Positions 1 through 64,000 of a stretch of 64,000 nucleotides of DNA are shown piece by piece. The stretch is from Paenibacillus ihbetae (GTDB lineage: Bacteria > Bacillota > Bacilli > Paenibacillales > Paenibacillaceae): assembly GCF_002741055.1 (NCBI RefSeq), contig NZ_CP016809.1:6426501-6490500 (forward strand), given 5' to 3'. Numbering within the stretch: the stretch's first letter is position 1; each line of letters begins with the position of its first letter. A program made the translations under genes and the position numbers. The notes beneath the pieces are model-generated. The model searched no databases. It was not told the DNA's origin and saw only the letters and a program-made list of their open reading frames with translations.

Positions 1-107
1 TGGCAAGAAGAGTTCAATGTATAGGTTCGAACGAGCATGTTCTATCCTCCATTGCAACTAATGCGGTTACAATGAACAATCGATTCCTTAATAAGGAGAG
101 GGATATC

Positions 108-1328
108 ATGGACAAACGAATTTTTTGGTTAGCACTCGGATCGTTCGCCATCGGCACGGAGGGGTTTATGATCGGTGGTCTGCTGCCGACACTGGCGGAG
201 GCGCTGCACGTCTCAACGGCGCTTGCCGGACAGCTGGTGTTTGCGTTCTCAGTCGTTTATGCCGTTTCGTCGCCGCTGCTGACGACACTGACCGGGCGAA
301 TGGAGCGCAGGAAGCTGTTATTCGGGTCGCTGCTACTGCTCGCCGTCGGAAACGTCGTGTGTGGGGTCGCTTCCTCGTACGGCTTGATGCTGACCGGGCG
401 GATCGTCGCTGCACTGGGAGCAGGCCTGTTCTCACCTGGTGCCGTAGCTGTTGCCTCCACGCTGGCCGCGCCCGAGAAGCGAGGGCGTGCCGTATCGATC
501 GTCATTGCTGGGCAGACCGTCTCCCTGATCTTGGGAGTCCCATTTGGCACTTGGGTCGCCCTGACGTTCGACTGGCGCACAACGTTCTGGATCGTGGGCG
601 TGGTTGCACTGCTCGCTGCGCTAGCCATCCAGCTGCAGTTCCCGCGGGTGGCGCCGTCCGGGGCGGTCGGCATGCGCGAGCGCCTGTCATATCTGAAGCA
701 GCCGGAGCTGCTGTTCGCCTTGATGACAACATTGGCTTGGGCGACCGGAATTTTTTCGCTCTTTACATACGTGTCCGAGCTTTTCTCCGGCTACGGGGGC
801 GGCGGCCGGATGATCAGCGTCGTGCTGTGCCTCTCCGGTATTGCCAGCTTCATCGGGGTGCGGACGGGTGGTATAGCCGCGGACAGGATTGGCCCCAACC
901 GTGCGATCCCGCTGGCGTTGACCCTTCTTACAGTCTCGTTATTCCTTCTGTCGGCGTTATACGGCTTTGCCGGACGTCCTGGCATTCTCGCCCTGGCGGT
1001 AGGTGCCATGGCACTGTACGGCTTCAGCGGTTACATGTTCAATCCTGCGCAGCAGCATCGGCTGATTGGACTGTCGGGGCCCTCATCAGGCATTGTCTTG
1101 TCGTTACAGTCTTCCGTCATTTACGTGGGGAGCGCTTTAGGTGCGTCGGCTGGAGGAGCAGTCGTGCGCTTCGCCACCGTCGGGCAAATTGGCTATTTCT
1201 CAGGTGCTATGACGGCGCTGTCACTCCTCGTGTTTGCGGTAAGCATGGGCCTGGAACGGCGCATAAAGCGGCAGGCGGCAGTTTCGAATCATTCGCCTGG
1301 CGCAGACGGGTCGGGCACCGCCGGCTGA
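108..1328 (+). CDS. MFS transporter, DHA1-type efflux permease
   Basis: A 406-residue integral membrane protein with about twelve hydrophobic segments. The N-terminus (GTEGFMIGGLLPTLAEAL) and the following TGR-MERRK loop are typical of the DHA1 branch of the major facilitator superfamily (AraJ/PbuE/Bcr-like proton-coupled exporters). The start is ATG 108, preceded by AAGGAG at 93-98; an in-frame ATG at 72 lacks a ribosome binding site. The substrate cannot be read from sequence; drug, sugar or purine efflux are all possible. The C-terminal tail after the last membrane segment is short and basic. No regulator is adjacent, and about 170 bp without another gene separate it from the next ORF. Confidence 0.85.
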   Translation: MDKRIFWLALGSFAIGTEGFMIGGLLPTLAEALHVSTALAGQLVFAFSVVYAVSSPLLTTLTGRMERRKLLFGSLLLLAVGNVVCGVASSYGLMLTGRIVAALGAGLFSPGAVAVASTLAAPEKRGRAVSIVIAGQTVSLILGVPFGTWVALTFDWRTTFWIVGVVALLAALAIQLQFPRVAPSGAVGMRERLSYLKQPELLFALMTTLAWATGIFSLFTYVSELFSGYGGGGRMISVVLCLSGIASFIGVRTGGIAADRIGPNRAIPLALTLLTVSLFLLSALYGFAGRPGILALAVGAMALYGFSGYMFNPAQQHRLIGLSGPSSGIVLSLQSSVIYVGSALGASAGGAVVRFATVGQIGYFSGAMTALSLLVFAVSMGLERRIKRQAAVSNHSPGADGSGTAG

Positions 1329-1500
1329 GTTCGCCTGGCATTCGGGATCGACTGAAGAATCTAATTGGAAGACAAACATTTCTTGTTTAAAATTAAGCAA
1401 CCCGTCCGCCAAATAAATTTTTTTTCTGAAATTTTGCGTCCATTTGCTATTTCAAGCCGTCTTCCAAGCGTAACATTAAATTTGTGGAGGAGTGGTTGAA

Positions 1501-2151
1501 ATGGATAGAAAGAAAATTATGCTGATCGGCGATGATCATGTAGGTGCCTGGCATCCTCTCGGCCCTGTAGCCAAAGAACTAGAAAAGATACTAGATGGAG
1601 AATTTCGGTTAACCGTATCTACCAATTATGAGGATTTATCGAGTCTCGATACGCATCAATTTGATGCGTGCATTTCCTATGCAGATAGTTGGAATCGACC
1701 GCTTACATCCGAGCAAATTGCCGGTTTATTGAAATACGTGGCAGGTGGAGGAGGTTTGCTAGCGATTCATAATGGCATTTCATTGGCGGGCAGATATGAA
1801 TTGCTGCAGGTCATCGGTGCCAAGTTTGTAACTCATCCCCCATATCAACCACTTCACTTTCACAGGACAACACTTGAGCATCCTCTGTTACAAGGAGTAG
1901 AGAATTTTACGCTTGAGGAGGAGCCTTATAGGTTCGAATTTGATTCGTACACACCTCGTAACGTATTTCTCGAATATGAGCACGAAGGAAAAAGATGGCC
2001 GTCTGCGTGGGAACAGAAATATGGGTTGGGGAAGGTCGTCTACTTACATCCAGGTCACAGGGAAAATGTGATTAAAGCCGATCCGATCAAACAGATCATT
2101 ATAAATAGTGTCCGTTGGATCACTGCTTCAGAGGAAAAATTAACGGATTGA
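1501..2151 (+). CDS. ThuA-like domain protein
   Basis: A 216-residue soluble protein. It starts with a beta strand (KKIMLIGDD) and contains the ThuA pattern of a class I glutamine-amidotransferase-like fold: a central YVAGGGGLLAIHNG turn, then HPPYQPLHFHRT and a late GKVVYLHPGHR segment. ThuA proteins lie in sugar-utilisation loci and some act on keto-sugars; the reaction here is unknown. ATG 1501 is preferred because TGGAGG at 1485-1490 sits ten bases upstream, whereas a GTG at 1492 is too close. It appears monocistronic. Confidence 0.75.
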   Translation: MDRKKIMLIGDDHVGAWHPLGPVAKELEKILDGEFRLTVSTNYEDLSSLDTHQFDACISYADSWNRPLTSEQIAGLLKYVAGGGGLLAIHNGISLAGRYELLQVIGAKFVTHPPYQPLHFHRTTLEHPLLQGVENFTLEEEPYRFEFDSYTPRNVFLEYEHEGKRWPSAWEQKYGLGKVVYLHPGHRENVIKADPIKQIIINSVRWITASEEKLTD

Positions 2152-2172
2152 GCTTAAAACGATTCAAGGGAC

Positions 2173-2227
2173 TTGATTTTCTATAAACAAAGATGTATGA
2201 TTGACCCATCAATTATTGATGAGTCAA
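2173..2227 (+). promoter_or_regulatory. Promoter and palindromic operator of the MarR operon
   Basis: A -35 TTGATT (2173-2178) and -10 TATGAT (2196-2201) are separated by 17 bp. Directly downstream is a 13-1-13 palindrome: TTGACCCATCAAT (2201-2213) and ATTGATGAGTCAA (2215-2227), with one internal mismatch. The position over the transcription start fits autorepression by the MarR protein encoded next. A related half-site (GACCCATTCATTAT, 2682-2695) lies before the nitroreductase gene. Confidence 0.65.
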
Positions 2228-2249
2228 TGAATTGGAGGAGGTGTAGGCC

Positions 2250-2681
2250 ATCTCTACATGTCATACAGAAGACCTGCTGTACTTGCTAATGCATCTAAAC
2301 AAGCATATTGCGACCCGATTTGAACGGTGTGCCGGGGTTAGTCCCAATCGGCTCGAACTCCTATGCAAACTGACGGGCGGCCAGATTAGCCAATCGGATC
2401 TGCAGAAGGCAGTGTCTATTGATCCGGCTGCGGTGACCCGTCATGTTCAGCAGCTGGAAGCGGAAGGAATACTTCTGCGAACAAGATGTGAGAGCGATAA
2501 TCGGATTACGTTAGTTCAGCTAACCGATGAAGGCAAGAGAAAGGTAGCGATGTTTAAAGCGGAGAAAGATCGATTTATGGAGGAACTGCAGGCAGACCTC
2601 ACGCAATCGGAACGACTTGGCTTTATTCAAGCTCTACAGAAGCTGAACAGCAAGATTCAACAAATGAAAGAAAATAAGTAA
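2250..2681 (+). CDS. MarR family transcriptional regulator, possible ATC start
   Basis: A winged-helix regulator with MarR features: a recognition region (QSDLQKAVSIDPAAVTRHVQ), a wing with the family's D-N/R pattern (CESDNRITLVQLT) and a C-terminal dimerisation helix. The reading frame is open from 2247, and the residues before the first TTG (2283) look genuine. The only good ribosome binding site, GGAGGAGG at 2234-2241, sits eight bases before an ATC at 2250, so an unusual ATC start (143 aa) is proposed. TTG 2283 (132 aa) is the conservative alternative. It is the first gene of an operon with a nitroreductase and a monooxygenase, like the redox- or quinone-sensing MarR units of Bacillus. 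Confidence 0.75.
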   Translation: MSTCHTEDLLYLLMHLNKHIATRFERCAGVSPNRLELLCKLTGGQISQSDLQKAVSIDPAAVTRHVQQLEAEGILLRTRCESDNRITLVQLTDEGKRKVAMFKAEKDRFMEELQADLTQSERLGFIQALQKLNSKIQQMKENK

Positions 2682-2717
2682 GACCCATTCATTATAGAGA
2701 TAAAAGGAGAGAATATC

Positions 2718-3356
2718 ATGACTGTAACTTCACTGAACAATGACTATAAAGAAATTATTACTTCGCGTCGCTCTGTGCGCGTATACGATCCAGCGGTCAA
2801 AATCAGCCGTGAAGAAATGACTGAAATTCTGGAGGAAGCAACTTTGGCACCGTCATCCGTAAACCTTCAGCCTTGGAGATTTCTGGTTGTAGACAGTCCA
2901 GAAGGTAAAGCTACGCTTGAAGAGCTTGCACCAGGCAACAAAACGCAAGTTACAACTTCCTCTGCCGTCATTGCCGTCTTCGGAGATATGAACGCATTTG
3001 ACAATGCCGACGAAATTATGGGGACCGCTGTGGAAAAAGGATATATGCCGCAAGAGATTAAAGATCAAATGATGGCAAACTATACGGATCTTTTTGCACG
3101 TATACCGGCACAAGCTTTCCGCGAAATGATTCTTATTGATTGCGGCTTGGTATCCATGCAGCTTATGCTTTCTGCTCGTGCCCGTGGCTATGATACGAAC
3201 CCGATCGGCGGATACGACAAATCCAGAATTGCGGAAGCATTTGGAATGGATAAGGAACGTTATGTTCCGGTTATGCTTATTTCTGTAGGTAAAGCCGCGA
3301 AAGAGGCGCGTCGAACGACTCGTCTCTCGGTTGACCGCGTTGCAGAGTGGAAGTGA
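2718..3356 (+). CDS. Nitroreductase family protein, YdgI/MhqN-like
   Basis: A 212-residue FMN-dependent NAD(P)H oxidoreductase. The N-terminal SRRSVRVYD motif binds the FMN phosphate, followed by LAPSSVNLQPWRF, typical of the nitroreductase fold. Such enzymes reduce nitroaromatics or quinones. ATG 2718 follows AAAAGGAGAG. It lies 36 bp after the MarR gene and overlaps the translation-signal region of the next gene, so the three form one operon. By analogy with Bacillus mhqR or ydgJ units, induction by electrophiles or quinones is inferred. Confidence 0.85.
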   Translation: MTVTSLNNDYKEIITSRRSVRVYDPAVKISREEMTEILEEATLAPSSVNLQPWRFLVVDSPEGKATLEELAPGNKTQVTTSSAVIAVFGDMNAFDNADEIMGTAVEKGYMPQEIKDQMMANYTDLFARIPAQAFREMILIDCGLVSMQLMLSARARGYDTNPIGGYDKSRIAEAFGMDKERYVPVMLISVGKAAKEARRTTRLSVDRVAEWK

Positions 3357-3364
3357 GTGAGGTT

Positions 3365-3667
3365 ATGTCCATGATTATTATTCATGCAAACATGAAGGTT
3401 AACCGCGAACTGGAATCAGAATTTCTGGAGACCGTTCAAGATCTTATTGCATCATCCCGCGCGGAAGCGGGGAATGTGTCGTATAAGCTCTTGAAGGATA
3501 CGGAAGAGAATGACACCTATGTGATGGTTGAACAGTGGAAAGATCAAGATGCAGTAGGGGCTCACAATGCAAGCAGCCATTTTCAGGCGTTCGTAGCCCA
3601 AGCACCAAAATACTTGACAGCTCCGCTAGATGTTCAAGCTTTTGCGGGACAGCCCATCAGTAAATAA
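3365..3667 (+). CDS. Antibiotic biosynthesis monooxygenase (ABM/YgiN-like) domain protein
   Basis: A small protein of about 100 residues with a ferredoxin-like ABM fold: IIIHANMKVNRELESEF, then GNVSYKLLKD, YVMVEQWKDQDAV and HNASSHFQAF. YgiN-like members oxidise quinols. The ORF opens with a GTG at 3347 inside the nitroreductase end. ATG 3365 (or 3371) is preferred because GTGAGTGAGG lies just upstream. Placement right after a nitroreductase suggests the two act in sequence on quinone-like compounds. A rho-independent terminator follows. Confidence 0.8.
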   Translation: MSMIIIHANMKVNRELESEFLETVQDLIASSRAEAGNVSYKLLKDTEENDTYVMVEQWKDQDAVGAHNASSHFQAFVAQAPKYLTAPLDVQAFAGQPISK

Positions 3668-3684
3668 ATATCTATAGTCAAGAA

Positions 3685-3714
3685 AAGGTCAATCCGCAAG
3701 GGTTGACCTTTTTT
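3685..3714 (+). terminator. Rho-independent terminator of the MarR operon
   Basis: Arms AAGGTCAA (3685-3692) and TTGACCTT (3703-3710) form a perfect 8-bp stem with a 10-nt loop, and the T-run extends to 3714. Confidence 0.85.
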
Positions 3715-4152
3715 GCGCTCATTATGCTCGAACGGATCAGCAAGGGTAACACGGGAAATAAAATGGGATTCGTTTTGAAATGATCGCGTAATGATGTTCG
3801 TCTGCCCTTTCACAACGCCATTCCAGAGATATTCGAAGCTGAAATGACCCTTGAAGGAATTGATAATTCACCGGACATCACCATTCGCAGAACATTGTCG
3901 AATCCTTCCGGACGACCAGTCAGTTTCATGGCCTCTGATAAAACCATGGAGCCGGTTAAGAACAGCTATTGGTTGTGTAACCCGACGTATGAAACACTGA
4001 CATTATGCTGTCAGTGTTTCAACCCTATAGTTGAGATGTAAGTTCCTAGAGCGTGGATGCATCTGAGCATATCTTCACAGACGGAGGATAATTGGATTAG
4101 ATCGCGAACTATGGTTAGTAGTAACAAAGTTCTTATAATAGGAGGCGGCGAC
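3715..4152. other. Gap of 438 bp with a hairpin and possible gene remnant
   Basis: No convincing intact gene. A 65-codon plus-strand frame (3844-4041) has no ribosome binding site and no recognisable motif. The minus strand at 3810-3953 reads like the decayed C-terminal end of a protein (LTGRPEGFDNVLRMVMSGE), vaguely reminiscent of aminoglycoside-nucleotidyltransferase C-termini; this is only a guess. A perfect inverted repeat at 3990-4021 is listed separately. Confidence 0.4.
3990..4021. promoter_or_regulatory. Perfect 13-bp inverted repeat upstream of DinB gene
   Basis: TGAAACACTGACA (3990-4002) and TGTCAGTGTTTCA (4009-4021) are exact reverse complements around TTATGC. There is no T-run on either side, and the repeat lies about 130 bp before the DinB start. 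An operator for an unlinked dimeric regulator is therefore more likely than a terminator. The regulator is not identifiable here. Confidence 0.5.
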
Positions 4153-4632
4153 ATGTTGAAGCTATTCGAATATAACTGGCAAGTTCGCAAAGATTGGTTT
4201 GACTGGTGCGACACGGTGAGCGAGGAAGAGCTACTGGCAAGACGCACCGGCGGGATAGGCAGCATTCTCTACACACTATATCACATCGTGACCGTAGAAT
4301 ATGCCTGGTTATACGGGGATTTGCAAGGGAAAGAGCTCGACATCCCTTCATTCGAGGATTGTGCCAGCGTGCAAGGTTTACGAGATTATTCGGCCCGGAC
4401 CCATCTGGCCATTGCACCTTTCATCTATGCATGGAATGATAGCCTGGAAGATCGTATTATGGTTGATACTAACCAGGATGGGGAGCAGGAAAGATTTACA
4501 TTCGGTGAAGTGATGCGGCACGTGATCGCCCATGAGATTCACCATATCGGTCAATTGTCCATATGGGCACGAGAAATCGGAAAGAAGCCGGTTACCGCAA
4601 ATTTGATTCGCAGAGGACTATTCGATAAATGA
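4153..4632 (+). CDS. DinB family protein
   Basis: A 159-residue four-helix-bundle protein of the DinB/YfiT-like superfamily. Three histidines expected to bind a divalent metal are present: H44 (TLYHIV), H127 and H131 (AHEIHHIGQL). Members include thiol-dependent transferases and stress proteins; the substrate is unknown. ATG 4153 follows AGGAGGCGGCG; the open frame extends upstream to 4057, but those codons lack family character. Downstream, an imperfect GC-rich hairpin at about 4646-4675 has no U-tract. Confidence 0.85.
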   Translation: MLKLFEYNWQVRKDWFDWCDTVSEEELLARRTGGIGSILYTLYHIVTVEYAWLYGDLQGKELDIPSFEDCASVQGLRDYSARTHLAIAPFIYAWNDSLEDRIMVDTNQDGEQERFTFGEVMRHVIAHEIHHIGQLSIWAREIGKKPVTANLIRRGLFDK

Positions 4633-4731
4633 TAATCAGCGACACCACCCGCCGACCGTAAGGTCTGGCGGGTGAACAGGTCTGTGTTCAAGCCGGCTTT
4701 ACCCTGCTGGCTCACATGGTTAGGTTGTAGT

Positions 4732-4976
4732 TCAATATTTTTTTTCAAATACAACCATTTCACCAACCTCTATAAATCCAAAGCGTTTATACAGGTTTTT
4801 CCCGTCCTCTGATGCCTGCAGAACCACTGGTTTTTGTTTATCCATGGTTTGATTCAGAAGGAAATGAAACATTTCACTGCCATATCCGCTACCTCTAAAG
4901 GCTTCTTTGGTCATCACATCATAAATGCCGTAACTATTCTTACTCTCTATTAATAAACCAGCAGTAACAGCCACTT
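4732..4976 (-). pseudogene. GNAT acetyltransferase, 3' part, separated by IS
   Basis: This encodes the last ~81 residues of a GNAT N-acetyltransferase, including the acetyl-CoA binding motif (VMTKEAFRGSGYGSEMF) and the C-terminal YKRFGF strand. The 5' part is at 6455-6995, and the insertion sequence lies between. Removing the IS and one copy of the CTT duplication joins the halves in frame (IGEV-AVTAG), so the interruption is the only defect seen. This part lacks a start signal and is probably not expressed. Confidence 0.9.
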
Positions 4977-5024
4977 TGAACTGTGACCCGATTTGTGGAC
5001 AGTTTGAAATAAACCGCCTAGAGC

Positions 5025-5867
5025 TTAGCTAGCAAGCAGATGACCTCTGAATTCATCGGGGGTCATCTTTTTTAATGTCCACTGGTATCGTTCTGAGTTG
5101 TAGTAGCTTATGTACTCCTTCACTCGCACCCTCACTTCATCAATAGTTTGGCAATCGCTAAAATCAACGTCGTCTTTCAAGTGACCGAAGAATGATTCCA
5201 TCGGGGCGTTGTCCCAGCAATTGCCTTTGCGCGACATCGACTGCTTAAATCCTGCCTTAGCAATGAGAAGACGGGTTTTAGGATGCGTGTAGTGCATCCC
5301 TTGGTCGGAGTGCAGAATCGCTTCTGGATGAATGTTTCCATCTAATCGCTCTAAAAGACGCTGTAGCGTCCGCTCGACAATTGGAAGCTCGAGTGTTGCT
5401 GCCACGCTGTCGGCAAGGATCTGCCTGGTCGCCCCGTCCTTCACGCAGGAAAGGTATGCCCAGTGTCCGCTTCCATAGCGCAAATAAGTGATGTCAGTGA
5501 GAAACACTTTCTCAGGTTCGCCTTGGTTAAACTTTCGCTCCAGCAGGTTCGGACACGTCTTGTGCTCTTGAGTTGCCTTAGCCATCTTGCGGTAGGGGTT
5601 CGCCTGACGGATTACGGCCACCAAGCCTGCCTTTTTCATAAGCCGGCGAATCTTCTTGTGGTTCATGACAACGCCGCTTATCTGTTCCAGCCGCATCTTA
5701 ATCACAAGCGCACCTGCTTTGCCGCGGAGCGCGTCAAAGTGCTGCTTGATGAGAAGGATGTCCTGCTCGTCGGCGGCAGCACGAAGTTGACGATCTTCTT
5801 CCGTCCCCAGCCACCTGTAATAGCCGCTTGGACTTACTTCCACGAGCTCGCATAGATAGCGTGTCAT
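5025..5867 (-). CDS. IS3-family transposase OrfB, DDE integrase domain
   Basis: Catalytic half of the transposase, 280 residues from the first ATG. An N-terminal HTH_21-like region (VSPSGYYRWL) precedes the rve-type RNase H fold with D125 (FLTDITYL), D188 (LHSDQG) and E224 (NAPMESFFG), the expected DDE set. The frame is open upstream of the ATG into the end of orfA, at relative -1, so production as an OrfAB fusion by frameshifting in the A/G-rich region near 5927-5945 is inferred from the family mechanism. Confidence 0.93.
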   Translation of the reverse strand: MTRYLCELVEVSPSGYYRWLGTEEDRQLRAAADEQDILLIKQHFDALRGKAGALVIKMRLEQISGVVMNHKKIRRLMKKAGLVAVIRQANPYRKMAKATQEHKTCPNLLERKFNQGEPEKVFLTDITYLRYGSGHWAYLSCVKDGATRQILADSVAATLELPIVERTLQRLLERLDGNIHPEAILHSDQGMHYTHPKTRLLIAKAGFKQSMSRKGNCWDNAPMESFFGHLKDDVDFSDCQTIDEVRVRVKEYISYYNSERYQWTLKKMTPDEFRGHLLAS

Positions 5868-5926
5868 TCGTTTCAGGCCATATGCCCGAATGGTGCGATT
5901 TATGATCTCATAGCGCTCGGAGGGCG

Positions 5927-6358
5927 TCAGCGTTTCTTCTTCTGCCGATCGAGCGCTTCGAGCTTTTTTAGCATGTCCACTTGAGCTTCAAGCAGTTTGA
6001 TCTGGGCCTTAGCCCGTTTCAATTCTTCTTCGGCTGACAACTGACCAGCTGGCTTGCGCCCTGTACTGCCCTTACCGCGCCGCTCTGTAGCCAAACCTTC
6101 CTCACCGTACAGTTCGAAGGTTTCACGCCACCGTTTTAAGCTGTCCTTGGGCTTCTTATGACCAATAACGTCCAGGTCGAAGCCGGCACGAATAAAGATT
6201 TCTGAAGGTGTCTGCCCCTGCTTGTAGGCTTTCAGCGCCTCCAGCTTGAATGCAGGTGTGTATGTAATGGCCGCCTCGGTCACATGGTGTACGTTTGGAT
6301 TCTCCTCCAGCTTCCTCATTTGCTCCTCGGTAAAGAGCACCCGTTTCAACTTCCCCAT
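5927..6358 (-). CDS. IS3-family transposase OrfA, helix-turn-helix protein
   Basis: About 143 residues: an HTH region that recognises the IS ends (AFKLEALKAYKQGQTPSEIF and following) and a C-terminal leucine-zipper-like coiled coil (EEELKRAKAQIKLLEAQVD), ending QKKKR. ATG 6358 is chosen because GAGGAG lies about nine bases before it; a GTG at 6379 is in frame further upstream. The lysine-rich end lies where the -1 shift into orfB would occur. Confidence 0.9.
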   Translation of the reverse strand: MGKLKRVLFTEEQMRKLEENPNVHHVTEAAITYTPAFKLEALKAYKQGQTPSEIFIRAGFDLDVIGHKKPKDSLKRWRETFELYGEEGLATERRGKGSTGRKPAGQLSAEEELKRAKAQIKLLEAQVDMLKKLEALDRQKKKR

Positions 6359-6454
6359 TCTCGTATCACTCCTCGTCACATACCTTGATTAAAACACAAA
6401 TGACCCACAAGAAGTCACTTTTTTCAAAGTGTCCATCTTATGGGTCACAGTTCA

Positions 6455-6995
6455 CTTCACCTATGCATCCAATAAACATTCGAACAGATGACCCTAAATC
6501 AGCCGGCGAAAAAAATGCATTAAAGTAGCTTTGCAACGCCTCTTTCTCCGGTGTACCTTGGAATAGACTCATAAAGACCTCTTCATACTTCACCAGTTCT
6601 TCTTGCGCCTCTACATGGGAAATCTTAAGGCCATAAGAACTTCTTGGTTCAACATGAAGCGTATGATCCAGTTTCATCATGACATTACGTTCCGCTTCTT
6701 TCAGGCCATATTCTTGCATGAGCTTCTTCCAGTCATCGTTTAAATACCGAGCATCAATCCATGTACTGAATGGAAATTTGTTTTTAATGAAGAAGTGGCT
6801 AATTCCATGTCTTAACTCGAAGGAATTTTGAATCGTCGGGGATTTAGGTAATAGAACATTGAAGGTATCCGTAGGAAAATTTGTATTGGCTATGACAAAG
6901 TCATCTTCCACTGTAAAGTCCCCATGAACTGCACGAGTGAATTTTTTCAATTTATCTTCAAAATTGGCTATAACTAATTGTTGATTTGAAAGCAA
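6455..6995 (-). pseudogene. GNAT acetyltransferase, 5' part, truncated by IS
   Basis: About 181 N-terminal residues of a roughly 260-residue protein whose GNAT core is at its C-terminus. The likely start is TTG 6995, with AAGGAG seven bases upstream. The sequence ends ...FIGCIGEV and then runs into the IS end (NCDP, stop). It contains the less conserved N-terminal domain, so any product lacks the acetyl-CoA site. The substrate of the original enzyme is unknown. Confidence 0.88.
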
Positions 6996-7076
6996 TTGGT
7001 TTACTCCTTCCCATACACTAAGCGTGCTTTTTTATCAATCCAACATGAGCCTTGTCTACTAAAATGATCTTAGCGT

Positions 7077-7535
7077 TCAGAAAAGCGGCCCGTCGAACCC
7101 GTTCAAACGTGCGATGACGCCGATTTGACCGATGTGGTATGCCTCATGGTCGAAAACATGATGGAAAACCCATCGTAGCGTCGGGAGCGAAGGCGGTTCC
7201 CAGCCGTCTGAATATGAAGGGAGCTGTAAGGCTGGCTCATGTTCATCGTATTCCATGCTGCTGAGTTTAAGGTCCGTATGATCCCGTATGTCGATATATG
7301 CTTGGAGAATCTGCTGGGGCTGATCCAGAACGCATTGGAGCCGACACTCTTCCTTAAGAGCAATCACGTTAATCCATTCGTCTTCGCTGCGCGCGATGTG
7401 CTCCATGATCCAAGCGATGGAATTCGGGTGATCCGGATGCCTTGCATACCACTGTTCTTCAGTTAAATGATTTAAATAAGGGATCAATATCTTTCTTGCG
7501 TCGTTTCGATAAGGGAAAAAGGTAGCGAGCTTCAT
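7077..7535 (-). CDS. DinB family protein
   Basis: A 152-residue DinB-superfamily protein with histidines in IMEHIARSEDEW and HHVFDHEAYHIGQIG, matching the three-His metal site. It differs clearly from the DinB protein at 4153. ATG 7535 follows TTGGAGGATTTC; the four codons upstream are not needed. Function is unknown beyond the family link to metal-dependent thiol chemistry or stress. Confidence 0.85.
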   Translation of the reverse strand: MKLATFFPYRNDARKILIPYLNHLTEEQWYARHPDHPNSIAWIMEHIARSEDEWINVIALKEECRLQCVLDQPQQILQAYIDIRDHTDLKLSSMEYDEHEPALQLPSYSDGWEPPSLPTLRWVFHHVFDHEAYHIGQIGVIARLNGFDGPLF

Positions 7536-7635
7536 GAAATCCTCCAATAAAATAGAGTAGGTAAAGGTTGGAAAAGGGTGATCATGTGTCAGTGTAACTT
7601 ATTTATGCAGAAGAGAGCAACGAATGATGAGGCAC

Positions 7636-7664
7636 TTGAACTATATTTCCACATGATGTATATT
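7636..7664 (+). promoter_or_regulatory. Promoter of the TetR-map operon
   Basis: TTGAAC (7636-7641) and TATATT (7659-7664) with a 17-bp spacer, about 45 bp before the TetR start. Confidence 0.55.
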
Positions 7665-7707
7665 GATTTTGCATTGACATTACAGCAGGTCAAAAAAAGG
7701 AGGAGCC

Positions 7708-8310
7708 ATGTCACCACGTACCAAAGAACAGAATGATGCGATCCGGGAGATGCGGATGAACCAAATTATGCAAGCAGCTGCGGAAGTATATTTGGAGAAG
7801 GGCATTCAATTGGAAATACGCGATGTTGCGGTCAAGGCAGAGCTCGGCTACGGAACCGTGTATCATTATTACAAAAATAAGCACATGCTTCTGGAAGATT
7901 TATTGTGGGATGCCCTGAGTCGCACGGAGTCGGCAGTACAGGCCGCGTTGGCGGGGGATAATGGGAGTTCAATAAAAGCCAAGCCGTTCTCCACGCTGCT
8001 CTTGCGAAAGTGCATCCAGGATCCTTCCGTATTTATTTTGCTTAAGTCGGTTGCGGATAACTTTCACCATTTCCCCGGTAACCGGTTCATCAAGCTGTTT
8101 GCCGAATTTCAGGAACGGATCTATTCGCCTTTCGTGGAAATGATTCGTGAAGGAATCGATTCCCAATCACCAGAGAAAACAGCTAATCTGATCTTTGGCT
8201 CTCTTGTTGGCTGTGCAGCCTTGAACATCCACCACAATATGCAAAGCGAGATGGATGTGGAAGGGTTTGTCGATATGGTGTATTCAGGAATACAGTCAAA
8301 GGAGAGATGA
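7708..8310 (+). CDS. TetR/AcrR family transcriptional regulator
   Basis: A 200-residue regulator. The N-terminal TetR HTH covers about residues 15-60 (IRDVAVKAELGYGTVYHYYKNK); the C-terminal ligand domain is not recognisable. ATG 7708 follows AAAGGAGGAGCC. The stop overlaps the first possible start of the methionine aminopeptidase gene (ATGA), so the two are co-transcribed and perhaps translationally coupled. The ligand is unknown. Confidence 0.9.
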   Translation: MSPRTKEQNDAIREMRMNQIMQAAAEVYLEKGIQLEIRDVAVKAELGYGTVYHYYKNKHMLLEDLLWDALSRTESAVQAALAGDNGSSIKAKPFSTLLLRKCIQDPSVFILLKSVADNFHHFPGNRFIKLFAEFQERIYSPFVEMIREGIDSQSPEKTANLIFGSLVGCAALNIHHNMQSEMDVEGFVDMVYSGIQSKER

Positions 8311-8315
8311 ATGGC

Positions 8316-9062
8316 ATGGTCATCCTAAAATCGAGAGCAGATATTGAAGAAATGAGAAAAGCCGGCCGCATTGTCGCGGCTTTTCATCAAGCCATCGCAG
8401 ATATGATCCGTCCGGGTGTCACAACGCTCGATATCGAGTCGTTCGCTGTGCGATTCCTGAAGGAGAATGGAGCCAAGGCTTATACGATGGGCTACAACGG
8501 TTATCCGTTTGCGACATGTGCTTCCGTCAACGACGTCATTGCGCATGGTTTTCCGAGCCGGAAGCCGCTCAAGGAGGGCGATATCGTCACAATCGACATC
8601 GTCGCGGAAGCGGATGGCTGGATCGGCGATTCAGCTTGGAGTTATGCGGTCGGCGAGGTTTCGGATGAAGCCCGTAAACTGATGCAGATAACGAAGGAAT
8701 GCTTATACCTTGGCATCGAACAAGCGGTCGTCGGAAACCGGATTGGGGATGTCATGCATGCGGTTCAAACTCATGCCGAGCACAACGGATTCTCCGTGGT
8801 TCGCGATCTGCTCGGTCATGGCGTAGGAAGGGAGATGCACGAGGAACCTAATTATCCCCACATCGGGAAACCGGGCAAAGGGTTCCGCTTGAAGGAAGGG
8901 ATGGTATTAACGATCGAGCCGATGCTAAATGCCGGAACACCATTAATGACGATTGATGCCGACGGATGGACCGCCAGAACCGCCGACGGCTCGCTCTCCG
9001 CACAGTACGAGCACACGATTGCCGTTACTGCGGATGGTCCGATTATATTGACGGCACAGTAG
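8316..9062 (+). CDS. map: Methionine aminopeptidase, type I
   Basis: A 248-residue cytosolic enzyme that removes the initiator methionine from nascent proteins. Counting from an alternative ATG at 8307, the metal ligands D97, D108, H171, E204 and E235 are all present (TIDIV, GDSAW, GHGVG, TIEPM, QYEHT), as is substrate-site H80. ATG 8316 is preferred because GGAG at 8301-8304 is only two bases from 8307. It is not in a ribosomal or secY context, so it is probably a second, accessory copy. A regulated extra MetAP behind a TetR gene is unusual. Confidence 0.92.
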   Translation: MVILKSRADIEEMRKAGRIVAAFHQAIADMIRPGVTTLDIESFAVRFLKENGAKAYTMGYNGYPFATCASVNDVIAHGFPSRKPLKEGDIVTIDIVAEADGWIGDSAWSYAVGEVSDEARKLMQITKECLYLGIEQAVVGNRIGDVMHAVQTHAEHNGFSVVRDLLGHGVGREMHEEPNYPHIGKPGKGFRLKEGMVLTIEPMLNAGTPLMTIDADGWTARTADGSLSAQYEHTIAVTADGPIILTAQ

Positions 9063-9353
9063 AGAAGACATTGTATTATTATGTCGTTTAGTCCATATTC
9101 AAGTTCAATTTTTAGGCGCGAGAGGTTTATTGTCTCAAGTTTTAGGCGTGAGACGTGTATTGTTTCCAGTTATTTAAAGGTATCATTTAGAGGAGCAAGC
9201 TTGATTCCAGCTGATTTAGCCGCGTAGCTGCGGCTTTTTTTGTTTTATCGGTAAGGTACTTGTTAAAACCTAGGGCTTTTACATGAACACGGACCGTAAG
9301 CGTATCGAAACGGACGATCAACATCCGCGCTGGCGGTTTCGTGGCAATCGCTA
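9063..9353. repeat. Intergenic region with a 30-bp imperfect tandem repeat
   Basis: Two adjacent 30-bp units (9110-9139 and 9140-9169) match at about 25 of 30 positions, each beginning TTTTAGGCG and containing TATTGT. A terminator follows at 9218. No coding potential is evident. The role of the repeat is unknown. Confidence 0.6.
9218..9241 (+). terminator. Rho-independent terminator after map
   Basis: AGCCGC (9218-9223) and GCGGCT (9230-9235) with a 6-nt loop, followed by a run of T. Confidence 0.8.
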
Positions 9354-9382
9354 TTGACAATTCAACTACTACGTGATACTTT
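9354..9382 (+). promoter_or_regulatory. Promoter of the PadR operon
   Basis: A consensus -35 TTGACA (9354-9359), 17-bp spacer and TACTTT (9377-9382). The spacer and downstream flank contain repeated ACTAC/GTAGT and AATACTT-like elements (9364-9407), the likely binding area for the PadR protein. Confidence 0.65.
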
Positions 9383-9437
9383 ATAGAAGTAGTCAGTAAT
9401 ACTTCATACCAGTCTTACAGAATAGCAAGGAGTGAGT

Positions 9438-9767
9438 ATGCTGGAAAACCTAACGGAAATGCTCAAAGGAGTGCTTGAGGGCTGTGTCCTTGAAATAATA
9501 AGCCGTAATGAAACCTACGGCTACGAAATCACGCGAAGGCTGAACGCTCTGGGCTTCACCGATGTGGTGGAGGGTACGGTGTACACCATCTTGATCCGGC
9601 TTGAAAAAAATAAATTAGTGCAGATCACCAAGAAGCCCTCTGACATGGGACCTCCCCGAAAGTTCTTCGCCATTAACGACGAGGGGCGCGAGGAGCTGCG
9701 GAAGTTTTGGGAAAAATGGGAGTTCTTATCATCAAAAATAAATGAATTAAAGGAGACGAGACCATGA
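9438..9767 (+). CDS. PadR family transcriptional regulator
   Basis: A 109-residue winged-helix protein with the PadR signature: an early YGYEITRRL helix, VEGTVYTILIRLE recognition helix, and a GPPRKFFAINDEGREEL wing. ATG 9438 is preferred over an in-frame GTG at 9432, since AAGGAG at 9428-9433 is well spaced only for the former. The end overlaps the next gene by four bases. PadR followed by two DUF1048 genes is a recurrent Firmicutes operon. Confidence 0.92.
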   Translation: MLENLTEMLKGVLEGCVLEIISRNETYGYEITRRLNALGFTDVVEGTVYTILIRLEKNKLVQITKKPSDMGPPRKFFAINDEGREELRKFWEKWEFLSSKINELKETRP

Positions 9768-10111
9768 ATTTTTGGGAAAGAATCACCGGCAGCGATATGA
9801 CTAAGGAAATGAAATCATTTGAATCGCGAGCCAAAAAGCTGCCGCCTGATTATCAAGCGGCATGGGAACAAATCAATGCCTATCTGTGGCCCCACTCCGA
9901 TTTTACCGGTCGCAACCTCATGCCCATTCTTGATGGTGTGCTTGGACTGCTCGAAGAAACGGCAGCGGACGGACAAAGCGTGCAAGAGGTTTTGGGAGAC
10001 GATATCCAAGGCTTCTGTTCAGCGCTGGCAGGCGAAGAAGGAGCAAAATCAATACGCGACAAGTGGCGCGAGCAGCTCAACCAGAATATAGCAAAAAAAT
10101 TAGGGAAATAG
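9764..10111 (+). CDS. DUF1048 family protein
   Basis: A 115-residue, mostly helical soluble protein recognised as DUF1048 by its arrangement: an N-terminal segment, KKLPPDYQAAWEQINAYLW, a central GLLEETAADGQSVQEVLGDDIQGFC and a basic C-terminus. Function is unknown. It overlaps the PadR stop (ATGA) and lies 13 bp before a paralogue. Confidence 0.85.
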   Translation: MNFWERITGSDMTKEMKSFESRAKKLPPDYQAAWEQINAYLWPHSDFTGRNLMPILDGVLGLLEETAADGQSVQEVLGDDIQGFCSALAGEEGAKSIRDKWREQLNQNIAKKLGK

Positions 10112-10124
10112 GAGGGAGGATAAC

Positions 10125-10472
10125 ATGAGAATTCGAGATATCATCGAAGGCAAAAAAGAGTGGCGAGCGCATGTGGCTCGCGTCAAAGCGCTCCCGCAAG
10201 ATTATCAGATTGTTTATAAAGAAATTCAAAAATATCTCTTTAAGGTCGGCCCTGTTGAACTTACCGAAGGGACGGGATTGCTCTCAGGGCTTGTCGATTT
10301 ATTTGAAGAGGGCGCGGCGTCAGGGAAGGGCGTGCTCGAAGTGACGGGCCGTGACGTGGCGGCTTTCTGCGATGATCTAATCAAAGATTCAAAAACCTAC
10401 GCTGACGTCTATCGTGAATCTATTGATCATGAGGTTTACAAAGCGGTAAATAAGAACGCGAATAAAAAGTGA
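10125..10472 (+). CDS. DUF1048 family protein, paralogue
   Basis: A 115-residue paralogue of the preceding gene: ALPQDYQIVYKEIQKYLF, LVDLFEEGAASGKGVLEVTG and DVAAFCDDLI match the same blocks. AGGAGGGAGG lies before ATG 10125. Conserved pairing suggests the two form a complex or arose by tandem duplication; function is unknown. A strong terminator at 10616 ends the operon. Confidence 0.85.
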   Translation: MRIRDIIEGKKEWRAHVARVKALPQDYQIVYKEIQKYLFKVGPVELTEGTGLLSGLVDLFEEGAASGKGVLEVTGRDVAAFCDDLIKDSKTYADVYRESIDHEVYKAVNKNANKK

Positions 10473-10615
10473 AGGGAGATTTGGGGCAGGATCAGCAAAG
10501 CAATTGTAATCCAAGGTCCTCCCGAAAATCCTTCCCCTTCCATGAACTAATTCATTCTGCGGCAACAAGGAACCGAATGCGAGCAGCTTCTGCCTGCATC
10601 TTCCTGAAGTTACAC

Positions 10616-10665
10616 CCCGTCAAGAGAACATCCCTTTTTAGGGAAGTCTTGACGGGATTTTTTTT
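10616..10665 (+). terminator. Strong rho-independent terminator of the PadR operon
   Basis: CCCGTCAAGA (10616-10625) pairs perfectly with TCTTGACGGG (10647-10656), an inner TCCCT/AGGGA extends the hairpin, and eight T residues follow. Confidence 0.92.
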
Positions 10666-10675
10666 GCAAAATAGA

Positions 10676-10733
10676 TTGAAATCGATGTCTTGATTGAATA
10701 TAATACAAGACATAACAAATAAAAGCGTTTTCA
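10676..10733 (+). promoter_or_regulatory. frl promoter P1 with operator and cre-like site
   Basis: -35 TTGAAA (10676-10681), 17-bp spacer, -10 TATAAT (10699-10704). An inverted repeat, ATGTCTTG (10685-10692) and CAAGACAT (10706-10713) with 13 nt between, brackets the -10 and is the proposed FrlR operator. TAAAAGCGTTTTCA (10720-10733) matches the CcpA cre consensus at 13 of 14 positions just downstream. A 26-bp block (10697-10722) is repeated exactly at promoter P2. Confidence 0.75.
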
Positions 10734-10749
10734 AAGAGGGGGTGAAGCT

Positions 10750-11577
10750 ATGAAAGTTGCAGGGATGAATATTACGTACAGGCATTTTCCGTTCGAGCAC
10801 TTTCTCGATTCCATGACGGAGTTGGGCGTGGACCAGATTGAGCTGTGGGCAGGCGAACCCCATTTTTACGTTTACCGGGGAGGGATTGGCCGATTAAGGA
10901 GCATTAGAAAGAATCTCAAGTCAAGAAACATGAAGGTGGTTTGCTACACCCCCGAACAATGCGTCTATCCGTTTAATCTGGCGGCTTCCGATCAGGAGCT
11001 GCGGCAGAAAAGCGTGGATTACTTTGTCGAAAATGTATACGCGGCGCTGGAATTGGATGCCAACATGATGCTGGTCACTTCGGGAATCGGGAGCTTTCAT
11101 GCAGCCGGCGAGGAATCCTGGAAATATGCCGCCGACTCGCTTGGCCAGCTGAGCAAGGTGGCTGAGCGGGAGGGAGTCACGCTTGCTTTGGAACCTTTAA
11201 CCCGCTTCGAATCGAACCTCATCACCGACGTCAAAGGCATTCAAAGAATGATGGACGAGATCCGGTCACCGTCACTCCATGGAATGATCGATGCCGTAGC
11301 GATGCAGTTGGCCGGGGAGACGCCGGAGGATTATTTCTCCACGCTGCCGGAGCTGTGCCATTTCCACTTGATCGACGGAGATGGATCGACGGACGCTCAC
11401 TTGGCCTTGGATGACGGGGCGCTGGATTGGAGAGGTTACCTTGAAAGCCTCAAGCGTAATGGATATCAAGGCACCTGTACTTTGGAAATCATGGGATTCC
11501 ATTATTATCAAGACCCGCACGATACCGTTATGCATTCGATCCGAAAGATAAGGGACCTGGGCTTCTTATCATCTTGA
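10750..11577 (+). CDS. frlC: Fructoselysine/psicoselysine 3-epimerase, FrlC-like
   Basis: A 275-residue TIM-barrel protein of the AP-endonuclease-2/xylose isomerase-like family, close to the length of E. coli FrlC (276). Expected metal ligands are E148 (LALEPL), D181 (GMIDAV), H206 (CHFHLIDGD) and E246 (TLEIMG). FrlC interconverts psicoselysine and fructoselysine before phosphorylation. The assignment rests on fold plus the complete frl context. ATG 10750 follows GAGGGGGTGAAGCT. It is the first gene of the locus, 15 bp before frlA. Confidence 0.88.
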   Translation: MKVAGMNITYRHFPFEHFLDSMTELGVDQIELWAGEPHFYVYRGGIGRLRSIRKNLKSRNMKVVCYTPEQCVYPFNLAASDQELRQKSVDYFVENVYAALELDANMMLVTSGIGSFHAAGEESWKYAADSLGQLSKVAEREGVTLALEPLTRFESNLITDVKGIQRMMDEIRSPSLHGMIDAVAMQLAGETPEDYFSTLPELCHFHLIDGDGSTDAHLALDDGALDWRGYLESLKRNGYQGTCTLEIMGFHYYQDPHDTVMHSIRKIRDLGFLSS

Positions 11578-12942
<1,365 letters not shown>

Positions 12943-12963
12943 CTATCTGTCGTTAAAAAATGA

Positions 12964-13010
12964 TTGCAACAAATGTATCGTCAAAATATAATACAAGACA
13001 TAACAAATAA
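12964..13010 (+). promoter_or_regulatory. frl internal promoter P2 with operator
   Basis: -35 TTGCAA (12964-12969), 17-bp spacer, -10 TATAAT (12987-12992). The 26-bp block 12985-13010 is identical to 10697-10722 at P1. The operator arms are ATGTATCG (12973-12980) and CAAGACAT (12994-13001) with the same 13-nt spacing. No cre-like site is seen here. Confidence 0.75.
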
Positions 13011-13051
13011 TCAATGGAGCGTGCCTGCTCCAGTACAGGAGGAATCGATCG

Positions 13052-14065
13052 ATGTTTAAATTTGACGAAGAGCTTTTCCTAAGACTTGTTGAAACAGAAG
13101 GGCTGGCGTACCGAAGCCAAATCGAGGAGATTGTGGACGGGATCTGCCGGAAAGGATACAGCAACATTTTCATGATCGGTGCCGGCGGCACGATTGCCAT
13201 GATGTACCCTTACGAATATATCCTCAAATCCAATTCGACGATCGACGTGCACGCCGAAATTGCCGCCGAATTCGTGGTGATGAACAACAAGCATTTCAGC
13301 AAAGATTCGATATGTATCTTCACCTCGGTATCGGGAACCACCAAGGAGACGATCGAGGCGATCGAATACTGCAAATCTCGGGGAGCAACAACATTTGCTT
13401 TGGTGGCCGAGCCGGATACGCCGATCACCAAGCTGGTGGACCACTGCATCACGACGGGATCGGAGAAACATTCCTTTGATACGTTTTTCATGCTGCTGTA
13501 TATGGTCGTATTCCGGTTCATGCATAACCGTAACGAGTTCCCTCAATACGAGCAGTTCACGAAAGAAGTATCCCTCCTTCCGCGGGCCATTCTGGACGCC
13601 GTCAAAGCATTCGACCCCAAGGCGGAAGCTTTTGCCATTGAGCATAAAGACACCGACTACCACATGATGGTCGGCTCCGGTAACCTGTGGGGGAATACGT
13701 ATTCCTATGCCATGTGTGTGCTGGAAGAGATGCAGTGGATCAAGGCCAAATCGATTCATGCAGCCGAGTTCTTCCACGGTACGCTCGAGCTTGTGGTGGA
13801 AGATACCAGCGTCATCCTGCTGAAGGGCGAGGATGAGACTCGGCCGCTGACAGATCGCGTAGAACGTTTTGCCGAAAAAGTCACGAAGCGGCTGACGGTC
13901 ATCGATACCAAGGATTTTGCCATGGAAGGTATCAGCGAAGAGTTCCGGAAGCATTTCGCAGTCAGCATCAACTGGGCACTGCTCAGCCGGATCAGCGTCT
14001 ACTTAGAACGTGAAAGAAACCATCCGCTAACGCTGAGAAGATATTACCGCAAGATGGAATATTAA
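13052..14065 (+). CDS. frlB: Fructoselysine 6-phosphate deglycase, FrlB-like
   Basis: A 337-residue protein with two SIS sugar-isomerase domains, related to the isomerase half of glucosamine-6-phosphate synthase. Visible features are FMIGAGGTIAMM, the TSVSGTTKETIEAIEYC phosphate-binding loop and HAAEFFHGTLELV. The C-terminus (RRYYRKMEY) resembles that of E. coli FrlB. The enzyme cleaves fructosamine 6-phosphate to glucose 6-phosphate plus the amine. ATG 13052 follows ACAGGAGGAATCG. It has its own promoter (P2). Confidence 0.9.
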   Translation: MFKFDEELFLRLVETEGLAYRSQIEEIVDGICRKGYSNIFMIGAGGTIAMMYPYEYILKSNSTIDVHAEIAAEFVVMNNKHFSKDSICIFTSVSGTTKETIEAIEYCKSRGATTFALVAEPDTPITKLVDHCITTGSEKHSFDTFFMLLYMVVFRFMHNRNEFPQYEQFTKEVSLLPRAILDAVKAFDPKAEAFAIEHKDTDYHMMVGSGNLWGNTYSYAMCVLEEMQWIKAKSIHAAEFFHGTLELVVEDTSVILLKGEDETRPLTDRVERFAEKVTKRLTVIDTKDFAMEGISEEFRKHFAVSINWALLSRISVYLERERNHPLTLRRYYRKMEY

Positions 14066-14140
14066 TATGCATCGGGAGTGCTGTAATTGCTGTAATACCA
14101 TGCGGCACTCCTTCTTTGAACAGAGGGAAGGTGAAAGAAG

Positions 14141-14923
14141 ATGCGAATCGTGACCGTCGGAGACAACTGCATGGACGTGTATCAGTCTACCGGTGAGGCT
14201 TACCCTGGAGGAAACCCGGTGAACGTGGCCGTCTATTTGACTGAATTGGGCGCGGACACCGCTTATATTGGCTGGGTGGGAACCGACCGTTATGGGGAGA
14301 TCATGGTCCGGGCGATCCAGGAGAAGGGCGTCAATACGTCAAGGGTATCGGCCAAAGAAGGAACCACTGCGGTGACCTACGTCGAAATGGCAGGCAGCGA
14401 AAGAAAGCTGGGAGACTATGAGGAAGGCGTAATGTCCGGCTTCTCCCTCAGTCCGGAGGATCTTCGGTTTACGGAGTCGTTCCAGCTCGTCCATTCCGCA
14501 ATATGGGGCCATGCCGACCGCTATTTTCCTTATTTTAAAGAAAAGGGGCTGCTGACCTCTTTTGACTTTGCCGATAAGCTGGACCATGAACTCGTAACGA
14601 CGCTTGCGCCTTATGTGGACTATCCGTTTTTGTCTTATACGCAGGATGACGAGCATATCCGGAATCTGATGAGGGAAATTAAGGCCCGGGGTCCCCGAAT
14701 TGTCGTGGCCACCCTGGGTGAAAACGGCTCGCTGGCTTATGACGGCGTCCAATTTTATAAGCATGGGATCGTTGAAGTGGAGGTCGTCGATACGCTGGGG
14801 GCCGGGGATTCTTTTATTGCCGGGTTTCTTTACGGGACGCTGAACGGGCTTCCGGTCGATAAATGCCTGGAGCAAGGCGCGCAAAGGGCCGCGAAAACGA
14901 TAAGCTATTTTGCCGCATGGTGA
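14141..14923 (+). CDS. frlD: Fructoselysine 6-kinase, FrlD-like (PfkB family)
   Basis: A 260-residue PfkB/ribokinase-family kinase that would phosphorylate fructosamines at O6. Diagnostic regions are GDNCMDVY, GGNPVNVAVYL and the C-terminal DTLGAGDSFIAGF motif with catalytic D223. GDYEEGVM, AIWGHAD and TLGENGS match my recollection of E. coli FrlD (261 aa). ATG 14141 follows GGGAAGGTG. An imperfect hairpin lies in the frlB-frlD gap (GGAGTGC 14075-14081, GCACTCC 14105-14111) and may modulate read-through. Confidence 0.92.
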   Translation: MRIVTVGDNCMDVYQSTGEAYPGGNPVNVAVYLTELGADTAYIGWVGTDRYGEIMVRAIQEKGVNTSRVSAKEGTTAVTYVEMAGSERKLGDYEEGVMSGFSLSPEDLRFTESFQLVHSAIWGHADRYFPYFKEKGLLTSFDFADKLDHELVTTLAPYVDYPFLSYTQDDEHIRNLMREIKARGPRIVVATLGENGSLAYDGVQFYKHGIVEVEVVDTLGAGDSFIAGFLYGTLNGLPVDKCLEQGAQRAAKTISYFAAW

Positions 14924-14993
14924 CTGGGGGCGGCCATCAATGTATAATAGAGGGATAAGAAAATGATCATTGATGGATAAGGATGAATGTTCG

Positions 14994-15734
14994 ATGAATT
15001 TAAATCCTTCGACCCCTCAACCGCTGTATATGCAGATCCGGCAGATGTTGAAGAATGACATCCAGCACGGACGCTACAAACCGGATGAGCAAATACCGAC
15101 GGAAGCAGAGCTGTGCGATATTTATAACGTAAGCCGGATAACGATCCGCAAAGCGATTGAGGAACTGGTGCGGGAAGGAGCCCTTACCCGGATTCCGCGA
15201 CGGGGGACCTTTGTGGCCTCCAACAAATTTCACAACGAGCTGCTGTCTGTAAGCGGATTCTCGGAGTTCAGCCACCAGCTTGGCATGATTCCGAATTCCC
15301 GCATTCTACGAAGCAATGTCATTGAAGCGACGGAAGAGGTGGCCGGGCATCTTGCCATTGAAGCCGGCAGCCCTGTCCTGGAGCTGGAGCGTCTCATGTA
15401 TGTCAATGAACGTCCGCTGTTCTACGATATCGCGCATTATTCCTTGACCCGATTCCCCGATCTGGAGAAGAAAATCGCGATGAATGAGTCCACGTATAAA
15501 ATTTTGGCCGAGGAATACGGGACGGAGATCGTAAGCAACGATAAAGAAATCGATGTCATTAGCGCGACACAAGACTATGCCAAGCTGCTGGAATGCGATG
15601 TCGGGGCCAATTTGTTTCGGATTTTGAAGGTCGCCTTCGACGCCAAGGACGAGCCTGTACATCTCTCCACGTTCATGTGTGAAACCAATCGGGTGACTTT
15701 GACGGTGCATCGGGCCAAGCAGGCGGATTACTAG
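14994..15734 (+). CDS. frlR: GntR/HutC-family regulator, FrlR-like
   Basis: About 246 residues: an N-terminal GntR winged helix (QIPTEAELCDIYNVSRITIRKAI, then a RIPRRGTFV wing) and a C-terminal UTRA ligand domain typical of HutC regulators. The ligand is inferred to be an Amadori compound or its phosphate. ATG 14994 has AAGGA about eleven bases upstream; ATG 14973 and TTG 14970 are alternatives. TATAAT at 14942-14947 could serve a separate promoter. It is the likely repressor of the 8-N13-8 palindromes at P1 and P2. Confidence 0.88.
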   Translation: MNLNPSTPQPLYMQIRQMLKNDIQHGRYKPDEQIPTEAELCDIYNVSRITIRKAIEELVREGALTRIPRRGTFVASNKFHNELLSVSGFSEFSHQLGMIPNSRILRSNVIEATEEVAGHLAIEAGSPVLELERLMYVNERPLFYDIAHYSLTRFPDLEKKIAMNESTYKILAEEYGTEIVSNDKEIDVISATQDYAKLLECDVGANLFRILKVAFDAKDEPVHLSTFMCETNRVTLTVHRAKQADY

Positions 15735-15909
15735 CTAGCGGATTAATAATGCGGGATTTTTGATGCCACCGGCTACGGTGCAATGTGAACTGATCGTCGG
15801 ATTTCTTGAGAGCATGGCGACGGCGGCTGATTAGAACCGTTTTGATATCGCGTACAGGGGAGTCCGACAGACAGGTTGCATGAAGAGTGGACCGGTAGTA
15901 AATCAGGCA

Positions 15910-15942
15910 AGCGTTAAAACCTTAGGTTTTAGCGCTTTTTTC
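15910..15942 (+). terminator. Terminator of the frl locus
   Basis: AGCGTTAAAACC (15910-15921) pairs with GGTTTTAGCGCT (15925-15936), including one G-T wobble, 3-nt loop, then six T. Confidence 0.88.
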
Positions 15943-16248
15943 TTTGGCATCGATAAGAACCGGATGCTTAGCTGACTGGATAAGCTGTCATAGAGCTTAA
16001 GCTTAAACATTAAAGTACATTGATAATCTTTTTAGAGCCAGAATCAATGATACGCCGCTTTTTCTTTGCACTTGCATGAATGTTGTACAGTTATATTTGG
16101 AAACGAAAGAAAGGGATTCTTCCGGAGTTCCTAGGTACAGCGCTAATACCCGGTGGCACCTTGTAGAGAAGGGAGCAGCATTCCCATGGATTTGGGAGGC
16201 CCATAGGAATAGAGGTCCACACTCGATTAAATATATAAAAAGCGAGGG
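15943..16248. other. Intergenic region without a recognisable gene
   Basis: The 175 bases before the frl terminator and this stretch carry no convincing ORF. A GGTGGCACC core near 16153 and several short inverted repeats are present but do not build a recognisable riboswitch. Confidence 0.4.
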
Positions 16249-16617
16249 ATGAACATGAAAGCTGTAACCACAGAACGCCAAAAATTGCTGATACAATCGA
16301 TGCAGTCAACTTTAAGAAAACTCGAAAGCGGCTTTAAAAGGATGACCGAGAAAGAAGCGAACACATCGCTCATTAAGAAACGACGGGATGCAGTGAAAAT
16401 CGCCTTAGATAGTCTAGAACATGCTTGGCACGGAACGGATTTTCCATATGAGATGTCCGACATCCTCGAAGCCCGAACGGTTATAGCCGGAATTCTTCCT
16501 TCCGTTAAGAGCCAGTATGAAAACGCTAAAGAAGGCAGCCCGCAAAAGACGCTTCTGGTAAGACGCATTGCTTCTATTGAAGCAGCCATCGATGCTCTGG
16601 ATAACCATATCCGTTAA
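16249..16617 (+). CDS. Hypothetical helical protein, 122 aa
   Basis: Not recognised. The protein is highly charged and predicted helical, with heptad-like stretches (QSTLRKLESGFKRMTEKE and RRIASIEAAIDALD) suggesting a coiled coil or helical bundle. It has no cysteine, signal peptide or membrane segment. ATG 16249 follows AGCGAGGG; ATG 16255 is a possible alternative. It stands alone, 250 bp before the HxlR gene. Confidence 0.6.
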   Translation: MNMKAVTTERQKLLIQSMQSTLRKLESGFKRMTEKEANTSLIKKRRDAVKIALDSLEHAWHGTDFPYEMSDILEARTVIAGILPSVKSQYENAKEGSPQKTLLVRRIASIEAAIDALDNHIR

Positions 16618-16779
16618 AGGGATTCCAACTATGTGTAGAATAATATTTGAAGGGAAGGGATTAGAGGACCTTCCATTTCCAATCTTAAGAAGACTTCATC
16701 TCATTCTAGATGGATATCACAAGGAGGGAGAGGTGTAGCCTGTATTGGTTAAAGTCTGAATCCTTTTTTGTTTTCATGA

Positions 16780-16851
16780 TTGACTTGATTGCAGAGCTGA
16801 CGTAAGATTTACTTATGGCAATTTTTAGGTAATGCACTTACTTGAAAGTAA
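16780..16851 (+). promoter_or_regulatory. Promoter and palindromic operator of hxlR-type gene
   Basis: TTGACT (16780-16785) and TAAGAT (16803-16808) are spaced by 17 bp. CTTACTTGAAAGTAAG (16836-16851) is a perfect 7-2-7 palindrome between the promoter and the start codon. The same motif recurs twice before the gene at 17610, so it is the likely HxlR binding site and implies autoregulation. Confidence 0.7.
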
Positions 16852-16866
16852 GGGGATGATCCATCC

Positions 16867-17196
16867 ATGATTCATCAGCGTCAGTGTCCGATTGAGACAC
16901 TCATTCATGTTTTAGGCGGCAAATGGAAGCCCATGATTCTATGGCATTTGATGGACTCCAATAAGCGATTCAATGATCTGGAGAAGCTTATACCTGAGGT
17001 TTCACAAAAAATGCTCTCCCAACATCTCCGGGATCTTGAGCGAGAAGGCATTGTCGAAAGAACGGTCTACCCTACGGTTCCTCCAAAAGTAGAATACTCT
17101 CTCAGTGAGTACGGAACAACATTGATTCCTGTAGCAGAAGTCATGTGTGCTTGGGGAGAGAATCATAATAAGCGGAGTGTTGAAGAGTCAGCGTAA
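16867..17196 (+). CDS. HxlR family transcriptional regulator
   Basis: A 109-residue winged-helix regulator: CPIETLIHVLGGKWKPMILWHL, RFNDLEKLIPEVSQKMLSQHLRDLE recognition region and VPPKVEYSLSEYG wing are the standard HxlR blocks. C7 corresponds to the N-terminal cysteine used by redox- or aldehyde-sensing members such as HypR and HxlR. ATG 16867 has AGGGG eleven bases upstream. Its predicted operator also precedes the oxidoreductase-like gene at 17610. Confidence 0.92.
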   Translation: MIHQRQCPIETLIHVLGGKWKPMILWHLMDSNKRFNDLEKLIPEVSQKMLSQHLRDLEREGIVERTVYPTVPPKVEYSLSEYGTTLIPVAEVMCAWGENHNKRSVEESA

Positions 17197-17241
17197 TACA
17201 CGGGTCTCAAGGTACCTTTTCACGAATTCAATAATCCAAAC

Positions 17242-17278
17242 AAAAGCTGCCACGGAATCCCGGGCGGCTTTTATTTTT
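17242..17278 (+). terminator. Terminator after hxlR-type gene
   Basis: AAAAGCTGCC (17242-17251) pairs with GGCGGCTTTT (17263-17272), one T-G wobble, then a T-rich tail. Confidence 0.78.
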
Positions 17279-17498
17279 ACCTACGGTCGCAAAATGACAA
17301 CATTTTTTTAAAATATATGCACCATCCTATGATGAACGTCTGCGTCAAATAATTGAACTCGATCCCTCTTGGCATGTGGCATGCATTAACGGGATTTAGA
17401 TCATAAATGCCCATTTTAGTAGAATTGCCATCAATCTGCCTACAAAAGATTCCAATCCTCCCGGCGTCCACGTCAATATTGATATCTTTCCTGTCATG
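17279..17498. other. Intergenic region, no supported gene
   Basis: Short frames exist on both strands (for example 17277-17546 minus) but have no ribosome binding site or recognisable motif, and the minus frame runs through the operators. One plus-strand stretch (YDERLRQIIELDPSWHVACIN) looks protein-like but is broken on both sides. Confidence 0.35.
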
Positions 17499-17533
17499 CT
17501 TACTTTTTAGTAAGGACCCTACTTTAAAGTGGG
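17499..17533 (+). promoter_or_regulatory. Two tandem HxlR-type operators
   Basis: CTTACTTTTTAGTAAG (17499-17514) and CCTACTTTAAAGTGGG (17518-17533) resemble the palindrome before the HxlR gene; centres are 19 bp apart, about two helical turns. TTGATA (17479-17484) and TACTTT (17501-17506) form a possible promoter overlapped by the first operator. Confidence 0.65.
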
Positions 17534-17609
17534 TTCTTAACATCATGCAAGGGCGATGCTAAGCTTGAGCTAACCAAATAATGGGGACACGAAAGAGGAG
17601 GAACGACCA

Positions 17610-18341
17610 ATGAAGATTGTTGTGTTTGGAGCGACAGGGAATACAGGGAAGAGAGTGCTGCTACAAGGGATAAAAATGGGTCATGAAATGACCGCTTTTG
17701 TGCGAAATTCGGAGAAACTTTATGAACAACTAGGCGAGCATTCCGCCAAGCATGTGAAGGTTATCGCGGGCGATATGATGGACCCGGTTAGCGTCGGTGA
17801 GGCGCTGGCGCACCAAGACGCCGCTATTCTTGCAGCCGGACATGCGGGGCAGGGAGACGAATTTATTCGGATCGTCGATAACATTATAAGCCAATGTGAA
17901 TCGGTGCCAAGTTTCTCCGGGAGGGTATGGGTAATGGGGGGAGCCGGACTGCTGGATATACCCTATACAGATCTTATCGGCAACAATTTACCCGGCTTCC
18001 CACCTGAATACAGGAATCACAACCGGAACTTCGAAAGGCTGCAGCAGACTGGACTCGATTGGTCCATGATGTGTCCGGGAACCATGACAGTGTCGAGAGA
18101 GCAGCCGGATTCGGTTCCTCTTCTTGTAACAACGGAAACCTTACCCGTTCCGGTTCAAGAGACGATCAAGGAATATTCCGAGGCGGATATTGCCGGTTAC
18201 TTGTTCAGTCGATTTCATGAGCTGAATGTTGCGTATGACGATGTGGTCACATGTATGCTGGAACATCTTGAGCTTGGAGGACCGTTTAATGGAAAAAGGA
18301 TCGGTCTAGCCTATCAAACCCATAATACGACGGTGGGCTAA
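17610..18341 (+). CDS. NAD(P)-binding protein, NmrA/SDR-like
   Basis: A 243-residue atypical short-chain dehydrogenase-like protein. The dinucleotide motif is at the N-terminus (KIVVFGATGNTGKRV); AGDMMDP and RVWVMGGAGLLD follow the NmrA/YwnB pattern. There is no classical YxxxK. Such proteins may be redox sensors or reductases. ATG 17610 follows AAAGAGGAGGAACG. Two HxlR-type operators precede it, and the DUF2269 gene follows after 13 bp, so both are likely targets of the upstream regulator. Confidence 0.85.
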   Translation: MKIVVFGATGNTGKRVLLQGIKMGHEMTAFVRNSEKLYEQLGEHSAKHVKVIAGDMMDPVSVGEALAHQDAAILAAGHAGQGDEFIRIVDNIISQCESVPSFSGRVWVMGGAGLLDIPYTDLIGNNLPGFPPEYRNHNRNFERLQQTGLDWSMMCPGTMTVSREQPDSVPLLVTTETLPVPVQETIKEYSEADIAGYLFSRFHELNVAYDDVVTCMLEHLELGGPFNGKRIGLAYQTHNTTVG

Positions 18342-18354
18342 GGAGGAGGGGACT

Positions 18355-18816
18355 ATGGGTTTGTTTGGAATCCTGCTCGTTTTGCATATATTGGCTTCAA
18401 TCGCTATCATTGGCCCCACTTTCGTGTTGCCCATCATACGAAGGTCCGCCAAGACCGTCGGACAGCTGCACTTTGCATTTGGTATAGCAAACAGACTGTC
18501 TATCCTACCTAAAATCGGCGGGACCGTCCTTATTTTAACCGGGGTTTGGCTTATGATCATAACCAAGATGGGGTTATCCCAGATGTGGCTGAATGTGTCC
18601 ATCCTTTTATCGCTGCTCACGGTCGTCCTGATTGACGGATGGATCGAGCCCCGTTTGAACAAGATCGAGAAGAGCATTTCTGAAAATTACGACCAGGGTA
18701 ATGAAATACCCGCCGAGTTCGGACTGCTGATCAAAAAGAAGCTCGTGCCCATCGAGACGGCAGCGCAGCTGCTGATGATTGCCATACTGGTGCTTATGGT
18801 CATGAAGCCATTTTAA
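18355..18816 (+). CDS. DUF2269-like integral membrane protein
   Basis: A 153-residue protein with four predicted membrane segments (roughly 5-25, 50-70, 75-95, 130-150). The pattern LVLHILASIAIIGPTFVLP and the overall size suggest DUF2269. Function is unknown. AGGAGGGGACT precedes ATG 18355. Co-transcription with the NmrA-like gene suggests a shared response, perhaps redox or aldehyde stress given the HxlR link. Confidence 0.75.
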   Translation: MGLFGILLVLHILASIAIIGPTFVLPIIRRSAKTVGQLHFAFGIANRLSILPKIGGTVLILTGVWLMIITKMGLSQMWLNVSILLSLLTVVLIDGWIEPRLNKIEKSISENYDQGNEIPAEFGLLIKKKLVPIETAAQLLMIAILVLMVMKPF

Positions 18817-18926
18817 AGGGCTGATTGCAGCGTCTTAACGACTTTGTCGTTTAAGCATCAAGCTCATGTCAGTATAATGGATAACAACCTATTTAAAATA
18901 TTGTTGAGGCCAAATTTGGGCCATAG

Positions 18927-18952
18927 AAAGCCGCCATATTGGCGTCTTTTTG
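18927..18952 (+). terminator. Terminator after DUF2269 gene
   Basis: AAAGCCGCCA (18927-18936), 3-nt loop and TGGCGTCTTT (18940-18949), one mismatch, with a T-run. Confidence 0.75.
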
Positions 18953-19051
18953 TGTATCGGTACAAGTTAGGAGATGTGCTCGAACTATAGTATACTATTT
19001 CATGAAATCCTGATTTTTACTTTCATTACATATTGTAAGGGGAGAATCGAT

Positions 19052-19955
19052 ATGAATTAAGATCGATTATCGATGAATTTAGCCGTCAAGTTGATGCAAA
19101 AAATCAAAGACTTTGATACCCAGACAAAGCTGAAAGGCTACCGGGGCAAAGTGGTGCTCATCAGGCAGCGGAATTTGGAAGCCTGGGACGATCAAAGGCT
19201 TCAAGCGGAATCTCTCCGGTTGAAACAAGAAGCACGATCTGGCACACCGTTGGACAAGCTGCTTGTCGATGCCTATGCGCTGGTCTGGCAGCGAAGAGAA
19301 GGCTTGGATTACAACCCTACGATGTCCAGATCATGGCCGCCATCGCTCTTCATGAAGGATTATTGATCGAGCAGCATACCGGCGAAGGAAAAACGCTCTC
19401 TGCGGTTATGCCTGCATATTTAAATGCGTTAACCGGCGAAGGCGTTCATGTGCTGACTGGCACATCGGGATGCGGAGTGGATGGGCCCTATCTATCGTTT
19501 CCTCGGGTTAACGGTAAAATCGGTTAAAGCGGGCATGAGTCTGTTGGAAAAACGGCAAGCGTACGCCGCAGATATAACCTATGTTACGGCCAAAGAAGCA
19601 GGATTCGATTATTTGCGCGACACGATCGCACTAAACGAAGCCGATACCGTGCATCGTCCTTTTCGCTACGTCATCGTCGACGAAGCGGACTCGCTGCTTC
19701 TCGACGAAGCGCGGGTGCCGCTGGTCATCGCCGGTGAGCCGGGCTTTTCCAAGGACAACGATACTCGCTTCGCTGAGGTGGCTCGGCAGCTTGAGCAAGA
19801 TAAGCATTACGATTTCGATGAGTTCAAGCGCAATGTTTATTTGAATGAAGCGGGCGCTGCGAAAGCGGAATCGCTGCTGGGATGCGGCAATTTGTATGAT
19901 AGCCATAATAGTCATTTGCTATCGTCGTTAAATTGCGCGCTGCATGCAAATATGC
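19052..19955 (+). pseudogene. SecA-like ATPase remnant, frameshifted and truncated
   Basis: Three frames together encode the first ~300 residues of a SecA-type translocase ATPase. Seen are a Walker A region ([11 protein letters not shown]), [28 protein letters not shown] and the DEAD-like VDEADSLLLDEARVPL. Four lesions are visible: a start with AAGGGGA followed by ATG AAT TAA at 19052; a frameshift near 19315; a second near 19455 that also removes the region expected to read VNDYL; and loss of homology after LNCALHA near 19950. SecA proteins usually exceed 750 residues. The missing remainder and broken frame mean it cannot function. It is probably an accessory, not the housekeeping, SecA. Confidence 0.85.
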
Positions 19956-20189
19956 TCCAAAAGCTCGGAGGTTCAAACGATCCTGAGGAGTGGGAAAAGT
20001 TCGGCCTGAAGAGCCCTACCTCCACTTGGACTTATATTATCAACGATCAATGCATGGAGTACTTGCAGAATCCCGGTTCATGGAACCCAGGGACGATCAT
20101 TGCATATTGGATTCGCAAGATGTTGAGGCCGGTATTTGGATGGCAAAAATTTTGATCGGGAACGAAGAGGTGGTAAAGGAGCATTTAAT
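19956..20189 (+). other. Unidentified sequence between two pseudogenes
   Basis: The open frame continues from the SecA-like part to a stop at 20155 (CMEYLQNPGSWNPGTI and following), but this stretch does not look like SecA and is not recognised. It may be a remnant of a third gene joined by deletion. Confidence 0.35.
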
Positions 20190-20396
20190 GGACAATCCGA
20201 TACATATTCTCGTTGCCTGGTATCAGGAAGACGGAAAACCTGCCCAATCCTGAAAGCCGGAGATGTGATTGTTACCCATGATGGTGTAAAACACTGGCAT
20301 GGTGCAGCCAAGACGGCTGGTTCGACATATCGCAATCACAGCAGGTACGCCCGAATGGTTGGAACCTGTAACGGATGAGCATTACAACCAATTGTA
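20190..20396 (+). pseudogene. Cupin domain protein, degraded 3' end
   Basis: Pieces in three frames fit the end of a small cupin of the carboxymuconolactone-decarboxylase-associated type: AWYQEDGKPAQ, then LKAGDVIVTHDGVKHWHGAAK in a second frame, then TPEWLEPVTDEHYNQL in a third, ending at TAA 20394-20396. The N-terminal half is missing. Two frameshifts, near 20250 and 20315, make it non-functional. Confidence 0.7.
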
Positions 20397-20555
20397 ATGA
20401 AAAAAATGAAGCGGCAGTTAGCAGCGACGTCCGACCATTTTGATCGGACACCCATTGCACATGATGACGAGGGCTTTGGTGGGAAGGACGTCGCAGCTTT
20501 CGCCGTAGTCGGTCGACTTGGCCAATGCCCCCGTCGGCATCTGTCGGGTACAAGT

Positions 20556-20975
20556 TTATTCGCCTGATTCAGCAAACTTAAGTATTCGATCCCGAATCTC
20601 ATCCCGAACTCTCTGGAATACAGCCCACTTTTCTGCATCTGTACCTTGAGCTTTCGCAGGATCATCAAATCCCCAATGAACCCTTTTTACGGTCGGCGGG
20701 GTAACAGGGCATTTATCTGCAGCATCACCGCACAGCGTTACAACCAAATCCGCGTTGTTCAGTATCTTCGGATCAATCATGTCCGAGGTTTGGTTGGAAA
20801 TATCGATCCCAACCTCATTCATAGCTCGAACAGCATTGGGATTCAGCCCGTGAGCCTCGATACCGGCACTGTATACATTCCAGCTGTCCCCTAGATGCTG
20901 TTTAGCCCAGCCTTCAGCCATCTGACTGCGGCATGAGTTGCCGGTGCAGAGAAAGTAAATGGTTTTCTTTTCCAT
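20556..20975 (-). CDS. arsC: Arsenate reductase, thioredoxin-coupled
   Basis: A 139-residue cytosolic enzyme with a low-molecular-weight phosphatase fold, reducing arsenate to arsenite. The P-loop is C10-TGNSC-R16; C82 and C89 form the redox relay with C10, at the same positions as in Bacillus subtilis ArsC. ATG 20975 follows AAAAGGAGACGATT. It is the last gene of arsR-arsB-arsC and supplies arsenite to the ArsB pump. Confidence 0.95.
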
Positions 20976-21000
20976 AATGAATCGTCTCCTTTTATATAAA

Positions 21001-22296
21001 CTACAAAACGGCTAACCACAAATAGAGCCCGAGCAAAGTTATAAACAGCGTTGGGATCGTGAGGATAATCCCGGTTTTAAAGTAAGTTCCCCAAGAAATT
21101 TTGACCCCTTTGGTGGAAAGCACATGAAGCCAAAGCAATGTTGCCAGTGAACCGATCGGCGTGATTTTAGGCCCCAAATCAGAGCCGATCACATTAGCAT
21201 AAATTAATGCTTCTCGAATTGCTCCGGACGTCTGGGTAGCGTCGATGGCAAGCGCATCAATCATAACCGTAGGCATATTGTTCATGACAGATGACAGAAG
21301 AGCCGCAATAAACCCCATCCCTATTGTCGCTACAAATAATCCTTGGTCAGCAACGGCTTGTATAACTTGTGAGAGCAAATCTGTAAGCCCCGCGTTTCGG
21401 AGACCATATACCACGACATACATGCCGATGGAGAAAAAGACAATTGCCCACGGAGCTCCTTTAAGGACTTCCTTGGTTGGAACGACACGACTGCGCTGGG
21501 CAAGTAGTAGAAACAAAACAGCTGTGACACCCGCTATAAGGGATACAGGTATACTAAGAAACTCGCTGATAAAGTAACCGATTAAAAGAACAATTAAAAC
21601 ATACCAGGAGATCCGGAACATGAAGGGGTCCTTGATGGCATCGGCAGGCTCCTTCAAACGGGCGGCTTCAAATCGCCGCGGAATACTTTTACGGAAGAAG
21701 AAATACAGGACCAGGATGCTGGCAATTAGTGAAAACAAATTCGGAATGATCATACGGCCGGCGTACTCCGCGAAGCCGATTCCAAAAAAATCAGCGGATA
21801 CGATATTGACCAGGTTGCTTACGACCAGCGGAAGTGAAGTGGTATCGGCGATAAACCCGCTCGCGATTATGAAAGGGAACACCTTGTTCTCATCAAAGTC
21901 AAGTGCCCTTACCATGGCCAATACGATCGGTGTCAAAATGAGTGCTGCTCCGTCATTCGCAAAAAAGGCGGCAACAACAGCCCCCAAAATGCTAACATAT
22001 ACAAACATGCGGATTCCGTTTTCTTGTGCAGCGCGTGCCATATGTAGGGCAGCCCACTCAAAGAATCCGACCCTGTCTAAAATTAGAGAGATGATGATGA
22101 TCGCTACGAATGCTAATGTGGCATTCCATACAATTTGGGTTACATCCCAAACGTCTTGAATGCTAACTACTCCTGCAAGTAACGCTAGCACAGCACCGCC
22201 GCAGGCCGACCATCCGATGGATAAATTTCTAGGCTGCCAGATGACCAAGGCCAGGGTGATCAAAAAAATGAGACATGCTAATACAACAGTTACCAT
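21001..22296 (-). CDS. arsB: Arsenite efflux membrane protein ArsB
   Basis: A 431-residue membrane protein with about twelve hydrophobic segments, of the ArsB type rather than Acr3. The pattern [27 protein letters not shown] and [11 protein letters not shown] is typical of the ArsB/NhaD ion-transporter superfamily. It exports arsenite or antimonite driven by membrane potential. ATG 22296 follows AACGGAGGACGAG. It ends 25 bp before arsC. A 126-bp gap to arsR holds a second ArsR-type operator, so arsBC may have its own promoter. Confidence 0.95.
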
Positions 22297-22348
22297 CTCG
22301 TCCTCCGTTTATTGCGAAAGTCTTTGTCATCGATGAACATCGCGAATC

Positions 22349-22373
22349 ATTATATAACTATATACTTATATAA
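22349..22373 (-). promoter_or_regulatory. Predicted ArsR operator before arsB
   Basis: ATTATATAA (22349-22357) and TTATATAA (22366-22373) in an AT-rich block resemble the elements upstream of arsR. This suggests separate arsenite-responsive control of arsBC. Confidence 0.5.
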
Positions 22374-22422
22374 ACAACTATAAACAACAAGAAATAACTG
22401 ACTTCAGGATGTTGCAATGGTC

Positions 22423-22749
22423 TTACTTGCAAACCGTAACTATTCCTTTCTTGTTAAGTGCGGCTAGAATGGCCATAGAATCAGGCGTATAATCGAGTAC
22501 CGACTTAATATACGGCGGAACATCTACGCTCAAGGAATAATATACCCACTGACCGCGTTTGTCTTCCTTTACAAGGCCTTGGGATTTTAACTTCCTTAAA
22601 TGCTGACTTACGCCCGGTTGAGAAATCTCCAGGACATCAACGAGCTCGCATACGCAATATTCCCGCTCCTTCAACAAGGATAGAATGGTGAGACGGGTAC
22701 CATCGCTTAGCAGCTTCAACTTATCAGCCATTTGGTGGATCTGCTCCAA
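22423..22749 (-). CDS. arsR: ArsR family arsenical-responsive repressor
   Basis: A 108-residue winged-helix SmtB/ArsR protein. The helix before the HTH carries C32 and C34 (REYCVCELVDV), which match the ELCVCDLC metalloid site, although the third cysteine position is valine. The recognition helix is ISQPGVSQHLRKLK. Arsenite binding releases DNA. ATG 22749 follows AAGGAGGCGTTGG. Predicted operators lie upstream and before arsB. Confidence 0.93.
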   Translation of the reverse strand: MEQIHQMADKLKLLSDGTRLTILSLLKEREYCVCELVDVLEISQPGVSQHLRKLKSQGLVKEDKRGQWVYYSLSVDVPPYIKSVLDYTPDSMAILAALNKKGIVTVCK

Positions 22750-22778
22750 GCCAACGCCTCCTTATCGGTTTAAAGATC

Positions 22779-22804
22779 ATTATATAAGTGAACGATTATA
22801 TAAT
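22779..22804 (-). promoter_or_regulatory. Predicted ArsR operator before arsR
   Basis: ATTATATAA (22779-22787) and ATTATATAAT (22795-22804) are separated by seven bases. Each half is nearly self-complementary, as in typical ArsR/SmtB sites. Confidence 0.55.
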
Positions 22805-22861
22805 ATTCGGATTCCAATAAAAAATCAAATGAAAGAAAATTTTTTTCATCTCCAAAATAAC

Positions 22862-22892
22862 ATTTGCATTTTGCAAATTATTCGTGTATAAA
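22862..22892 (+). promoter_or_regulatory. Promoter and operator of the MarR-arsM operon
   Basis: TTGCAT (22864-22869), 17-bp spacer and TATAAA (22887-22892). ATTTGCA-TTT-TGCAAAT (22862-22878) is a perfect inverted repeat covering the -35, as expected for steric repression. A related site recurs at 23383. Confidence 0.7.
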
Positions 22893-22914
22893 TGAATCAA
22901 GAGGTGAACAGAAC

Positions 22915-23364
22915 ATGGAAAGCACTCGCGAACTATTTCAGATTATGACACGCCGTTTCGGCTTATTGAACAAAAACTGCTGCACTGTGGGTGGAAATGA
23001 TATCACTCCTGTCCAAAGTCATATTTTGTTTGAAGTCGACCGTCAGCATCATCCTTCGATCCAGCAAATCGCAGATACTTTGGGGACTGATATTACAACA
23101 TTCAGCAGACAAGTACAGTCTCTAATCAAAATGAATTTAATTAAAAAGACGCCTGATCCTACTGATCGACGGATATCCATACTCACCTTAACGGTCGAGG
23201 GCAAATACGTAGCTACCACGATCGACCAGCAAATGAATGCTTATTTTGATGAAGTATTCTCATTTATGACCGAATTTGAGAAAGAGACGGTCCTTCGCTC
23301 CATCAAGCTAATGAATGAGGCCATGGCTAAATCGGATAATTGCTGCAACCCCATTATCGGTTAA
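22915..23364 (+). CDS. MarR family regulator with paired cysteines
   Basis: A 149-residue MarR-type winged-helix protein: SIQQIADTLGTDITTFSRQVQSLI recognition region and DPTDRRISILTLT wing. Vicinal cysteines occur at both ends (C22-C23 and C143-C144), suitable for binding trivalent arsenic, so it may be an arsenite-responsive regulator unrelated to ArsR. That is inference. ATG 22915 follows AGAGGTGAACAGA. Its predicted operator lies at its own promoter and again before the next gene. Confidence 0.85.
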   Translation: MESTRELFQIMTRRFGLLNKNCCTVGGNDITPVQSHILFEVDRQHHPSIQQIADTLGTDITTFSRQVQSLIKMNLIKKTPDPTDRRISILTLTVEGKYVATTIDQQMNAYFDEVFSFMTEFEKETVLRSIKLMNEAMAKSDNCCNPIIG

Positions 23365-23382
23365 ATTTTTTTAACCTCAATT

Positions 23383-23399
23383 ACTTGCAAAGTGCAATT
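23383..23399 (+). promoter_or_regulatory. Second MarR-type operator, before the monooxygenase gene
   Basis: ACTTGCA-AAG-TGCAATT has the same 7-3-7 layout as the site at 22862, with one arm mismatch. No convincing -10 follows, so it may act as a second binding site or roadblock. Confidence 0.5.
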
Positions 23400-23418
23400 A
23401 ATAAGGGGAGGTAATAAG

Positions 23419-24489
23419 ATGGCATCAGAATTAGATGCAATAGTTATCGGAGGCGGGCAAGCCGGTCTTGCATCCGGGTATTACTTGAAGAAAAACGGAC
23501 TGAAATTTTTGATCCTGGAAGCAGGCGAGCATGCAACGGGGTCCTGGCCAAATTATTACGATAGTTTAAAGCTGTTTTCGCCTGTAAGGCTGTCCTCATT
23601 GCCAGGGATGAGGATATCCGGGGCTGCAACCCACTATCCGTCCCGAAATGAAGTGATTCAGTACCTTAAAGCGTATGCCCAGCGTTTGGACTTACCGATT
23701 CGAACGAATCAAAGAGTTATTGCCGTGGAGAAAACAGAGAACGGTTTTTCTGTCCAGGCAGCAGCAGGAGACGTCTATCTGGCCCGCACGATCATCAATG
23801 CGACAGGTTCCTTTCATAATCCACATACGCCTGACATAAACGGAGCGGAGGTTTTTCAAGGGGAAATCCTGCACTCTTCCGCGTATCGAAATCCGACTCG
23901 TTACCGGGGACAACGAGTCGTGGTCGTTGGGCGTGGGAATTCTGCGGTTCAAATTGCGGTCGAGCTTGCTGACAACAGCCATACATCGCTTGCTGTGCTT
24001 CGGCCCGTTCAACTTACGAAAACAAAAGTACTAGGAATTGATCTGCACTTTTGGCTTAGAGCCGTCGGTTTGGATACATTTCCTTTCTGGAGATTCGGCA
24101 AAAAGCCGCCAATCCCGAATTCCGTTGCCGACTTGGATGATTACCGTGCACGATTAAAGGCTCGGAAGCCAGATCAAAGGTTGATATTTACCTCTTTTTA
24201 CGCCGAGGGCGTCATCTGGCCAGATGGAACGAAAGAACCGGTAGATACCGTCATTTTTGCGACCGGCTATCGCCCCAATCTATCTAACCTGCAACCCATC
24301 GGGGCACTTGACATTGAGGGAAAACCGACCCATAAAGCAGGAATAAGCCTTACGGTTCCAGGACTTTATTATGTCGGTTTAGAAGGACAGCGTTCCTTTG
24401 CTTCCGCAACATTAAGGGGGGTGGGGCCGGACGCGAAATACGTTGTACGCAAGCTTATGCGTTATTTGAAAATAAGAAATCATTTGTAG
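23419..24489 (+). CDS. Flavin-containing monooxygenase, ArsO-like
   Basis: A 356-residue FAD/NAD(P)-dependent oxidoreductase. The FAD Rossmann motif is at the N-terminus (AIVIGGGQAGLASGYYL), a second nucleotide motif is central (VVVVGRGNSAVQIAVEL), and ATG near residue 290 (TVIFATGYRPN) is typical of CzcO/FMO proteins. ArsO-like members occur in arsenic operons, and their substrate is not firmly known. ATG 23419 follows AAGGGGAGGTAATAAG. Next comes a 58-residue Cys protein, then arsM. Confidence 0.85.
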   Translation: MASELDAIVIGGGQAGLASGYYLKKNGLKFLILEAGEHATGSWPNYYDSLKLFSPVRLSSLPGMRISGAATHYPSRNEVIQYLKAYAQRLDLPIRTNQRVIAVEKTENGFSVQAAAGDVYLARTIINATGSFHNPHTPDINGAEVFQGEILHSSAYRNPTRYRGQRVVVVGRGNSAVQIAVELADNSHTSLAVLRPVQLTKTKVLGIDLHFWLRAVGLDTFPFWRFGKKPPIPNSVADLDDYRARLKARKPDQRLIFTSFYAEGVIWPDGTKEPVDTVIFATGYRPNLSNLQPIGALDIEGKPTHKAGISLTVPGLYYVGLEGQRSFASATLRGVGPDAKYVVRKLMRYLKIRNHL

Positions 24490-24503
24490 GGAGGGTATTA
24501 CCT

Positions 24504-24680
24504 ATGTATTTAAATTGGTGGGCCGAAGAATATCTTTTGAAACAGCAGCAGCTCGAAATTGAGCGCTCCGTAAGGGAAGCCTGGAAATGGAAGGAGCCAA
24601 AGGAGGGAGTGTTGAACCAACTTCTTTGGAGACGGCAACCTACGAATACAATAGCCTGTTGTGCACCTAGCTGTTGCTGA
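24504..24680 (+). CDS. Small protein with C-terminal CC-APS-CC motif
   Basis: A 58-residue protein, ATG 24504 to TGA 24680, with AGGGAGGGT nine bases upstream. It starts MYLNWWAEEYLLKQQQLEIE, is tryptophan-rich and probably helical, and ends with C52-C53 and C57-C58 as the last residues. There is no signal peptide or membrane segment. The gene lies 14 bp after the ArsO-like gene and 33 bp before arsM. A vicinal-dithiol tail in an arsenic operon suggests a small arsenite-binding or shuttle protein. I know of no named family. Confidence 0.8.
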   Translation: MYLNWWAEEYLLKQQQLEIERSVREAWKWKEPKEGVLNQLLWRRQPTNTIACCAPSCC

Positions 24681-24713
24681 TTGTATAAAAAACTTGAAGG
24701 AGAGAGGATATCT

Positions 24714-25526
24714 ATGAATCAAGTAACGAAGGATCAAATCCGTCAGAATGTGCGTAACCGTTATAAACAAGTGGCTGTTCAAGAAAGTTATGCCGGTTCA
24801 TGTTGTCAAACCGACACGCAAGCAACCAGCTGCTGCAGCACACCTTCCGACTTCAATTCGATCTCCAGTAAGCTTGGATATTCGAATGATGAACTAAGCG
24901 CGGTGCCTGAAGGTGCAAATCTTGGTTTGGGGTGCGGCAATCCCCAAGCTATTGCGTCATTAAAGCCTGGTGAAGTCGTACTCGACTTAGGCAGCGGCGG
25001 GGGCTTTGACTGTTTCTTAGCGGCCCGGCAGGTGGGGGAGACCGGTAAAGTGATCGGCGTTGACATGACACCTGAAATGGTTAGCCGTGCACGTAACAAT
25101 GCTATTAGAGGGGAGTATTCGAATACAGATTTTCGTTTAGGAGAAATTGAGCATCTTCCTGTTGCTGATAACACCGTGGATGTCATCATTTCAAACTGTG
25201 TTATCAACCTCTCGCCAGATAAGCAGCAGGTGTTTAATGATTCGTTTCGTGTTCTTAAAAGTGGCGGCCGACTGGCGATTTCCGATATTGTGACAACAGC
25301 CGTGCTTCCTTCAGAAATAAAGAATGACTTGGATGAACTGTATTCAGGCTGCATATCAGGAGCATCTTCAATCAGCGAGATATATACCATGCTTCAACAA
25401 AGCATATATACCGATATCTCCATCGAACCGAAGGATGAGTCCAAAGCTTTTATTAAAGATTGGGTTCAAGGATCGAATATCGAGGATTACATCGTATCAG
25501 CTGTAATCAAGGCAAGTAAGCCCTAA
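24714..25526 (+). CDS. arsM: Arsenite S-adenosylmethionine methyltransferase
   Basis: A 270-residue enzyme that methylates As(III), giving methylated or volatile species. SAM motif I is VLDLGSGGGFDCF, followed by VIGVDMTPEMV. The conserved arsenic-binding cysteines are C74 (GLGCGNP), C162 (SNCVINL) and C213 (SGCISGA), matching the three of known ArsM proteins. Two additional pairs, C30-C31 and C40-C41, occur near the N-terminus. ATG 24714 is set by AAGGAGAGAGG; a TTG at 24681 is less likely. Confidence 0.93.
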   Translation: MNQVTKDQIRQNVRNRYKQVAVQESYAGSCCQTDTQATSCCSTPSDFNSISSKLGYSNDELSAVPEGANLGLGCGNPQAIASLKPGEVVLDLGSGGGFDCFLAARQVGETGKVIGVDMTPEMVSRARNNAIRGEYSNTDFRLGEIEHLPVADNTVDVIISNCVINLSPDKQQVFNDSFRVLKSGGRLAISDIVTTAVLPSEIKNDLDELYSGCISGASSISEIYTMLQQSIYTDISIEPKDESKAFIKDWVQGSNIEDYIVSAVIKASKP

Positions 25527-25562
25527 CACGGAGGGGAAGTCGGCGTTTTTAGAGAAAGAGGA

Positions 25563-25591
25563 GTTGAAGTTTCAGAGAGAGAAACTTCAAC
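25563..25591. terminator. Hairpin between arsM and lysR-type gene
   Basis: A perfect 11-bp stem, GTTGAAGTTTC (25563-25573) and GAAACTTCAAC (25581-25591), loop AGAGAGA. It lies between convergent genes and probably ends both transcripts, though neither side has a clear T-run. Confidence 0.6.
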
Positions 25592-25593
25592 CA

Positions 25594-26445
25594 CTATGGA
25601 TTATCTAGCTTTAGAAAAGCTCGAAGAGCGCTGCTGACCGGGACGTTCCGGTGAAAAATAAAATGCACCACTAGCTCACGATAGGACTTTGGAAGCGTCA
25701 TGGCTTTCATGTTGCTCTCCTTGGAAATTGTTACGGCATTGGACCTCGGAAGGAGAGCTACGCCGAGTCCCGAAGCAACTCCTCCGATCACGGCTTCGAG
25801 CGAACCGAACTCCATGATACGAGGATGATGGACTCCGGCTTCTGCCAGCAGGCGCTCCACTCTGGACCGGTGTGTGCAGCCCGTCGATAAGATCAGCATT
25901 GGCTTGTGCAATTGCTCCTGCAGACTCTCGGCCTCAACTCCGGTGAGCAACACTAGTTCTTCATGATAGGAAGGAATCTGTTTCAGTTGAGGATGCGTTA
26001 CAGGGCCGTACACGAAAGCCCCGTCGAGTTCACGGTTCAGTACTTGCTGCATGAGTACGGCTGAATTGCCCGTGTTAAGAGACAGACTGACCTCAGGGTA
26101 TCGAGCATAATAATCGGCGAGGCGTTCCGGAAGATAAGCCGCAGCGGTCGATTCAATCGCTCCAATTCGCAGCTGTCCCCGCGGCTTATCCTCAGCCTGA
26201 ACGGATTTCTTAGCTTCATCCAGCAAATTTAAAATTTCACGCGCATATCCAAGCAGGATCTTGCCCGCTGGAGTCAATTCCATCCCTCGGTTGCTTCGGA
26301 TAAACAGTGTTGTTTGCAGACCTTCTTCCAACTGGCGGATCCGACCCGTGACGTTGGAGGGCACATACTGGAGACGCTGGGCAGCCCGGGTGATGCTGCC
26401 TTCCTCCGCTACTGTGCAAAATATCCGTAAATCTCCACTTTCCAT
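25594..26445 (-). CDS. LysR family transcriptional regulator
   Basis: A 283-residue LysR protein. The N-terminal HTH reads GSITRAAQRLQYVPSNVTGRIRQLE, and the C-terminal half is a periplasmic-binding-protein-like effector domain (GQLRIGAIESTAAAYLP). ATG 26445 follows AAGGTGAACCGA; the frame stays open upstream to 26511 without family similarity. It is divergent from the oxidoreductase gene at 26574 and probably regulates it, as LysR genes often control the divergent neighbour. Overall it resembles YtlI/CzcR-type regulators. Confidence 0.9.
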   Translation of the reverse strand: MESGDLRIFCTVAEEGSITRAAQRLQYVPSNVTGRIRQLEEGLQTTLFIRSNRGMELTPAGKILLGYAREILNLLDEAKKSVQAEDKPRGQLRIGAIESTAAAYLPERLADYYARYPEVSLSLNTGNSAVLMQQVLNRELDGAFVYGPVTHPQLKQIPSYHEELVLLTGVEAESLQEQLHKPMLILSTGCTHRSRVERLLAEAGVHHPRIMEFGSLEAVIGGVASGLGVALLPRSNAVTISKESNMKAMTLPKSYRELVVHFIFHRNVPVSSALRAFLKLDNP

Positions 26446-26573
26446 TCGGTTCACCTTCCAGGATTCATTTTTACTGAATGTCATATTCATTACTAACAAT
26501 TTTACATGCATCGGGGTGAATCTTACAATGAACCCAGGACGGCCAACAGGCTGGAGGAAAGAGAGGGGTTCAT

Positions 26574-27563
26574 ATGAAAGCAGTTATTCATCATGGCTCA
26601 AGCGGCCTGAACGGACTTCGGGTCCGTGATGTGGAAATGAAACAACCGGGGCTAGGTGAAGTTAGAGTCCGCTTGAAGGCGGCTGGTCTCAATCACCGCG
26701 ATTTATTTTTAATGGAGGGAAGGCAGGCAGCGGACAGGCCGCTCATTCTAGGTTCAGACGGGGCAGGGATCATTGATGAAGTGGGTGAGGGAGTTAGCGA
26801 TCTCACTATCGGCACCGAGGTTATCATCCATCCGACGATCGGCTGGGAGCGGACCCAAGAGGTCCCGGAGGTACCGGAGATTTTGGGAGGACCGATGGAC
26901 GGCACGTTTGCCGAGACGGCAGTGATCCCGGCGGGCAATGCCTTCAGAAAGCCATTATATCTGAGTTGGGAGGAAGCGGGAGTACTTCCTTTGTCGGCTC
27001 TGACAGCCTACCGTGCGCTGTTTACAAGGGCCCAAATCAAGGCAGGCGAGCATGTGCTCATTCCGGGCATAGGAGGCGGGGTTGCAACCTATGCTATGCT
27101 TATGGCCCAAGCTGCGGGGGCTGTCGTGAGTGTTACATCCCGCAGTGAAGCCAAGCTTGTTGAAGCTCGTAGGAATTCTTTACATAGGGCTTTTTCAAGC
27201 GACGGGGATTGGAACGAAGAGCTGGAAGGGGAGAAGGTGGACGTGATCCTGGATAGCATCGGTCCGGCTACCTTTTCCCAGTACTTAAAGGTGATTAAGC
27301 CCAATGGGCGGATTATCAGTTTCGGGGCCAGCTCCGGCGATACGGTAGAGGTGCCGCTTAGGGCTTTGTTTTTTCCTCAGCTGTCCTGGATCGGTACATC
27401 GATGGGGAGCAGGGAGGAGTTTGCTGAGATGCTTCAGTTCATGGACAAGCACAGGATTCGTCCGCTGATCGACCGTATGTACGCGATAGATGAGACACGA
27501 AGCGCGTTTCAGCGAATGATGGCGGGCGAGCAGTTTGGCAATATCGGTTTGCTCTTCGGATAA
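26574..27563 (+). CDS. Medium-chain dehydrogenase, quinone oxidoreductase/YogA-like
   Basis: A 329-residue MDR protein: N-terminal GroES-like domain ([30 protein letters not shown]) and C-terminal NAD(P) Rossmann domain ([24 protein letters not shown]). It lacks the cysteine cluster of the structural zinc lobe, so a zinc-independent reductase (YogA or QOR type) is likely. ATG 26574 follows GGAGGAAAGAGAGGGGTTC. The substrate, perhaps a quinone or enal, is unknown. Confidence 0.88.
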
Positions 27564-27580
27564 ACTTCGTTAATGCACAA

Positions 27581-27615
27581 AAAACGGGCCGAAAATACAC
27601 GTTTCAGCCCGTTTT
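27581..27615. terminator. Bidirectional terminator
   Basis: AAAACGGGCCGAAA (27581-27594) and TTTCAGCCCGTTTT (27602-27615), with A/T tracts at both ends, serve the convergent oxidoreductase and ABC permease genes. Confidence 0.88.
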
Positions 27616-27649
27616 GTTCATAATCACTCTCAAAGCCTGAATGTCTCAG

Positions 27650-29263
27650 CTAAGCTCCTTCCACCATATCCCGTTTGCGATATCCCATATAGCCCATAAC
27701 CATCAAAGCAACACTGATCACCGAGATCGTAATAAAGGTTGCCGGATCAAACGGATCTACAGGCATCCGCGGAATCCAGCTTTGAACGGCTGTCTTTGCG
27801 AACCATTTCGGCAAATCCAAAATGCCGCCAAAGTAGTTTAATGCAAAAGAATAGCCAAGATACCCATATACCGCTTTCCCTAGTCTTGGGGCCCAGCCTA
27901 AAGCCAAAGCGGCAAGTCCCGTAAAGAATAACACGGAAGGGAAGAAGTTATAACCAGCCACGAAAAAATCCCGCATATTCATGGACGAGCGGTCACCCAT
28001 GGCAGAAATGGCCGTCCCGCCTAGACCGCTAGAAGCGAGCAAAATGCCAACGATTCCAGCGACGATGGCCAAAATGACACTCGTCCAATAGAGCTGAGCT
28101 CGCGTCACTTTGGTAGCATAAAGCTGACTTAAATGCAGCCGCGTTTCTTCCGAGAACAGTTTGTTCACGATCGCAATCGGCAAAATGGAAACCATTCCGA
28201 TCATGACCATCATAATGGTCCCGGTGAAGGATTCTTCGATGGAAACGCCGGATATCGTAAACATTTGACTCATGACTTCATTGCTTTCAAGGAAAGCCTG
28301 CATATCTCCATAAATCGAACCATAGGCCGCTCCCATGATAACGAAGGCAATCAACCAGCTGATCATTACGCCTTTATTCAGCTTGGCAAACAGACCGGGT
28401 ACGGACAGTAATGATTTTTTTGCCGACTCCCGCCCTTCACGCTCTGGCAAATAACCGGCCCCCATATCTCGGCCGTCTTCAAGGGCAAACGCGATGATCA
28501 CGGCAATGACGCTGAAGACTACGGCCAAAATGAGAGGGAACCAATTGTTATCCGTAAAAGGATAGGTCAGATATGTCCAACCCATAGGATTGATCATAGA
28601 AAAATCAACATTCGACACATCCGTTCCGGCACGGAAGATGTAAAGCAAGCCTACAATTCCGAGCGATGAACCGGTTGCCCCGGAGGAGGTCGGCATCAAT
28701 TGCGCCATAACCAAAGCGATCACGGCTCCCAGGATCCCGGCCATCCCGATGGATGCGCCAAACAAAAAGGATCCTTCGGCCGAAATCGTATCTACGCCAT
28801 AGCTGGTCATGACTCCACCAATCACAAGCGCCAATAGAATATTAATCATAACGACTTCGGCGATCACCGCAAGCGAATTGGCTTGACGACCAACTTGAAA
28901 AGAGCGTACGAGTTCAGTAAGCCCGAGATCTTCTTCTTTGCGAGTATGGCTTACCACATGCAAAGCAGCGATGATCATTGCAAACAAACCGCAGAATAAC
29001 AACATTTCGTGCGCATACATCGCACCTAATGTGTAATCCGCTCCCGTCTCAACCGGTGTCGGACCAACCATGGAAATCATGGCAGGATTTTGCAAGGTTT
29101 CATACATTCCCTGTGAACCTTGCCCTTTGCCGATTTCTACAAAAGCCGGGACAAATCCGGCAGAAAACAAGCCTAAGCCTAAAACCCAGATGATGATTTT
29201 TTTCCAATCACGTTTCAAATATTGGGCGAGTAGTATACGCGAACGCGCAAATTTTTCTTGCAT
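27650..29263 (-). CDS. ABC-2 type exporter permease
   Basis: A 537-residue protein with about twelve membrane segments in two six-helix halves, which resembles the polyketide-antibiotic (tetronasin-type) exporter permeases. The C-terminus ends YMGYRKRDMVEGA, as in that family. It pairs with the ATP-binding protein encoded 23 bp upstream. ATG 29263 follows CGGAGGAGACTAAA. Export of an antibiotic or lipid-like compound is inferred; the substrate is unknown. Confidence 0.85.
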   Translation of the reverse strand: MQEKFARSRILLAQYLKRDWKKIIIWVLGLGLFSAGFVPAFVEIGKGQGSQGMYETLQNPAMISMVGPTPVETGADYTLGAMYAHEMLLFCGLFAMIIAALHVVSHTRKEEDLGLTELVRSFQVGRQANSLAVIAEVVMINILLALVIGGVMTSYGVDTISAEGSFLFGASIGMAGILGAVIALVMAQLMPTSSGATGSSLGIVGLLYIFRAGTDVSNVDFSMINPMGWTYLTYPFTDNNWFPLILAVVFSVIAVIIAFALEDGRDMGAGYLPEREGRESAKKSLLSVPGLFAKLNKGVMISWLIAFVIMGAAYGSIYGDMQAFLESNEVMSQMFTISGVSIEESFTGTIMMVMIGMVSILPIAIVNKLFSEETRLHLSQLYATKVTRAQLYWTSVILAIVAGIVGILLASSGLGGTAISAMGDRSSMNMRDFFVAGYNFFPSVLFFTGLAALALGWAPRLGKAVYGYLGYSFALNYFGGILDLPKWFAKTAVQSWIPRMPVDPFDPATFITISVISVALMVMGYMGYRKRDMVEGA

Positions 29264-29286
29264 TTTAGTCTCCTCCGTTTCCGCTC

Positions 29287-30168
29287 TTAGACTTCATAAT
29301 GACGCATGAATAAGTCTTCCAGCGTAGGCGGCACGGATTCAAACTTCTTGACGCCCAATTTTGCCGCTTCGGACAAAATATCGTTGATAAACTCGTTATC
29401 CGCAGAGAATGTCGCTTGATTGCCGGATTGCTTGAAATCATGGACACCGTTCACGGATGCCATTTTAGCGACATTGCCTTGCGTTACCATAGTTACTGTA
29501 GAACGGGTTAAGTGACGAAGCTCATCCAATGTCCCGGTTTCAACCACTTTGCCTTGGCGAATGATAACCACTTTATCGGCCAGTCGTTCCACTTCGCTTA
29601 AAATATGGGAGGACAGTAAGATGGCTTTTCCTGCAAGCTTGATTTTTTCGACTTCATCCTGGAAGACGGCTTCCATCAAAGGATCAAGGCCGGAAGTCGG
29701 TTCATCGAAAATATACAGATCAGAGTCAACGGATAAAGCCGCGATCAAGCCGACCTTTTGCCGATTTCCTTTGGAATAGCCCTTGGCCTTCTTCTTAGGA
29801 TCCAATTCAAACCGTTTAATCAAATAGTCGCGTTTATTTTTGTCTCCACCGCCATGCAATTTCATAAATAAATCAATGATTTCGCCGCCTGTTAAGCTGC
29901 CCCAAAGCGCCACATCCCCAGGAACATAAGAAAGTCGTTTGTGAATCTCAAGGCTGTCCTTCCATACATCCTTGCCAAAGATCTTCGCATCCCCGGCATC
30001 CCGATGGATGATCCCGAGGAGTGTACGAATCGTTGTGGATTTCCCCGCCCCGTTCGGCCCGATAAAGCCGACAACTTCCCCGGCATCTACCGTAAATGAA
30101 ACGTCATGCAACGCCTTGAATTTCCCGAAGCTTTTTTGCAGGCCTTGCACTTTCACAATGTTTGTCAT
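29287..30168 (-). CDS. ABC transporter ATP-binding protein
   Basis: A 293-residue ATPase: Walker A GPNGAGKST near residue 37, a signature-like YSKGNRQKVGL, Walker B LYIFDEPTSGLDP and a switch histidine in LLSSHILSEVERL. The C-terminal extension is typical of CcmA/drug-exporter ATPases. It energises the permease downstream. ATG 30168 follows GAAGGAGTTTTAGTGCT. A TetR gene is divergent and shares a motif in the intergenic region. Confidence 0.93.
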   Translation of the reverse strand: MTNIVKVQGLQKSFGKFKALHDVSFTVDAGEVVGFIGPNGAGKSTTIRTLLGIIHRDAGDAKIFGKDVWKDSLEIHKRLSYVPGDVALWGSLTGGEIIDLFMKLHGGGDKNKRDYLIKRFELDPKKKAKGYSKGNRQKVGLIAALSVDSDLYIFDEPTSGLDPLMEAVFQDEVEKIKLAGKAILLSSHILSEVERLADKVVIIRQGKVVETGTLDELRHLTRSTVTMVTQGNVAKMASVNGVHDFKQSGNQATFSADNEFINDILSEAAKLGVKKFESVPPTLEDLFMRHYEV

Positions 30169-30244
30169 AGCACTAAAACTCCTTCATAACCAGTTTTAGT
30201 AACGTGCTTTCCAGTTTAATACAAAGCTTCAATCTCATAATTAG

Positions 30245-30275
30245 CGAACTATATTATTAATATTAGTTCGTATTT
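30245..30275 (-). promoter_or_regulatory. Predicted TetR operator before ABC exporter genes
   Basis: CGAACTA (30245-30251) and TAGTTCG (30264-30270) form an inverted repeat with a 12-bp spacer. TTAGTTCGTATTT (30263-30275) recurs inverted at 30426. The 322-bp divergent gap is otherwise AT-rich without ORFs. Confidence 0.5.
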
Positions 30276-30425
30276 ATATGATAATCGCCTTGTTTTAAAC
30301 CAAAGTTCATTTACAGTTTCAGTTATACACCCGAATTTCCGCATAGTCAATGCAAAAAAACATAAGTTTAGAACTCATATTTGTTTGATCATTCATAATT
30401 TCGCTATATAATAAATAGGAAGGGA

Positions 30426-30438
30426 AAATACGAACTAA
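30426..30438 (+). promoter_or_regulatory. Inverted copy of the TetR motif before tetR-type gene
   Basis: AAATACGAACTAA is the exact reverse complement of 30263-30275 and lies about 50 bp before the TetR start. This suggests the same regulator binds both promoters. Confidence 0.5.
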
Positions 30439-30490
30439 ATCTTCCTTAAAATTTTTTTTAGTCATAATCGTCAGAAAGCAGGAATAAGGA

Positions 30491-31087
30491 ATGAATGGTT
30501 TTGAAAAGAGGACACAAGCGAAGAAATATCAAGTTCTGGAGGCAACTTTTAACTTGATAAATACTGAAGTCGGCATCGAAAATGTAACGGTGGATGAGAT
30601 TGCTAGACATGCCAATGTCGGTAAAACGACAATCTTCAAGTATTTTGGGAGCAAAGAAAACCTGATCCATGAGGTGTTTAAGTATTTTATAACTCAAATG
30701 GGGGATGAGGCCCGAAAAATTATGGCCGAAAATAAACCGTTCGAAGAAACGATCATTGCCATGAGTCAGATGAAAATTCACTTTCTGGAGAAGATCAACA
30801 AGCAGTTTTATTTGGATTTAATGGATTATTTTACAAAGAAGGACGATGACGGATTATCATTGATGATGCAGGAGCACGTTAAGGAGAGCTACAGTCTCAT
30901 GTTGGATTTGTTTCACCGCGGTCGTAAAGAAGGGAAGGTCGATCTGAAATATTCGGATGAGTTTCTGCTGATTTATTTCCAGGCCCTGGTTGAAGGGATC
31001 TCCAGCCCGCATATCTACTCGAAGATAATGCCCTATACCGCCCAATGGACGGAATTGCTGATAAAAGGGGTTGCGCCAAGCAAATAA
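30491..31087 (+). CDS. TetR/AcrR family regulator
   Basis: A 198-residue TetR protein with HTH at about residues 25-60 (VTVDEIARHANVGKTTIFKYFGSKE). The C-terminal domain is of the common drug-sensing type. It is divergent from the ABC exporter genes and probably represses them and itself. ATG 30491 follows AGGAATAAGGA. Confidence 0.9.
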   Translation: MNGFEKRTQAKKYQVLEATFNLINTEVGIENVTVDEIARHANVGKTTIFKYFGSKENLIHEVFKYFITQMGDEARKIMAENKPFEETIIAMSQMKIHFLEKINKQFYLDLMDYFTKKDDDGLSLMMQEHVKESYSLMLDLFHRGRKEGKVDLKYSDEFLLIYFQALVEGISSPHIYSKIMPYTAQWTELLIKGVAPSK

Positions 31088-31156
31088 AGCAATCAGTGAA
31101 CGTTCGGATAGTATATAGCATAAGGTGAAGTTTAAAAAGTCAAGGGGATGATTACT

Positions 31157-32362
31157 GTGGAAGAAGTACGAACCAACTCAGATTCAGCAGAGGAAGCGGT
31201 GACCCAGTGGATCAGGAGTAATGCTTACGCTATCGCCACAATTGATCCCCAGGCTCCTTACACTGATTTAGAGCCCTTAGCCAATATCTTTCGCAACAGT
31301 ACTGTCATCGGGATTGGAGAGTCGACTCGCGGTGCCCGAAGCGCTCACCAGATATATCTCATTAAGGACCGACTTACGAGATTTCTTGTTGAATATCTAG
31401 GATTCCGTACGCTCTTTCTGGAAACGGACTGGACTGTAGGTATGCAGCTTAATGAGTACTTGCGTACAGGCAAGGGGGACCCAGAAGCTTTGCTTACTGC
31501 AGCTTGGGGCCCTTTACAGACAGAAGAGGTTCTCGATGCTCTATGTTGGATGCGCTCCTATAATGTACAGAACCCGGACGATACCATTCGAGTTTTTGGT
31601 GGGTACTTCGGTGCAGGGCATGTTCAGGTATTCGACGAAGTAGCTAACTATGTGCGTATAAATGCGCCGGAACAGCTGGATGAGCTAGAGACTCATTATT
31701 TGTTTCTTCGTCCCTCGGGTGAAATAGACAAGCATGTCGAGTGGTACTCCAGCCAGCTAAATAAACAGCCATTCATTGATCACGCACGACTGGCCTACCA
31801 GCTCATTGCCAAGCTCCCGAGAAATGACGGGCACGAATTGGCGCTTCAACACTCTCGTTTCATCTTAGGCTTCTATGAGTACGAGGGCTTTGAGAGCCTT
31901 GACCTCGATCATCGAATGGCAAATAACATGATTTGGTGGCAGGAGAACACAAGTGACAAAGTGGTTTATTGGGGAGGGATTGCACATACAGCCAAAGACA
32001 GTCTCCTCGCGACGGGGCGCAGTGCTGGAAGCTATCTGCATGAATACTTTGGATCGGGTTACACATCTCTGGGCGTAACCTTCCATCACGGATTGGGTGC
32101 AGACTACATTCCTGAACCGTCGGCAGAGTTTGCAGAAGCAGTCCTGGGAGAAGTCGATTTGGATTCTTACCTCCTGAATCTGAATGCTACTCAACCGGAC
32201 ACAGTCCGAGCATGGCTCAACACACCAACCAAAATACGGGTGATTGGTCCTTATTACGACCCGGAGAAAGATTCAACATTTCACATGGTTGGGCCTCTCG
32301 CCAAATGGTTTGATATCATCATTCATTTTCAGGAGATTACAGCAGCTCGCAACTTGTTTTGA
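31157..32362 (+). CDS. Erythromycin esterase-like protein with altered motif
   Basis: A 401-residue protein of the Ere/EreA-like superfamily. The E-x2-H motif region reads GIGESTRGA: E55 is kept but the histidine is arginine (R58). LDHRMANNMIWW and VVYWGGIAHTAKD correspond to other conserved blocks. Ere enzymes hydrolyse macrolide lactones; loss of the key histidine makes that activity doubtful. GTG 31157 is preferred because AAGGGG is nine bases upstream; ATG 31148 is adjacent to it. Confidence 0.8.
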   Translation: MEEVRTNSDSAEEAVTQWIRSNAYAIATIDPQAPYTDLEPLANIFRNSTVIGIGESTRGARSAHQIYLIKDRLTRFLVEYLGFRTLFLETDWTVGMQLNEYLRTGKGDPEALLTAAWGPLQTEEVLDALCWMRSYNVQNPDDTIRVFGGYFGAGHVQVFDEVANYVRINAPEQLDELETHYLFLRPSGEIDKHVEWYSSQLNKQPFIDHARLAYQLIAKLPRNDGHELALQHSRFILGFYEYEGFESLDLDHRMANNMIWWQENTSDKVVYWGGIAHTAKDSLLATGRSAGSYLHEYFGSGYTSLGVTFHHGLGADYIPEPSAEFAEAVLGEVDLDSYLLNLNATQPDTVRAWLNTPTKIRVIGPYYDPEKDSTFHMVGPLAKWFDIIIHFQEITAARNLF

Positions 32363-32380
32363 TGTAAGGCGGTGATTGGA

Positions 32381-33196
32381 ATGAGAATATTGATAGCTGG
32401 TTATGGTCTGGACCCTAATGGTTTCATAGTAAGCGATGTTAGCAAAGACAAAATTGATGATGTCTATATGACTTGCATCCACGAATCGATCGAGTGCCTT
32501 AAACAGGCATTTCATCAACAACTTCATAGTGTTTATCTGTATGGTAGTGTAGCGAGAGGAGAAGCGATTCCAATTAAATCCGATTTAGACCTTATCGCTA
32601 TGTTCAATACCCAATTGAGTTCAGATAAGTTAGCAGAATTAAACTTACTTGCTGGAGAACTATCTAAAAATTATCGTTCTTTAGTTCGTGATGTCGGTAT
32701 AGCTGTAGCGTATTATGATTATACGCTTGACCCTGCAAATTATTTCGAAAATGCCTTTCTTAAAGAGCTCTGTGTTTGTGTATATGGAGAGGATCTAGGA
32801 GAACGGTTTGGCCCTTATAAGCTTACAGCAGAGATACCAATCCGTTTTAATGGCGATATTGAACAGGTCCTTGAGCGGAAGTTAGCAAGGTTAACAACAG
32901 CGTCTGGAGAAGCTTATAAAACCATAACAAAAAGCTTCGCTCGTAAACTAATCCGAACATTCTATTCCATGGTGATGGTGCGTTCTCAGATATGGACGAC
33001 TCGACTTCACGAGCAAGCTGAAGTCTTTCTTCAGCACTTCCCAGAAAAGAAATCCATCATTCACACTCTGCTTAATTGGATTGATGGACCGCCAATGGAC
33101 CATAAGGCTGTTTATGAGTTGTTTAAGATGGAGGGGAAGTGGGCGAGCGCTAATTTTATGAGTGAAGCCAAAATGTCTTATAAAGCTAAGGGGTAG
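32381..33196 (+). CDS. Nucleotidyltransferase domain protein
   Basis: A 271-residue protein of the MNT/KNTase type. The catalytic pattern GSVARG (residues 55-60) and SDLDL (67-71, D68 and D70) is intact. The C-terminal half is helical. It could be an aminoglycoside-type adenylyltransferase, but the substrate is not clear. ATG 32381 is set by AAGGCGGTG. It starts 18 bp after the Ere-like gene, so both probably share a transcript. Confidence 0.8.
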   Translation: MRILIAGYGLDPNGFIVSDVSKDKIDDVYMTCIHESIECLKQAFHQQLHSVYLYGSVARGEAIPIKSDLDLIAMFNTQLSSDKLAELNLLAGELSKNYRSLVRDVGIAVAYYDYTLDPANYFENAFLKELCVCVYGEDLGERFGPYKLTAEIPIRFNGDIEQVLERKLARLTTASGEAYKTITKSFARKLIRTFYSMVMVRSQIWTTRLHEQAEVFLQHFPEKKSIIHTLLNWIDGPPMDHKAVYELFKMEGKWASANFMSEAKMSYKAKG

Positions 33197-33404
33197 ATGA
33201 TTGATTCAATACATCCTCCGATGGATTGACACTCCGGCCTTGTTCCCTTGGCGTCGTTACGCGTGAACACCACCGGAACAGCAAACGTCGATGATACTTT
33301 TCTTATCAATGCTCCCAAATCATTAGCCAAAGAGCAGGATATTAGGTGTTAAACTTTAGGCGAATCCATTCGTTTAATTAATCTACTTGCCTGCCAGGCA
33401 GAAT

Positions 33405-33442
33405 TTAAAAGGGCTGCCCTCCAGCTTGTAGTTAGGGCAGCC
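33405..33442 (-). terminator. Terminator of the VOC gene
   Basis: On the minus strand GGCTGCCCT (33442-33434) pairs with AGGGCAGCC (33420-33412), followed by CTTTTAAATT. Confidence 0.8.
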
Positions 33443-33454
33443 TGTGACAGTTTG

Positions 33455-33871
33455 TTATTGCGGTTTCACTGTGAAAATCTGAAACGTAATGCCGTACCGG
33501 TCGGTCACAACGCCATATGCAGGACTAAAATGAACTTCTCCAAGAGGGATATTCACTTGACCTCCTTGCTGCAGAGCTTGGAAGAAACGCTTTGATTGAT
33601 TTACATCTGGTGTTGTCAAGCAAATATTCACCTGATTTCCTTCCTTGTAGGGAAAATCCGCATCAATGTCAGCCGCAAAAAGCTCCGTGTCGCCGATTCG
33701 CAAAATAGAGTGAGCGAGTCGGGCTCTCTCCGTTTTGGACAGTTTTTCGCCGCCTGGCGATTCTCCGAGCGTCTGCTTAAACAGGATTGTCGCGCCTAAC
33801 GCTTCCTCATAGTATCGGATTGCCTCTTCAACCTTTCCGTCCAGCATAATAAAAGGGATCGCTTTCAACAT
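33455..33871 (-). CDS. VOC family protein, PhnB-like
   Basis: A 138-residue glyoxalase-fold protein: MLDGKVEEAIRYYEEALGA, then AHSILRIGDTELFAADI and YGVVTDRYGITFQIF. This is the PhnB/3-demethylubiquinone-methyltransferase-like VOC pattern. Function is unknown. ATG 33871 follows AAAGGAGACGGGTAACA. Monocistronic with its own terminator. Confidence 0.88.
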   Translation of the reverse strand: MLKAIPFIMLDGKVEEAIRYYEEALGATILFKQTLGESPGGEKLSKTERARLAHSILRIGDTELFAADIDADFPYKEGNQVNICLTTPDVNQSKRFFQALQQGGQVNIPLGEVHFSPAYGVVTDRYGITFQIFTVKPQ

Positions 33872-34145
33872 TGTTACCCGTCTCCTTTACATGTCTATTC
33901 GTAGCTCCACTCATGGATACATCTACATTAAGTCTCATAATAGTGACAGTACTTGTCATGATAATCCAATAACAAAATGGGACGGGTAATTTTTTTACTC
34001 ACGACTGTTGAAACCGTGAACTTTTATTACAGAACTCCATGGATGAAGAATTTTTCTTATCTACTAACAATATAAATCTAAAACAGTGTTCTGCACACGA
34101 ATTAAATAGGGACATGATACCGTCGAGTCGGTTAAGGAGGATCCT

Positions 34146-35303
34146 ATGAACATTGCGGGCATACAGGCTGATTGGAAAGTGGAAAAAATCGAATTCGCCA
34201 AGTTAACCGGAGAACGAGCCAGAAGCGCGGGGGCCAATGGCAGAATCGGCATTCATGGCAAAAGCTGCACAGTGGATATCGCCAGAATTACGATCGATGG
34301 ACAAACAGGTTACGGCAGCTCGATTCATATAACGCCGGAGTGGGCCGAAAACATAATTGGCCGCCGATTGCTTGACTTATTCGATGAGCGTGGCCGACTG
34401 CATGAAGCGTATCATTTACAATTGGAATATCCCGTGTTCGATTGGTTAGGGAAGCGGGAAGGTAAACCCGTGTACCAATTAGTATCCGGTGCCCACATGG
34501 TATCGGGAACTCCTGTGGTTGTCCCTTGTTACGATACCTCGCTTTACTTCGATGATTTGCATTTGCCCGATGAGCGGGCTGCAGTCGCATTGATGCAAGA
34601 AGAAGCCATGCAAGGTTATGCGAAGGGCCAACGTCATTTTAAGATTAAGGTTGGCCGAGGCGGACGCCATATGCCGCTCTGGGAAGGGACCAAACGAGAT
34701 ATCGCGATCGTACATGGGATATCGGAAGTGGCAGGTCCCGCAGGCAAGATCATGATCGATGCGAATAATGCATATAATTTGAACTTGACCAAAGAGGTTT
34801 TGGCAGCTTTGGCTGACGTGAATTTATACTGGGTGGAAGAAGCCTTTCATGAGGATGAAGCCTTGTACGAGGACCTGAAGGAATGGCTCCGCCAACGCGG
34901 ACAGAATGTGCTTATCGCCGATGGGGAAGGTCTTGCAGCACCTCATCTTGTTGAGTGGGCGATTCGCGGCCGTGTAGATGTGCTGCAGTACGATATCATT
35001 TGGCCCGGCTTCACGCATTGGATGGAATTAGGCGAGAAGCTGGATGCCCATGGCTTGCGGTCTGCGCCTCATTGTTACGGCAATGCCTACGGCATTTACG
35101 CGTCGGGACATTTGGCAGCAGCGGTACGTAACTTCGAATTTGTGGAATATGATGATATTACAATTGAGGGAATGGACGTATCTGGATATCGAATCGAAAA
35201 TGGCGAGATCCATATTCCGACCACACCGGGTTTCGGGATCGGCTTCGACGATGAACTTGTAACATACCTTGTAGGGCGATCCGGCTGGTCCAGATGCCGA
35301 TAA
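34146..35303 (+). CDS. Enolase superfamily, mandelate racemase/MLE-like enzyme
   Basis: A 385-residue protein with the capping domain and TIM barrel of the MR/MLE group. The second barrel strand has K166 and K168 (FKIKVG); metal ligands are D205 (MIDANN), E231 (WVEEAF) and D259 or E261 (ADGEG). A late SAPHCYGNAYG supplies a possible catalytic histidine. Acid-sugar dehydratase or racemase activity is plausible; the substrate is unknown. ATG 34146 follows TTAAGGAGGATCCT. No sugar-uptake genes are adjacent. Confidence 0.85.
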   Translation: MNIAGIQADWKVEKIEFAKLTGERARSAGANGRIGIHGKSCTVDIARITIDGQTGYGSSIHITPEWAENIIGRRLLDLFDERGRLHEAYHLQLEYPVFDWLGKREGKPVYQLVSGAHMVSGTPVVVPCYDTSLYFDDLHLPDERAAVALMQEEAMQGYAKGQRHFKIKVGRGGRHMPLWEGTKRDIAIVHGISEVAGPAGKIMIDANNAYNLNLTKEVLAALADVNLYWVEEAFHEDEALYEDLKEWLRQRGQNVLIADGEGLAAPHLVEWAIRGRVDVLQYDIIWPGFTHWMELGEKLDAHGLRSAPHCYGNAYGIYASGHLAAAVRNFEFVEYDDITIEGMDVSGYRIENGEIHIPTTPGFGIGFDDELVTYLVGRSGWSRCR

Positions 35304-35458
35304 TATATTGCGGATCGCGGCCACATCCCGAAGCGGAGGAGAAGGTACCTGCATGTTATTATACACGGAAGTAGCTAATTCGTCCTCGGCAGCGTCATCG
35401 CATAACGTCGACCAGTATACATGTTCCCGCTGCTAGCCGAGAAAGCAACGAAAAAAGA

Positions 35459-35515
35459 AACCTCTCCTTCGGTGAGATGGAAGTACAACCATCTATAGCT
35501 GGAGGAGAGGTTTTT
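35459..35515. terminator. Bidirectional terminator
   Basis: AACCTCTCCT (35459-35468) and AGGAGAGGTT (35503-35512) form a 10-bp stem, and an inner ATGG/CCAT pair adds structure. T-runs on both strands (35511-35515 plus, and the A-rich 35449-35460) end the enolase-type gene and the six-gene minus-strand cluster. Confidence 0.85.
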
Positions 35516-35534
35516 GCTGTATCCAATTGTCTCC

Positions 35535-37016
35535 TTATTGAGATTCAGGCGATTCTCCTAACCTTAACTTCAGCCAGCCTTCTACCGCTTTGATGGGAGA
35601 CGGAACCAGAAAGGCGTTTCCGTTGGATGGGTAGAGATTGGAAGTTTCAACCCATGCTCCATTCTCTCCGGGCGTGATAAATTCCCATTCTCTGTTGGGC
35701 AGCTGCGTCAGCGGCATTACATAGCTTTGTCCTCCGGCCAGCAGTGGACCTAAATAAAAGGTCAGATAGAGCCTGTTTAATGCAGCTTCAATCCGATCCG
35801 GAGGGAGGCGGTGTTCAACGACAGGCAGCATACCGCTTATGAGATGTATCGTTGCATACGGGTCCATAATCAGGGACAAGGCCGTTCCGCCCGTATATTC
35901 ACTAGCGGGAACATCGACCTGACGATTATGCCTGAAATAATCGGATGTGTACCCCGTATCGGCAAAAGCGCTGTTGAACTGCTTATATCCCGTGTGGTCA
36001 TGGTCGTCGTCATGAACAAAAAAGCCGATCATACCGTCCCCCGTATGATGGGTTTCGCCAATCCATAACGGCATCTTAAACTGGTTAATGGAGATATCCG
36101 GAGGGGAATCCGGCCCCTTAAAGGTTTCAAAAAATTTATAAGCCGCAGGGGGCCCGGCCTGCACCAGCTCGACACGTGCTTTCACCAAAGCCAGCGGTTT
36201 TCCAGCATATTGGCTTAAACCGGTTGAGCCAGTGGAATCGGGCTGATGGATTACCCACAAGGCCGAGTCGACCAGGTCAAGAAAAGGGGTGAGCACATCT
36301 TCCTTATGTTCACGGCTTCGGCGCAAAAACTCACTTAAGAAAGCTTTCATATCCGGATTTATACCATCTGGCAGTTCTGCGGATCCTCCTATCGAAGGCG
36401 CACTCTCCGGTGTGCCCGGCGCATTTCTCCAATGGACCCGGTCCCCTTCGTAGGCCGTCACGATTAGACTTCCAAGCATATAGCCGTCCTCATCGTAAAT
36501 CAGCAAGCTTTGATCCATATAATTCGGAATCATCCAGCCGCAAATGGGGGAATCCGGAAGATTAAAATCGCATTTTTCCCCGCTGCGGGCCTGAATCCAG
36601 TTGAAGTCCAGCCGGGTGGGCTGCATGAAGCGCGGAGGAAGCATCATGTACTGTCCAATCGGGAGAGGCGACATTCTCATATCTTCAGCGATGGCATATT
36701 GGCTGCATTGAACCTCCTGAAATTGTCCGAAGGTATCAATCAATCTGAGTTTATCCAGTTTAAACCAGCCTCCCCTTAAAGGAGAAAAAAACGTATTGAA
36801 CAATGGTTTTTCTACGCTATACTCCCCTAATGCCTCCCTGACCCGGGATGCCAGCTCCGCACTTCCAACATTGAAAACCATAATAGGAAAACGCAGTGCA
36901 AGCTGACTCATCAAGAATCGTTCATTAAAGCCTTCCAGGGTCTGGGACAGGTAATCCATCTGGGTCAGGTTCCCAAATTTCCGCGCTTCCTCTGCGCCCA
37001 ATTGCTTGAGCGTCAT
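35535..37016 (-). CDS. Uncharacterised protein, sixth gene of the DUF6603 cluster
   Basis: A 493-residue protein of unknown function, with no signal peptide, membrane helix or cysteine cluster. Visible features are an N-terminal helical FLSQTLEGFNERF-like segment (LSQTLEGFNERFLMSQLA), a central LPIGQYMMLPPRFMQPTRL, and an HDDDHDHTGYKQF stretch that could bind metal. ATG 37016 has a weak GCGGAG upstream and lies 17 bp after the preceding gene. Similar size and position suggest it is a structural or accessory component of the cluster. Confidence 0.75.
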   Translation of the reverse strand: MTLKQLGAEEARKFGNLTQMDYLSQTLEGFNERFLMSQLALRFPIMVFNVGSAELASRVREALGEYSVEKPLFNTFFSPLRGGWFKLDKLRLIDTFGQFQEVQCSQYAIAEDMRMSPLPIGQYMMLPPRFMQPTRLDFNWIQARSGEKCDFNLPDSPICGWMIPNYMDQSLLIYDEDGYMLGSLIVTAYEGDRVHWRNAPGTPESAPSIGGSAELPDGINPDMKAFLSEFLRRSREHKEDVLTPFLDLVDSALWVIHQPDSTGSTGLSQYAGKPLALVKARVELVQAGPPAAYKFFETFKGPDSPPDISINQFKMPLWIGETHHTGDGMIGFFVHDDDHDHTGYKQFNSAFADTGYTSDYFRHNRQVDVPASEYTGGTALSLIMDPYATIHLISGMLPVVEHRLPPDRIEAALNRLYLTFYLGPLLAGGQSYVMPLTQLPNREWEFITPGENGAWVETSNLYPSNGNAFLVPSPIKAVEGWLKLRLGESPESQ

Positions 37017-37033
37017 CGCATGAAGCTGCTCCG

Positions 37034-39082
37034 CTATATGGGGGTCAAAAAAATGCTGCCCTCAATCACCACAGACTCACGGGTATCCGGCTCCGAATTG
37101 TGATATACATAGTCAGTGCCTTGAAAATTCCAGTGATCAAGCTTCGGATGACTGCTGACAAGATTTTGGTCCGGATAATACAGCGCCCGCCAGCTAAGGA
37201 TTACAGGATTCCAAGGTTCACTCCAAACATTTAAAAACAGCGGGGCAGGCAGCTCCTGCCCTTTATCCAATATCCCTCTCTTGGTGATGTTCTCCAGTGC
37301 CTGGTTAACAACAGTATGCAAATAGGCATGCTCATCTTCCGACAATGGCAAAAGATCGAGCTGCTGAGCGATAAAAGTAACCAAAAGCTCGGCACAGTCC
37401 GATGTAAACAGCACCGCTTCAAGCAGCAATTCAGGATAGTTTCCTTTAACTTGCTTCCTGGCGAGCAGCTGATCAGTATGACAGGATACCGAATACGCGT
37501 TTTCTCTGAATTTAAAGTCAATGGTAAAGGACCGGATCGTTTCTCCGAGTAATCTGCATTTTAAAAGCTCTCCCGGGGCTAGGTTCGAATCAAAGAGATT
37601 TCCCCGGCTTGCGCCCGAGAGAAGAAGAACCGGCGAATTCGGCTCGTAGAACCGGTGGTCTGCCGTTTGCTCCAGATTATAGAAGCTGTGAATAGACCCG
37701 ACCAATTGTTGTTCAAGGATCTTGAGGTGTTCCCCGAGCTCCTCCAAGGCGGACTCTGTAAGTCCCAGCGCATGGATTTCCTTTGCCAGAGCCTCCTCAT
37801 ATTCCTTCATACTTGTTCTTGCCTGGTCATTTCCCAACGGTTCGACGGTGTAGGCAGTAATGATATATTTACACCAAAGATCATAGATTAACGATCGCTT
37901 TGCATCAGCATTAAATCGCTGCTTATAAAGCTCATCAAGTCCCTGCTGCAGGCTCCGGTACAGATGCTGCTCGTCTGGGGTTAATTCCGGCAGCTCTTGA
38001 TGATCACTGTCGCTGTTGCTGATTTTGCTCTGAAGCGTAAAGCTGTTTTGTTCCGCAACGATTTGGAAACGTTTCTTATGATCCATATAGTCAGCCTGAT
38101 AAATCCCGTCCAGGTTCACAAGCTTATGACTCTGATCATTTAGTAACACGCGCATTAAACGCTCGTTCGAGGATTGGTTTGTCGCATGCAGAGCGGAAAC
38201 CGCTTCAACGGAAGTATTTCCGACAGCCAGCTTCGGCATAGGAAGTCTTAAGATGAAGTGGCCGTTGTAATCCTTCTCGTCATCCACCCAGTGAAGGCCG
38301 GTGACAACCCCGTGCAGAACCGGAAAGGCGGGGTAAATCAAGCCCTCGGGGGGCTTCCAGCCAAACCGGTACCTGCAAATTTCCTCCGATTCGATCAGTG
38401 CCGGCTGATTTTGATAGTAACCCCGTATCACATAACTCACTCTGATATCTTCAAGACGATTCCCAAATTTGTCGCCCGCCAATAAATCATCATAAAAGCC
38501 GAATACATTGACATGATACGGATACATAGCAGAGAAAGCGGGGTTCCCGGGTCCCAGCGCATGAAGCTGCTGAAATCTTTCCAAAGGCTCACTCATGTTC
38601 GTTTCAATCGGGAAGGACCGGCCCAGGATCCTGTAAGGAAAGTCGGGATCATCAAGCTTGGGAAACGTCAAGCTGTCTTCATTTCCGAATTCCGGGCCTT
38701 TTTTCTTTTCCATCGCATCGCTCTCCACAACCCAGTGCTTGCAGGATACCCGTTCGGGCTGGGTTTTCGTCGACCACAGCCGGGAGACGATCCACCGGTT
38801 AGGAACTCTAGGATATTCGGGCTCAAGCTCTTCGTGCGTTTGATATCCCTGTCTCAGGCCCTCAGGCAAAATCCAGCTCAGATGGATTCCAGGCTTTTCC
38901 TGCGCCTTTTCACTCATCACCGGAGCGGGAACTTGATTGCCCAGCGGATCTCTGCCGATTTTGGAGAAATTATCGGCGATATCGGCAAAAACGGTAGGCG
39001 TTGGGGTTCTTCCGACCATCATCGCCTGGACCTTCATCGGAACGCACAATATATTATTTTTGGGTAAACTTGGTATCTCCAT
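37034..39082 (-). CDS. Uncharacterised protein, fifth gene of the DUF6603 cluster
   Basis: A 682-residue protein of an unnamed conserved type. Near the N-terminus it has PGIHLSWILPEGLRQG and PRVPNRWIVSRLW, a motif pair I associate with large bacterial conserved hypotheticals. The middle (about 380-470) is helical and charged. It carries no signal peptide or transmembrane helix. ATG 39082 follows GAGGTG and lies 53 bp after the previous gene. Function unknown. Confidence 0.78.
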   Translation of the reverse strand: MEIPSLPKNNILCVPMKVQAMMVGRTPTPTVFADIADNFSKIGRDPLGNQVPAPVMSEKAQEKPGIHLSWILPEGLRQGYQTHEELEPEYPRVPNRWIVSRLWSTKTQPERVSCKHWVVESDAMEKKKGPEFGNEDSLTFPKLDDPDFPYRILGRSFPIETNMSEPLERFQQLHALGPGNPAFSAMYPYHVNVFGFYDDLLAGDKFGNRLEDIRVSYVIRGYYQNQPALIESEEICRYRFGWKPPEGLIYPAFPVLHGVVTGLHWVDDEKDYNGHFILRLPMPKLAVGNTSVEAVSALHATNQSSNERLMRVLLNDQSHKLVNLDGIYQADYMDHKKRFQIVAEQNSFTLQSKISNSDSDHQELPELTPDEQHLYRSLQQGLDELYKQRFNADAKRSLIYDLWCKYIITAYTVEPLGNDQARTSMKEYEEALAKEIHALGLTESALEELGEHLKILEQQLVGSIHSFYNLEQTADHRFYEPNSPVLLLSGASRGNLFDSNLAPGELLKCRLLGETIRSFTIDFKFRENAYSVSCHTDQLLARKQVKGNYPELLLEAVLFTSDCAELLVTFIAQQLDLLPLSEDEHAYLHTVVNQALENITKRGILDKGQELPAPLFLNVWSEPWNPVILSWRALYYPDQNLVSSHPKLDHWNFQGTDYVYHNSEPDTRESVVIEGSIFLTPI

Positions 39083-39135
39083 TCCCCGGCACCTCGCCTC
39101 ATTCCATGTTTAATACCGCGAAAGCAATTCAATCT

Positions 39136-39996
39136 TTATTCGTCTTTCCGGACCACTTTTCCGATATACGGAGTTTTGATCATTTGAAGTGCAAACTCGG
39201 CGGAGGTTATCTCCTTTTTAAAATAAGCCTCCATATGCTTCGCCGTTTGATAGACATCAATAGTTCGCATCTTTTCGTTTTGCACGGCGACCTCAATCGA
39301 ATCCGATTCAGAGAGCAGCTCGCCGCTGTCCAAATTTCTGAGCCGTTTCATGTACCTGCCGTTAATATGGTTGAACCCGAAAAAATATCCTTCCGGCGGT
39401 TGATCCAGTTCGAGCGTATAGGGGATCCCTTCAAACAATCCGATCAACACATCGTCGGACAACAATTCGATTCGCAGCGGACGCAAAGGGGTGCCTTGGG
39501 AAGAAAGGGCCTTAAACTCCAGCCCGCGCCAGCCGCGGACCAAAGGCGATCGAAGGAGAAATCCCCCGATAGCTTGTACTTCCTCGTCCAGTTCCTTTGC
39601 CGTAACGGACTTGCTTTGAAGCAAGGGGCGGACCGCCTTCATTCTTTTGCCGATTTGGGAAATGACCGCATCGATTAATTCCTGGTCATGGGTCAGATCG
39701 AGGGAAGCGTTTCTTCCTAAGCTGCAAGCCCCGTCAACCAACGCCTGAAGCCAGTTGGGGTTTACATAAAACAAACGTATAGAGTCATCCGGCAGCATCG
39801 ATTCCGTAGGGATCAGATAATGAAAAGGCAAGTTCACCAGCAGGCATAATTGACTCAGCCAGCCGATCAATTCATCGTCCTGATGTTCCAGGCTCACAGG
39901 TTGATCTTTCGTGAGTGCAGCAAGCTCACCAAACACACGGCGGACATGCGTGCGGACAAGCTGAGGCGAATTATCCCAATCCATCCGGACGTGCAT
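39136..39996 (-). CDS. Uncharacterised protein, fourth gene of the DUF6603 cluster
   Basis: A 286-residue soluble protein of unknown function. Conserved-looking blocks are LIPTESMLPDDSIRLFYVNP at about 61-80, WLQALVDGACSLGR following it, and GFLLRSPLVRGWRGLEFKAL near 145-164. PPEGYFFGFNHING near 215 may be a loop. It overlaps the third gene by 26 bp, so translation is coupled. ATG 39996 follows GAGGTGATTACAG. Confidence 0.78.
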   Translation of the reverse strand: MHVRMDWDNSPQLVRTHVRRVFGELAALTKDQPVSLEHQDDELIGWLSQLCLLVNLPFHYLIPTESMLPDDSIRLFYVNPNWLQALVDGACSLGRNASLDLTHDQELIDAVISQIGKRMKAVRPLLQSKSVTAKELDEEVQAIGGFLLRSPLVRGWRGLEFKALSSQGTPLRPLRIELLSDDVLIGLFEGIPYTLELDQPPEGYFFGFNHINGRYMKRLRNLDSGELLSESDSIEVAVQNEKMRTIDVYQTAKHMEAYFKKEITSAEFALQMIKTPYIGKVVRKDE

Positions 39997-41344
39997 CTGT
40001 AATCACCTCATTCAGCAAAGTTTTGTATCGATCGTTCAACTGCTCTAACAGGATTTGTTTTCCGCTGGATTTGGTTTGAGGGTCCATTCCCTCTGGCGCC
40101 AGGGCTGTTTTGACAAAAGAATACCCGATGGAGCTCTCTTCCTTCCAATCCTGAACCCGTTTTTCATTGGAAGGTGAAGTAAGGTGCAGGCTCAAGAGCC
40201 CTTGATAGACTGAAGTCCGGGCCAGCGTTTCATTGCTTTGACGCCATGTATACAGCTTTTGGGCAAAAGACTGATCCGCCAGTGCCATCGACTTGCCGAT
40301 CTGCCATGCGCTGGAATAGCGAATATCCATCATCCCTATATCGGGATCATAAGCCAGAAGCTGGTCAGCGAAGCGAGCACACTTGACCGGGGCCTTCGTC
40401 TCCTCATAAGGAAGGAGCGGAGACTGGTACCAGGATACAACCTGGCTTCCGTCCCGAACAACATGATTGATTGGAAAGTAGCCGAGTTTGCACAGCTTTT
40501 GAATTTGTTCACTGCTTCCCTGATAAGGGGTGGACAGCATAGCTGCATTTAGTGACGTGAAGGCCGACCCGAAATCAAAGTCAACTTTTGCCATAGAAAA
40601 GCTCCAGTTTGCCAGCACGATCATCCTGGCCGTCTGGACATGTGCCAAGGTGTCCGATCGGCCTTGCTTGCTGCTGAGACAGGCCTCGTATCCTTCCAAT
40701 GATACGAGGCAGGCAGTATGTCGAATGGTTTGGCTGTCGTCGTCAGGGGCCAGGCAGAACCGATTTGAAACAATCGATGCGAACCAGTCATCCTTGACGG
40801 AAGCGTCGGTTACCTTACGATCCAGGCTTACGCCCTTTCCGTGGGCAAGCAGCGATAATGCTTCAGGGTACGGCAATATTTCCGAAAGAAGCTTCGCCGG
40901 AATATGTACATAGGTGCATGGATCTTCCGGCTTCTCATGATCCTCGAGGAGGAGAGAAGGAACAAAAACACCGCCTTCCGGCTGCAACGCTTTTCCTATC
41001 GTGCTTTCGTGGAGCTTAATGCTTTCCGTCTCGTCAAACACAAGGAGCGCCAGCCAGGGCATGTGGGACTGGCCCTTCAGCAAAGCCCTTTCCCAGGGAA
41101 GGGTTCTGCGGTTCAGCACAATATGGGGAAGGCATTCCGCATAGTTGCCTACAGCTTCCCTAGGCGGGTAGACGGAATAGATTTGTTCTGGAGACAGTTG
41201 AAATCTTTCGGATGAAACCTTGAAGTCGGTTGTTTCACTGGAGAGCCGGCAGTTGATATTGGTAACCTGCTCAACCTGGACCCGGTAGGTCCCGGCTTTT
41301 AACGGCGGTTCACATCTTTGTGAGAAACGAATGGATTCTCCCAT
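39971..41344 (-). CDS. Uncharacterised protein, third gene of the DUF6603 cluster
   Basis: A 457-residue protein with an N-terminal beta-rich segment (PPLKAGTYRVQVEQ) and a distinctive LPHIVLNRRTLPWER block at about 72-86, followed by MPWLALLVFDE. No enzyme motif is visible. ATG 41344 follows AAAGGAGCCTGATT. The 26-bp overlap with the next gene implies fixed stoichiometry. Function unknown. Confidence 0.78.
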   Translation of the reverse strand: MGESIRFSQRCEPPLKAGTYRVQVEQVTNINCRLSSETTDFKVSSERFQLSPEQIYSVYPPREAVGNYAECLPHIVLNRRTLPWERALLKGQSHMPWLALLVFDETESIKLHESTIGKALQPEGGVFVPSLLLEDHEKPEDPCTYVHIPAKLLSEILPYPEALSLLAHGKGVSLDRKVTDASVKDDWFASIVSNRFCLAPDDDSQTIRHTACLVSLEGYEACLSSKQGRSDTLAHVQTARMIVLANWSFSMAKVDFDFGSAFTSLNAAMLSTPYQGSSEQIQKLCKLGYFPINHVVRDGSQVVSWYQSPLLPYEETKAPVKCARFADQLLAYDPDIGMMDIRYSSAWQIGKSMALADQSFAQKLYTWRQSNETLARTSVYQGLLSLHLTSPSNEKRVQDWKEESSIGYSFVKTALAPEGMDPQTKSSGKQILLEQLNDRYKTLLNEVITDARPDGLG

Positions 41345-41375
41345 AATCAGGCTCCTTTCGTGTTATCGGTTAGAC

Positions 41376-44144
41376 CTAGCTTCCATGACTGCCTGTGGTA
41401 CGAAGAACGGGAACTGCGAAAAGCACGGCCTGCGGATCATCAGACAAAGCTCGCGTTTGTACCTGATTCCATGTTCCAAAGGCCGCCGCCGTATCCATAA
41501 GAAGCTGGTCCCGTCGGGGATTGCTGCCTATCGTGGTTTTAATGACATTTAGTACAGTTTCAGGCTCGCTGGGAAACACCTTTGGCGGTTCAAATGCGGG
41601 AGAGTGATAAACGGCTGTTCTGATAATCAGCTCTGATGAGCTTAGAACCGATTCGGCATAGCTGCCTTCCCGGGGAAGGATATGAATTAACGAAACCGGA
41701 TTTTGAACGGTAATGGACATGCCAACGGGCATATCCCTCATCAAAGGAGCGTCCGGCCCCGGGGCTCGGTTTCCCCATAAGGCGGAAGGCATATTTCTCA
41801 CCTCGGGAACGGCTTGCAGAAACGGTAGGGCTTGATCATCCTCCAGTCTCTTGATGGTGACGTGCTGTTCCATGCGAACATTGCTCAGCCCCATGGGCAC
41901 GATCCCAAATTCCGTTTTGTTCCGAAGCAGCCTCTGTCCGTTAAAGTACAAATCAGAGCAAGGCGTTTTTTGCTCGATCTTAAATCCTGCTCTGAAACCA
42001 TCGACGATATATACCACCTTGCCGTCCGCTTTTTGATATTGGTTGAGAAGTCCGCTGATAATAGAGATGCTGCCCAGTCTGGCAGCTCCGGCTGCTGTAG
42101 AACTCCCCAGCGCAAGCCTGGCTCTTCCGTCTCCGAAGGAACCGGGAATAAAGCTGTCCGCGAATTCGTCCCAGCCGATGGTTCGGGTCTCACGAGGATG
42201 GTCATCCCCGAAACCGATGGTGAAGGAGATAATGGTCCAATTGATTCTGACTTTTCCGGAAAATTTGGGCCCCCAGAGCGATAAATCTGCTCCCATCTCC
42301 ACCTTGAACGTTTTGCCGATGCCGAAGATTTTAACGCGGTAGGATACGCCGACGGATACCCGAACTCTGGCTTGGTAAAAGAACGGCTTCCACTTCAAAA
42401 TAAAATCGGCTGCAGCATAGAACCAGGCTTTCAGATTTCCCGACTCAAACAACAGCTGCAGGCTGACGCCGGCCATCATACAAGAAGGGGTCACGGCAAA
42501 ATAAGCGTCGCCTTTAATTGAGATATTGCGGTTGATGATCCAGGAAACACCGAGCGTCGGAATGATTGGATAATGGATGTTATGGAATGCCGGATGGTGG
42601 CATCCCCCCAAGGTGATGATGAAGTCGCCTTTATAGGTCCCGCTGAACCAGAACCCGATTGCAAAGCCTCCCTTGAGCTTACAAGCCGGGTCAAACAAGA
42701 AAGATCGGTCTGTCAAAGCCGCCATGATCAACAGTTCGCCATTTCCCGGATCAAATACGGCTTTCAGTGCAAGTTCGGCCCGCATAATCGGGCTTACTCC
42801 GGTCACTTTTGGCGGCATCGATGCATTAGATAGACCGAGCAGGGAAATGACCAGCCGATTACCCATTTCGATATTGAGCAGCGCAAAGCTCTCCAATACG
42901 CCATATGTCGTAAAACGAACCCCTGCCGATATGAAATATTGGCCCGAGGCGGGGACAATCGACTTGCTCAAGGCACCCAAGACCACCATCGGCGGTGTGT
43001 CCGGCCGGAGTGCCGTGTTATCTCCCATAGCAGCTTGCACCAAAGGGAAGGATCGGACTTGGGTCAAGTCGGGCAGCTTTAAGGACCGATTCACCCCGAG
43101 CCCAAACGCCAGGCCGTTAACAAAGAAGAAGGGCGGGCCCCCGAGCGGTAATCCCAGCATCAGGTAAGCAAAAAAGGTCATTTCTCCGCTGCCGGGCATC
43201 TCGCCGTAGGAGCCGAGAGCCTGCAGGCTGTATTGGCCGATTTTTATGCCCAAAACCCCGTTGTAAAGCGTCTTTTCTTCGGGTGATTTATATAATCCGC
43301 CCGTCAGGCTGAACCCGGGTTTCTCCAGCGTGACCATCAAACCGCTCAGTCCAAAGTCGAAATCACTCAGGTCTTTTAAAGAAGTCGACACGTTCAGTTC
43401 ATAAAAGTCCAGCCGGATTAACGAGATCGTAAAGCTTGCGTCGAGATATAACGTAACCTCGGATTCGACCAGACTGACTCCGATTTTGGAGAAATACAGG
43501 ACACCGAAGCCTTTATGGATATCAAGCCAATGGATGGTGTTTTTCGGAAGCTGAGAAGCATTTTCCGGTAACTGAGGAAGTGCAAGCTTATTTTTCAAGG
43601 ATTGGATATACTCGATATCCAGGTTAACGGCAAGCTGTTTAATGACTAGCTGAGCAAGAAATGAGAATTTGAAATCAACATTTGCCGTGTAACGCAAATC
43701 CAATCCTTTAAAGATGAAGCCGTCTCCGGGATTACAGAACCGACCGATGATCGGAAGGCTGGAGAGTTCCAACCTCCGATCATAGTCCAAAGCCAATTTA
43801 TAGCTTCCTGCCGGTTGGTTCGGGTTTTTCCACGCTTCCAGCGACAAATTGCCAAAATGACGTATGTCACCTTGAAAAACAAACCTGTTTTCGTCGGAAA
43901 AATATTGGATTCCGATGGATTCGATTACCAATTCGAAGTTCAAAAACTCCGGAAGCAGGATACCAAAATTATCGGCCACCTCATTCAATTCGAAGGAGAT
44001 GTTCGGGTTGACCCATTTCCCTGCAACGACAAGGCCTTCCTTTTTCTTGAGAAAAACAATTTGAAAGAGGGCCTCCCCGATATAAAACTCGCTGTGAAGC
44101 ACGACAGTCAATGATTTGGCGAATTCAGCATCGTAAGCTTTCAT
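41376..44144 (-). CDS. DUF6603-like large beta-rich protein
   Basis: A 922-residue protein with no signal peptide. The region about 480-670 fits DUF6603: GGCHHPAFHNIHYPIIPTLG, INRNISIKGDAYFAVTPSCM, a tryptophan-containing FILKWKPFFYQ, and VEMGADLSLWGPKFSG. Much of the protein alternates hydrophobic and polar residues, suggesting long amphipathic beta sheets. The last ~250 residues are a separate, less regular part. DUF6603 has no established function. ATG 44144 follows AAGGAG eleven bases upstream. Confidence 0.82.
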   Translation of the reverse strand: MKAYDAEFAKSLTVVLHSEFYIGEALFQIVFLKKKEGLVVAGKWVNPNISFELNEVADNFGILLPEFLNFELVIESIGIQYFSDENRFVFQGDIRHFGNLSLEAWKNPNQPAGSYKLALDYDRRLELSSLPIIGRFCNPGDGFIFKGLDLRYTANVDFKFSFLAQLVIKQLAVNLDIEYIQSLKNKLALPQLPENASQLPKNTIHWLDIHKGFGVLYFSKIGVSLVESEVTLYLDASFTISLIRLDFYELNVSTSLKDLSDFDFGLSGLMVTLEKPGFSLTGGLYKSPEEKTLYNGVLGIKIGQYSLQALGSYGEMPGSGEMTFFAYLMLGLPLGGPPFFFVNGLAFGLGVNRSLKLPDLTQVRSFPLVQAAMGDNTALRPDTPPMVVLGALSKSIVPASGQYFISAGVRFTTYGVLESFALLNIEMGNRLVISLLGLSNASMPPKVTGVSPIMRAELALKAVFDPGNGELLIMAALTDRSFLFDPACKLKGGFAIGFWFSGTYKGDFIITLGGCHHPAFHNIHYPIIPTLGVSWIINRNISIKGDAYFAVTPSCMMAGVSLQLLFESGNLKAWFYAAADFILKWKPFFYQARVRVSVGVSYRVKIFGIGKTFKVEMGADLSLWGPKFSGKVRINWTIISFTIGFGDDHPRETRTIGWDEFADSFIPGSFGDGRARLALGSSTAAGAARLGSISIISGLLNQYQKADGKVVYIVDGFRAGFKIEQKTPCSDLYFNGQRLLRNKTEFGIVPMGLSNVRMEQHVTIKRLEDDQALPFLQAVPEVRNMPSALWGNRAPGPDAPLMRDMPVGMSITVQNPVSLIHILPREGSYAESVLSSSELIIRTAVYHSPAFEPPKVFPSEPETVLNVIKTTIGSNPRRDQLLMDTAAAFGTWNQVQTRALSDDPQAVLFAVPVLRTTGSHGS

Positions 44145-44164
44145 CTTTTTGACGACTCCTTGGT

Positions 44165-44707
44165 TTAAGTTAAGAGCTGGTTAATATCTTCAAGCTTCAT
44201 GCGTTCTATAATTTTTTGGCGGTTGGTGTTATAGACGGCGATGCCGAGAGACTTGATATTAAAGAGCTTCAAGCTTTCATCCGGATGAACCGGATTTAAG
44301 ATGACAAAGTTAAAGGCATACTCGCAAGGCTTGGAGTTGGCCTTGATGCTGGACGAATCAACGTAAACGAAGAGCTGGCGGATTTGTACCTGAATATCCG
44401 CGAGGTTTTTCAGGCCCAGCGATTCAAGCGTAGACTTCATGCTTTCTTCGGTGACCTTCTGACCGCCGCCAAACGATTCGATAATGTTATTGATTTCGGT
44501 GACCAGCTCCGTCAGCGTCATGCTCTGAGCCTCAGGATCGGTAGGCATCACGAGGATCTTTGTTTTCTTTTCGTCTTCCCCGTTTTGCCCCTTGATCACT
44601 TGATACTGATAGACGCCCTTGAGATTACAGTTCAGAATCGTCAAATCCACAAAAGCCAGAACATTGTTGCCTCCTGCGGCTTCGATGTTTAATACCTCTT
44701 GACTCAT
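44165..44707 (-). CDS. Uncharacterised protein, first gene of the DUF6603 cluster
   Basis: A 180-residue soluble protein, first of the six-gene operon. It looks alpha/beta, with a helical linker (TLTELVTEINNIIESFGGG) in the middle and beta strands toward the end. No motif is recognised. ATG 44707 is preferred since GGAGAGG is nine bases upstream; ATG 44716 and longer frames lack a site. Its position 20 bp before the DUF6603-like gene suggests a partner or chaperone. Confidence 0.75.
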   Translation of the reverse strand: MSQEVLNIEAAGGNNVLAFVDLTILNCNLKGVYQYQVIKGQNGEDEKKTKILVMPTDPEAQSMTLTELVTEINNIIESFGGGQKVTEESMKSTLESLGLKNLADIQVQIRQLFVYVDSSSIKANSKPCEYAFNFVILNPVHPDESLKLFNIKSLGIAVYNTNRQKIIERMKLEDINQLLT

Positions 44708-44716
44708 TTCATTCAT

Positions 44717-45071
44717 CCTCTCCACGTAAATGATTAACTTAAGCTGATGTATAAGAAAGCTGCGATGCTGAATCGCCAATTGTAACCAGATGATCCGAGA
44801 AGAATTTCTCTTGCTAAAAATTGACCGCTAATACAGTATGTGATGAATTGGCAATTCATTACGATTACATGGGGAGGGATGACTGTTCATGAACGGATGG
44901 TGATTTTGTGCAAAGAGCAGGGTTCATCCCTTCACTACACGTAAAAAAGCACAACGGCAAACAGCCCATTGTCAAATGGGCTATGGGTCTCAGAATATTC
45001 CTTGCGGTTTTGTTGTTAATAACGAAGAGTTGTTGAAAGTTACAGAAATAGTTCGGATATTGCTGGCTATT
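44717..45071. other. Upstream region of the six-gene cluster
   Basis: This gap should contain the cluster promoter, but I could not settle on -35/-10 boxes. A perfect hairpin AGCCCATT-GTCA-AATGGGCT lies at 44963-44982 without a T-run. A short plus-strand frame (44976-45176) overlaps the membrane-protein gene and is not supported. Confidence 0.45.
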
Positions 45072-45488
45072 TCAAGACGATCTTTCCGGGCTTCTCCGAA
45101 TGAAATAAGAATAAACAGCGATTTCAATGACGATCACGAGATATCCCCAGGTAAAGGAGCGGGAGGATGTCATTGATTCAACAATCAAATGATACAGCAA
45201 AGTAAACACTAAATGCAGCAGGGTCCCGATTAAGATGAACTTAGGTTTTCTAAAGGAAAGATAGAGCACATAGAATACGATGCTGGAGATGCATAAGAGG
45301 GAGTACAACCAAGTAATAGGGACAAGTGCAATCATCAATCCGAATCCGTTTTCATAAGAGGCTGTGAGGCTGCCTAAAAGGTCGAACAAGATGACGGTAT
45401 TCAGAAGCACGAGATATGTAATCAATAAACAAAGCAAAAGCACAACACAGGTATTTCGTTTTCTGATTATGTTTGTCGGTATTAGCAC
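45072..45488 (-). CDS. Hypothetical four-helix membrane protein
   Basis: A 138-residue protein with four hydrophobic segments and basic termini (NIIRKRN and RRSPERSS). No family is recognised. GTG 45488 is chosen because GGGAGG lies six bases upstream; a TTG at 45506 is in frame but overlaps that site. Monocistronic. Confidence 0.65.
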   Translation of the reverse strand: MLIPTNIIRKRNTCVVLLLCLLITYLVLLNTVILFDLLGSLTASYENGFGLMIALVPITWLYSLLCISSIVFYVLYLSFRKPKFILIGTLLHLVFTLLYHLIVESMTSSRSFTWGYLVIVIEIAVYSYFIRRSPERSS

Positions 45489-45660
45489 AGTTTTCCTCCC
45501 TTTCAAGATAACACCATCATAATTTATAGTATTGATTTAGACAATGCTTTCATGCTCACTGAATATTGACAAAAAGGAACGAGACAAATTAGAATCGGAA
45601 CGGTATGTGCGTACCGGGCAGCTGCGATATTTGAACGTTTAGAACCTATGGACTTTAAAA

Positions 45661-45682
45661 GCCGCATATTGCGGTCTTTTTT
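45661..45682 (+). terminator. Orphan terminator-like hairpin
   Basis: CCGCA-TAT-TGCGG (45662-45674) followed by a T-run, but no plus-strand gene precedes it. Upstream genes run on the minus strand. Confidence 0.45.
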
Positions 45683-45781
45683 CTTTTGCGTAAGCACATA
45701 CAGGATTATTTACTTTACTTAAACGAGGATCGAGGCGTATAATCCGTTTCAGACATCGGAGAGAGAAGAGGGGACGTAATC

Positions 45782-46660
45782 ATGAATAATGGATTGGTCA
45801 ACGCTATTATTGCGTATATCATGTGGGGTATTCTCCCACTATATTGGAAGTTGTTTGACGATGTGCCGGCAGGCGAAATTCTGTCACATCGGGTTGTCTG
45901 GTCGTTCGTCTTCATGGGCATTCTTGTCGCGCTCCAGCGCCGTTGGGGTGAACTCAGGAAGATTGCAGCTAGCCGCTCGCTGCTGCTGTCGCTCACTGCC
46001 AGCGGATTACTGATCGCTGCGAATTGGCTGATCTTCATCTGGGCGGTCAACAACGGCCATGTTGTCGAGACAAGTCTCGGCTATTATTTGAACCCGTTGC
46101 TGAATGTACTGCTTGCGGTGGTATTCCTTCGCGAGAAGCCAAGCCGCGGCCAATGGCTTGCGATTGCCATCGCGGGTGCCGCGGTGCTCATCATCGCCAT
46201 TGACTACGGGCGGTTCCCGTGGGTTGCGATCTCGCTGGCCGTGTCGTTCGGCTTGTACGGTCTTGCGAAGAAGAAGATCGCGCAAGACGCTTCCGTAGGG
46301 TTGCTATCGGAGACGGCTGTCGTCCTGCCCGTCGCGCTCGGCTACTGGATCTATCTGGCTGCCGTAGGAAAGACAACGGCATGGACGCTGCCTCCGTCGA
46401 TGTTCATCGAACTGCTTCTTTCCGGCGTGGTAACGGCGCTGCCGCTGCTTTTCTTTGCCCGGGCGGCTGCCCGGATGACGCTGTCCACGCTCGGCTTCGT
46501 ACAATACATCGGGCCGACGATCATGCTGTTACTGAGCGTATTCGTGTTCAAGGAATCGGTCTCGCCGGTTCTGCTCATCGGCTTCGCCCTCATCTGGACA
46601 GCACTCGTCGTGTACGCAGCGGCATCCGTTCGGGGCACGAAACTCGCGAAAGCAAGCTAA
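45782..46660 (+). CDS. rarD: RarD-type EamA/DMT transporter
   Basis: A 292-residue membrane protein with ten hydrophobic segments, in two EamA repeats. The start (MWGILPLYWKLFDDVPAGEIL and SHRVVWSFVF) is characteristic of RarD, the chloramphenicol-sensitive protein group. The actual substrate is not established. ATG 45782 follows GAGGGGACGTAATC. A terminator follows. Confidence 0.88.
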   Translation: MNNGLVNAIIAYIMWGILPLYWKLFDDVPAGEILSHRVVWSFVFMGILVALQRRWGELRKIAASRSLLLSLTASGLLIAANWLIFIWAVNNGHVVETSLGYYLNPLLNVLLAVVFLREKPSRGQWLAIAIAGAAVLIIAIDYGRFPWVAISLAVSFGLYGLAKKKIAQDASVGLLSETAVVLPVALGYWIYLAAVGKTTAWTLPPSMFIELLLSGVVTALPLLFFARAAARMTLSTLGFVQYIGPTIMLLLSVFVFKESVSPVLLIGFALIWTALVVYAAASVRGTKLAKAS

Positions 46661-46693
46661 GGGGAAAGCCCCCCGTGTATTGTCATGTCATAC

Positions 46694-46732
46694 CGGTCAT
46701 CTCCGTTCAATCGCGCGGAGATGGCCTTTTTT
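46694..46732 (+). terminator. Terminator after rarD
   Basis: GGTCATCTCCG (46694-46704) pairs with CGGAGATGGCC (46716-46726), one wobble, then six T. Confidence 0.9.
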
Positions 46733-46749
46733 CGTTTGTGGCTTGATAT

Positions 46750-47661
46750 TTATGAGATGCGGGGCTTTTTACTCCATGCCAATACCAAAATCAATCCGAT
46801 AATACAGGCAGTACCCAGCCATTGAAACGAACCAAAGGGCTCTTTTAACCAAAATACGGTTGTGATCACGGCCGCCAGCGGCTCTATGCTGCTTAGGAGA
46901 CTTGTTTCTTTAGGTGTAAGGCTTTGCAGACTTTCGATATAAAACCAAAATGCGAGCATCGTGCCGAATAGGATTACGAATATAAGATACAAATAGGTGC
47001 CGATCGACAGACTTCTAAAATCCATTTGCCAAGGCGGGTGGATCAAGCTTAATCCCAAACCGCCGATGATCATCGCCCATCCGACAATGACGAGGGAATC
47101 ATATTGCTTTAATAACGGAACTGCGTACAAGGTATAGAAGGCCAGGGCTATCCCAGATAAAATACCCCAAACGATGGCAGTGGGCGGCACGGAAATTCCG
47201 GATATGGAGCCGTTGGTTAACAAGAAAAAACAGCCTGCTGCAGCAAGGAGCACGGATACCAAATCTTTTAGCGTTAGAGTCATTTGTCTCCGCAGGATCA
47301 AATAGATGATGATCATGACAGGCGCTAAGTACTGCAGCAGCGTCGCTACAGCAGCATTACCGTGCTGAATCGATGCCATATACGTATATTGAACCGAAAG
47401 CATACCAACCAAACCGAAAACAATAAGTTGAATCGCAGACCTCCGGTTTTTCCAAACGCCAATGATTTGCGAGCGATCCTTGGCTAGAAAATGAACAGTT
47501 AATAGTAAAATCCCGGCGATGAGCAAACGTGTCGTTACAAGCCAATTGACATCAATTGCGGTTTGCTGAAAGAGCCTCTTGGAGACGGTACCGCTGATCC
47601 CCCAAAATAGCGCTCCTGTTGTAACAAGAAATAATCCTTTTCGCCTAGCTGCTTTATCCAT
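46750..47661 (-). CDS. EamA/DMT family transporter
   Basis: A 303-residue membrane protein with ten hydrophobic segments in two EamA repeats ([16 protein letters not shown] and [19 protein letters not shown]). It is probably a metabolite or amino-acid exporter. ATG 47661 has no strong site visible, so the start is less certain. Divergent from an AraC gene 110 bp away, which may regulate it. Confidence 0.87.
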
Positions 47662-47770
47662 GGCTGATTCTCCACCCTAAATGTAATAATAGTGTTATAA
47701 TAGGTGAAAAAATCGTACAAGGATACCGTAATTGGATATAAAAATATAAGGATATTGAGGTAGAGATCCC

Positions 47771-48685
47771 TTGCAAATAAAAGATTTCAGGATCGATCAG
47801 AACTTGAAGGAACAAACCGAGCATCGAACGGTCGTACTGCCTTTTGCCTGTTACCAAACGACCATTAACCAAAATATTCACGGTCATATTCCGCTCCATT
47901 GGCATGATGAAATCCAGTTTGTTCGGATTGTTAAAGGGGAAGCGGTTTTTCAAGTCAATGAAGTGAAATTAACCCTTCGGCAAAGCGAAGGGATCTTTAT
48001 CAACAGCGGCTGTTTGCACATGGCGGAAGATATGAATCAATCGGACTGTGTTTATATTTGTTTAAATGTTTCCCCTCATTTTGTTGTACCGAGAGAGCTT
48101 TACGCAACTCATGTTGTTCCGTATACCCAAGCTACGAATTTGCCATATTTGTGTATGGATTCTAATCAGGCTTGGGCGAAAAACATTTTAGATGCCATCG
48201 TGAATATCTATCAATCGGTTCAACAACAACAGCCTTACTATGAAATCGATGTTGCCATGAATCTTACGTTCATTTGGAGAAACCTAATCATGAATGGCTT
48301 TCAACTCACTTACGACCAGTCGGAGGCTGTCAGGAGTCAGCGGATGAAGCGGATGCTAAGCTGGATCGATAACCATTACGCCGAAAAAATCACGTTAGAT
48401 GATATTGCCAGAGCCGGCCATTTGAGCCGTTCGGAATGCTGCCGCTATTTCAAACGAATGCTAAACACGACACCGATGAATTATGTGATCGATTACAGAC
48501 TTCAGAAAAGTTTGCTCCTGCTGCAGCAATCCGGTTCTAACGTTACCGAAGTGGCATACAAGGTTGGATTTAACAGCACCAGCTATTTTATCGAAACATT
48601 CAAAAAGTCGATGAACATGACGCCGCTGGCTTACAAAAAATTAAAAACGAATGCGCACTGCAACCCGCGCTTTGAGCAAACATAG
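47771..48685 (+). CDS. AraC family regulator with cupin sensor domain
   Basis: A 304-residue protein. The N-terminal half is a cupin-like sensor (HGHIPLHWHDEIQFVRIVKGEA), and two C-terminal HTH motifs follow (ITLDDIARAGHLSRSECCRYFKR and NVTEVAYKVGFNSTSYFIETF). The start is TTG 47771, with GAGGTAGAG about eight bases upstream; no ATG fits. It probably regulates the divergent EamA transporter. Confidence 0.88.
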   Translation: MQIKDFRIDQNLKEQTEHRTVVLPFACYQTTINQNIHGHIPLHWHDEIQFVRIVKGEAVFQVNEVKLTLRQSEGIFINSGCLHMAEDMNQSDCVYICLNVSPHFVVPRELYATHVVPYTQATNLPYLCMDSNQAWAKNILDAIVNIYQSVQQQQPYYEIDVAMNLTFIWRNLIMNGFQLTYDQSEAVRSQRMKRMLSWIDNHYAEKITLDDIARAGHLSRSECCRYFKRMLNTTPMNYVIDYRLQKSLLLLQQSGSNVTEVAYKVGFNSTSYFIETFKKSMNMTPLAYKKLKTNAHCNPRFEQT

Positions 48686-48746
48686 GAACAGTAGGAGGGT
48701 TAAAGCCCAGCCGACTACAAAACTACCAAATTGAAAAAGGATGTCG

Positions 48747-50141
48747 ATGATTTTGCCAATTAATTCATTTGAAAACTATCCAATGAGCTGGAAACCATCG
48801 ATTGATAAAACGCAAAAACCTATTTATAAAGCACTCGCAAGGCAGTTGTACCAGGACATTTTGAACGGCGTTTTATTACCTGGAACAAGACTTCCCTCAC
48901 AGCGTGAACTGGCCGATTATTTAGACTTGAATTTGAGCACGATATCAAAAGCGTTTAAAATGTGCGAGTTGAAAGGCTTGTTAAGTGCAGCAGTTGGCAG
49001 TGGGACATTCGTATCTTATGATGCGTTATCGAATGCCTATTTACTTGAAGAGGCGAAGCCGAAACATTTAATCGAAATGGGAGCCACATTGCCAGATAAT
49101 GCTTCATACGAGCCGTTGTTGCTGCAACTCAAAAGCATGCTGCAAGAAACGGATTATGCAAAGTGGTTTGGCTATGGCCGGGCAGGTGAAAGCCTTTGGC
49201 AAAAGGACGCAGCGATTAAGTTAATCCGAAGAAGCGGCTTTGAAACAACAGTTGACCGAATCTTATTGGCTAATGGGGGGCAAAACGTCATAGCGGCCAC
49301 ACTTGCTAGTTTATGCAAGCCCGGAGACCGCATTGGTGCCGATACACATACTTACCCCGGCTTAAAAACAGCAGCAGCGATGCTCAGTATCCAGATTGTA
49401 CCGATAAAGTCCGAGAACAATGTAATGAATCCAATCGCCTTGGAATATGCGTGTAAAAATGACAATATAAAAGGGATCTACTTGATTCCAGATTATCATA
49501 ATCCGACAGCTATCACGATGTCCGTAGACAATCGCAAAAGGATTGCAGCAATTGCAAAAAAGTATAATCAGTTCGTGATTGAGGATGCGGCTTACAGTCT
49601 CCAATGCGAATATTCGCTTCCAGCAGTCGCCTCCTTTGCACCAGAGCATACGATCTATATTGCGAGTTTATCCAAATCAATCGCACCGGGGCTGCGACTA
49701 GCTTATGCAGCCGTTCCGAGTGCCTTCAAGGACCCGATTTCAAAGGCGATTTATAATTTGAATGTGTCCGTTTCGCCGTTATTTACTGAACTGGCAGCAC
49801 GTACGATTGTATCGAATCAATTCGAGGGATTAATTAAGGGGCATCGGGAACAAGCCATTCGCAGAAACCAAATCGTAAACCGGTATTTAGCAGACTATAC
49901 GTGCTTTGGGGCTGAAGCAGGCATCTTTCGTTGGCTGCTGTTACCAGGCGTGATCACAGGCGCAGAGTTCGAAAGGCTGGCAGCTCAGCGGGGGGTACAG
50001 GTGTATGCGGCAGATCGCTTCGTTGTGGGGAATAGTTCCCCGGAGCGGGCAGTAAGGATTGCAGTCTGTGCACCAGAAACACTTGAAGAACTAGAGGAAG
50101 GATTGAGGATCCTTCAATGTTTACTTAAAGAGCTGACTTAA
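48747..50141 (+). CDS. MocR-type regulator, GntR HTH fused to aminotransferase
   Basis: About 464 residues. The N-terminal winged helix (TRLPSQRELADYLDLNLSTISKAF) is joined to a fold-type I aminotransferase domain; the PLP lysine is in YIASLSKSIAPGLRLAY. MocR proteins sense amino compounds, PLP or their adducts. ATG 48747 has AAAAAGG six bases upstream; 48741 is also possible. No divergent target is adjacent except the EamA-AraC unit upstream, which fits control of amino-acid export. Confidence 0.9.
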   Translation: MILPINSFENYPMSWKPSIDKTQKPIYKALARQLYQDILNGVLLPGTRLPSQRELADYLDLNLSTISKAFKMCELKGLLSAAVGSGTFVSYDALSNAYLLEEAKPKHLIEMGATLPDNASYEPLLLQLKSMLQETDYAKWFGYGRAGESLWQKDAAIKLIRRSGFETTVDRILLANGGQNVIAATLASLCKPGDRIGADTHTYPGLKTAAAMLSIQIVPIKSENNVMNPIALEYACKNDNIKGIYLIPDYHNPTAITMSVDNRKRIAAIAKKYNQFVIEDAAYSLQCEYSLPAVASFAPEHTIYIASLSKSIAPGLRLAYAAVPSAFKDPISKAIYNLNVSVSPLFTELAARTIVSNQFEGLIKGHREQAIRRNQIVNRYLADYTCFGAEAGIFRWLLLPGVITGAEFERLAAQRGVQVYAADRFVVGNSSPERAVRIAVCAPETLEELEEGLRILQCLLKELT

Positions 50142-50156
50142 TAGAAATATTGTTTG

Positions 50157-50187
50157 CCATACAATTATAATATTGTATGGTTTTTTT
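50157..50187 (+). terminator. Terminator after mocR-type gene
   Basis: CCATACAAT (50157-50165), loop TATAAT, ATTGTATGG (50172-50180), then seven T. Confidence 0.92.
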
Positions 50188-50259
50188 GCGCGTGTTATGA
50201 TGGGGCAAATCTGATTAGAGGGTTGGGTGCAGCCCTTTCTGGAGGAAAGAAGGCACGAA

Positions 50260-51372
50260 ATGAACAATCAAGTGGTTATCGTTGGGGCTGGTTTAAGCGG
50301 CCTTCGAGCTGCGTCTCTACTGCATGAGCATGGTATCCCATGCAGGGTGCTAGAGGCAAGAGACCGGATTGGCGGCAGAGTCTTGAGCACTTCGGTTCTT
50401 GACCGGCCTGACTTGGGCAAATATGATCTTGGACCGACATGGTTCTGGCCGCAGTATGAGACCAGGATTGCCAAGCTCGTTAATGAACTGAACCTGGAAA
50501 CATTTATTCAATATGCCAATGGAGCGATGCTGCTGGAACGGTCGCACAACAAATCGCCCGAGCGATATATGCTGCCAGCTAACGCGAATATAAGCTCATT
50601 TCGATTAAGAGGTGGGGTGCAATCTCTTATCGATGCATTGGCCGATAGAATACCTCCCGGGACAATCAAGTTAGGAACACGTGTTACAGCCCTGGAGCTC
50701 GATAAAGGTGGTGCAGTTACGATAGAAGCGGAGCTTTCTGATGGAGAGAGAAGACGAATATCAGCAAGTGCGGTGATCCTAGCCCTGCCACCTCGGATTG
50801 CAGCCCGACATATGGAATTCTCCCCGCCGCTTCCCCCAGAGCTGATTACTGATCTTGTCAGCAAACCTACGTGGATGGCAGGACAGGCCAAGGCAGTTGT
50901 CATCTACGATCGTCCTTTTTGGAGAGAACTGGGGCTTTCCGGTTTCGCGTCGAGCCGAGTCGGACCCTTGCAGGAAATCCATGATTCTTCTCCTGATGCA
51001 GGCTCCTCTGGAGCACTATTCGGTTTCTTCGGAATACCGGCAAAAGTACGCCATGAGCTGGGGCAGGAGGAGTTGAAAAAAATGGTCATTGGCCAATTGG
51101 TTCGGATGTTTGGACCCGCGTCTCATCAAATAAACGCGTTTCTTTACAAAGATTGGTCTGAAGATGAAGAAACGGCTGTTAAAGAAGATTCCTATCCACT
51201 TAAGAATTATCCGGTATACGGCCAACCGCCATTAGTCGGGAATTGGGAGAAGAAAATCTCCTTTGCTGGTACAGAGACGGATTCGCAATTCGGCGGGCAT
51301 TTGGAAGGTGCACTTCGATCAGCTGAAAAGGCAGTTTCAGAGATTTCTGAATGGATAGGAGGTCATGCATGA
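50260..51372 (+). CDS. Flavin-containing amine oxidase family protein
   Basis: A 370-residue FAD protein. The dinucleotide motif is at the N-terminus (VVIVGAGLSGLRAASLL), with ARDRIGGRV following. The C-terminal FAGTETDSQFGGHLEGALRSA is the monoamine-oxidase FAD-binding end. ATG 50260 follows TTTCTGGAGGAAAGAAGG. At 370 residues it is shorter than the typical 450, so the substrate domain is reduced. It lies 64 bp before an MFS gene and is probably co-transcribed. The substrate is unknown. Confidence 0.88.
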   Translation: MNNQVVIVGAGLSGLRAASLLHEHGIPCRVLEARDRIGGRVLSTSVLDRPDLGKYDLGPTWFWPQYETRIAKLVNELNLETFIQYANGAMLLERSHNKSPERYMLPANANISSFRLRGGVQSLIDALADRIPPGTIKLGTRVTALELDKGGAVTIEAELSDGERRRISASAVILALPPRIAARHMEFSPPLPPELITDLVSKPTWMAGQAKAVVIYDRPFWRELGLSGFASSRVGPLQEIHDSSPDAGSSGALFGFFGIPAKVRHELGQEELKKMVIGQLVRMFGPASHQINAFLYKDWSEDEETAVKEDSYPLKNYPVYGQPPLVGNWEKKISFAGTETDSQFGGHLEGALRSAEKAVSEISEWIGGHA

Positions 51373-51436
51373 TGGAAGTGTGGCACCGGTTCGATGAAAT
51401 GGAAACAATGGTATAAAGTTGAGGAGGGATGGAAGC

Positions 51437-52744
51437 ATGTCGACCCATACGGCGTTAGTTAAAGAGAAAATAGACAACATTGGGGAATCACTGAGGCCAT
51501 TTCTGGATTCCCCCCGAAAGCTGCATCAGTTGCACAAAAGAACGATGATTATCGTTATTGTCTCTCAAATTTTTGGTGGCGCGGGATTGGCTGCAGGGAT
51601 CACGGTAGGGGCGCTGCTTGCGCAGGATATGCTCGGAACAGACAAATATGCTGGCGTACCAACAGCATTGTTTACGCTAGGCTCTGCTGCTGCAGCGTTA
51701 ACCGTCGGTCGCTTGTCCCAACGCTTGGGCCGTCGTGCCGGGCTGTCTGCCGGCTTCTTAACTGGCGGAATTGGTGCTGCAGGCGTCGTCTTGGCAGCCA
51801 ACCTCAATAATATAATGCTGCTCTTTCTTTCGCTGCTGGTTTATGGGGCAGGGACCGCAACTAACCTGCAGGCAAGATATGCCGGTACGGATCTGGCACT
51901 CCCGACAGGACGGGCTAAAGCCATTAGTACGGCTATGGTCTTCACGACGTTTGGTGCGGTTGCCGGACCGAATCTTGTAAATATTACAGGCCGGATAGCG
52001 ACTTCTCTTGGCGCTCCTGCTTTATCCGGGCCATTTATTCTGGCAGCTATCGCGTATATTTTAGCAGGATTAGTACTTCTCATTTTTCTGCGGCCTGATC
52101 CTTTAATCGTGGCCAAAGCCATTACAGAAGTTCAGTTGGCAAAAGATAATCAAAACAACCCACAGCCAGTGCATGCTTTGGAAGCGAATATTAATAAGCG
52201 AGGAATCATAGTTGGTGCGTCAGTCATGGTGCTAACCCAGGTTGTTATGATTGCTATTATGACCATGACACCCGTTCACATGAAGCATCACGGACACGGA
52301 CTAAAGGAGGTTGGCGTTGTGATCGGAATCCATGTTGCAGCCATGTATCTGCCATCGCTGCTGACGGGTGTTCTCGTTGATAAGTACGGAAGATTGCCGA
52401 TGTCCTATGCCTCCGGCATTACTTTGCTTTTGGCGGGTTTACTAGCTGCATTTGCACCCGGGGATTCGATGATCCTGCTCATTCTTGCGCTTGCGCTTCT
52501 CGGATTAGGATGGAATTTTGGCTTAATTAGCGGTACTGCAGCGATAGTCGATGCCGCGCCTCCGCAGATGCGCGCGAAGACTCAAGGAACTGTGGATGTT
52601 CTTATCGCTTTGGCTGGTGCATCCGGAGGTGCTTTGTCGGGGATGGTTGTGGCTCAGTCCAGTTATTCGATGCTCTCCTTGACCGGAGGTTTTCTGTCAT
52701 TGCTTCTTATACCGGTTGTCTTGTGGTCCCGAAGAAAAGGGTGA
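51437..52744 (+). CDS. MFS transporter
   Basis: A 435-residue membrane protein with about twelve segments. The LSQRLGRRAGLSAG loop is the MFS signature between helices 2 and 3, and DKYGRLPMSYASG is its counterpart in the second half. ATG 51437 is set by GAGGAGGG; a TTG at 51419 lies before that site. It probably shares a transcript with the amine oxidase, perhaps importing its substrate or exporting its product. Confidence 0.88.
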   Translation: MSTHTALVKEKIDNIGESLRPFLDSPRKLHQLHKRTMIIVIVSQIFGGAGLAAGITVGALLAQDMLGTDKYAGVPTALFTLGSAAAALTVGRLSQRLGRRAGLSAGFLTGGIGAAGVVLAANLNNIMLLFLSLLVYGAGTATNLQARYAGTDLALPTGRAKAISTAMVFTTFGAVAGPNLVNITGRIATSLGAPALSGPFILAAIAYILAGLVLLIFLRPDPLIVAKAITEVQLAKDNQNNPQPVHALEANINKRGIIVGASVMVLTQVVMIAIMTMTPVHMKHHGHGLKEVGVVIGIHVAAMYLPSLLTGVLVDKYGRLPMSYASGITLLLAGLLAAFAPGDSMILLILALALLGLGWNFGLISGTAAIVDAAPPQMRAKTQGTVDVLIALAGASGGALSGMVVAQSSYSMLSLTGGFLSLLLIPVVLWSRRKG

Positions 52745-52796
52745 TGACTGGCATTCCAAACGCGATATATGAAGGGAAATAATGAAGATAAGGTAG

Positions 52797-52824
52797 AGGC
52801 TGCTCTTGTGAGCAGTCTTTTTTT
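52797..52824 (+). terminator. Terminator after MFS gene
   Basis: AGGCTGCTC (52797-52805), TTGT loop, GAGCAGTCT (52810-52818), then a run of T. Confidence 0.85.
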
Positions 52825-52893
52825 GTTTAGCAGCTCCCTAATTTATGGGAATATGATATTCTTATGAGAGAATATTACAGAGGAGAGAGCAGG

Positions 52894-53853
52894 ATGTCGG
52901 AACATGATGAACTAGCAGCGCAAAGACGCAAAAATTTAAGGCTTATTCATTTCAGCAAAGAGGATCAATCGCTTGTCGAGTCTGAGAAGCCAAAAGAGAC
53001 GTTTGCCGACGTCGGAGGCTTGGAAGAGGTTAAGAAGAAAATCAGAATGAATTTTATATTACCTCTGAAGCAGCCGGAAGTATATGCTGCATACGGCAAA
53101 CAAGCTGGAGGGAGCTTGCTCCTGTACGGGCCACCCGGATGCGGCAAAACATTTTTGGCACGAGCGGTGGCAGGCGAGATCGATGCTAATTTCTTTCAAG
53201 TAGAGCTTCAGTCAATTCTTTCGATGTATTCTGGCCAGAGCGAACATAATTTACACGATATATTTGAAAAAGCGCGGGAAAACAAACCTTGCGTTATTTT
53301 CATTGATGAAATCGATGCCCTTGGAGGCAGCCGGCATCAAATGCGCCAGCATCATGACCGCATGCTTGTTAACCAATTACTGCTGGAGCTTGACGGTCTG
53401 CAGGCGGAGAACGATAACGTGTTTGTCATCGGAGCAACCAATACGCCTTGGTACCTTGATTCCGCATTGAGACGTCCCGGACGCTTTAACCATCTGGTTT
53501 TTGTACCGCCGCCTGAAGAGGCAGAGCGTCAAACCATTCTGGAACTGAAGCTATCCGGTAAGCCGCTGGGCTCGCTGAACCTGCCCAGAATTGCTGCAGA
53601 GACGAAGTTTTATTCCGGAGCCGACTTAGAGCAGTTAGTCCATGATGCCGTAGAATCAGCGATGGAGCGTACGTTTGAGAAGGGTGAGATCCAGCCTATC
53701 ACTCAGGACGATTTAAAGAGATCCGCAAAGGGCCGGAAGGCAACAACGCTGGATTGGTTTGCTACTGCAAAGAATTACGCGACGTTCAGTGACGTTAACG
53801 GGGATTATCAAACCGTATTGGATTACATTAAGAAGCATGGCGTCAAGTCGTAA
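52894..53853 (+). CDS. AAA+ ATPase, FtsH/Cdc48-type single module
   Basis: A 319-residue classical AAA ATPase without a protease domain. An N-terminal ~35-residue tail is followed by FADVGGLEEVKKKI, Walker A GPPGCGKT (79-86), a pore-like region, Walker B VIFIDEID (134-141), sensor-1 GATNTP and arginine fingers R193-R194 (LRRPGRF). It should form a hexamer that remodels proteins. ATG 52894 follows AGAGGAGAGAGCAGG. The next gene, 22 bp on, encodes a TPR membrane protein, a plausible adaptor or anchor. Confidence 0.9.
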   Translation: MSEHDELAAQRRKNLRLIHFSKEDQSLVESEKPKETFADVGGLEEVKKKIRMNFILPLKQPEVYAAYGKQAGGSLLLYGPPGCGKTFLARAVAGEIDANFFQVELQSILSMYSGQSEHNLHDIFEKARENKPCVIFIDEIDALGGSRHQMRQHHDRMLVNQLLLELDGLQAENDNVFVIGATNTPWYLDSALRRPGRFNHLVFVPPPEEAERQTILELKLSGKPLGSLNLPRIAAETKFYSGADLEQLVHDAVESAMERTFEKGEIQPITQDDLKRSAKGRKATTLDWFATAKNYATFSDVNGDYQTVLDYIKKHGVKS

Positions 53854-53875
53854 TGTATAGGAGGGGATAGGGCTG

Positions 53876-54748
53876 GTGGAGGACGTACATAATTACGCCG
53901 CTTATACGAAAGCGCAGCAGCTTATCAAATGGAGGCGGTATAAAGAAGCTTTAAAGGAAGCTGAGCAGTTAATAAGCCAAGTACCGGAGCACCCGGACGT
54001 CTTTGCGCTGATCTCGCAAATTCACTTATTCATGGATGAATACGACAAAGCACTGCATTGGTCCAATCAGGCGCTTAAACGGGAACCACAGCACGAGCTG
54101 GCCTGGTTTGTGCGCGTCAGCGTTTACTACTATACGGATAAGGATCGGGCTTTCGAAGAAGCTCTGCAAGAAGCTTTACGGATAGATCCCTATGAGCCTC
54201 ATTATTATTATCTGCAGGCAAATACGTTGAACAAAAAGGGGAGGCCAAAGCAAGCAAAGACGGCACTTTCACATGCGCTTGAACTGCGTCCGGAATCACC
54301 ATTATATTTGGCTTTGTTAAGCTATACGGAAGCGTTGCTGACAAACTTAGAGGATTCTGCCAGGTTGGAAAGGCAAGCCCTCAACAATAATATGGAATCG
54401 CCAAATGTATATTTTTTCCTCGGCTTGGCGTCTGGCCAGCGTGGGGAATACAAGCTGAAAGAGACGTATATGCGAAATGCCGTCCGCTTGGACCCGGACA
54501 GCAAACAGTTCCAGGATGAATATTTAGATGCGCTTCAGCATAACGAAAAGTTATTTAAAATATGCTTGTGGCCTGTAAAATTTTTGCGGAAAATGAAGAA
54601 CTGGCAGATTCTGCTCACCTGGGTTGTGGCAATGCTATTATTTAGGCCTTTGCTCATTTTGTTCATCGTGTTGTATGTGCTCTTGCATTGGGTAACCAAA
54701 GCGATCGTGCACGTCAAAGTTTTTGGCTGGGGACGCAGAGGCGTTTGA
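53876..54748 (+). CDS. TPR protein with C-terminal membrane segments
   Basis: A 290-residue protein. About five or six TPR-like repeats occupy residues 1-215 (e.g. YKEALKEAEQLISQVPEHPD and KQAKTALSHALELRPESP). One or two hydrophobic segments follow at about 235-275 (LLTWVVAMLLFRPLLILFIV), and the end is basic. It starts at GTG 53876, eight bases after AGGAGGGG. Cotranscribed with the AAA+ ATPase, it may recruit the ATPase to the membrane; this is inference. Confidence 0.85.
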   Translation: MEDVHNYAAYTKAQQLIKWRRYKEALKEAEQLISQVPEHPDVFALISQIHLFMDEYDKALHWSNQALKREPQHELAWFVRVSVYYYTDKDRAFEEALQEALRIDPYEPHYYYLQANTLNKKGRPKQAKTALSHALELRPESPLYLALLSYTEALLTNLEDSARLERQALNNNMESPNVYFFLGLASGQRGEYKLKETYMRNAVRLDPDSKQFQDEYLDALQHNEKLFKICLWPVKFLRKMKNWQILLTWVVAMLLFRPLLILFIVLYVLLHWVTKAIVHVKVFGWGRRGV

Positions 54749-54798
54749 GTAGACAGGGGCGTCCGATTTAGGAGGCACATGAACATCATTCGATTGAA

Positions 54799-54825
54799 AG
54801 TCGCTATTTAGCGGCTTTTTTATTT
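54799..54825 (+). terminator. Terminator after TPR gene
   Basis: AGTCGCT and AGCGGCT with a 4-nt loop and one wobble pair, followed by TTTTTTATTTT. Confidence 0.78.
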
Positions 54826-55042
54826 TATTGGTACAGGTTCTTGTTCCGATTGCCCGAAATGGATATGAACTCGTTTTTTTCGAATGAACACATATCTAAT
54901 TAAAAACTCGACAGCTAACAACGGGGTAACATACTGAGGTCAGTTTTCCCTACATAAGGAGGAAAATGTACCCAACTTTTCTGCAATGGATTATAATTGT
55001 TGTATATTCTGATTGGCTGAGCCATTGAGAAGGGGAATCGAG

Positions 55043-55918
55043 ATGACGATACGTTATATGATAGATGGCAAGCCTGCATTAAACAGCAATCATCTGGAAT
55101 GGGAACATATTCAATACGTGAAGTGGAGTAAAGTTGCCCCTCAGGAAAGCTACGTTGAATCAATGCCTTATTATTTGATTACCGTAAATTCAACCCCAGA
55201 ACCGATTAAGGCGGTGTCGCGTTTCGAAGGACGTGACAACGAGCGACTGGCGAGAGTTGGTGAGACCGCTATATTCATGCCTGGCAATTTAGAATACTTT
55301 CGTTTGGAGAAGGTGGAGGCTTCTTTTAGTTGTATTATGCTGTCTCCTTCGTTGGTTGAACAAGTGGCAACTCAAGCTGACTTGAATATAGTCGATCATG
55401 GTGAATTAATAAACAAAATATCTTTATATGATTCGAAACTATTTCAATTAAGTCAATGGTTAGAAGATGGAATCAATAACAACGGAGCAAGAGGAAAGCT
55501 ATACGTCGAATCATTATCCAATCTGATGGCCCTTCATCTGTTGGAGATGAATAAAACCTCCCCTCATAAGCAGCTTTATGTTTCGAAGAACTTATCAGAA
55601 CAACAACTGGCAAGAGCCATTGAGTTTATGAATGTCCATTTTGATCGGGATATTTCGCTTGAAGAGTTGGCTAAACTGGTCAATTTAAGTCAAACCCATT
55701 TGATTCGAATGTTTAAACAAACGACGGGATTAAGTCCTTATCAATATTTCTTGCACTTAAGGATTGATAAAGCGAAGACGCTTATCAAGAGCCGTGAATT
55801 TACAGTGGGAGAAATTGCAGGGATTCTCGGATTTACCGACCAAAGTCATTTGAATCGCCATTTTAAGCGAATTACTGGGTTGTCTCCGAGAGAATACATG
55901 TCAACTTGGATCGTTTAA
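55043..55918 (+). CDS. AraC family transcriptional regulator
   Basis: A 291-residue regulator with an N-terminal beta-rich sensor domain and two C-terminal HTH motifs (ISLEELAKLVNLSQTHLIRMFKQ and FTVGEIAGILGFTDQSHLNRHFK). ATG 55043 follows GAAGGGGAATCGAG. The IS1182-family element sits directly downstream in its terminator. The target is unknown. Confidence 0.9.
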   Translation: MTIRYMIDGKPALNSNHLEWEHIQYVKWSKVAPQESYVESMPYYLITVNSTPEPIKAVSRFEGRDNERLARVGETAIFMPGNLEYFRLEKVEASFSCIMLSPSLVEQVATQADLNIVDHGELINKISLYDSKLFQLSQWLEDGINNNGARGKLYVESLSNLMALHLLEMNKTSPHKQLYVSKNLSEQQLARAIEFMNVHFDRDISLEELAKLVNLSQTHLIRMFKQTTGLSPYQYFLHLRIDKAKTLIKSREFTVGEIAGILGFTDQSHLNRHFKRITGLSPREYMSTWIV

Positions 55919-55927
55919 AGAACATGA

Positions 55928-55949
55928 GAGCCACAATTCATTGTGGCTT
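55928..55949. repeat. Left 22-bp direct repeat flanking IS1182-family element
   Basis: Contains a perfect hairpin AGCCACAA-TTCA-TTGTGGCT, identical to 57508-57529. It is probably the terminator of the AraC gene, duplicated on insertion. The left copy has no T-run. Confidence 0.8.
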
Positions 55950-56035
55950 CAGATTGTCGAGAAACCCTGTACTTTTTTCTAAAGTGCAGGGTTTCTCAAT
56001 TTCAAGTGGTCACTTCAAAAGTGAAAACGGGGAGA

Positions 56036-56836
56036 TTACCCCCGTTTTTCCAGGCGATCCAGGTGGATCGCCATCTTCTTCATGTTCTGTACAGCTGCTG
56101 TCATCAGGGCCTGTTCCCTGACGTTTTGCAGCCCGCGCAAACGGCAATAGCGAAACCCATGGAGCTCTTTGGCATCCGCGAAGCTTCGCTCAATCGTTTC
56201 TTTTCGTTTTCGGTAGAGATATTTCCCGGATCGACTCAACCGGTTGCCTCGCACCCACTCTTTGCTGTCCTCCCAGACATGACGAGTTACCACCTTTCGG
56301 TGGTTGCGAGACCGCGTGCATTCATTTAATAACGGGCAGTTCTTGCAGTGCTGTGGATCCGAAGCGTACTGTCGGTATCCCTCACGGTTGGTCGTCTTGT
56401 ATGGTAATTCGTGCTTTGCAGGGCAAACATAAAGATTGCGCTCCGCATCATACGTGAACTTCCATTTAGGGAATAAACCCTGGGTCGGGTGAAATCTTCG
56501 GTGAGCAATAACGGCAAAAATGTTTCGGCTTTGCAGCCCTTTGCAGATGGGTGAAGTCAAGTACCCGGAGTCCAGAGCAACGGCTTCGACTTTAAAACCA
56601 AATCGTTCTTGTTGACGATCCAAACGGGACAAATACGGTACAGAATCATGGACATTTCCGGCGGTGACATGGACATCCGTAATCATATTATATTTCAGGT
56701 CCACGGTACGGTGGTCTAAATAGAAGAATCCTTCCGGTTTCCCATCACGAATCATATAACCGCTGTCGGGATCTGTCATGCTCACTTTAACTTCCTTTTC
56801 CTCGATCACGTCCTCTCTTGGCTTTAGCGCTTTTTT
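56036..56836 (-). CDS. IS1182-family transposase, C-terminal part (second frame)
   Basis: Encodes the DDE catalytic core continuation and the Cys-containing C-terminal domain: VDLKYNMITDVHVTAG, AVALDSGYLTSPICKGL, CPAKHELPYK, CKNCPLLNEC and RKETIERSFADAKELHG, the last with the catalytic-type glutamate. The frame can be entered from the first part by a -1 slip at the heptamer A AAA AAG (56836-56830). A stand-alone start would be GTG or ATG near 56800. It therefore represents either a programmed frameshift product or a mutation. Confidence 0.85.
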   Translation of the reverse strand, partial: KKALKPREDVIEEKEVKVSMTDPDSGYMIRDGKPEGFFYLDHRTVDLKYNMITDVHVTAGNVHDSVPYLSRLDRQQERFGFKVEAVALDSGYLTSPICKGLQSRNIFAVIAHRRFHPTQGLFPKWKFTYDAERNLYVCPAKHELPYKTTNREGYRQYASDPQHCKNCPLLNECTRSRNHRKVVTRHVWEDSKEWVRGNRLSRSGKYLYRKRKETIERSFADAKELHGFRYCRLRGLQNVREQALMTAAVQNMKKMAIHLDRLEKRG

Positions 56837-57396
56837 CCATGTGCATTCCGGTCAGCCCCTACGGCCGCATTAAGTTCACTCACATAACCACGAGTGTTTT
56901 GCAAAACCTGTTCTTTTGTGTATTTATGCTTGTTCGCATTCGCTTTGACGTGGGTTGAGTCGGTAACTAAGACACGTCCGCCCACCATACGGTGCTGGAT
57001 AGCTTGAAGCACAATCTCATCGAAGATCTCCTGAAAAATCTCGGTGTCTTTAAAGCGCGTGCGACGATTCCAGCTAATCGTAGAGTGGTCCGGCACTTTG
57101 TCGGTTAAACCTAACCCCAAAAACCAGCGGTAAGCAAGGTTGGTTTGAATTTCACGTTCGAGTTGGCGTTCGGAACGGATGCCATAAAAATAACCGAGGA
57201 AAATCATCTTAAATAACACGACAGGGTCGATAGCAGGCCGCCCAGTATCCGCACAGTAAAGCGGACGAACCTTTTCGTCGATGAAAGAGAAATCGATATA
57301 CTTGTCCACTTTACGGAGCAGATGATCTTGAGGAACCAATTCTTCAATCGAAACAAATTCGTAAGCCTGCTGTTTTTCTCGATTCGAACGCAACAT
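56830..57396 (-). CDS. IS1182-family transposase, N-terminal part (first frame)
   Basis: About 190 residues: YEFVSIEELVPQDHLLRKVD, RPAIDPVVLFKMIFLGYFYG, DHSTISWNRRTRF and VTDSTHVKANANKH (the D of the DDE set) are standard IS1182 N-terminal features. ATG 57396 follows GGAAGGGTGTTACAT. It stops at TAA just after GKKR, right at the A AAA AAG heptamer. Family transposases are usually one ORF of about 450-480 residues, as the joined frames would be. Confidence 0.85.
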
Positions 57397-57507
57397 ATGT
57401 AACACCCTTCCGAACGGTTTATTTACTATTATTATACAACATTAACGCGGTGTCGTGTTGAATTAAATTCACAAGAAAATAGCTGTCGAGACTTTCTCGA
57501 CAGCCTG

Positions 57508-57529
57508 GAGCCACAATTCATTGTGGCTT
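57508..57529. repeat. Right 22-bp direct repeat flanking IS1182-family element
   Basis: Same hairpin as at 55928-55949, here followed by TTTTTTCTTTTT, so this copy keeps the original terminator context. Confidence 0.8.
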
Positions 57530-57787
57530 TTTTCTTTTTACGAATGTCATGGGATGGTAATTTTGTACAAAAAGATGTTTGTTTCTTACAATCCCGCAAT
57601 TCGCAATTCCTCTATACTTTTACCAGAGGCTGAATTGTATCAAACAAAACGATTTCAGGGAGTTGATGGGTATGACCGCTGTTTGAATCCCCATTTTCTG
57701 AAAATAAGCGAAGTGGTTTATGATTTTGTGAACATGGTTGGACAGTTCTAATGTTAGTAGACCGGTAAGTAAAAGGTGGGTTACCTA
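57530..57787. other. Intergenic region after the IS
   Basis: A 76-codon frame (57521-57751) has no ribosome binding site and no recognised motif; it starts inside the duplicated repeat. Nothing else is evident apart from AAGGTGGG, which precedes the DoxX gene. Confidence 0.35.
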
Positions 57788-58156
57788 ATGACTGTATTTT
57801 CGATTGTAATTCAAAGTTTATTGATCCTGTACTACCTCTTTTCAGGTTCTGCAAAGGTTATGGGCGCAAAATATTGGGTCGATATTTTCAACACGCTTAG
57901 ATTGCCTCAGTGGTTTCGGATCGTCACCGGATTAGTTCAGTTAGTAGGTGCCATAGTACTCATCATCGGCTACTGGGTTGATGGAGCGGTCGCATGGGCC
58001 GGGATTTGGCTTGGAATTACGATGCTGGTGGCGTTCCTTGCGCATATAAGGGTTAAGGATCCGTTCGGCAAAACGGTGACACCCGTTGTGTTTCTTGTGC
58101 TAATCATCATTCTAACCTTCATTAATGCAGATGGTCTCTCGCTTTCCTTTTTATGA
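57788..58156 (+). CDS. DoxX-like membrane protein
   Basis: A 122-residue protein with four hydrophobic segments and the DoxX pattern LLILYYLFSGSAKVMG at the N-terminus and AIVLIIGYWV in the second helix. DoxX-like proteins are linked to thiosulfate:quinone or redox stress systems; function here is unknown. ATG 57788 follows AAAGGTGGGTTACCTA; a GTG at 57776 is in frame. Confidence 0.82.
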   Translation: MTVFSIVIQSLLILYYLFSGSAKVMGAKYWVDIFNTLRLPQWFRIVTGLVQLVGAIVLIIGYWVDGAVAWAGIWLGITMLVAFLAHIRVKDPFGKTVTPVVFLVLIIILTFINADGLSLSFL

Positions 58157-58259
58157 CGAGGAACTTCATCGTGAAGAGTCTCTTATAGGAAGTATATTCA
58201 TACTGGCAACGGACAACGCTTAAGGTTAAGGATTATCTTATGCGGGAGGTTATCGCTTC

Positions 58260-58493
58260 TTGAAATATGAACTAGGACGCTGCTTACTGAATGAACGATT
58301 GATGGAATCCGGAAAGTCAGCGGAATGGCTGGCCAAAGACCTGTTAATGAAACCGGAACGAGTTTACGATTTTATTGAAAACAAACGAGTAATGCCACTC
58401 AAGATTGCCATATCGATCGCCGATTCCATCGGTTGTGATGTTCGTGCATTATATGAGTTAGTTCCGATCGATAATGAAGTTAAGGGAGATTAA
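58260..58493 (+). CDS. Small HTH (XRE-like) protein
   Basis: A 77-residue protein that is a single helix-turn-helix domain: GKSAEWLAKDLLMKPERVYDFIENKR and MPLKIAISIADSIGC follow the XRE/Cro layout. It starts at TTG 58260, eleven bases after GGGAGG. It could be an autonomous small repressor or an antitoxin-like protein, but no partner gene is adjacent. Confidence 0.72.
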   Translation: MKYELGRCLLNERLMESGKSAEWLAKDLLMKPERVYDFIENKRVMPLKIAISIADSIGCDVRALYELVPIDNEVKGD

Positions 58494-58578
58494 TCGATAA
58501 GGGCTCGGTTGCATAAGACAATAAATGAGGTTTATTAAAAGGAACGGCAAAACGCTAGGTCAATCAATCAAATGAAGA

Positions 58579-58615
58579 AGGCAGCTGATCATCATTGGTG
58601 ATCGGTTGCCTTTTT
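58579..58615 (+). terminator. Terminator downstream of small HTH gene
   Basis: GGCAGCTGATCA (58580-58591) pairs with TGATCGGTTGCC (58599-58610), two wobbles, then five T. Confidence 0.82.
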
Positions 58616-58690
58616 GTTATGCTAACCGCATGGCGGTTCCAATATGTGGTATCATGAGGTGATACGTACGTAAAAAGGAGGGGAAAAGAA

Positions 58691-59431
58691 GTGCGTGAAC
58701 AAAGTAGAATGAATAAGAAAGCTTGGGAGCATCGTGCTTATGAATTTTGGCATAAACGAGATGGTTCTCCTCAGGAAAAAGCTCGTCAGATATTAGAAAA
58801 CCCACTAGCAGCGCTTAAAAAGCATAAAAGCCTATTCGAACATGTTCGAGGTAAAAGGATTGCTAACCTTTGCGGCTCCAATGGAAGAAAAGCTGTTCCG
58901 TTAGCTTTACTAGGAGCAGAGGTGACTGTATTCGATATCTCTGAGGAAAACAGAAAGTATGCTTTTGAGCTGGCTGCAAGCGCTGGTATTCCATTAGAAT
59001 TCATCGTCACCGACATATATGAGATTGACCTAAAAGCGTACGGAGGATACTTCGATATTTTATATTTAGAGGGAGGGATCCTACACTATTTCGGTGATTT
59101 GGACAAGTTCATGAATATTCTTTACGGTTTATTGCATGATGGTGGACAATTGATTTTAAGTGATTTCCATCCTTTAGGAAGATGTATCTCTTCTGACGGC
59201 GAGGTCAATTATTTTGATACGGAATTAAAAAATGGAGACGTGGCGTATAAAGGGGCATTTGATGTCGACGAACAGAAGGATTTCCCCGATGTTTCCATTC
59301 GATTGTACACGTTGAGCGATATTATAAATTCGGTCGTCGCATCCGGGTTCAGATTGAAAAGGTTCGATGAGCATCGTGGATGGAATAATGAAAATATCCC
59401 TTGGGAATTTACGATCCTGGCGGACAAATAG
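58691..59431 (+). CDS. Class I SAM-dependent methyltransferase
   Basis: A 246-residue protein with motif I (IANLCGSNGRKAVPLALLGA), motif II-like VTVFDISEEN, and a LYLEGGILHYFGDLD region. The substrate is unknown; this group resembles YxjB/SmtA-like enzymes. GTG 58691 has AGGAGGGG eight bases upstream; ATG 58709 is possible. Monocistronic. Confidence 0.85.
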   Translation: MREQSRMNKKAWEHRAYEFWHKRDGSPQEKARQILENPLAALKKHKSLFEHVRGKRIANLCGSNGRKAVPLALLGAEVTVFDISEENRKYAFELAASAGIPLEFIVTDIYEIDLKAYGGYFDILYLEGGILHYFGDLDKFMNILYGLLHDGGQLILSDFHPLGRCISSDGEVNYFDTELKNGDVAYKGAFDVDEQKDFPDVSIRLYTLSDIINSVVASGFRLKRFDEHRGWNNENIPWEFTILADK

Positions 59432-59570
59432 ATGTTAAGGTAAGGCGGACAAATAGCTGAATTTCCAACGTAGAAGAAGCCCTGATCGGAAGTTTCATTA
59501 CGTTAACGGCTGGATTGCTCCATCCAAGCATGGAAAACCAAATCGGGACATGTCGTTAAGGGGGAGAAAA

Positions 59571-60134
59571 TTGGAAATCATATTTATCCGGCACGGTCAC
59601 GGAGAGCATCTGATCGATTATCCAAATCGGTTGAATACTCTGCATCCTGGTCTTACGGAGTACGGCAAATTTCAAGTAGGGCAGTTGCGAAATGACATTA
59701 ATATCGATTCTGATGATTTAGTTCTTGTCAGTCCAACCAAACGCACAATAGAGACGGCAGCTATTTTAAAAAATGATTTGGACTTTGTGATTTCTCCGTT
59801 TGTTGGTCCGAGAATGTTTCCTCTGAACCCCGAACTCCCTTTTCTAGCATGTGATCATATCCTTTCTAAAACTGAAATTCGAATTCTGTATGGAGATACA
59901 GAAATTCTTGATCTCAATGTGGAGTGCTGGAAAGAAGGAATTAACCAGATTGGGCAAGATATCTTTGAAAGATATGCTAAGCGGTTAATAGAGTGGATCG
60001 GGGAAAGATATAATAGAGTATTCGTGATATCACATGATGGTACCATAACGAATTATCGGATATTGCTTGGAGAAAAAGGATTGACCCGGGAAGATTTTCC
60101 CGGTGAGGCTGGGGTATATCGATTGAAGCTGTAG
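59571..60134 (+). CDS. Histidine phosphatase (phosphoglycerate-mutase-like)
   Basis: A 187-residue protein with the RHG motif at the N-terminus (IIFIRHGHGEH), a second histidine in FVISHDGTITNY and an SPTKRTIETA arginine region. It acts on a phosphomonoester that cannot be named. TTG 59571 is preferred because AAGGGGG (about 59558-59564) lies just before it; the frame starts at ATG 59550 overlapping that site. Confidence 0.82.
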   Translation: MEIIFIRHGHGEHLIDYPNRLNTLHPGLTEYGKFQVGQLRNDINIDSDDLVLVSPTKRTIETAAILKNDLDFVISPFVGPRMFPLNPELPFLACDHILSKTEIRILYGDTEILDLNVECWKEGINQIGQDIFERYAKRLIEWIGERYNRVFVISHDGTITNYRILLGEKGLTREDFPGEAGVYRLKL

Positions 60135-60178
60135 TCTGTTGGTTAACGGGCGGACCGAGAGGAAACAGATAACCGTGA

Positions 60179-60203
60179 GAGCCGCATCATTTGCGGTCTT
60201 TTT
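60179..60203 (+). terminator. Terminator after phosphatase gene
   Basis: CCGCA (60182-60186) and TGCGG (60192-60196) with flanking wobble pairs, then TCTTTTTG. Confidence 0.7.
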
Positions 60204-60385
60204 GTTATGTGTATATCAGATCCAATCCTGCTTATTGACTTGACAGATTTGAAAATGATCGTAGAAGCCGTTAATATTTTTACAGAAGAGGATGCTGGAT
60301 ATGGTCTGATGGAGAACAGACACCCATCCTCCAAACAACGACATCATCCACCAAGCTGCGCTTTCACCGAAGGGAGTTGGGATTC

Positions 60386-60757
60386 ATGATTATGGTAATC
60401 TTAGGATTTTTATGGCTAATTTGGTTTGTGATTGTTATACTATATTATTTATGGACATCGTTGTTCTGGTCGCTCATCTTTCGTGCCCAAAAATTTGAAA
60501 ATGAGGGGAGACGTACATTCTCAGGTTTTGTCTCCTTGGTCTCCACAGCCCTGAACATATTCATCTTGAAAATCATTTGCTACTTTACGGATACTCCGAG
60601 TTTGTTCAAGTACTCTGAAATTACCTCAGCTTGTTTTACGGCTGCGTTTATATATCTCGTTGCACTAGGAATTGCAATCATCCCTTTTATCAAAAAAGAC
60701 GGAGCCTATTTGCTGAAGCTCGCTTTATTTGGATATAACAAGAAAAGGAAATGGTAA
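60386..60757 (+). CDS. Hypothetical membrane protein
   Basis: A 123-residue protein with three predicted membrane segments (about 1-28, 42-60 and 78-98) and a basic C-terminal tail (NKKRKW). Not recognised. ATG 60386 has GAAGGGA nine bases upstream; TTG 60377 is also in frame. Confidence 0.6.
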   Translation: MIMVILGFLWLIWFVIVILYYLWTSLFWSLIFRAQKFENEGRRTFSGFVSLVSTALNIFILKIICYFTDTPSLFKYSEITSACFTAAFIYLVALGIAIIPFIKKDGAYLLKLALFGYNKKRKW

Positions 60758-60795
60758 AAAACTAAGCTAGCATTCCAATTACAAATAATCATTAT

Positions 60796-60820
60796 AAACT
60801 CACTATAAATTAGTGGGTTT
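60796..60820. terminator. Weak terminator-like hairpin
   Basis: AAACTCACT (60796-60804) and AGTGGGTTT (60812-60820) with one wobble; no strong T-run. Confidence 0.5.
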
Positions 60821-61061
60821 AATTATTATTTGAAATGATAAAAGCGTGAGCTGTAGCCGCTTGTTTGTTGAAAAGAGACATGAACCTGTACCGATTGCCG
60901 AAAAGGACTGGTGCGTAGCGGCTCTTAGGGGCGATCCTTTTTTGCCTTAGAGCCGCTAGCATGAGCCCTGATTCGAACGATCACAAACAGAATTAATGCA
61001 AAAGGCAACATCATCTGTTTTTAGATATATAGCTTGGGCGTGTTCTTCCTAGTTAAACATA
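60821..61061. other. Intergenic region with a long hairpin
   Basis: TAGCGGCTCT (60916-60925) and AGAGCCGCTA (60949-60958) form a perfect 10-bp stem around a 23-nt loop containing a T-run. An AACCTGTACCGATTGCCGAAA-type stretch (60879 onward) resembles sequence at 54829. No gene is seen. Confidence 0.45.
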
Positions 61062-61319
61062 CTACTTATTCTGCCGGTTATTTTTTGGTAGGGTTATATT
61101 CGCCGTAACACAGCTTGCTTGGAAGTTATCGTTGATTGTTAGAATACCTTCGACAATCAATGGAACCTTAATGGTTAGATTCTTAGTTTCTGAATTATAC
61201 TTAGTGCTTCGAGTACACCTACCACATTTAACAGAAGAAGAAATGAGTGAGCCGGTGGAAAGATTATAGACAATAGTTAAACAAACCGGTTGCTGTAAGT
61301 CTTTTCGGACACAAGGCAT
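61062..61319 (-). CDS. Small conserved-looking protein with Cys-Gly-x-Cys motif
   Basis: An 85-residue protein beginning MPCVRKDLQQPVCLTIVYNL. It carries cysteines at 3, 13 and in KCGRC near residue 32, plus a later ASC; a beta-rich ending reads FQASCVTANITLP. There is no signal peptide. ATG 61319 follows GGGAGGTGTAACTTA, a good site, which is the main reason to accept it. No family is recognised. Confidence 0.6.
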   Translation of the reverse strand: MPCVRKDLQQPVCLTIVYNLSTGSLISSSVKCGRCTRSTKYNSETKNLTIKVPLIVEGILTINDNFQASCVTANITLPKNNRQNK

Positions 61320-61802
61320 TAAGTTACACCTCCCATATATTATATTTGCATAAAATGAAGATGACTATTATTTGGAAGCGGCGGGTGTGGATAGAAGTAG
61401 AAAATGTATGAGAGTTTACATGTAAGCAGACCCTTTAAATGGTAGGGTTGGCAGGGCTACTTTTAGTAAGTAATTTATTAAACACCCGTAGATTAATAGT
61501 ATTGATTGGAATGAGTCGATTATTGGACTGTATAATAAAAATGGCAGCCGATCCATTTGATCAGCTGCCTTAACTTTTTACATCGTTGGTAACTTACGAA
61601 GAGCTACCGAACTATATTCGGCAGCGCCGCAGACAAATGGGGGCACCATCCATCTAGCTCAGACATTCAGATGCTAGCAGATTGAACGTTTCTTTATAGC
61701 ATGTAGAAATCAATCAAAGAGATTTTGTTATAACACAACCCTACCATTATGAAGTTGCGTTGAAAGAGGAATCACCTCAGGTGCATATGCTGCAGGTTAA
61801 TG
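61320..61802. other. Intergenic region
   Basis: No supported gene. A terminator is at 61543-61569. A TATAAT-like block (61531-61536) occurs just before it but has no ORF downstream. Confidence 0.4.
61543..61569 (-). terminator. Terminator of the SDR-MFS operon
   Basis: GGCAGC and GCTGCC (61543-61548, 61564-61569) plus an inner GATC/GATC pairing. On the minus strand a T-rich tract follows, fitting the transcript from 61803. Confidence 0.65.
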
Positions 61803-62855
61803 TTAAGGAATCAATTTTTCATTTTTAAACTCATCAAATAATTCTAAAAACCGCTTCTCGCTATCGATGACTTCATGGAATCCGTATTGTTTAATTTTCG
61901 TCGTATCCGATATCACATCATATTCGGATCCGAATATAAAATCGCCGAATGGCCAAGCAGCTGCTTTCGTATACGGTACGGGCTGCAAGCGGTATTTCTC
62001 CACCATCGTGTTCCATGTATCTTTTTGAAGCGGCATCATCTCCGACAAGGAAATTGTCTGGACGGGAGCATAGTCCATGTCAAAATAGGCTGCAAATTTA
62101 GGCCAAAGCTGTTCCCAGCGAAATAAATCTCCGTTAGTAATGTTAAATACCTCCAAGGCAGTGTGGGATTGAACAGCCGCCCAAACCGAGGCTCGCGCAA
62201 GCAATTCAGCATCGGTAACTTGAACCAATGCGTGGTATGCCCCCTCTTTGCCAGGGAACCTAAGAGGCAGATCCAGCTCTTTCGATATCGAGGCGTATAC
62301 AGCGATCACCATCGAAATGCTCATCGGATTTCCAATGGATATCCCGGCTACGAGGTCGGGCCTTAAAATGGTCCATGACCAGCTCTTTCCTTTCTGATGC
62401 TCACGCAGGAAATCTTCTTGATTATAATAAAAATTCGGTGGAAGATGGCGTGGGTCACTTTCCTTGGCTGGTGTTTTGAACTTGCCCAAGTGAGCGCCAT
62501 ACACTTTAGCCCCCTGCATCAACACAACCCTTTCCAGAGCGTCTGAAGATTCTTCGGCCGCTTTTACAATATTTTCAAGCATGCTTGTGTTAACTTCAAT
62601 TTGTTCCTTGGTAAGGGAAGGATAGTCCTGATAAGCGGCATAAAAAATATGGGTCACATCGCCCAATGTGTGAAACTTTTCTTTGACACCGCGTGCATCT
62701 AACAGATCCATACTGATATAACGTTCCGGATGTTTGCGCGGGATATTTCTGGCAATCCCTTTTACGTTCCAGTCGTCCAGCTTGCTGAGATAGTCCAACA
62801 AATAACTGCCAATGATTCCTGTCGCCCCAACGACAATCGCGGTTTTTTTTGACAT
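61803..62855 (-). CDS. SDR family oxidoreductase, PRISE-like
   Basis: A 350-residue extended short-chain dehydrogenase. The NAD(P) motif is KKTAIVVGATGIIGSYLLDYL; the ARN-x3-RKHPER stretch and the MQGAKVYGAHLG block, with tyrosine, resemble progesterone-5beta-reductase/iridoid-synthase-like proteins. Enone reduction is plausible. ATG 62855 follows AAGGAGGTTGGATTCGTA and overlaps the stop of the MFS gene by one base, so translation is coupled. Confidence 0.85.
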   Translation of the reverse strand: MSKKTAIVVGATGIIGSYLLDYLSKLDDWNVKGIARNIPRKHPERYISMDLLDARGVKEKFHTLGDVTHIFYAAYQDYPSLTKEQIEVNTSMLENIVKAAEESSDALERVVLMQGAKVYGAHLGKFKTPAKESDPRHLPPNFYYNQEDFLREHQKGKSWSWTILRPDLVAGISIGNPMSISMVIAVYASISKELDLPLRFPGKEGAYHALVQVTDAELLARASVWAAVQSHTALEVFNITNGDLFRWEQLWPKFAAYFDMDYAPVQTISLSEMMPLQKDTWNTMVEKYRLQPVPYTKAAAWPFGDFIFGSEYDVISDTTKIKQYGFHEVIDSEKRFLELFDEFKNEKLIP

Positions 62856-64000
62856 TACGAATCCAACCTCCTTGTCCATTTAACCGAATCCTTGCTCGAG
62901 TGTATCCCCTTGCGTTCCATTACACTGCTCCAGATGGTGACGATTAATCCGACCAGAGTAACAGAAGCGGCTATCCAAGCAAGAGACTCGATTCCTAATG
63001 CACTGTCCAGTACTATCCCGCCAAGCAATGCGCCCCCCGCGCCGCCGAGGTTGAAAGCGCCGATATTCAGCGATGATGCCAAGTTGGGTGCGGCTCCAGC
63101 TTTATTGAGCACGAGCATCTGGAAGCCGGGCACTGTGCCGAATGCGGCTATTCCCCAGATGAAAATCGTAATTACAGTCGCAAGTTTGGAATGCATTGTA
63201 ACGGTGAACAGAGCCATGATAAGCGTAAGAAGAACCAGCATTCCGATCAAAGACGGCATGAGCTTCCAATCTGCCAGTTTTCCGCCAGCTATATTGCCGA
63301 TCGTCAAACCTGCGCCAAACAACAGAAGCAGACCTGTCACAGCGTTTTCCTGATACCCTGTAACATTCGTTAATAGGGGAGTGATGTAGGTGAAAATAAC
63401 AAATACACCGCCGAATCCCAATACGGTCATCAATAGTGACAACCATACTTGAGGGCTTCGCAGAACGCTAACTTCTTTCATAAGCTGCGGGCGTTCTTCA
63501 TTTTTGATTCTTGGGACAGAGACGGCCAGGGCGATGAATGAAAGGAGTCCCAAGAAAGCAACGGCCCAAAATGCAGAGCGCCATCCGTAGCTTTGCCCGA
63601 TCCATGTTCCAAGAGGGACGCCCAAAATATTGGCGAGTGTCACGCCAATAAACATCATGGAAATCGCACTGGCTTGTTGTTTCGGACTCACCAATCTGGT
63701 GGCGACGATCGATCCGATTCCAAACACAGTACCGTGTGATAATGCGGAAAGAATGCGGGCAGCCATTAAGACAAAATAATCCGATGCGATGGCACTTAAG
63801 ATATTGGCTGTCACAAATAGAGCCATCAAACCCAAGAGCAATGCCTTTCGTGGGAAACGTACCGTAAATGCGGTCAGGAGAGGGCCTCCGATTGCTACGC
63901 CCAGCGCGTAGCCAGTCACTAACAAGCCTGCTTTACTGACCGAAACGTGAAGATCATTCGCAACTTCGGGAAGGATTCCCATAATCAGAAACTCGGTAGT
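62855..64000 (-). CDS. MFS transporter, DHA1 family, 5' end outside window
   Basis: At least 381 residues with eleven or more membrane segments. The visible start of the frame reads TTEFLIMGILPEVANDL, the first-helix motif of AraJ-like DHA1 exporters, so the true start lies just beyond the window edge. A TGYALGVAIGGPLL segment and GWRSAFWAVAFLG confirm the family. It is cotranscribed with the SDR gene and may export its product or a related toxic compound. Confidence 0.88.
   Translation of the reverse strand, partial: TTEFLIMGILPEVANDLHVSVSKAGLLVTGYALGVAIGGPLLTAFTVRFPRKALLLGLMALFVTANILSAIASDYFVLMAARILSALSHGTVFGIGSIVATRLVSPKQQASAISMMFIGVTLANILGVPLGTWIGQSYGWRSAFWAVAFLGLLSFIALAVSVPRIKNEERPQLMKEVSVLRSPQVWLSLLMTVLGFGGVFVIFTYITPLLTNVTGYQENAVTGLLLLFGAGLTIGNIAGGKLADWKLMPSLIGMLVLLTLIMALFTVTMHSKLATVITIFIWGIAAFGTVPGFQMLVLNKAGAAPNLASSLNIGAFNLGGAGGALLGGIVLDSALGIESLAWIAASVTLVGLIVTIWSSVMERKGIHSSKDSVKWTRRLDS

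What the first reader, a model, noticed from the sequence alone, without database searches (positions are those of the whole stretch)
35535..44707. Six-gene cluster around a DUF6603-like protein, function unknown
Six minus-strand genes (180, 922, 457, 286, 682 and 493 aa) are packed with gaps of 53 bp or less and one 26-bp overlap, ending at a strong terminator. None shows a signal peptide, a membrane helix or a known catalytic motif, yet all have distinctive conserved-looking blocks. The 922-aa protein has a DUF6603-like region and long alternating hydrophobic/polar stretches, suggesting extended amphipathic beta sheet. With no transport, regulatory or phage genes attached, it may encode a self-contained multiprotein assembly. 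Function is not assigned.
Basis: partly seen in the sequence, partly recalled or inferred. Interest (0 to 1): 0.85.

Follow-up and report, generated by a model that had tools for sequence, protein, structure and literature searches.

The report
Widespread unexplained DUF6603 gene system
This soil-type bacterium carries a small block of genes of unknown function whose relatives are found side by side in very different groups of bacteria, which suggests that they build one shared protein machine that still has to be worked out; in this copy one of the genes is split in two.

Summary
The six ORFs are real, but are best read as five genes: the 682- and 493-aa ORFs are two halves of one ~1,190-aa gene ("L"), split by a one-base frame break near 37,040. 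Only the 922-aa protein matches a family (DUF6603, E 1e-136). The genes form a true system. In 52 loci with 7 kb held on both sides of DUF6603, the 457- and 286-aa families (g3, g4; often fused as "M") occur in 52 and L in 50. In 295 Paenibacillaceae-level genomes the same 9 carry M and L, all beside DUF6603. The families co-evolve (Mantel r 0.80-0.88) and are under purifying selection (dN/dS 0.05-0.14). A close relative has an empty site, so the cluster comes and goes as a ~10-kb block. Many relatives add proteins with a shared Ig-like-looking domain ("D") plus variable ends; D is fused to L in five loci. My reading: a constant scaffold complex, made without Sec signals, that carries exchangeable binding arms; the window holds a minimal, arm-less and possibly impaired copy. 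The architecture is well supported; complex formation, location and function are inferred.

The parts
35531..45497 (.). Block of about 9.97 kb absent from the close relative G002 (empty site; edges good to about 15 bp)
   Evidence: BLASTN and direct comparison with L097; no notable repeats at the ends
44165..44707 (-). g1, 180 aa, small protein upstream of DUF6603; relatives found in Bacillota only
   Evidence: 9 of 80 loci; dN/dS 0.10 and 0.05
41376..44144 (-). g2, 922 aa, DUF6603 (PF20248) protein, core
   Evidence: E 1.1e-136; beta-type periodicity z 3.9
39971..41344 (-). g3, 457 aa, first half of M, core
   Evidence: 78 of 80 loci; no Pfam family above cut-off
39136..39996 (-). g4, 286 aa, second half of M, core
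   Evidence: 77 of 80 loci; fused with g3 in 51, separate in 26
37034..39082 (-). g5, 682 aa, first part of the split L gene
   Evidence: matches residues 1-681 of the 1183-aa P0047
35535..37016 (-). g6, 493 aa, second part of the split L gene
   Evidence: matches residues 690-1181 of P0047
37017..37060 (-). Region of the frame break that splits L (one-base length difference to L004 and L005, near 37,040, beside a run of T)
45072..45506 (-). 144-aa hydrophobic ORF overlapping the upstream edge of the block; not assigned to the core
   Evidence: block edges
35450..35515 (.). Hairpin terminator downstream of g6; lies in the flank shared with the cluster-less relative
   Evidence: fold; shared flank

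Best explanation
The cluster is one copy of a widespread system for which I found no name. Its constant core is DUF6603, M (g3+g4) and L (g5+g6), with a small helper (g1) in Bacillota. SHOWN: the core families occur together, co-evolve, are under purifying selection, and are present or absent as a block. INFERRED: they form one large soluble complex, made without Sec signals. D-domain proteins, which many copies add, would dock on it, probably on L, through their Ig-like-looking part and present variable ends (LamG, kelch, propeller) to a target, most likely outside the cell. The system would be a carrier of exchangeable binding or effector arms used in contacts with other cells or surfaces. 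The window holds the minimal form without arms and with its L gene split, so this copy may be impaired.
For: Linkage: 52, 52 and 50 of 52 well-covered loci have g3, g4 and L beside DUF6603; the same 9 of 295 genomes have M and L, next to DUF6603. Co-evolution: Mantel r 0.80, 0.88 and 0.84 in 60 of 80 loci, 0 of 1000 permutations reach them. Selection: dN/dS 0.045-0.140 for all six ORFs against two relatives. Block gain or loss: empty site in G002. Fusions: g3+g4 in 51 loci, D on the end of L in 5 loci (4 Chitinophaga, 1 Emticicia). D belongs to the system: in 295 genomes it is found in 5, all of them core-bearing and all near the core; of 55 D ORFs in the 80 loci, 41 lie within 300 bp of a core ORF (5 of these are L itself) and 53 within 3 kb. 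The parts after D vary: 57 of them fall into 16 BLAST clusters, while the 67 D segments fall into 7. LamG, kelch, propeller and S74 matches in accessory proteins. No signal peptide in the six.
Against: No complex, structure or location was shown. D is absent from the window's own genome, so the arms cannot explain this copy. Ig-like, LamG and propeller domains also occur inside cells, so 'outside' is weak; some accessory families (F13, F18) do begin with signal-like stretches, unlike D. L is split here, and 3 of 72 relatives have short L ORFs, so L may not always be needed. L050 and L071 show no L in the DNA held. DUF6603 also occurs without M and L in G078, among other large genes. D was defined by profile iteration, which can drift.
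Confidence: 0.45

Rival explanations
1. An intracellular conflict or defence complex: the core senses an invader in the cytoplasm, and D and other accessory proteins are sensors or effectors.
For: Patchy spread (9 of 295 genomes), presence on plasmids, block gain or loss, no signal peptides; one Streptomyces plasmid copy lies 5-10 kb from genes annotated CATRA and CHAT.
Against: No PADLOC model matches any of the six; no constant nuclease, NTPase or other effector in the core; the CATRA neighbourhood is a single case.
Confidence: 0.2
2. A lipid or hydrophobic-ligand handling machine: the amphipathic beta sheets of DUF6603 form a groove or cavity, with M and L as partners.
For: Beta-type periodicity only in DUF6603; a 3,670-aa DUF6603 protein (L052) holds an alpha/beta-hydrolase-like stretch (PGAP1 E 0.0012, LCAT E 0.005, both under cut-off); a PLD-like gene near the P. 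polymyxa plasmid copy and one annotated so near the P. sonchi copy.
Against: Only sequence periodicity was measured; the hydrolase stretch was tested in one locus, with no such match in two other long DUF6603 proteins, L049 and L060; M and L show no lipid-related family.
Confidence: 0.2
3. A particle derived from phage tails or contractile injection systems.
For: No signal peptides; two of 65 accessory proteins match Peptidase_S74 and one matches Phage Tail Collar just under cut-off (22.4 of 24 bits); the P. polymyxa plasmid copy lies about 9 kb from two 'baseplate assembly protein V' genes and a DUF4280 gene.
Against: No relative of DUF6603 or M confirmed in viral contigs, none of DUF6603 or L in 50,697 phage records, no PHROG match better than E 0.068 for the six. 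L was not scanned in viral contigs (one search failed).
Confidence: 0.1

Closest known systems
Pfam DUF6603 (PF20248)
   Same: g2 matches positions 1-453 of 502 with 456.8 bits
   Different: The Pfam entry names a domain of unknown function, not a system; g3, g4, L and D are not in it
Polymorphic toxin or adhesin systems (constant part plus variable C-terminal ends; definition recalled, also seen in passages of PMC12419801)
   Same: Constant core, variable ends after a shared domain; Hint domain at the end of F5 proteins in some Bacillota copies
   Different: No toxin domain, secretion signal or immunity gene in the window's cluster; the variability lies in optional accessory proteins
Phage tails and contractile injection systems (recalled)
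   Same: Multi-gene, no signal peptides, a few fibre-like accessory domains
   Different: No sequence relation found; no sheath, tube, spike or ATPase family among the recurrent neighbours tested

Membership tests
DUF6603 (PF20248) | Pfam profile above gathering score | tested here: met
   456.8 bits against 27
Polymorphic toxin system | Variable C-terminal ends after a constant domain | tested here: inconclusive
   Seen for D proteins of relatives, absent from the window's genome
Polymorphic toxin system | Toxin domain and immunity gene | tested here: not met
   None in the window's cluster by Pfam, NCBIfam or PADLOC; relatives were only sampled
Phage tail or contractile injection system | Sequence relation to tail, sheath, baseplate or phage proteins | tested here: not met
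Phage tail or contractile injection system | Tail-type folds in M or L | not testable with these tools
   structure prediction switched off
Known anti-phage defence system | Match to a PADLOC model | tested here: not met
   0 of 6 proteins at E up to 1
Beta-groove lipid-transfer protein | Hydrophobic groove or cavity lined by beta sheet | not testable with these tools
   only sequence periodicity was measured

The most novel reading that the evidence does not exclude
The DUF6603-M-L core is an undescribed kind of bacterial protein machine spread by horizontal transfer across many phyla: a fixed scaffold without Sec signals that is loaded with exchangeable D-domain arms (lectin-like, propeller, kelch) for contacts with other cells, unrelated to phage tails, secretion systems or known toxin complexes.
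Probability: 0.3. Interest if true: 0.85.

Novelty: categorically new. Interest (0 to 1): 0.68.

Why it matters
A core of large proteins without assigned function, kept together from Paenibacillus to cyanobacteria, Bacteroidota, Proteobacteria and Actinomycetota, is unlikely to be trivial. Four searches of the held paper library for DUF6603 or PF20248 returned no paper; subscription papers and preprints are not held, and M, L and D have no name to search for. g3, g4 and both parts of L match no family above cut-off in Pfam and none in NCBIfam or PADLOC. The work here turns 'hypothetical proteins' into a defined system with a core, an optional D-protein family, fusions that predict contacts, an empty site for comparison, and a clear first experiment. 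'Categorically new' rests on the lack of relatives by sequence; a comparison of folds could still place it near something known.

Tried and rejected
Structure prediction was the obvious test and was not available, so no fold search was made. Profiles of DUF6603, M, g4 and D found no solved structure; L matched helical or coiled-coil chains in its middle part (best E 0.0017, a designed helical protein) and g1 only at E 0.27 or worse: read as chance. The F5 profile hit inteins and Hint domains (best E 4.4e-11). Phage origin: no relative found. Remote homology of g1 to DUF6603 and of L to M: none. M or L in the genes beside the other DUF6603 gene of G078: none by profile search nor in two pairwise comparisons. 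A transposon as carrier: no notable repeats at the block ends; no transposase noticed in the translations. Base composition: block 48.9% G+C, rest of the window 46.9%, not informative. PMC12419801 (passages seen) is about another superfamily. Searches on domain combinations and on DUF6765/PF20551 gave nothing of use; the Paenibacillus ihbetae search was seen as a listing only.

Limits: the genome scan used one peptide pattern and kept the best 80 of 180 relatives, so counts describe that sample. One search used 60 of the 80 loci, dropping those that lacked one of the three proteins or had a short one. One search scanned 65 accessory proteins picked by hand, mostly from the 112, leaving out near-duplicates; several are plain neighbours (for example a SpoVAD gene), so its single-member families are not claimed as parts. 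(F5 in the own genome: none) had no positive control. The 3 short L ORFs (L031, L035, L067) were not studied.
Full report
WHAT IS THERE. The window lies at 6,426,501-6,490,500 of a 6.59-Mb single-contig genome whose DUF6603 protein is 97% identical to one named Paenibacillus ihbetae. g2 is a DUF6603 protein (E 1.1e-136). The other five match no family above its cut-off in Pfam, none in NCBIfam and none in PADLOC; the best PHROG value is 0.068. Hydropathy shows no signal peptide or membrane helix. Beta-type periodicity is above chance in g2 alone (z 3.9).

FIVE GENES, NOT SIX. In relatives g5 and g6 are one ORF, here called L. Of 80 loci, 72 have an L ORF, one each: 61 are 1,021-1,465 aa long, 8 are cut by the end of the DNA held, and 3 (L031, L035, L067) are short without being at an end; those 3 may be broken too. 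Against L004 (89% DNA identity) and L005 (80%) the window differs in length by one base near 37,040, beside a run of T, and the genome search finds the two parts as separate pieces. A protein search with g5 found 15 relatives: 14 of 1,049-1,190 aa and one of 496 aa on a 12-kb contig. Both parts still show purifying selection (dN/dS 0.12-0.14). So the break is recent, an assembly error, or bypassed; the tools cannot tell. g3 and g4 are likewise one ORF (M) in 51 loci and separate in 26.

THE SYSTEM IS REAL AND WIDESPREAD. One scan of the species-genome collection found 180 relatives of g2, of which the best 80 were kept. By record title they come from Bacillota, Bacteroidota, Proteobacteria, Cyanobacteria, Actinomycetota, Acidobacteriota, Chloroflexota and several other groups. 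g3 occurs in 78, g4 in 77 and L in 72 of the 80; in the 52 loci with at least 7 kb held on both sides of DUF6603 the numbers are 52, 52 and 50, L050 and L071 lacking L. L lies downstream of DUF6603 on the same strand in 49, upstream in 22 and on the other strand in 1 (L007). In 295 genomes of the family, DUF6603 occurs in 11 (10 over cut-off), L in 9 and M in 9, and those 9 are the same genomes, with the genes in one neighbourhood. The exceptions are G078, where DUF6603 has other large neighbours, and G113, a weak match. Distance matrices of DUF6603, g3 and L from 60 of the 80 loci correlate at r 0.80, 0.88 and 0.84, and 0 of 1000 permutations reach that; among distant pairs r is 0.46-0.64. 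All six ORFs have dN/dS between 0.045 and 0.140 against two relatives.

IT COMES AND GOES AS A BLOCK. G002, whose two flanking proteins are 97% identical, has no DUF6603. Its DNA aligns with the window up to 35,544 and again from 45,498, with the two ends meeting: an empty site for about 9.97 kb. The block ends carry no notable repeats. Other ORFs lie in the same intergenic region of G002. Plasmids also carry the core: P. polymyxa p-YT9A and a Streptomyces plasmid.

EXTRA PARTS IN RELATIVES. Genes next to the core look diverse, but an iterated profile joins many of them through one domain of about 220 aa, here called D (86 proteins). It reads to me like two Ig-like sandwiches; no solved structure matches. 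A strict D profile finds 67 of 1,063 proteins, in 54 loci. In the 295 genomes D occurs in 5, all of them core-bearing and all near the core. In the 80 loci, 55 D ORFs were found: 41 within 300 bp of a core ORF (including the 5 L fusions) and 53 within 3 kb. The parts after D fall into 16 BLAST clusters among 57 proteins, against 7 clusters for 67 D segments. Accessory proteins match LamG (6 of 65), kelch (3), S74 (2) and Hint (4 for Hom_end_hint). D is fused to the end of L in five loci, four Chitinophaga and one Emticicia. G080 has four D proteins in a row. Nine of 80 loci, all Bacillota, have F5, a protein whose last part aligns as a Hint domain (PDB profile match E 4.4e-11; most single Pfam Hint scores are under cut-off). 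Neither D nor F5 was found in the window's genome, and the closest relatives L086 and L091 show no D or F5 gene beside the core.

HOW IT MOST LIKELY WORKS. Shown: linkage, co-evolution, selection, presence or absence as a block, fusions. Inferred from these: DUF6603, M and L form one complex; g1 helps in Bacillota; D proteins are optional, exchangeable arms that dock on L. Inferred with less weight: the complex works outside the producing cell, because the variable ends are of kinds often used for binding outside. The window copy would be a minimal form, possibly impaired. I put 0.45 on this reading as a whole; that the genes form one functional system is far more certain than what it does or where.

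WHAT IT IS NOT, AS FAR AS TESTED. No phage or viral relative (L was not scanned in viral contigs), no PADLOC model, no toxin family in the window's cluster. Four library searches for the family name or accession found no paper.

Noticed in passing
Perhaps another undescribed system.
   Followed up: partly
   Followed up: partly
L006, L007, L012, L014, L016, L017, L018, L019, L074, L088, L090 (F5 genes): A protein with a Hint domain at its very end and little after it, so cleavage would release or attach the N-terminal part rather than free a cargo.
   Followed up: partly
L052 2468-13480: A 3,670-aa DUF6603 protein with an alpha/beta-hydrolase-like stretch inside (PGAP1 and LCAT matches under cut-off).
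   Followed up: partly
L010 3666-5651 and 6033-8087: DUF4135 (E 6e-22 for the first gene) in a gene family directly upstream of DUF6603 in three Chitinophaga loci (L010, L011, L013).
   Followed up: no
L084 3454-8449: Two genes annotated 'baseplate assembly protein V' with a DUF4280 gene and a GH-E nuclease gene, about 9 kb from the core on a P. polymyxa plasmid.
   Followed up: no
L098 11343-19092: A P. sonchi plasmid with an M-like gene but no DUF6603 match in the plasmid search; perhaps a decayed copy.
   Followed up: no
window 35531-45640 against L097 5430-8550: The intergenic site that holds the cluster carries other ORFs in G002, so it may be a variable spot of the chromosome.
   Followed up: partly
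L029 5377-7800, L057 6870-8111 and similar genes: Metallo-beta-lactamase-fold genes directly upstream of DUF6603 in several loci with L on the upstream side.
   Followed up: no
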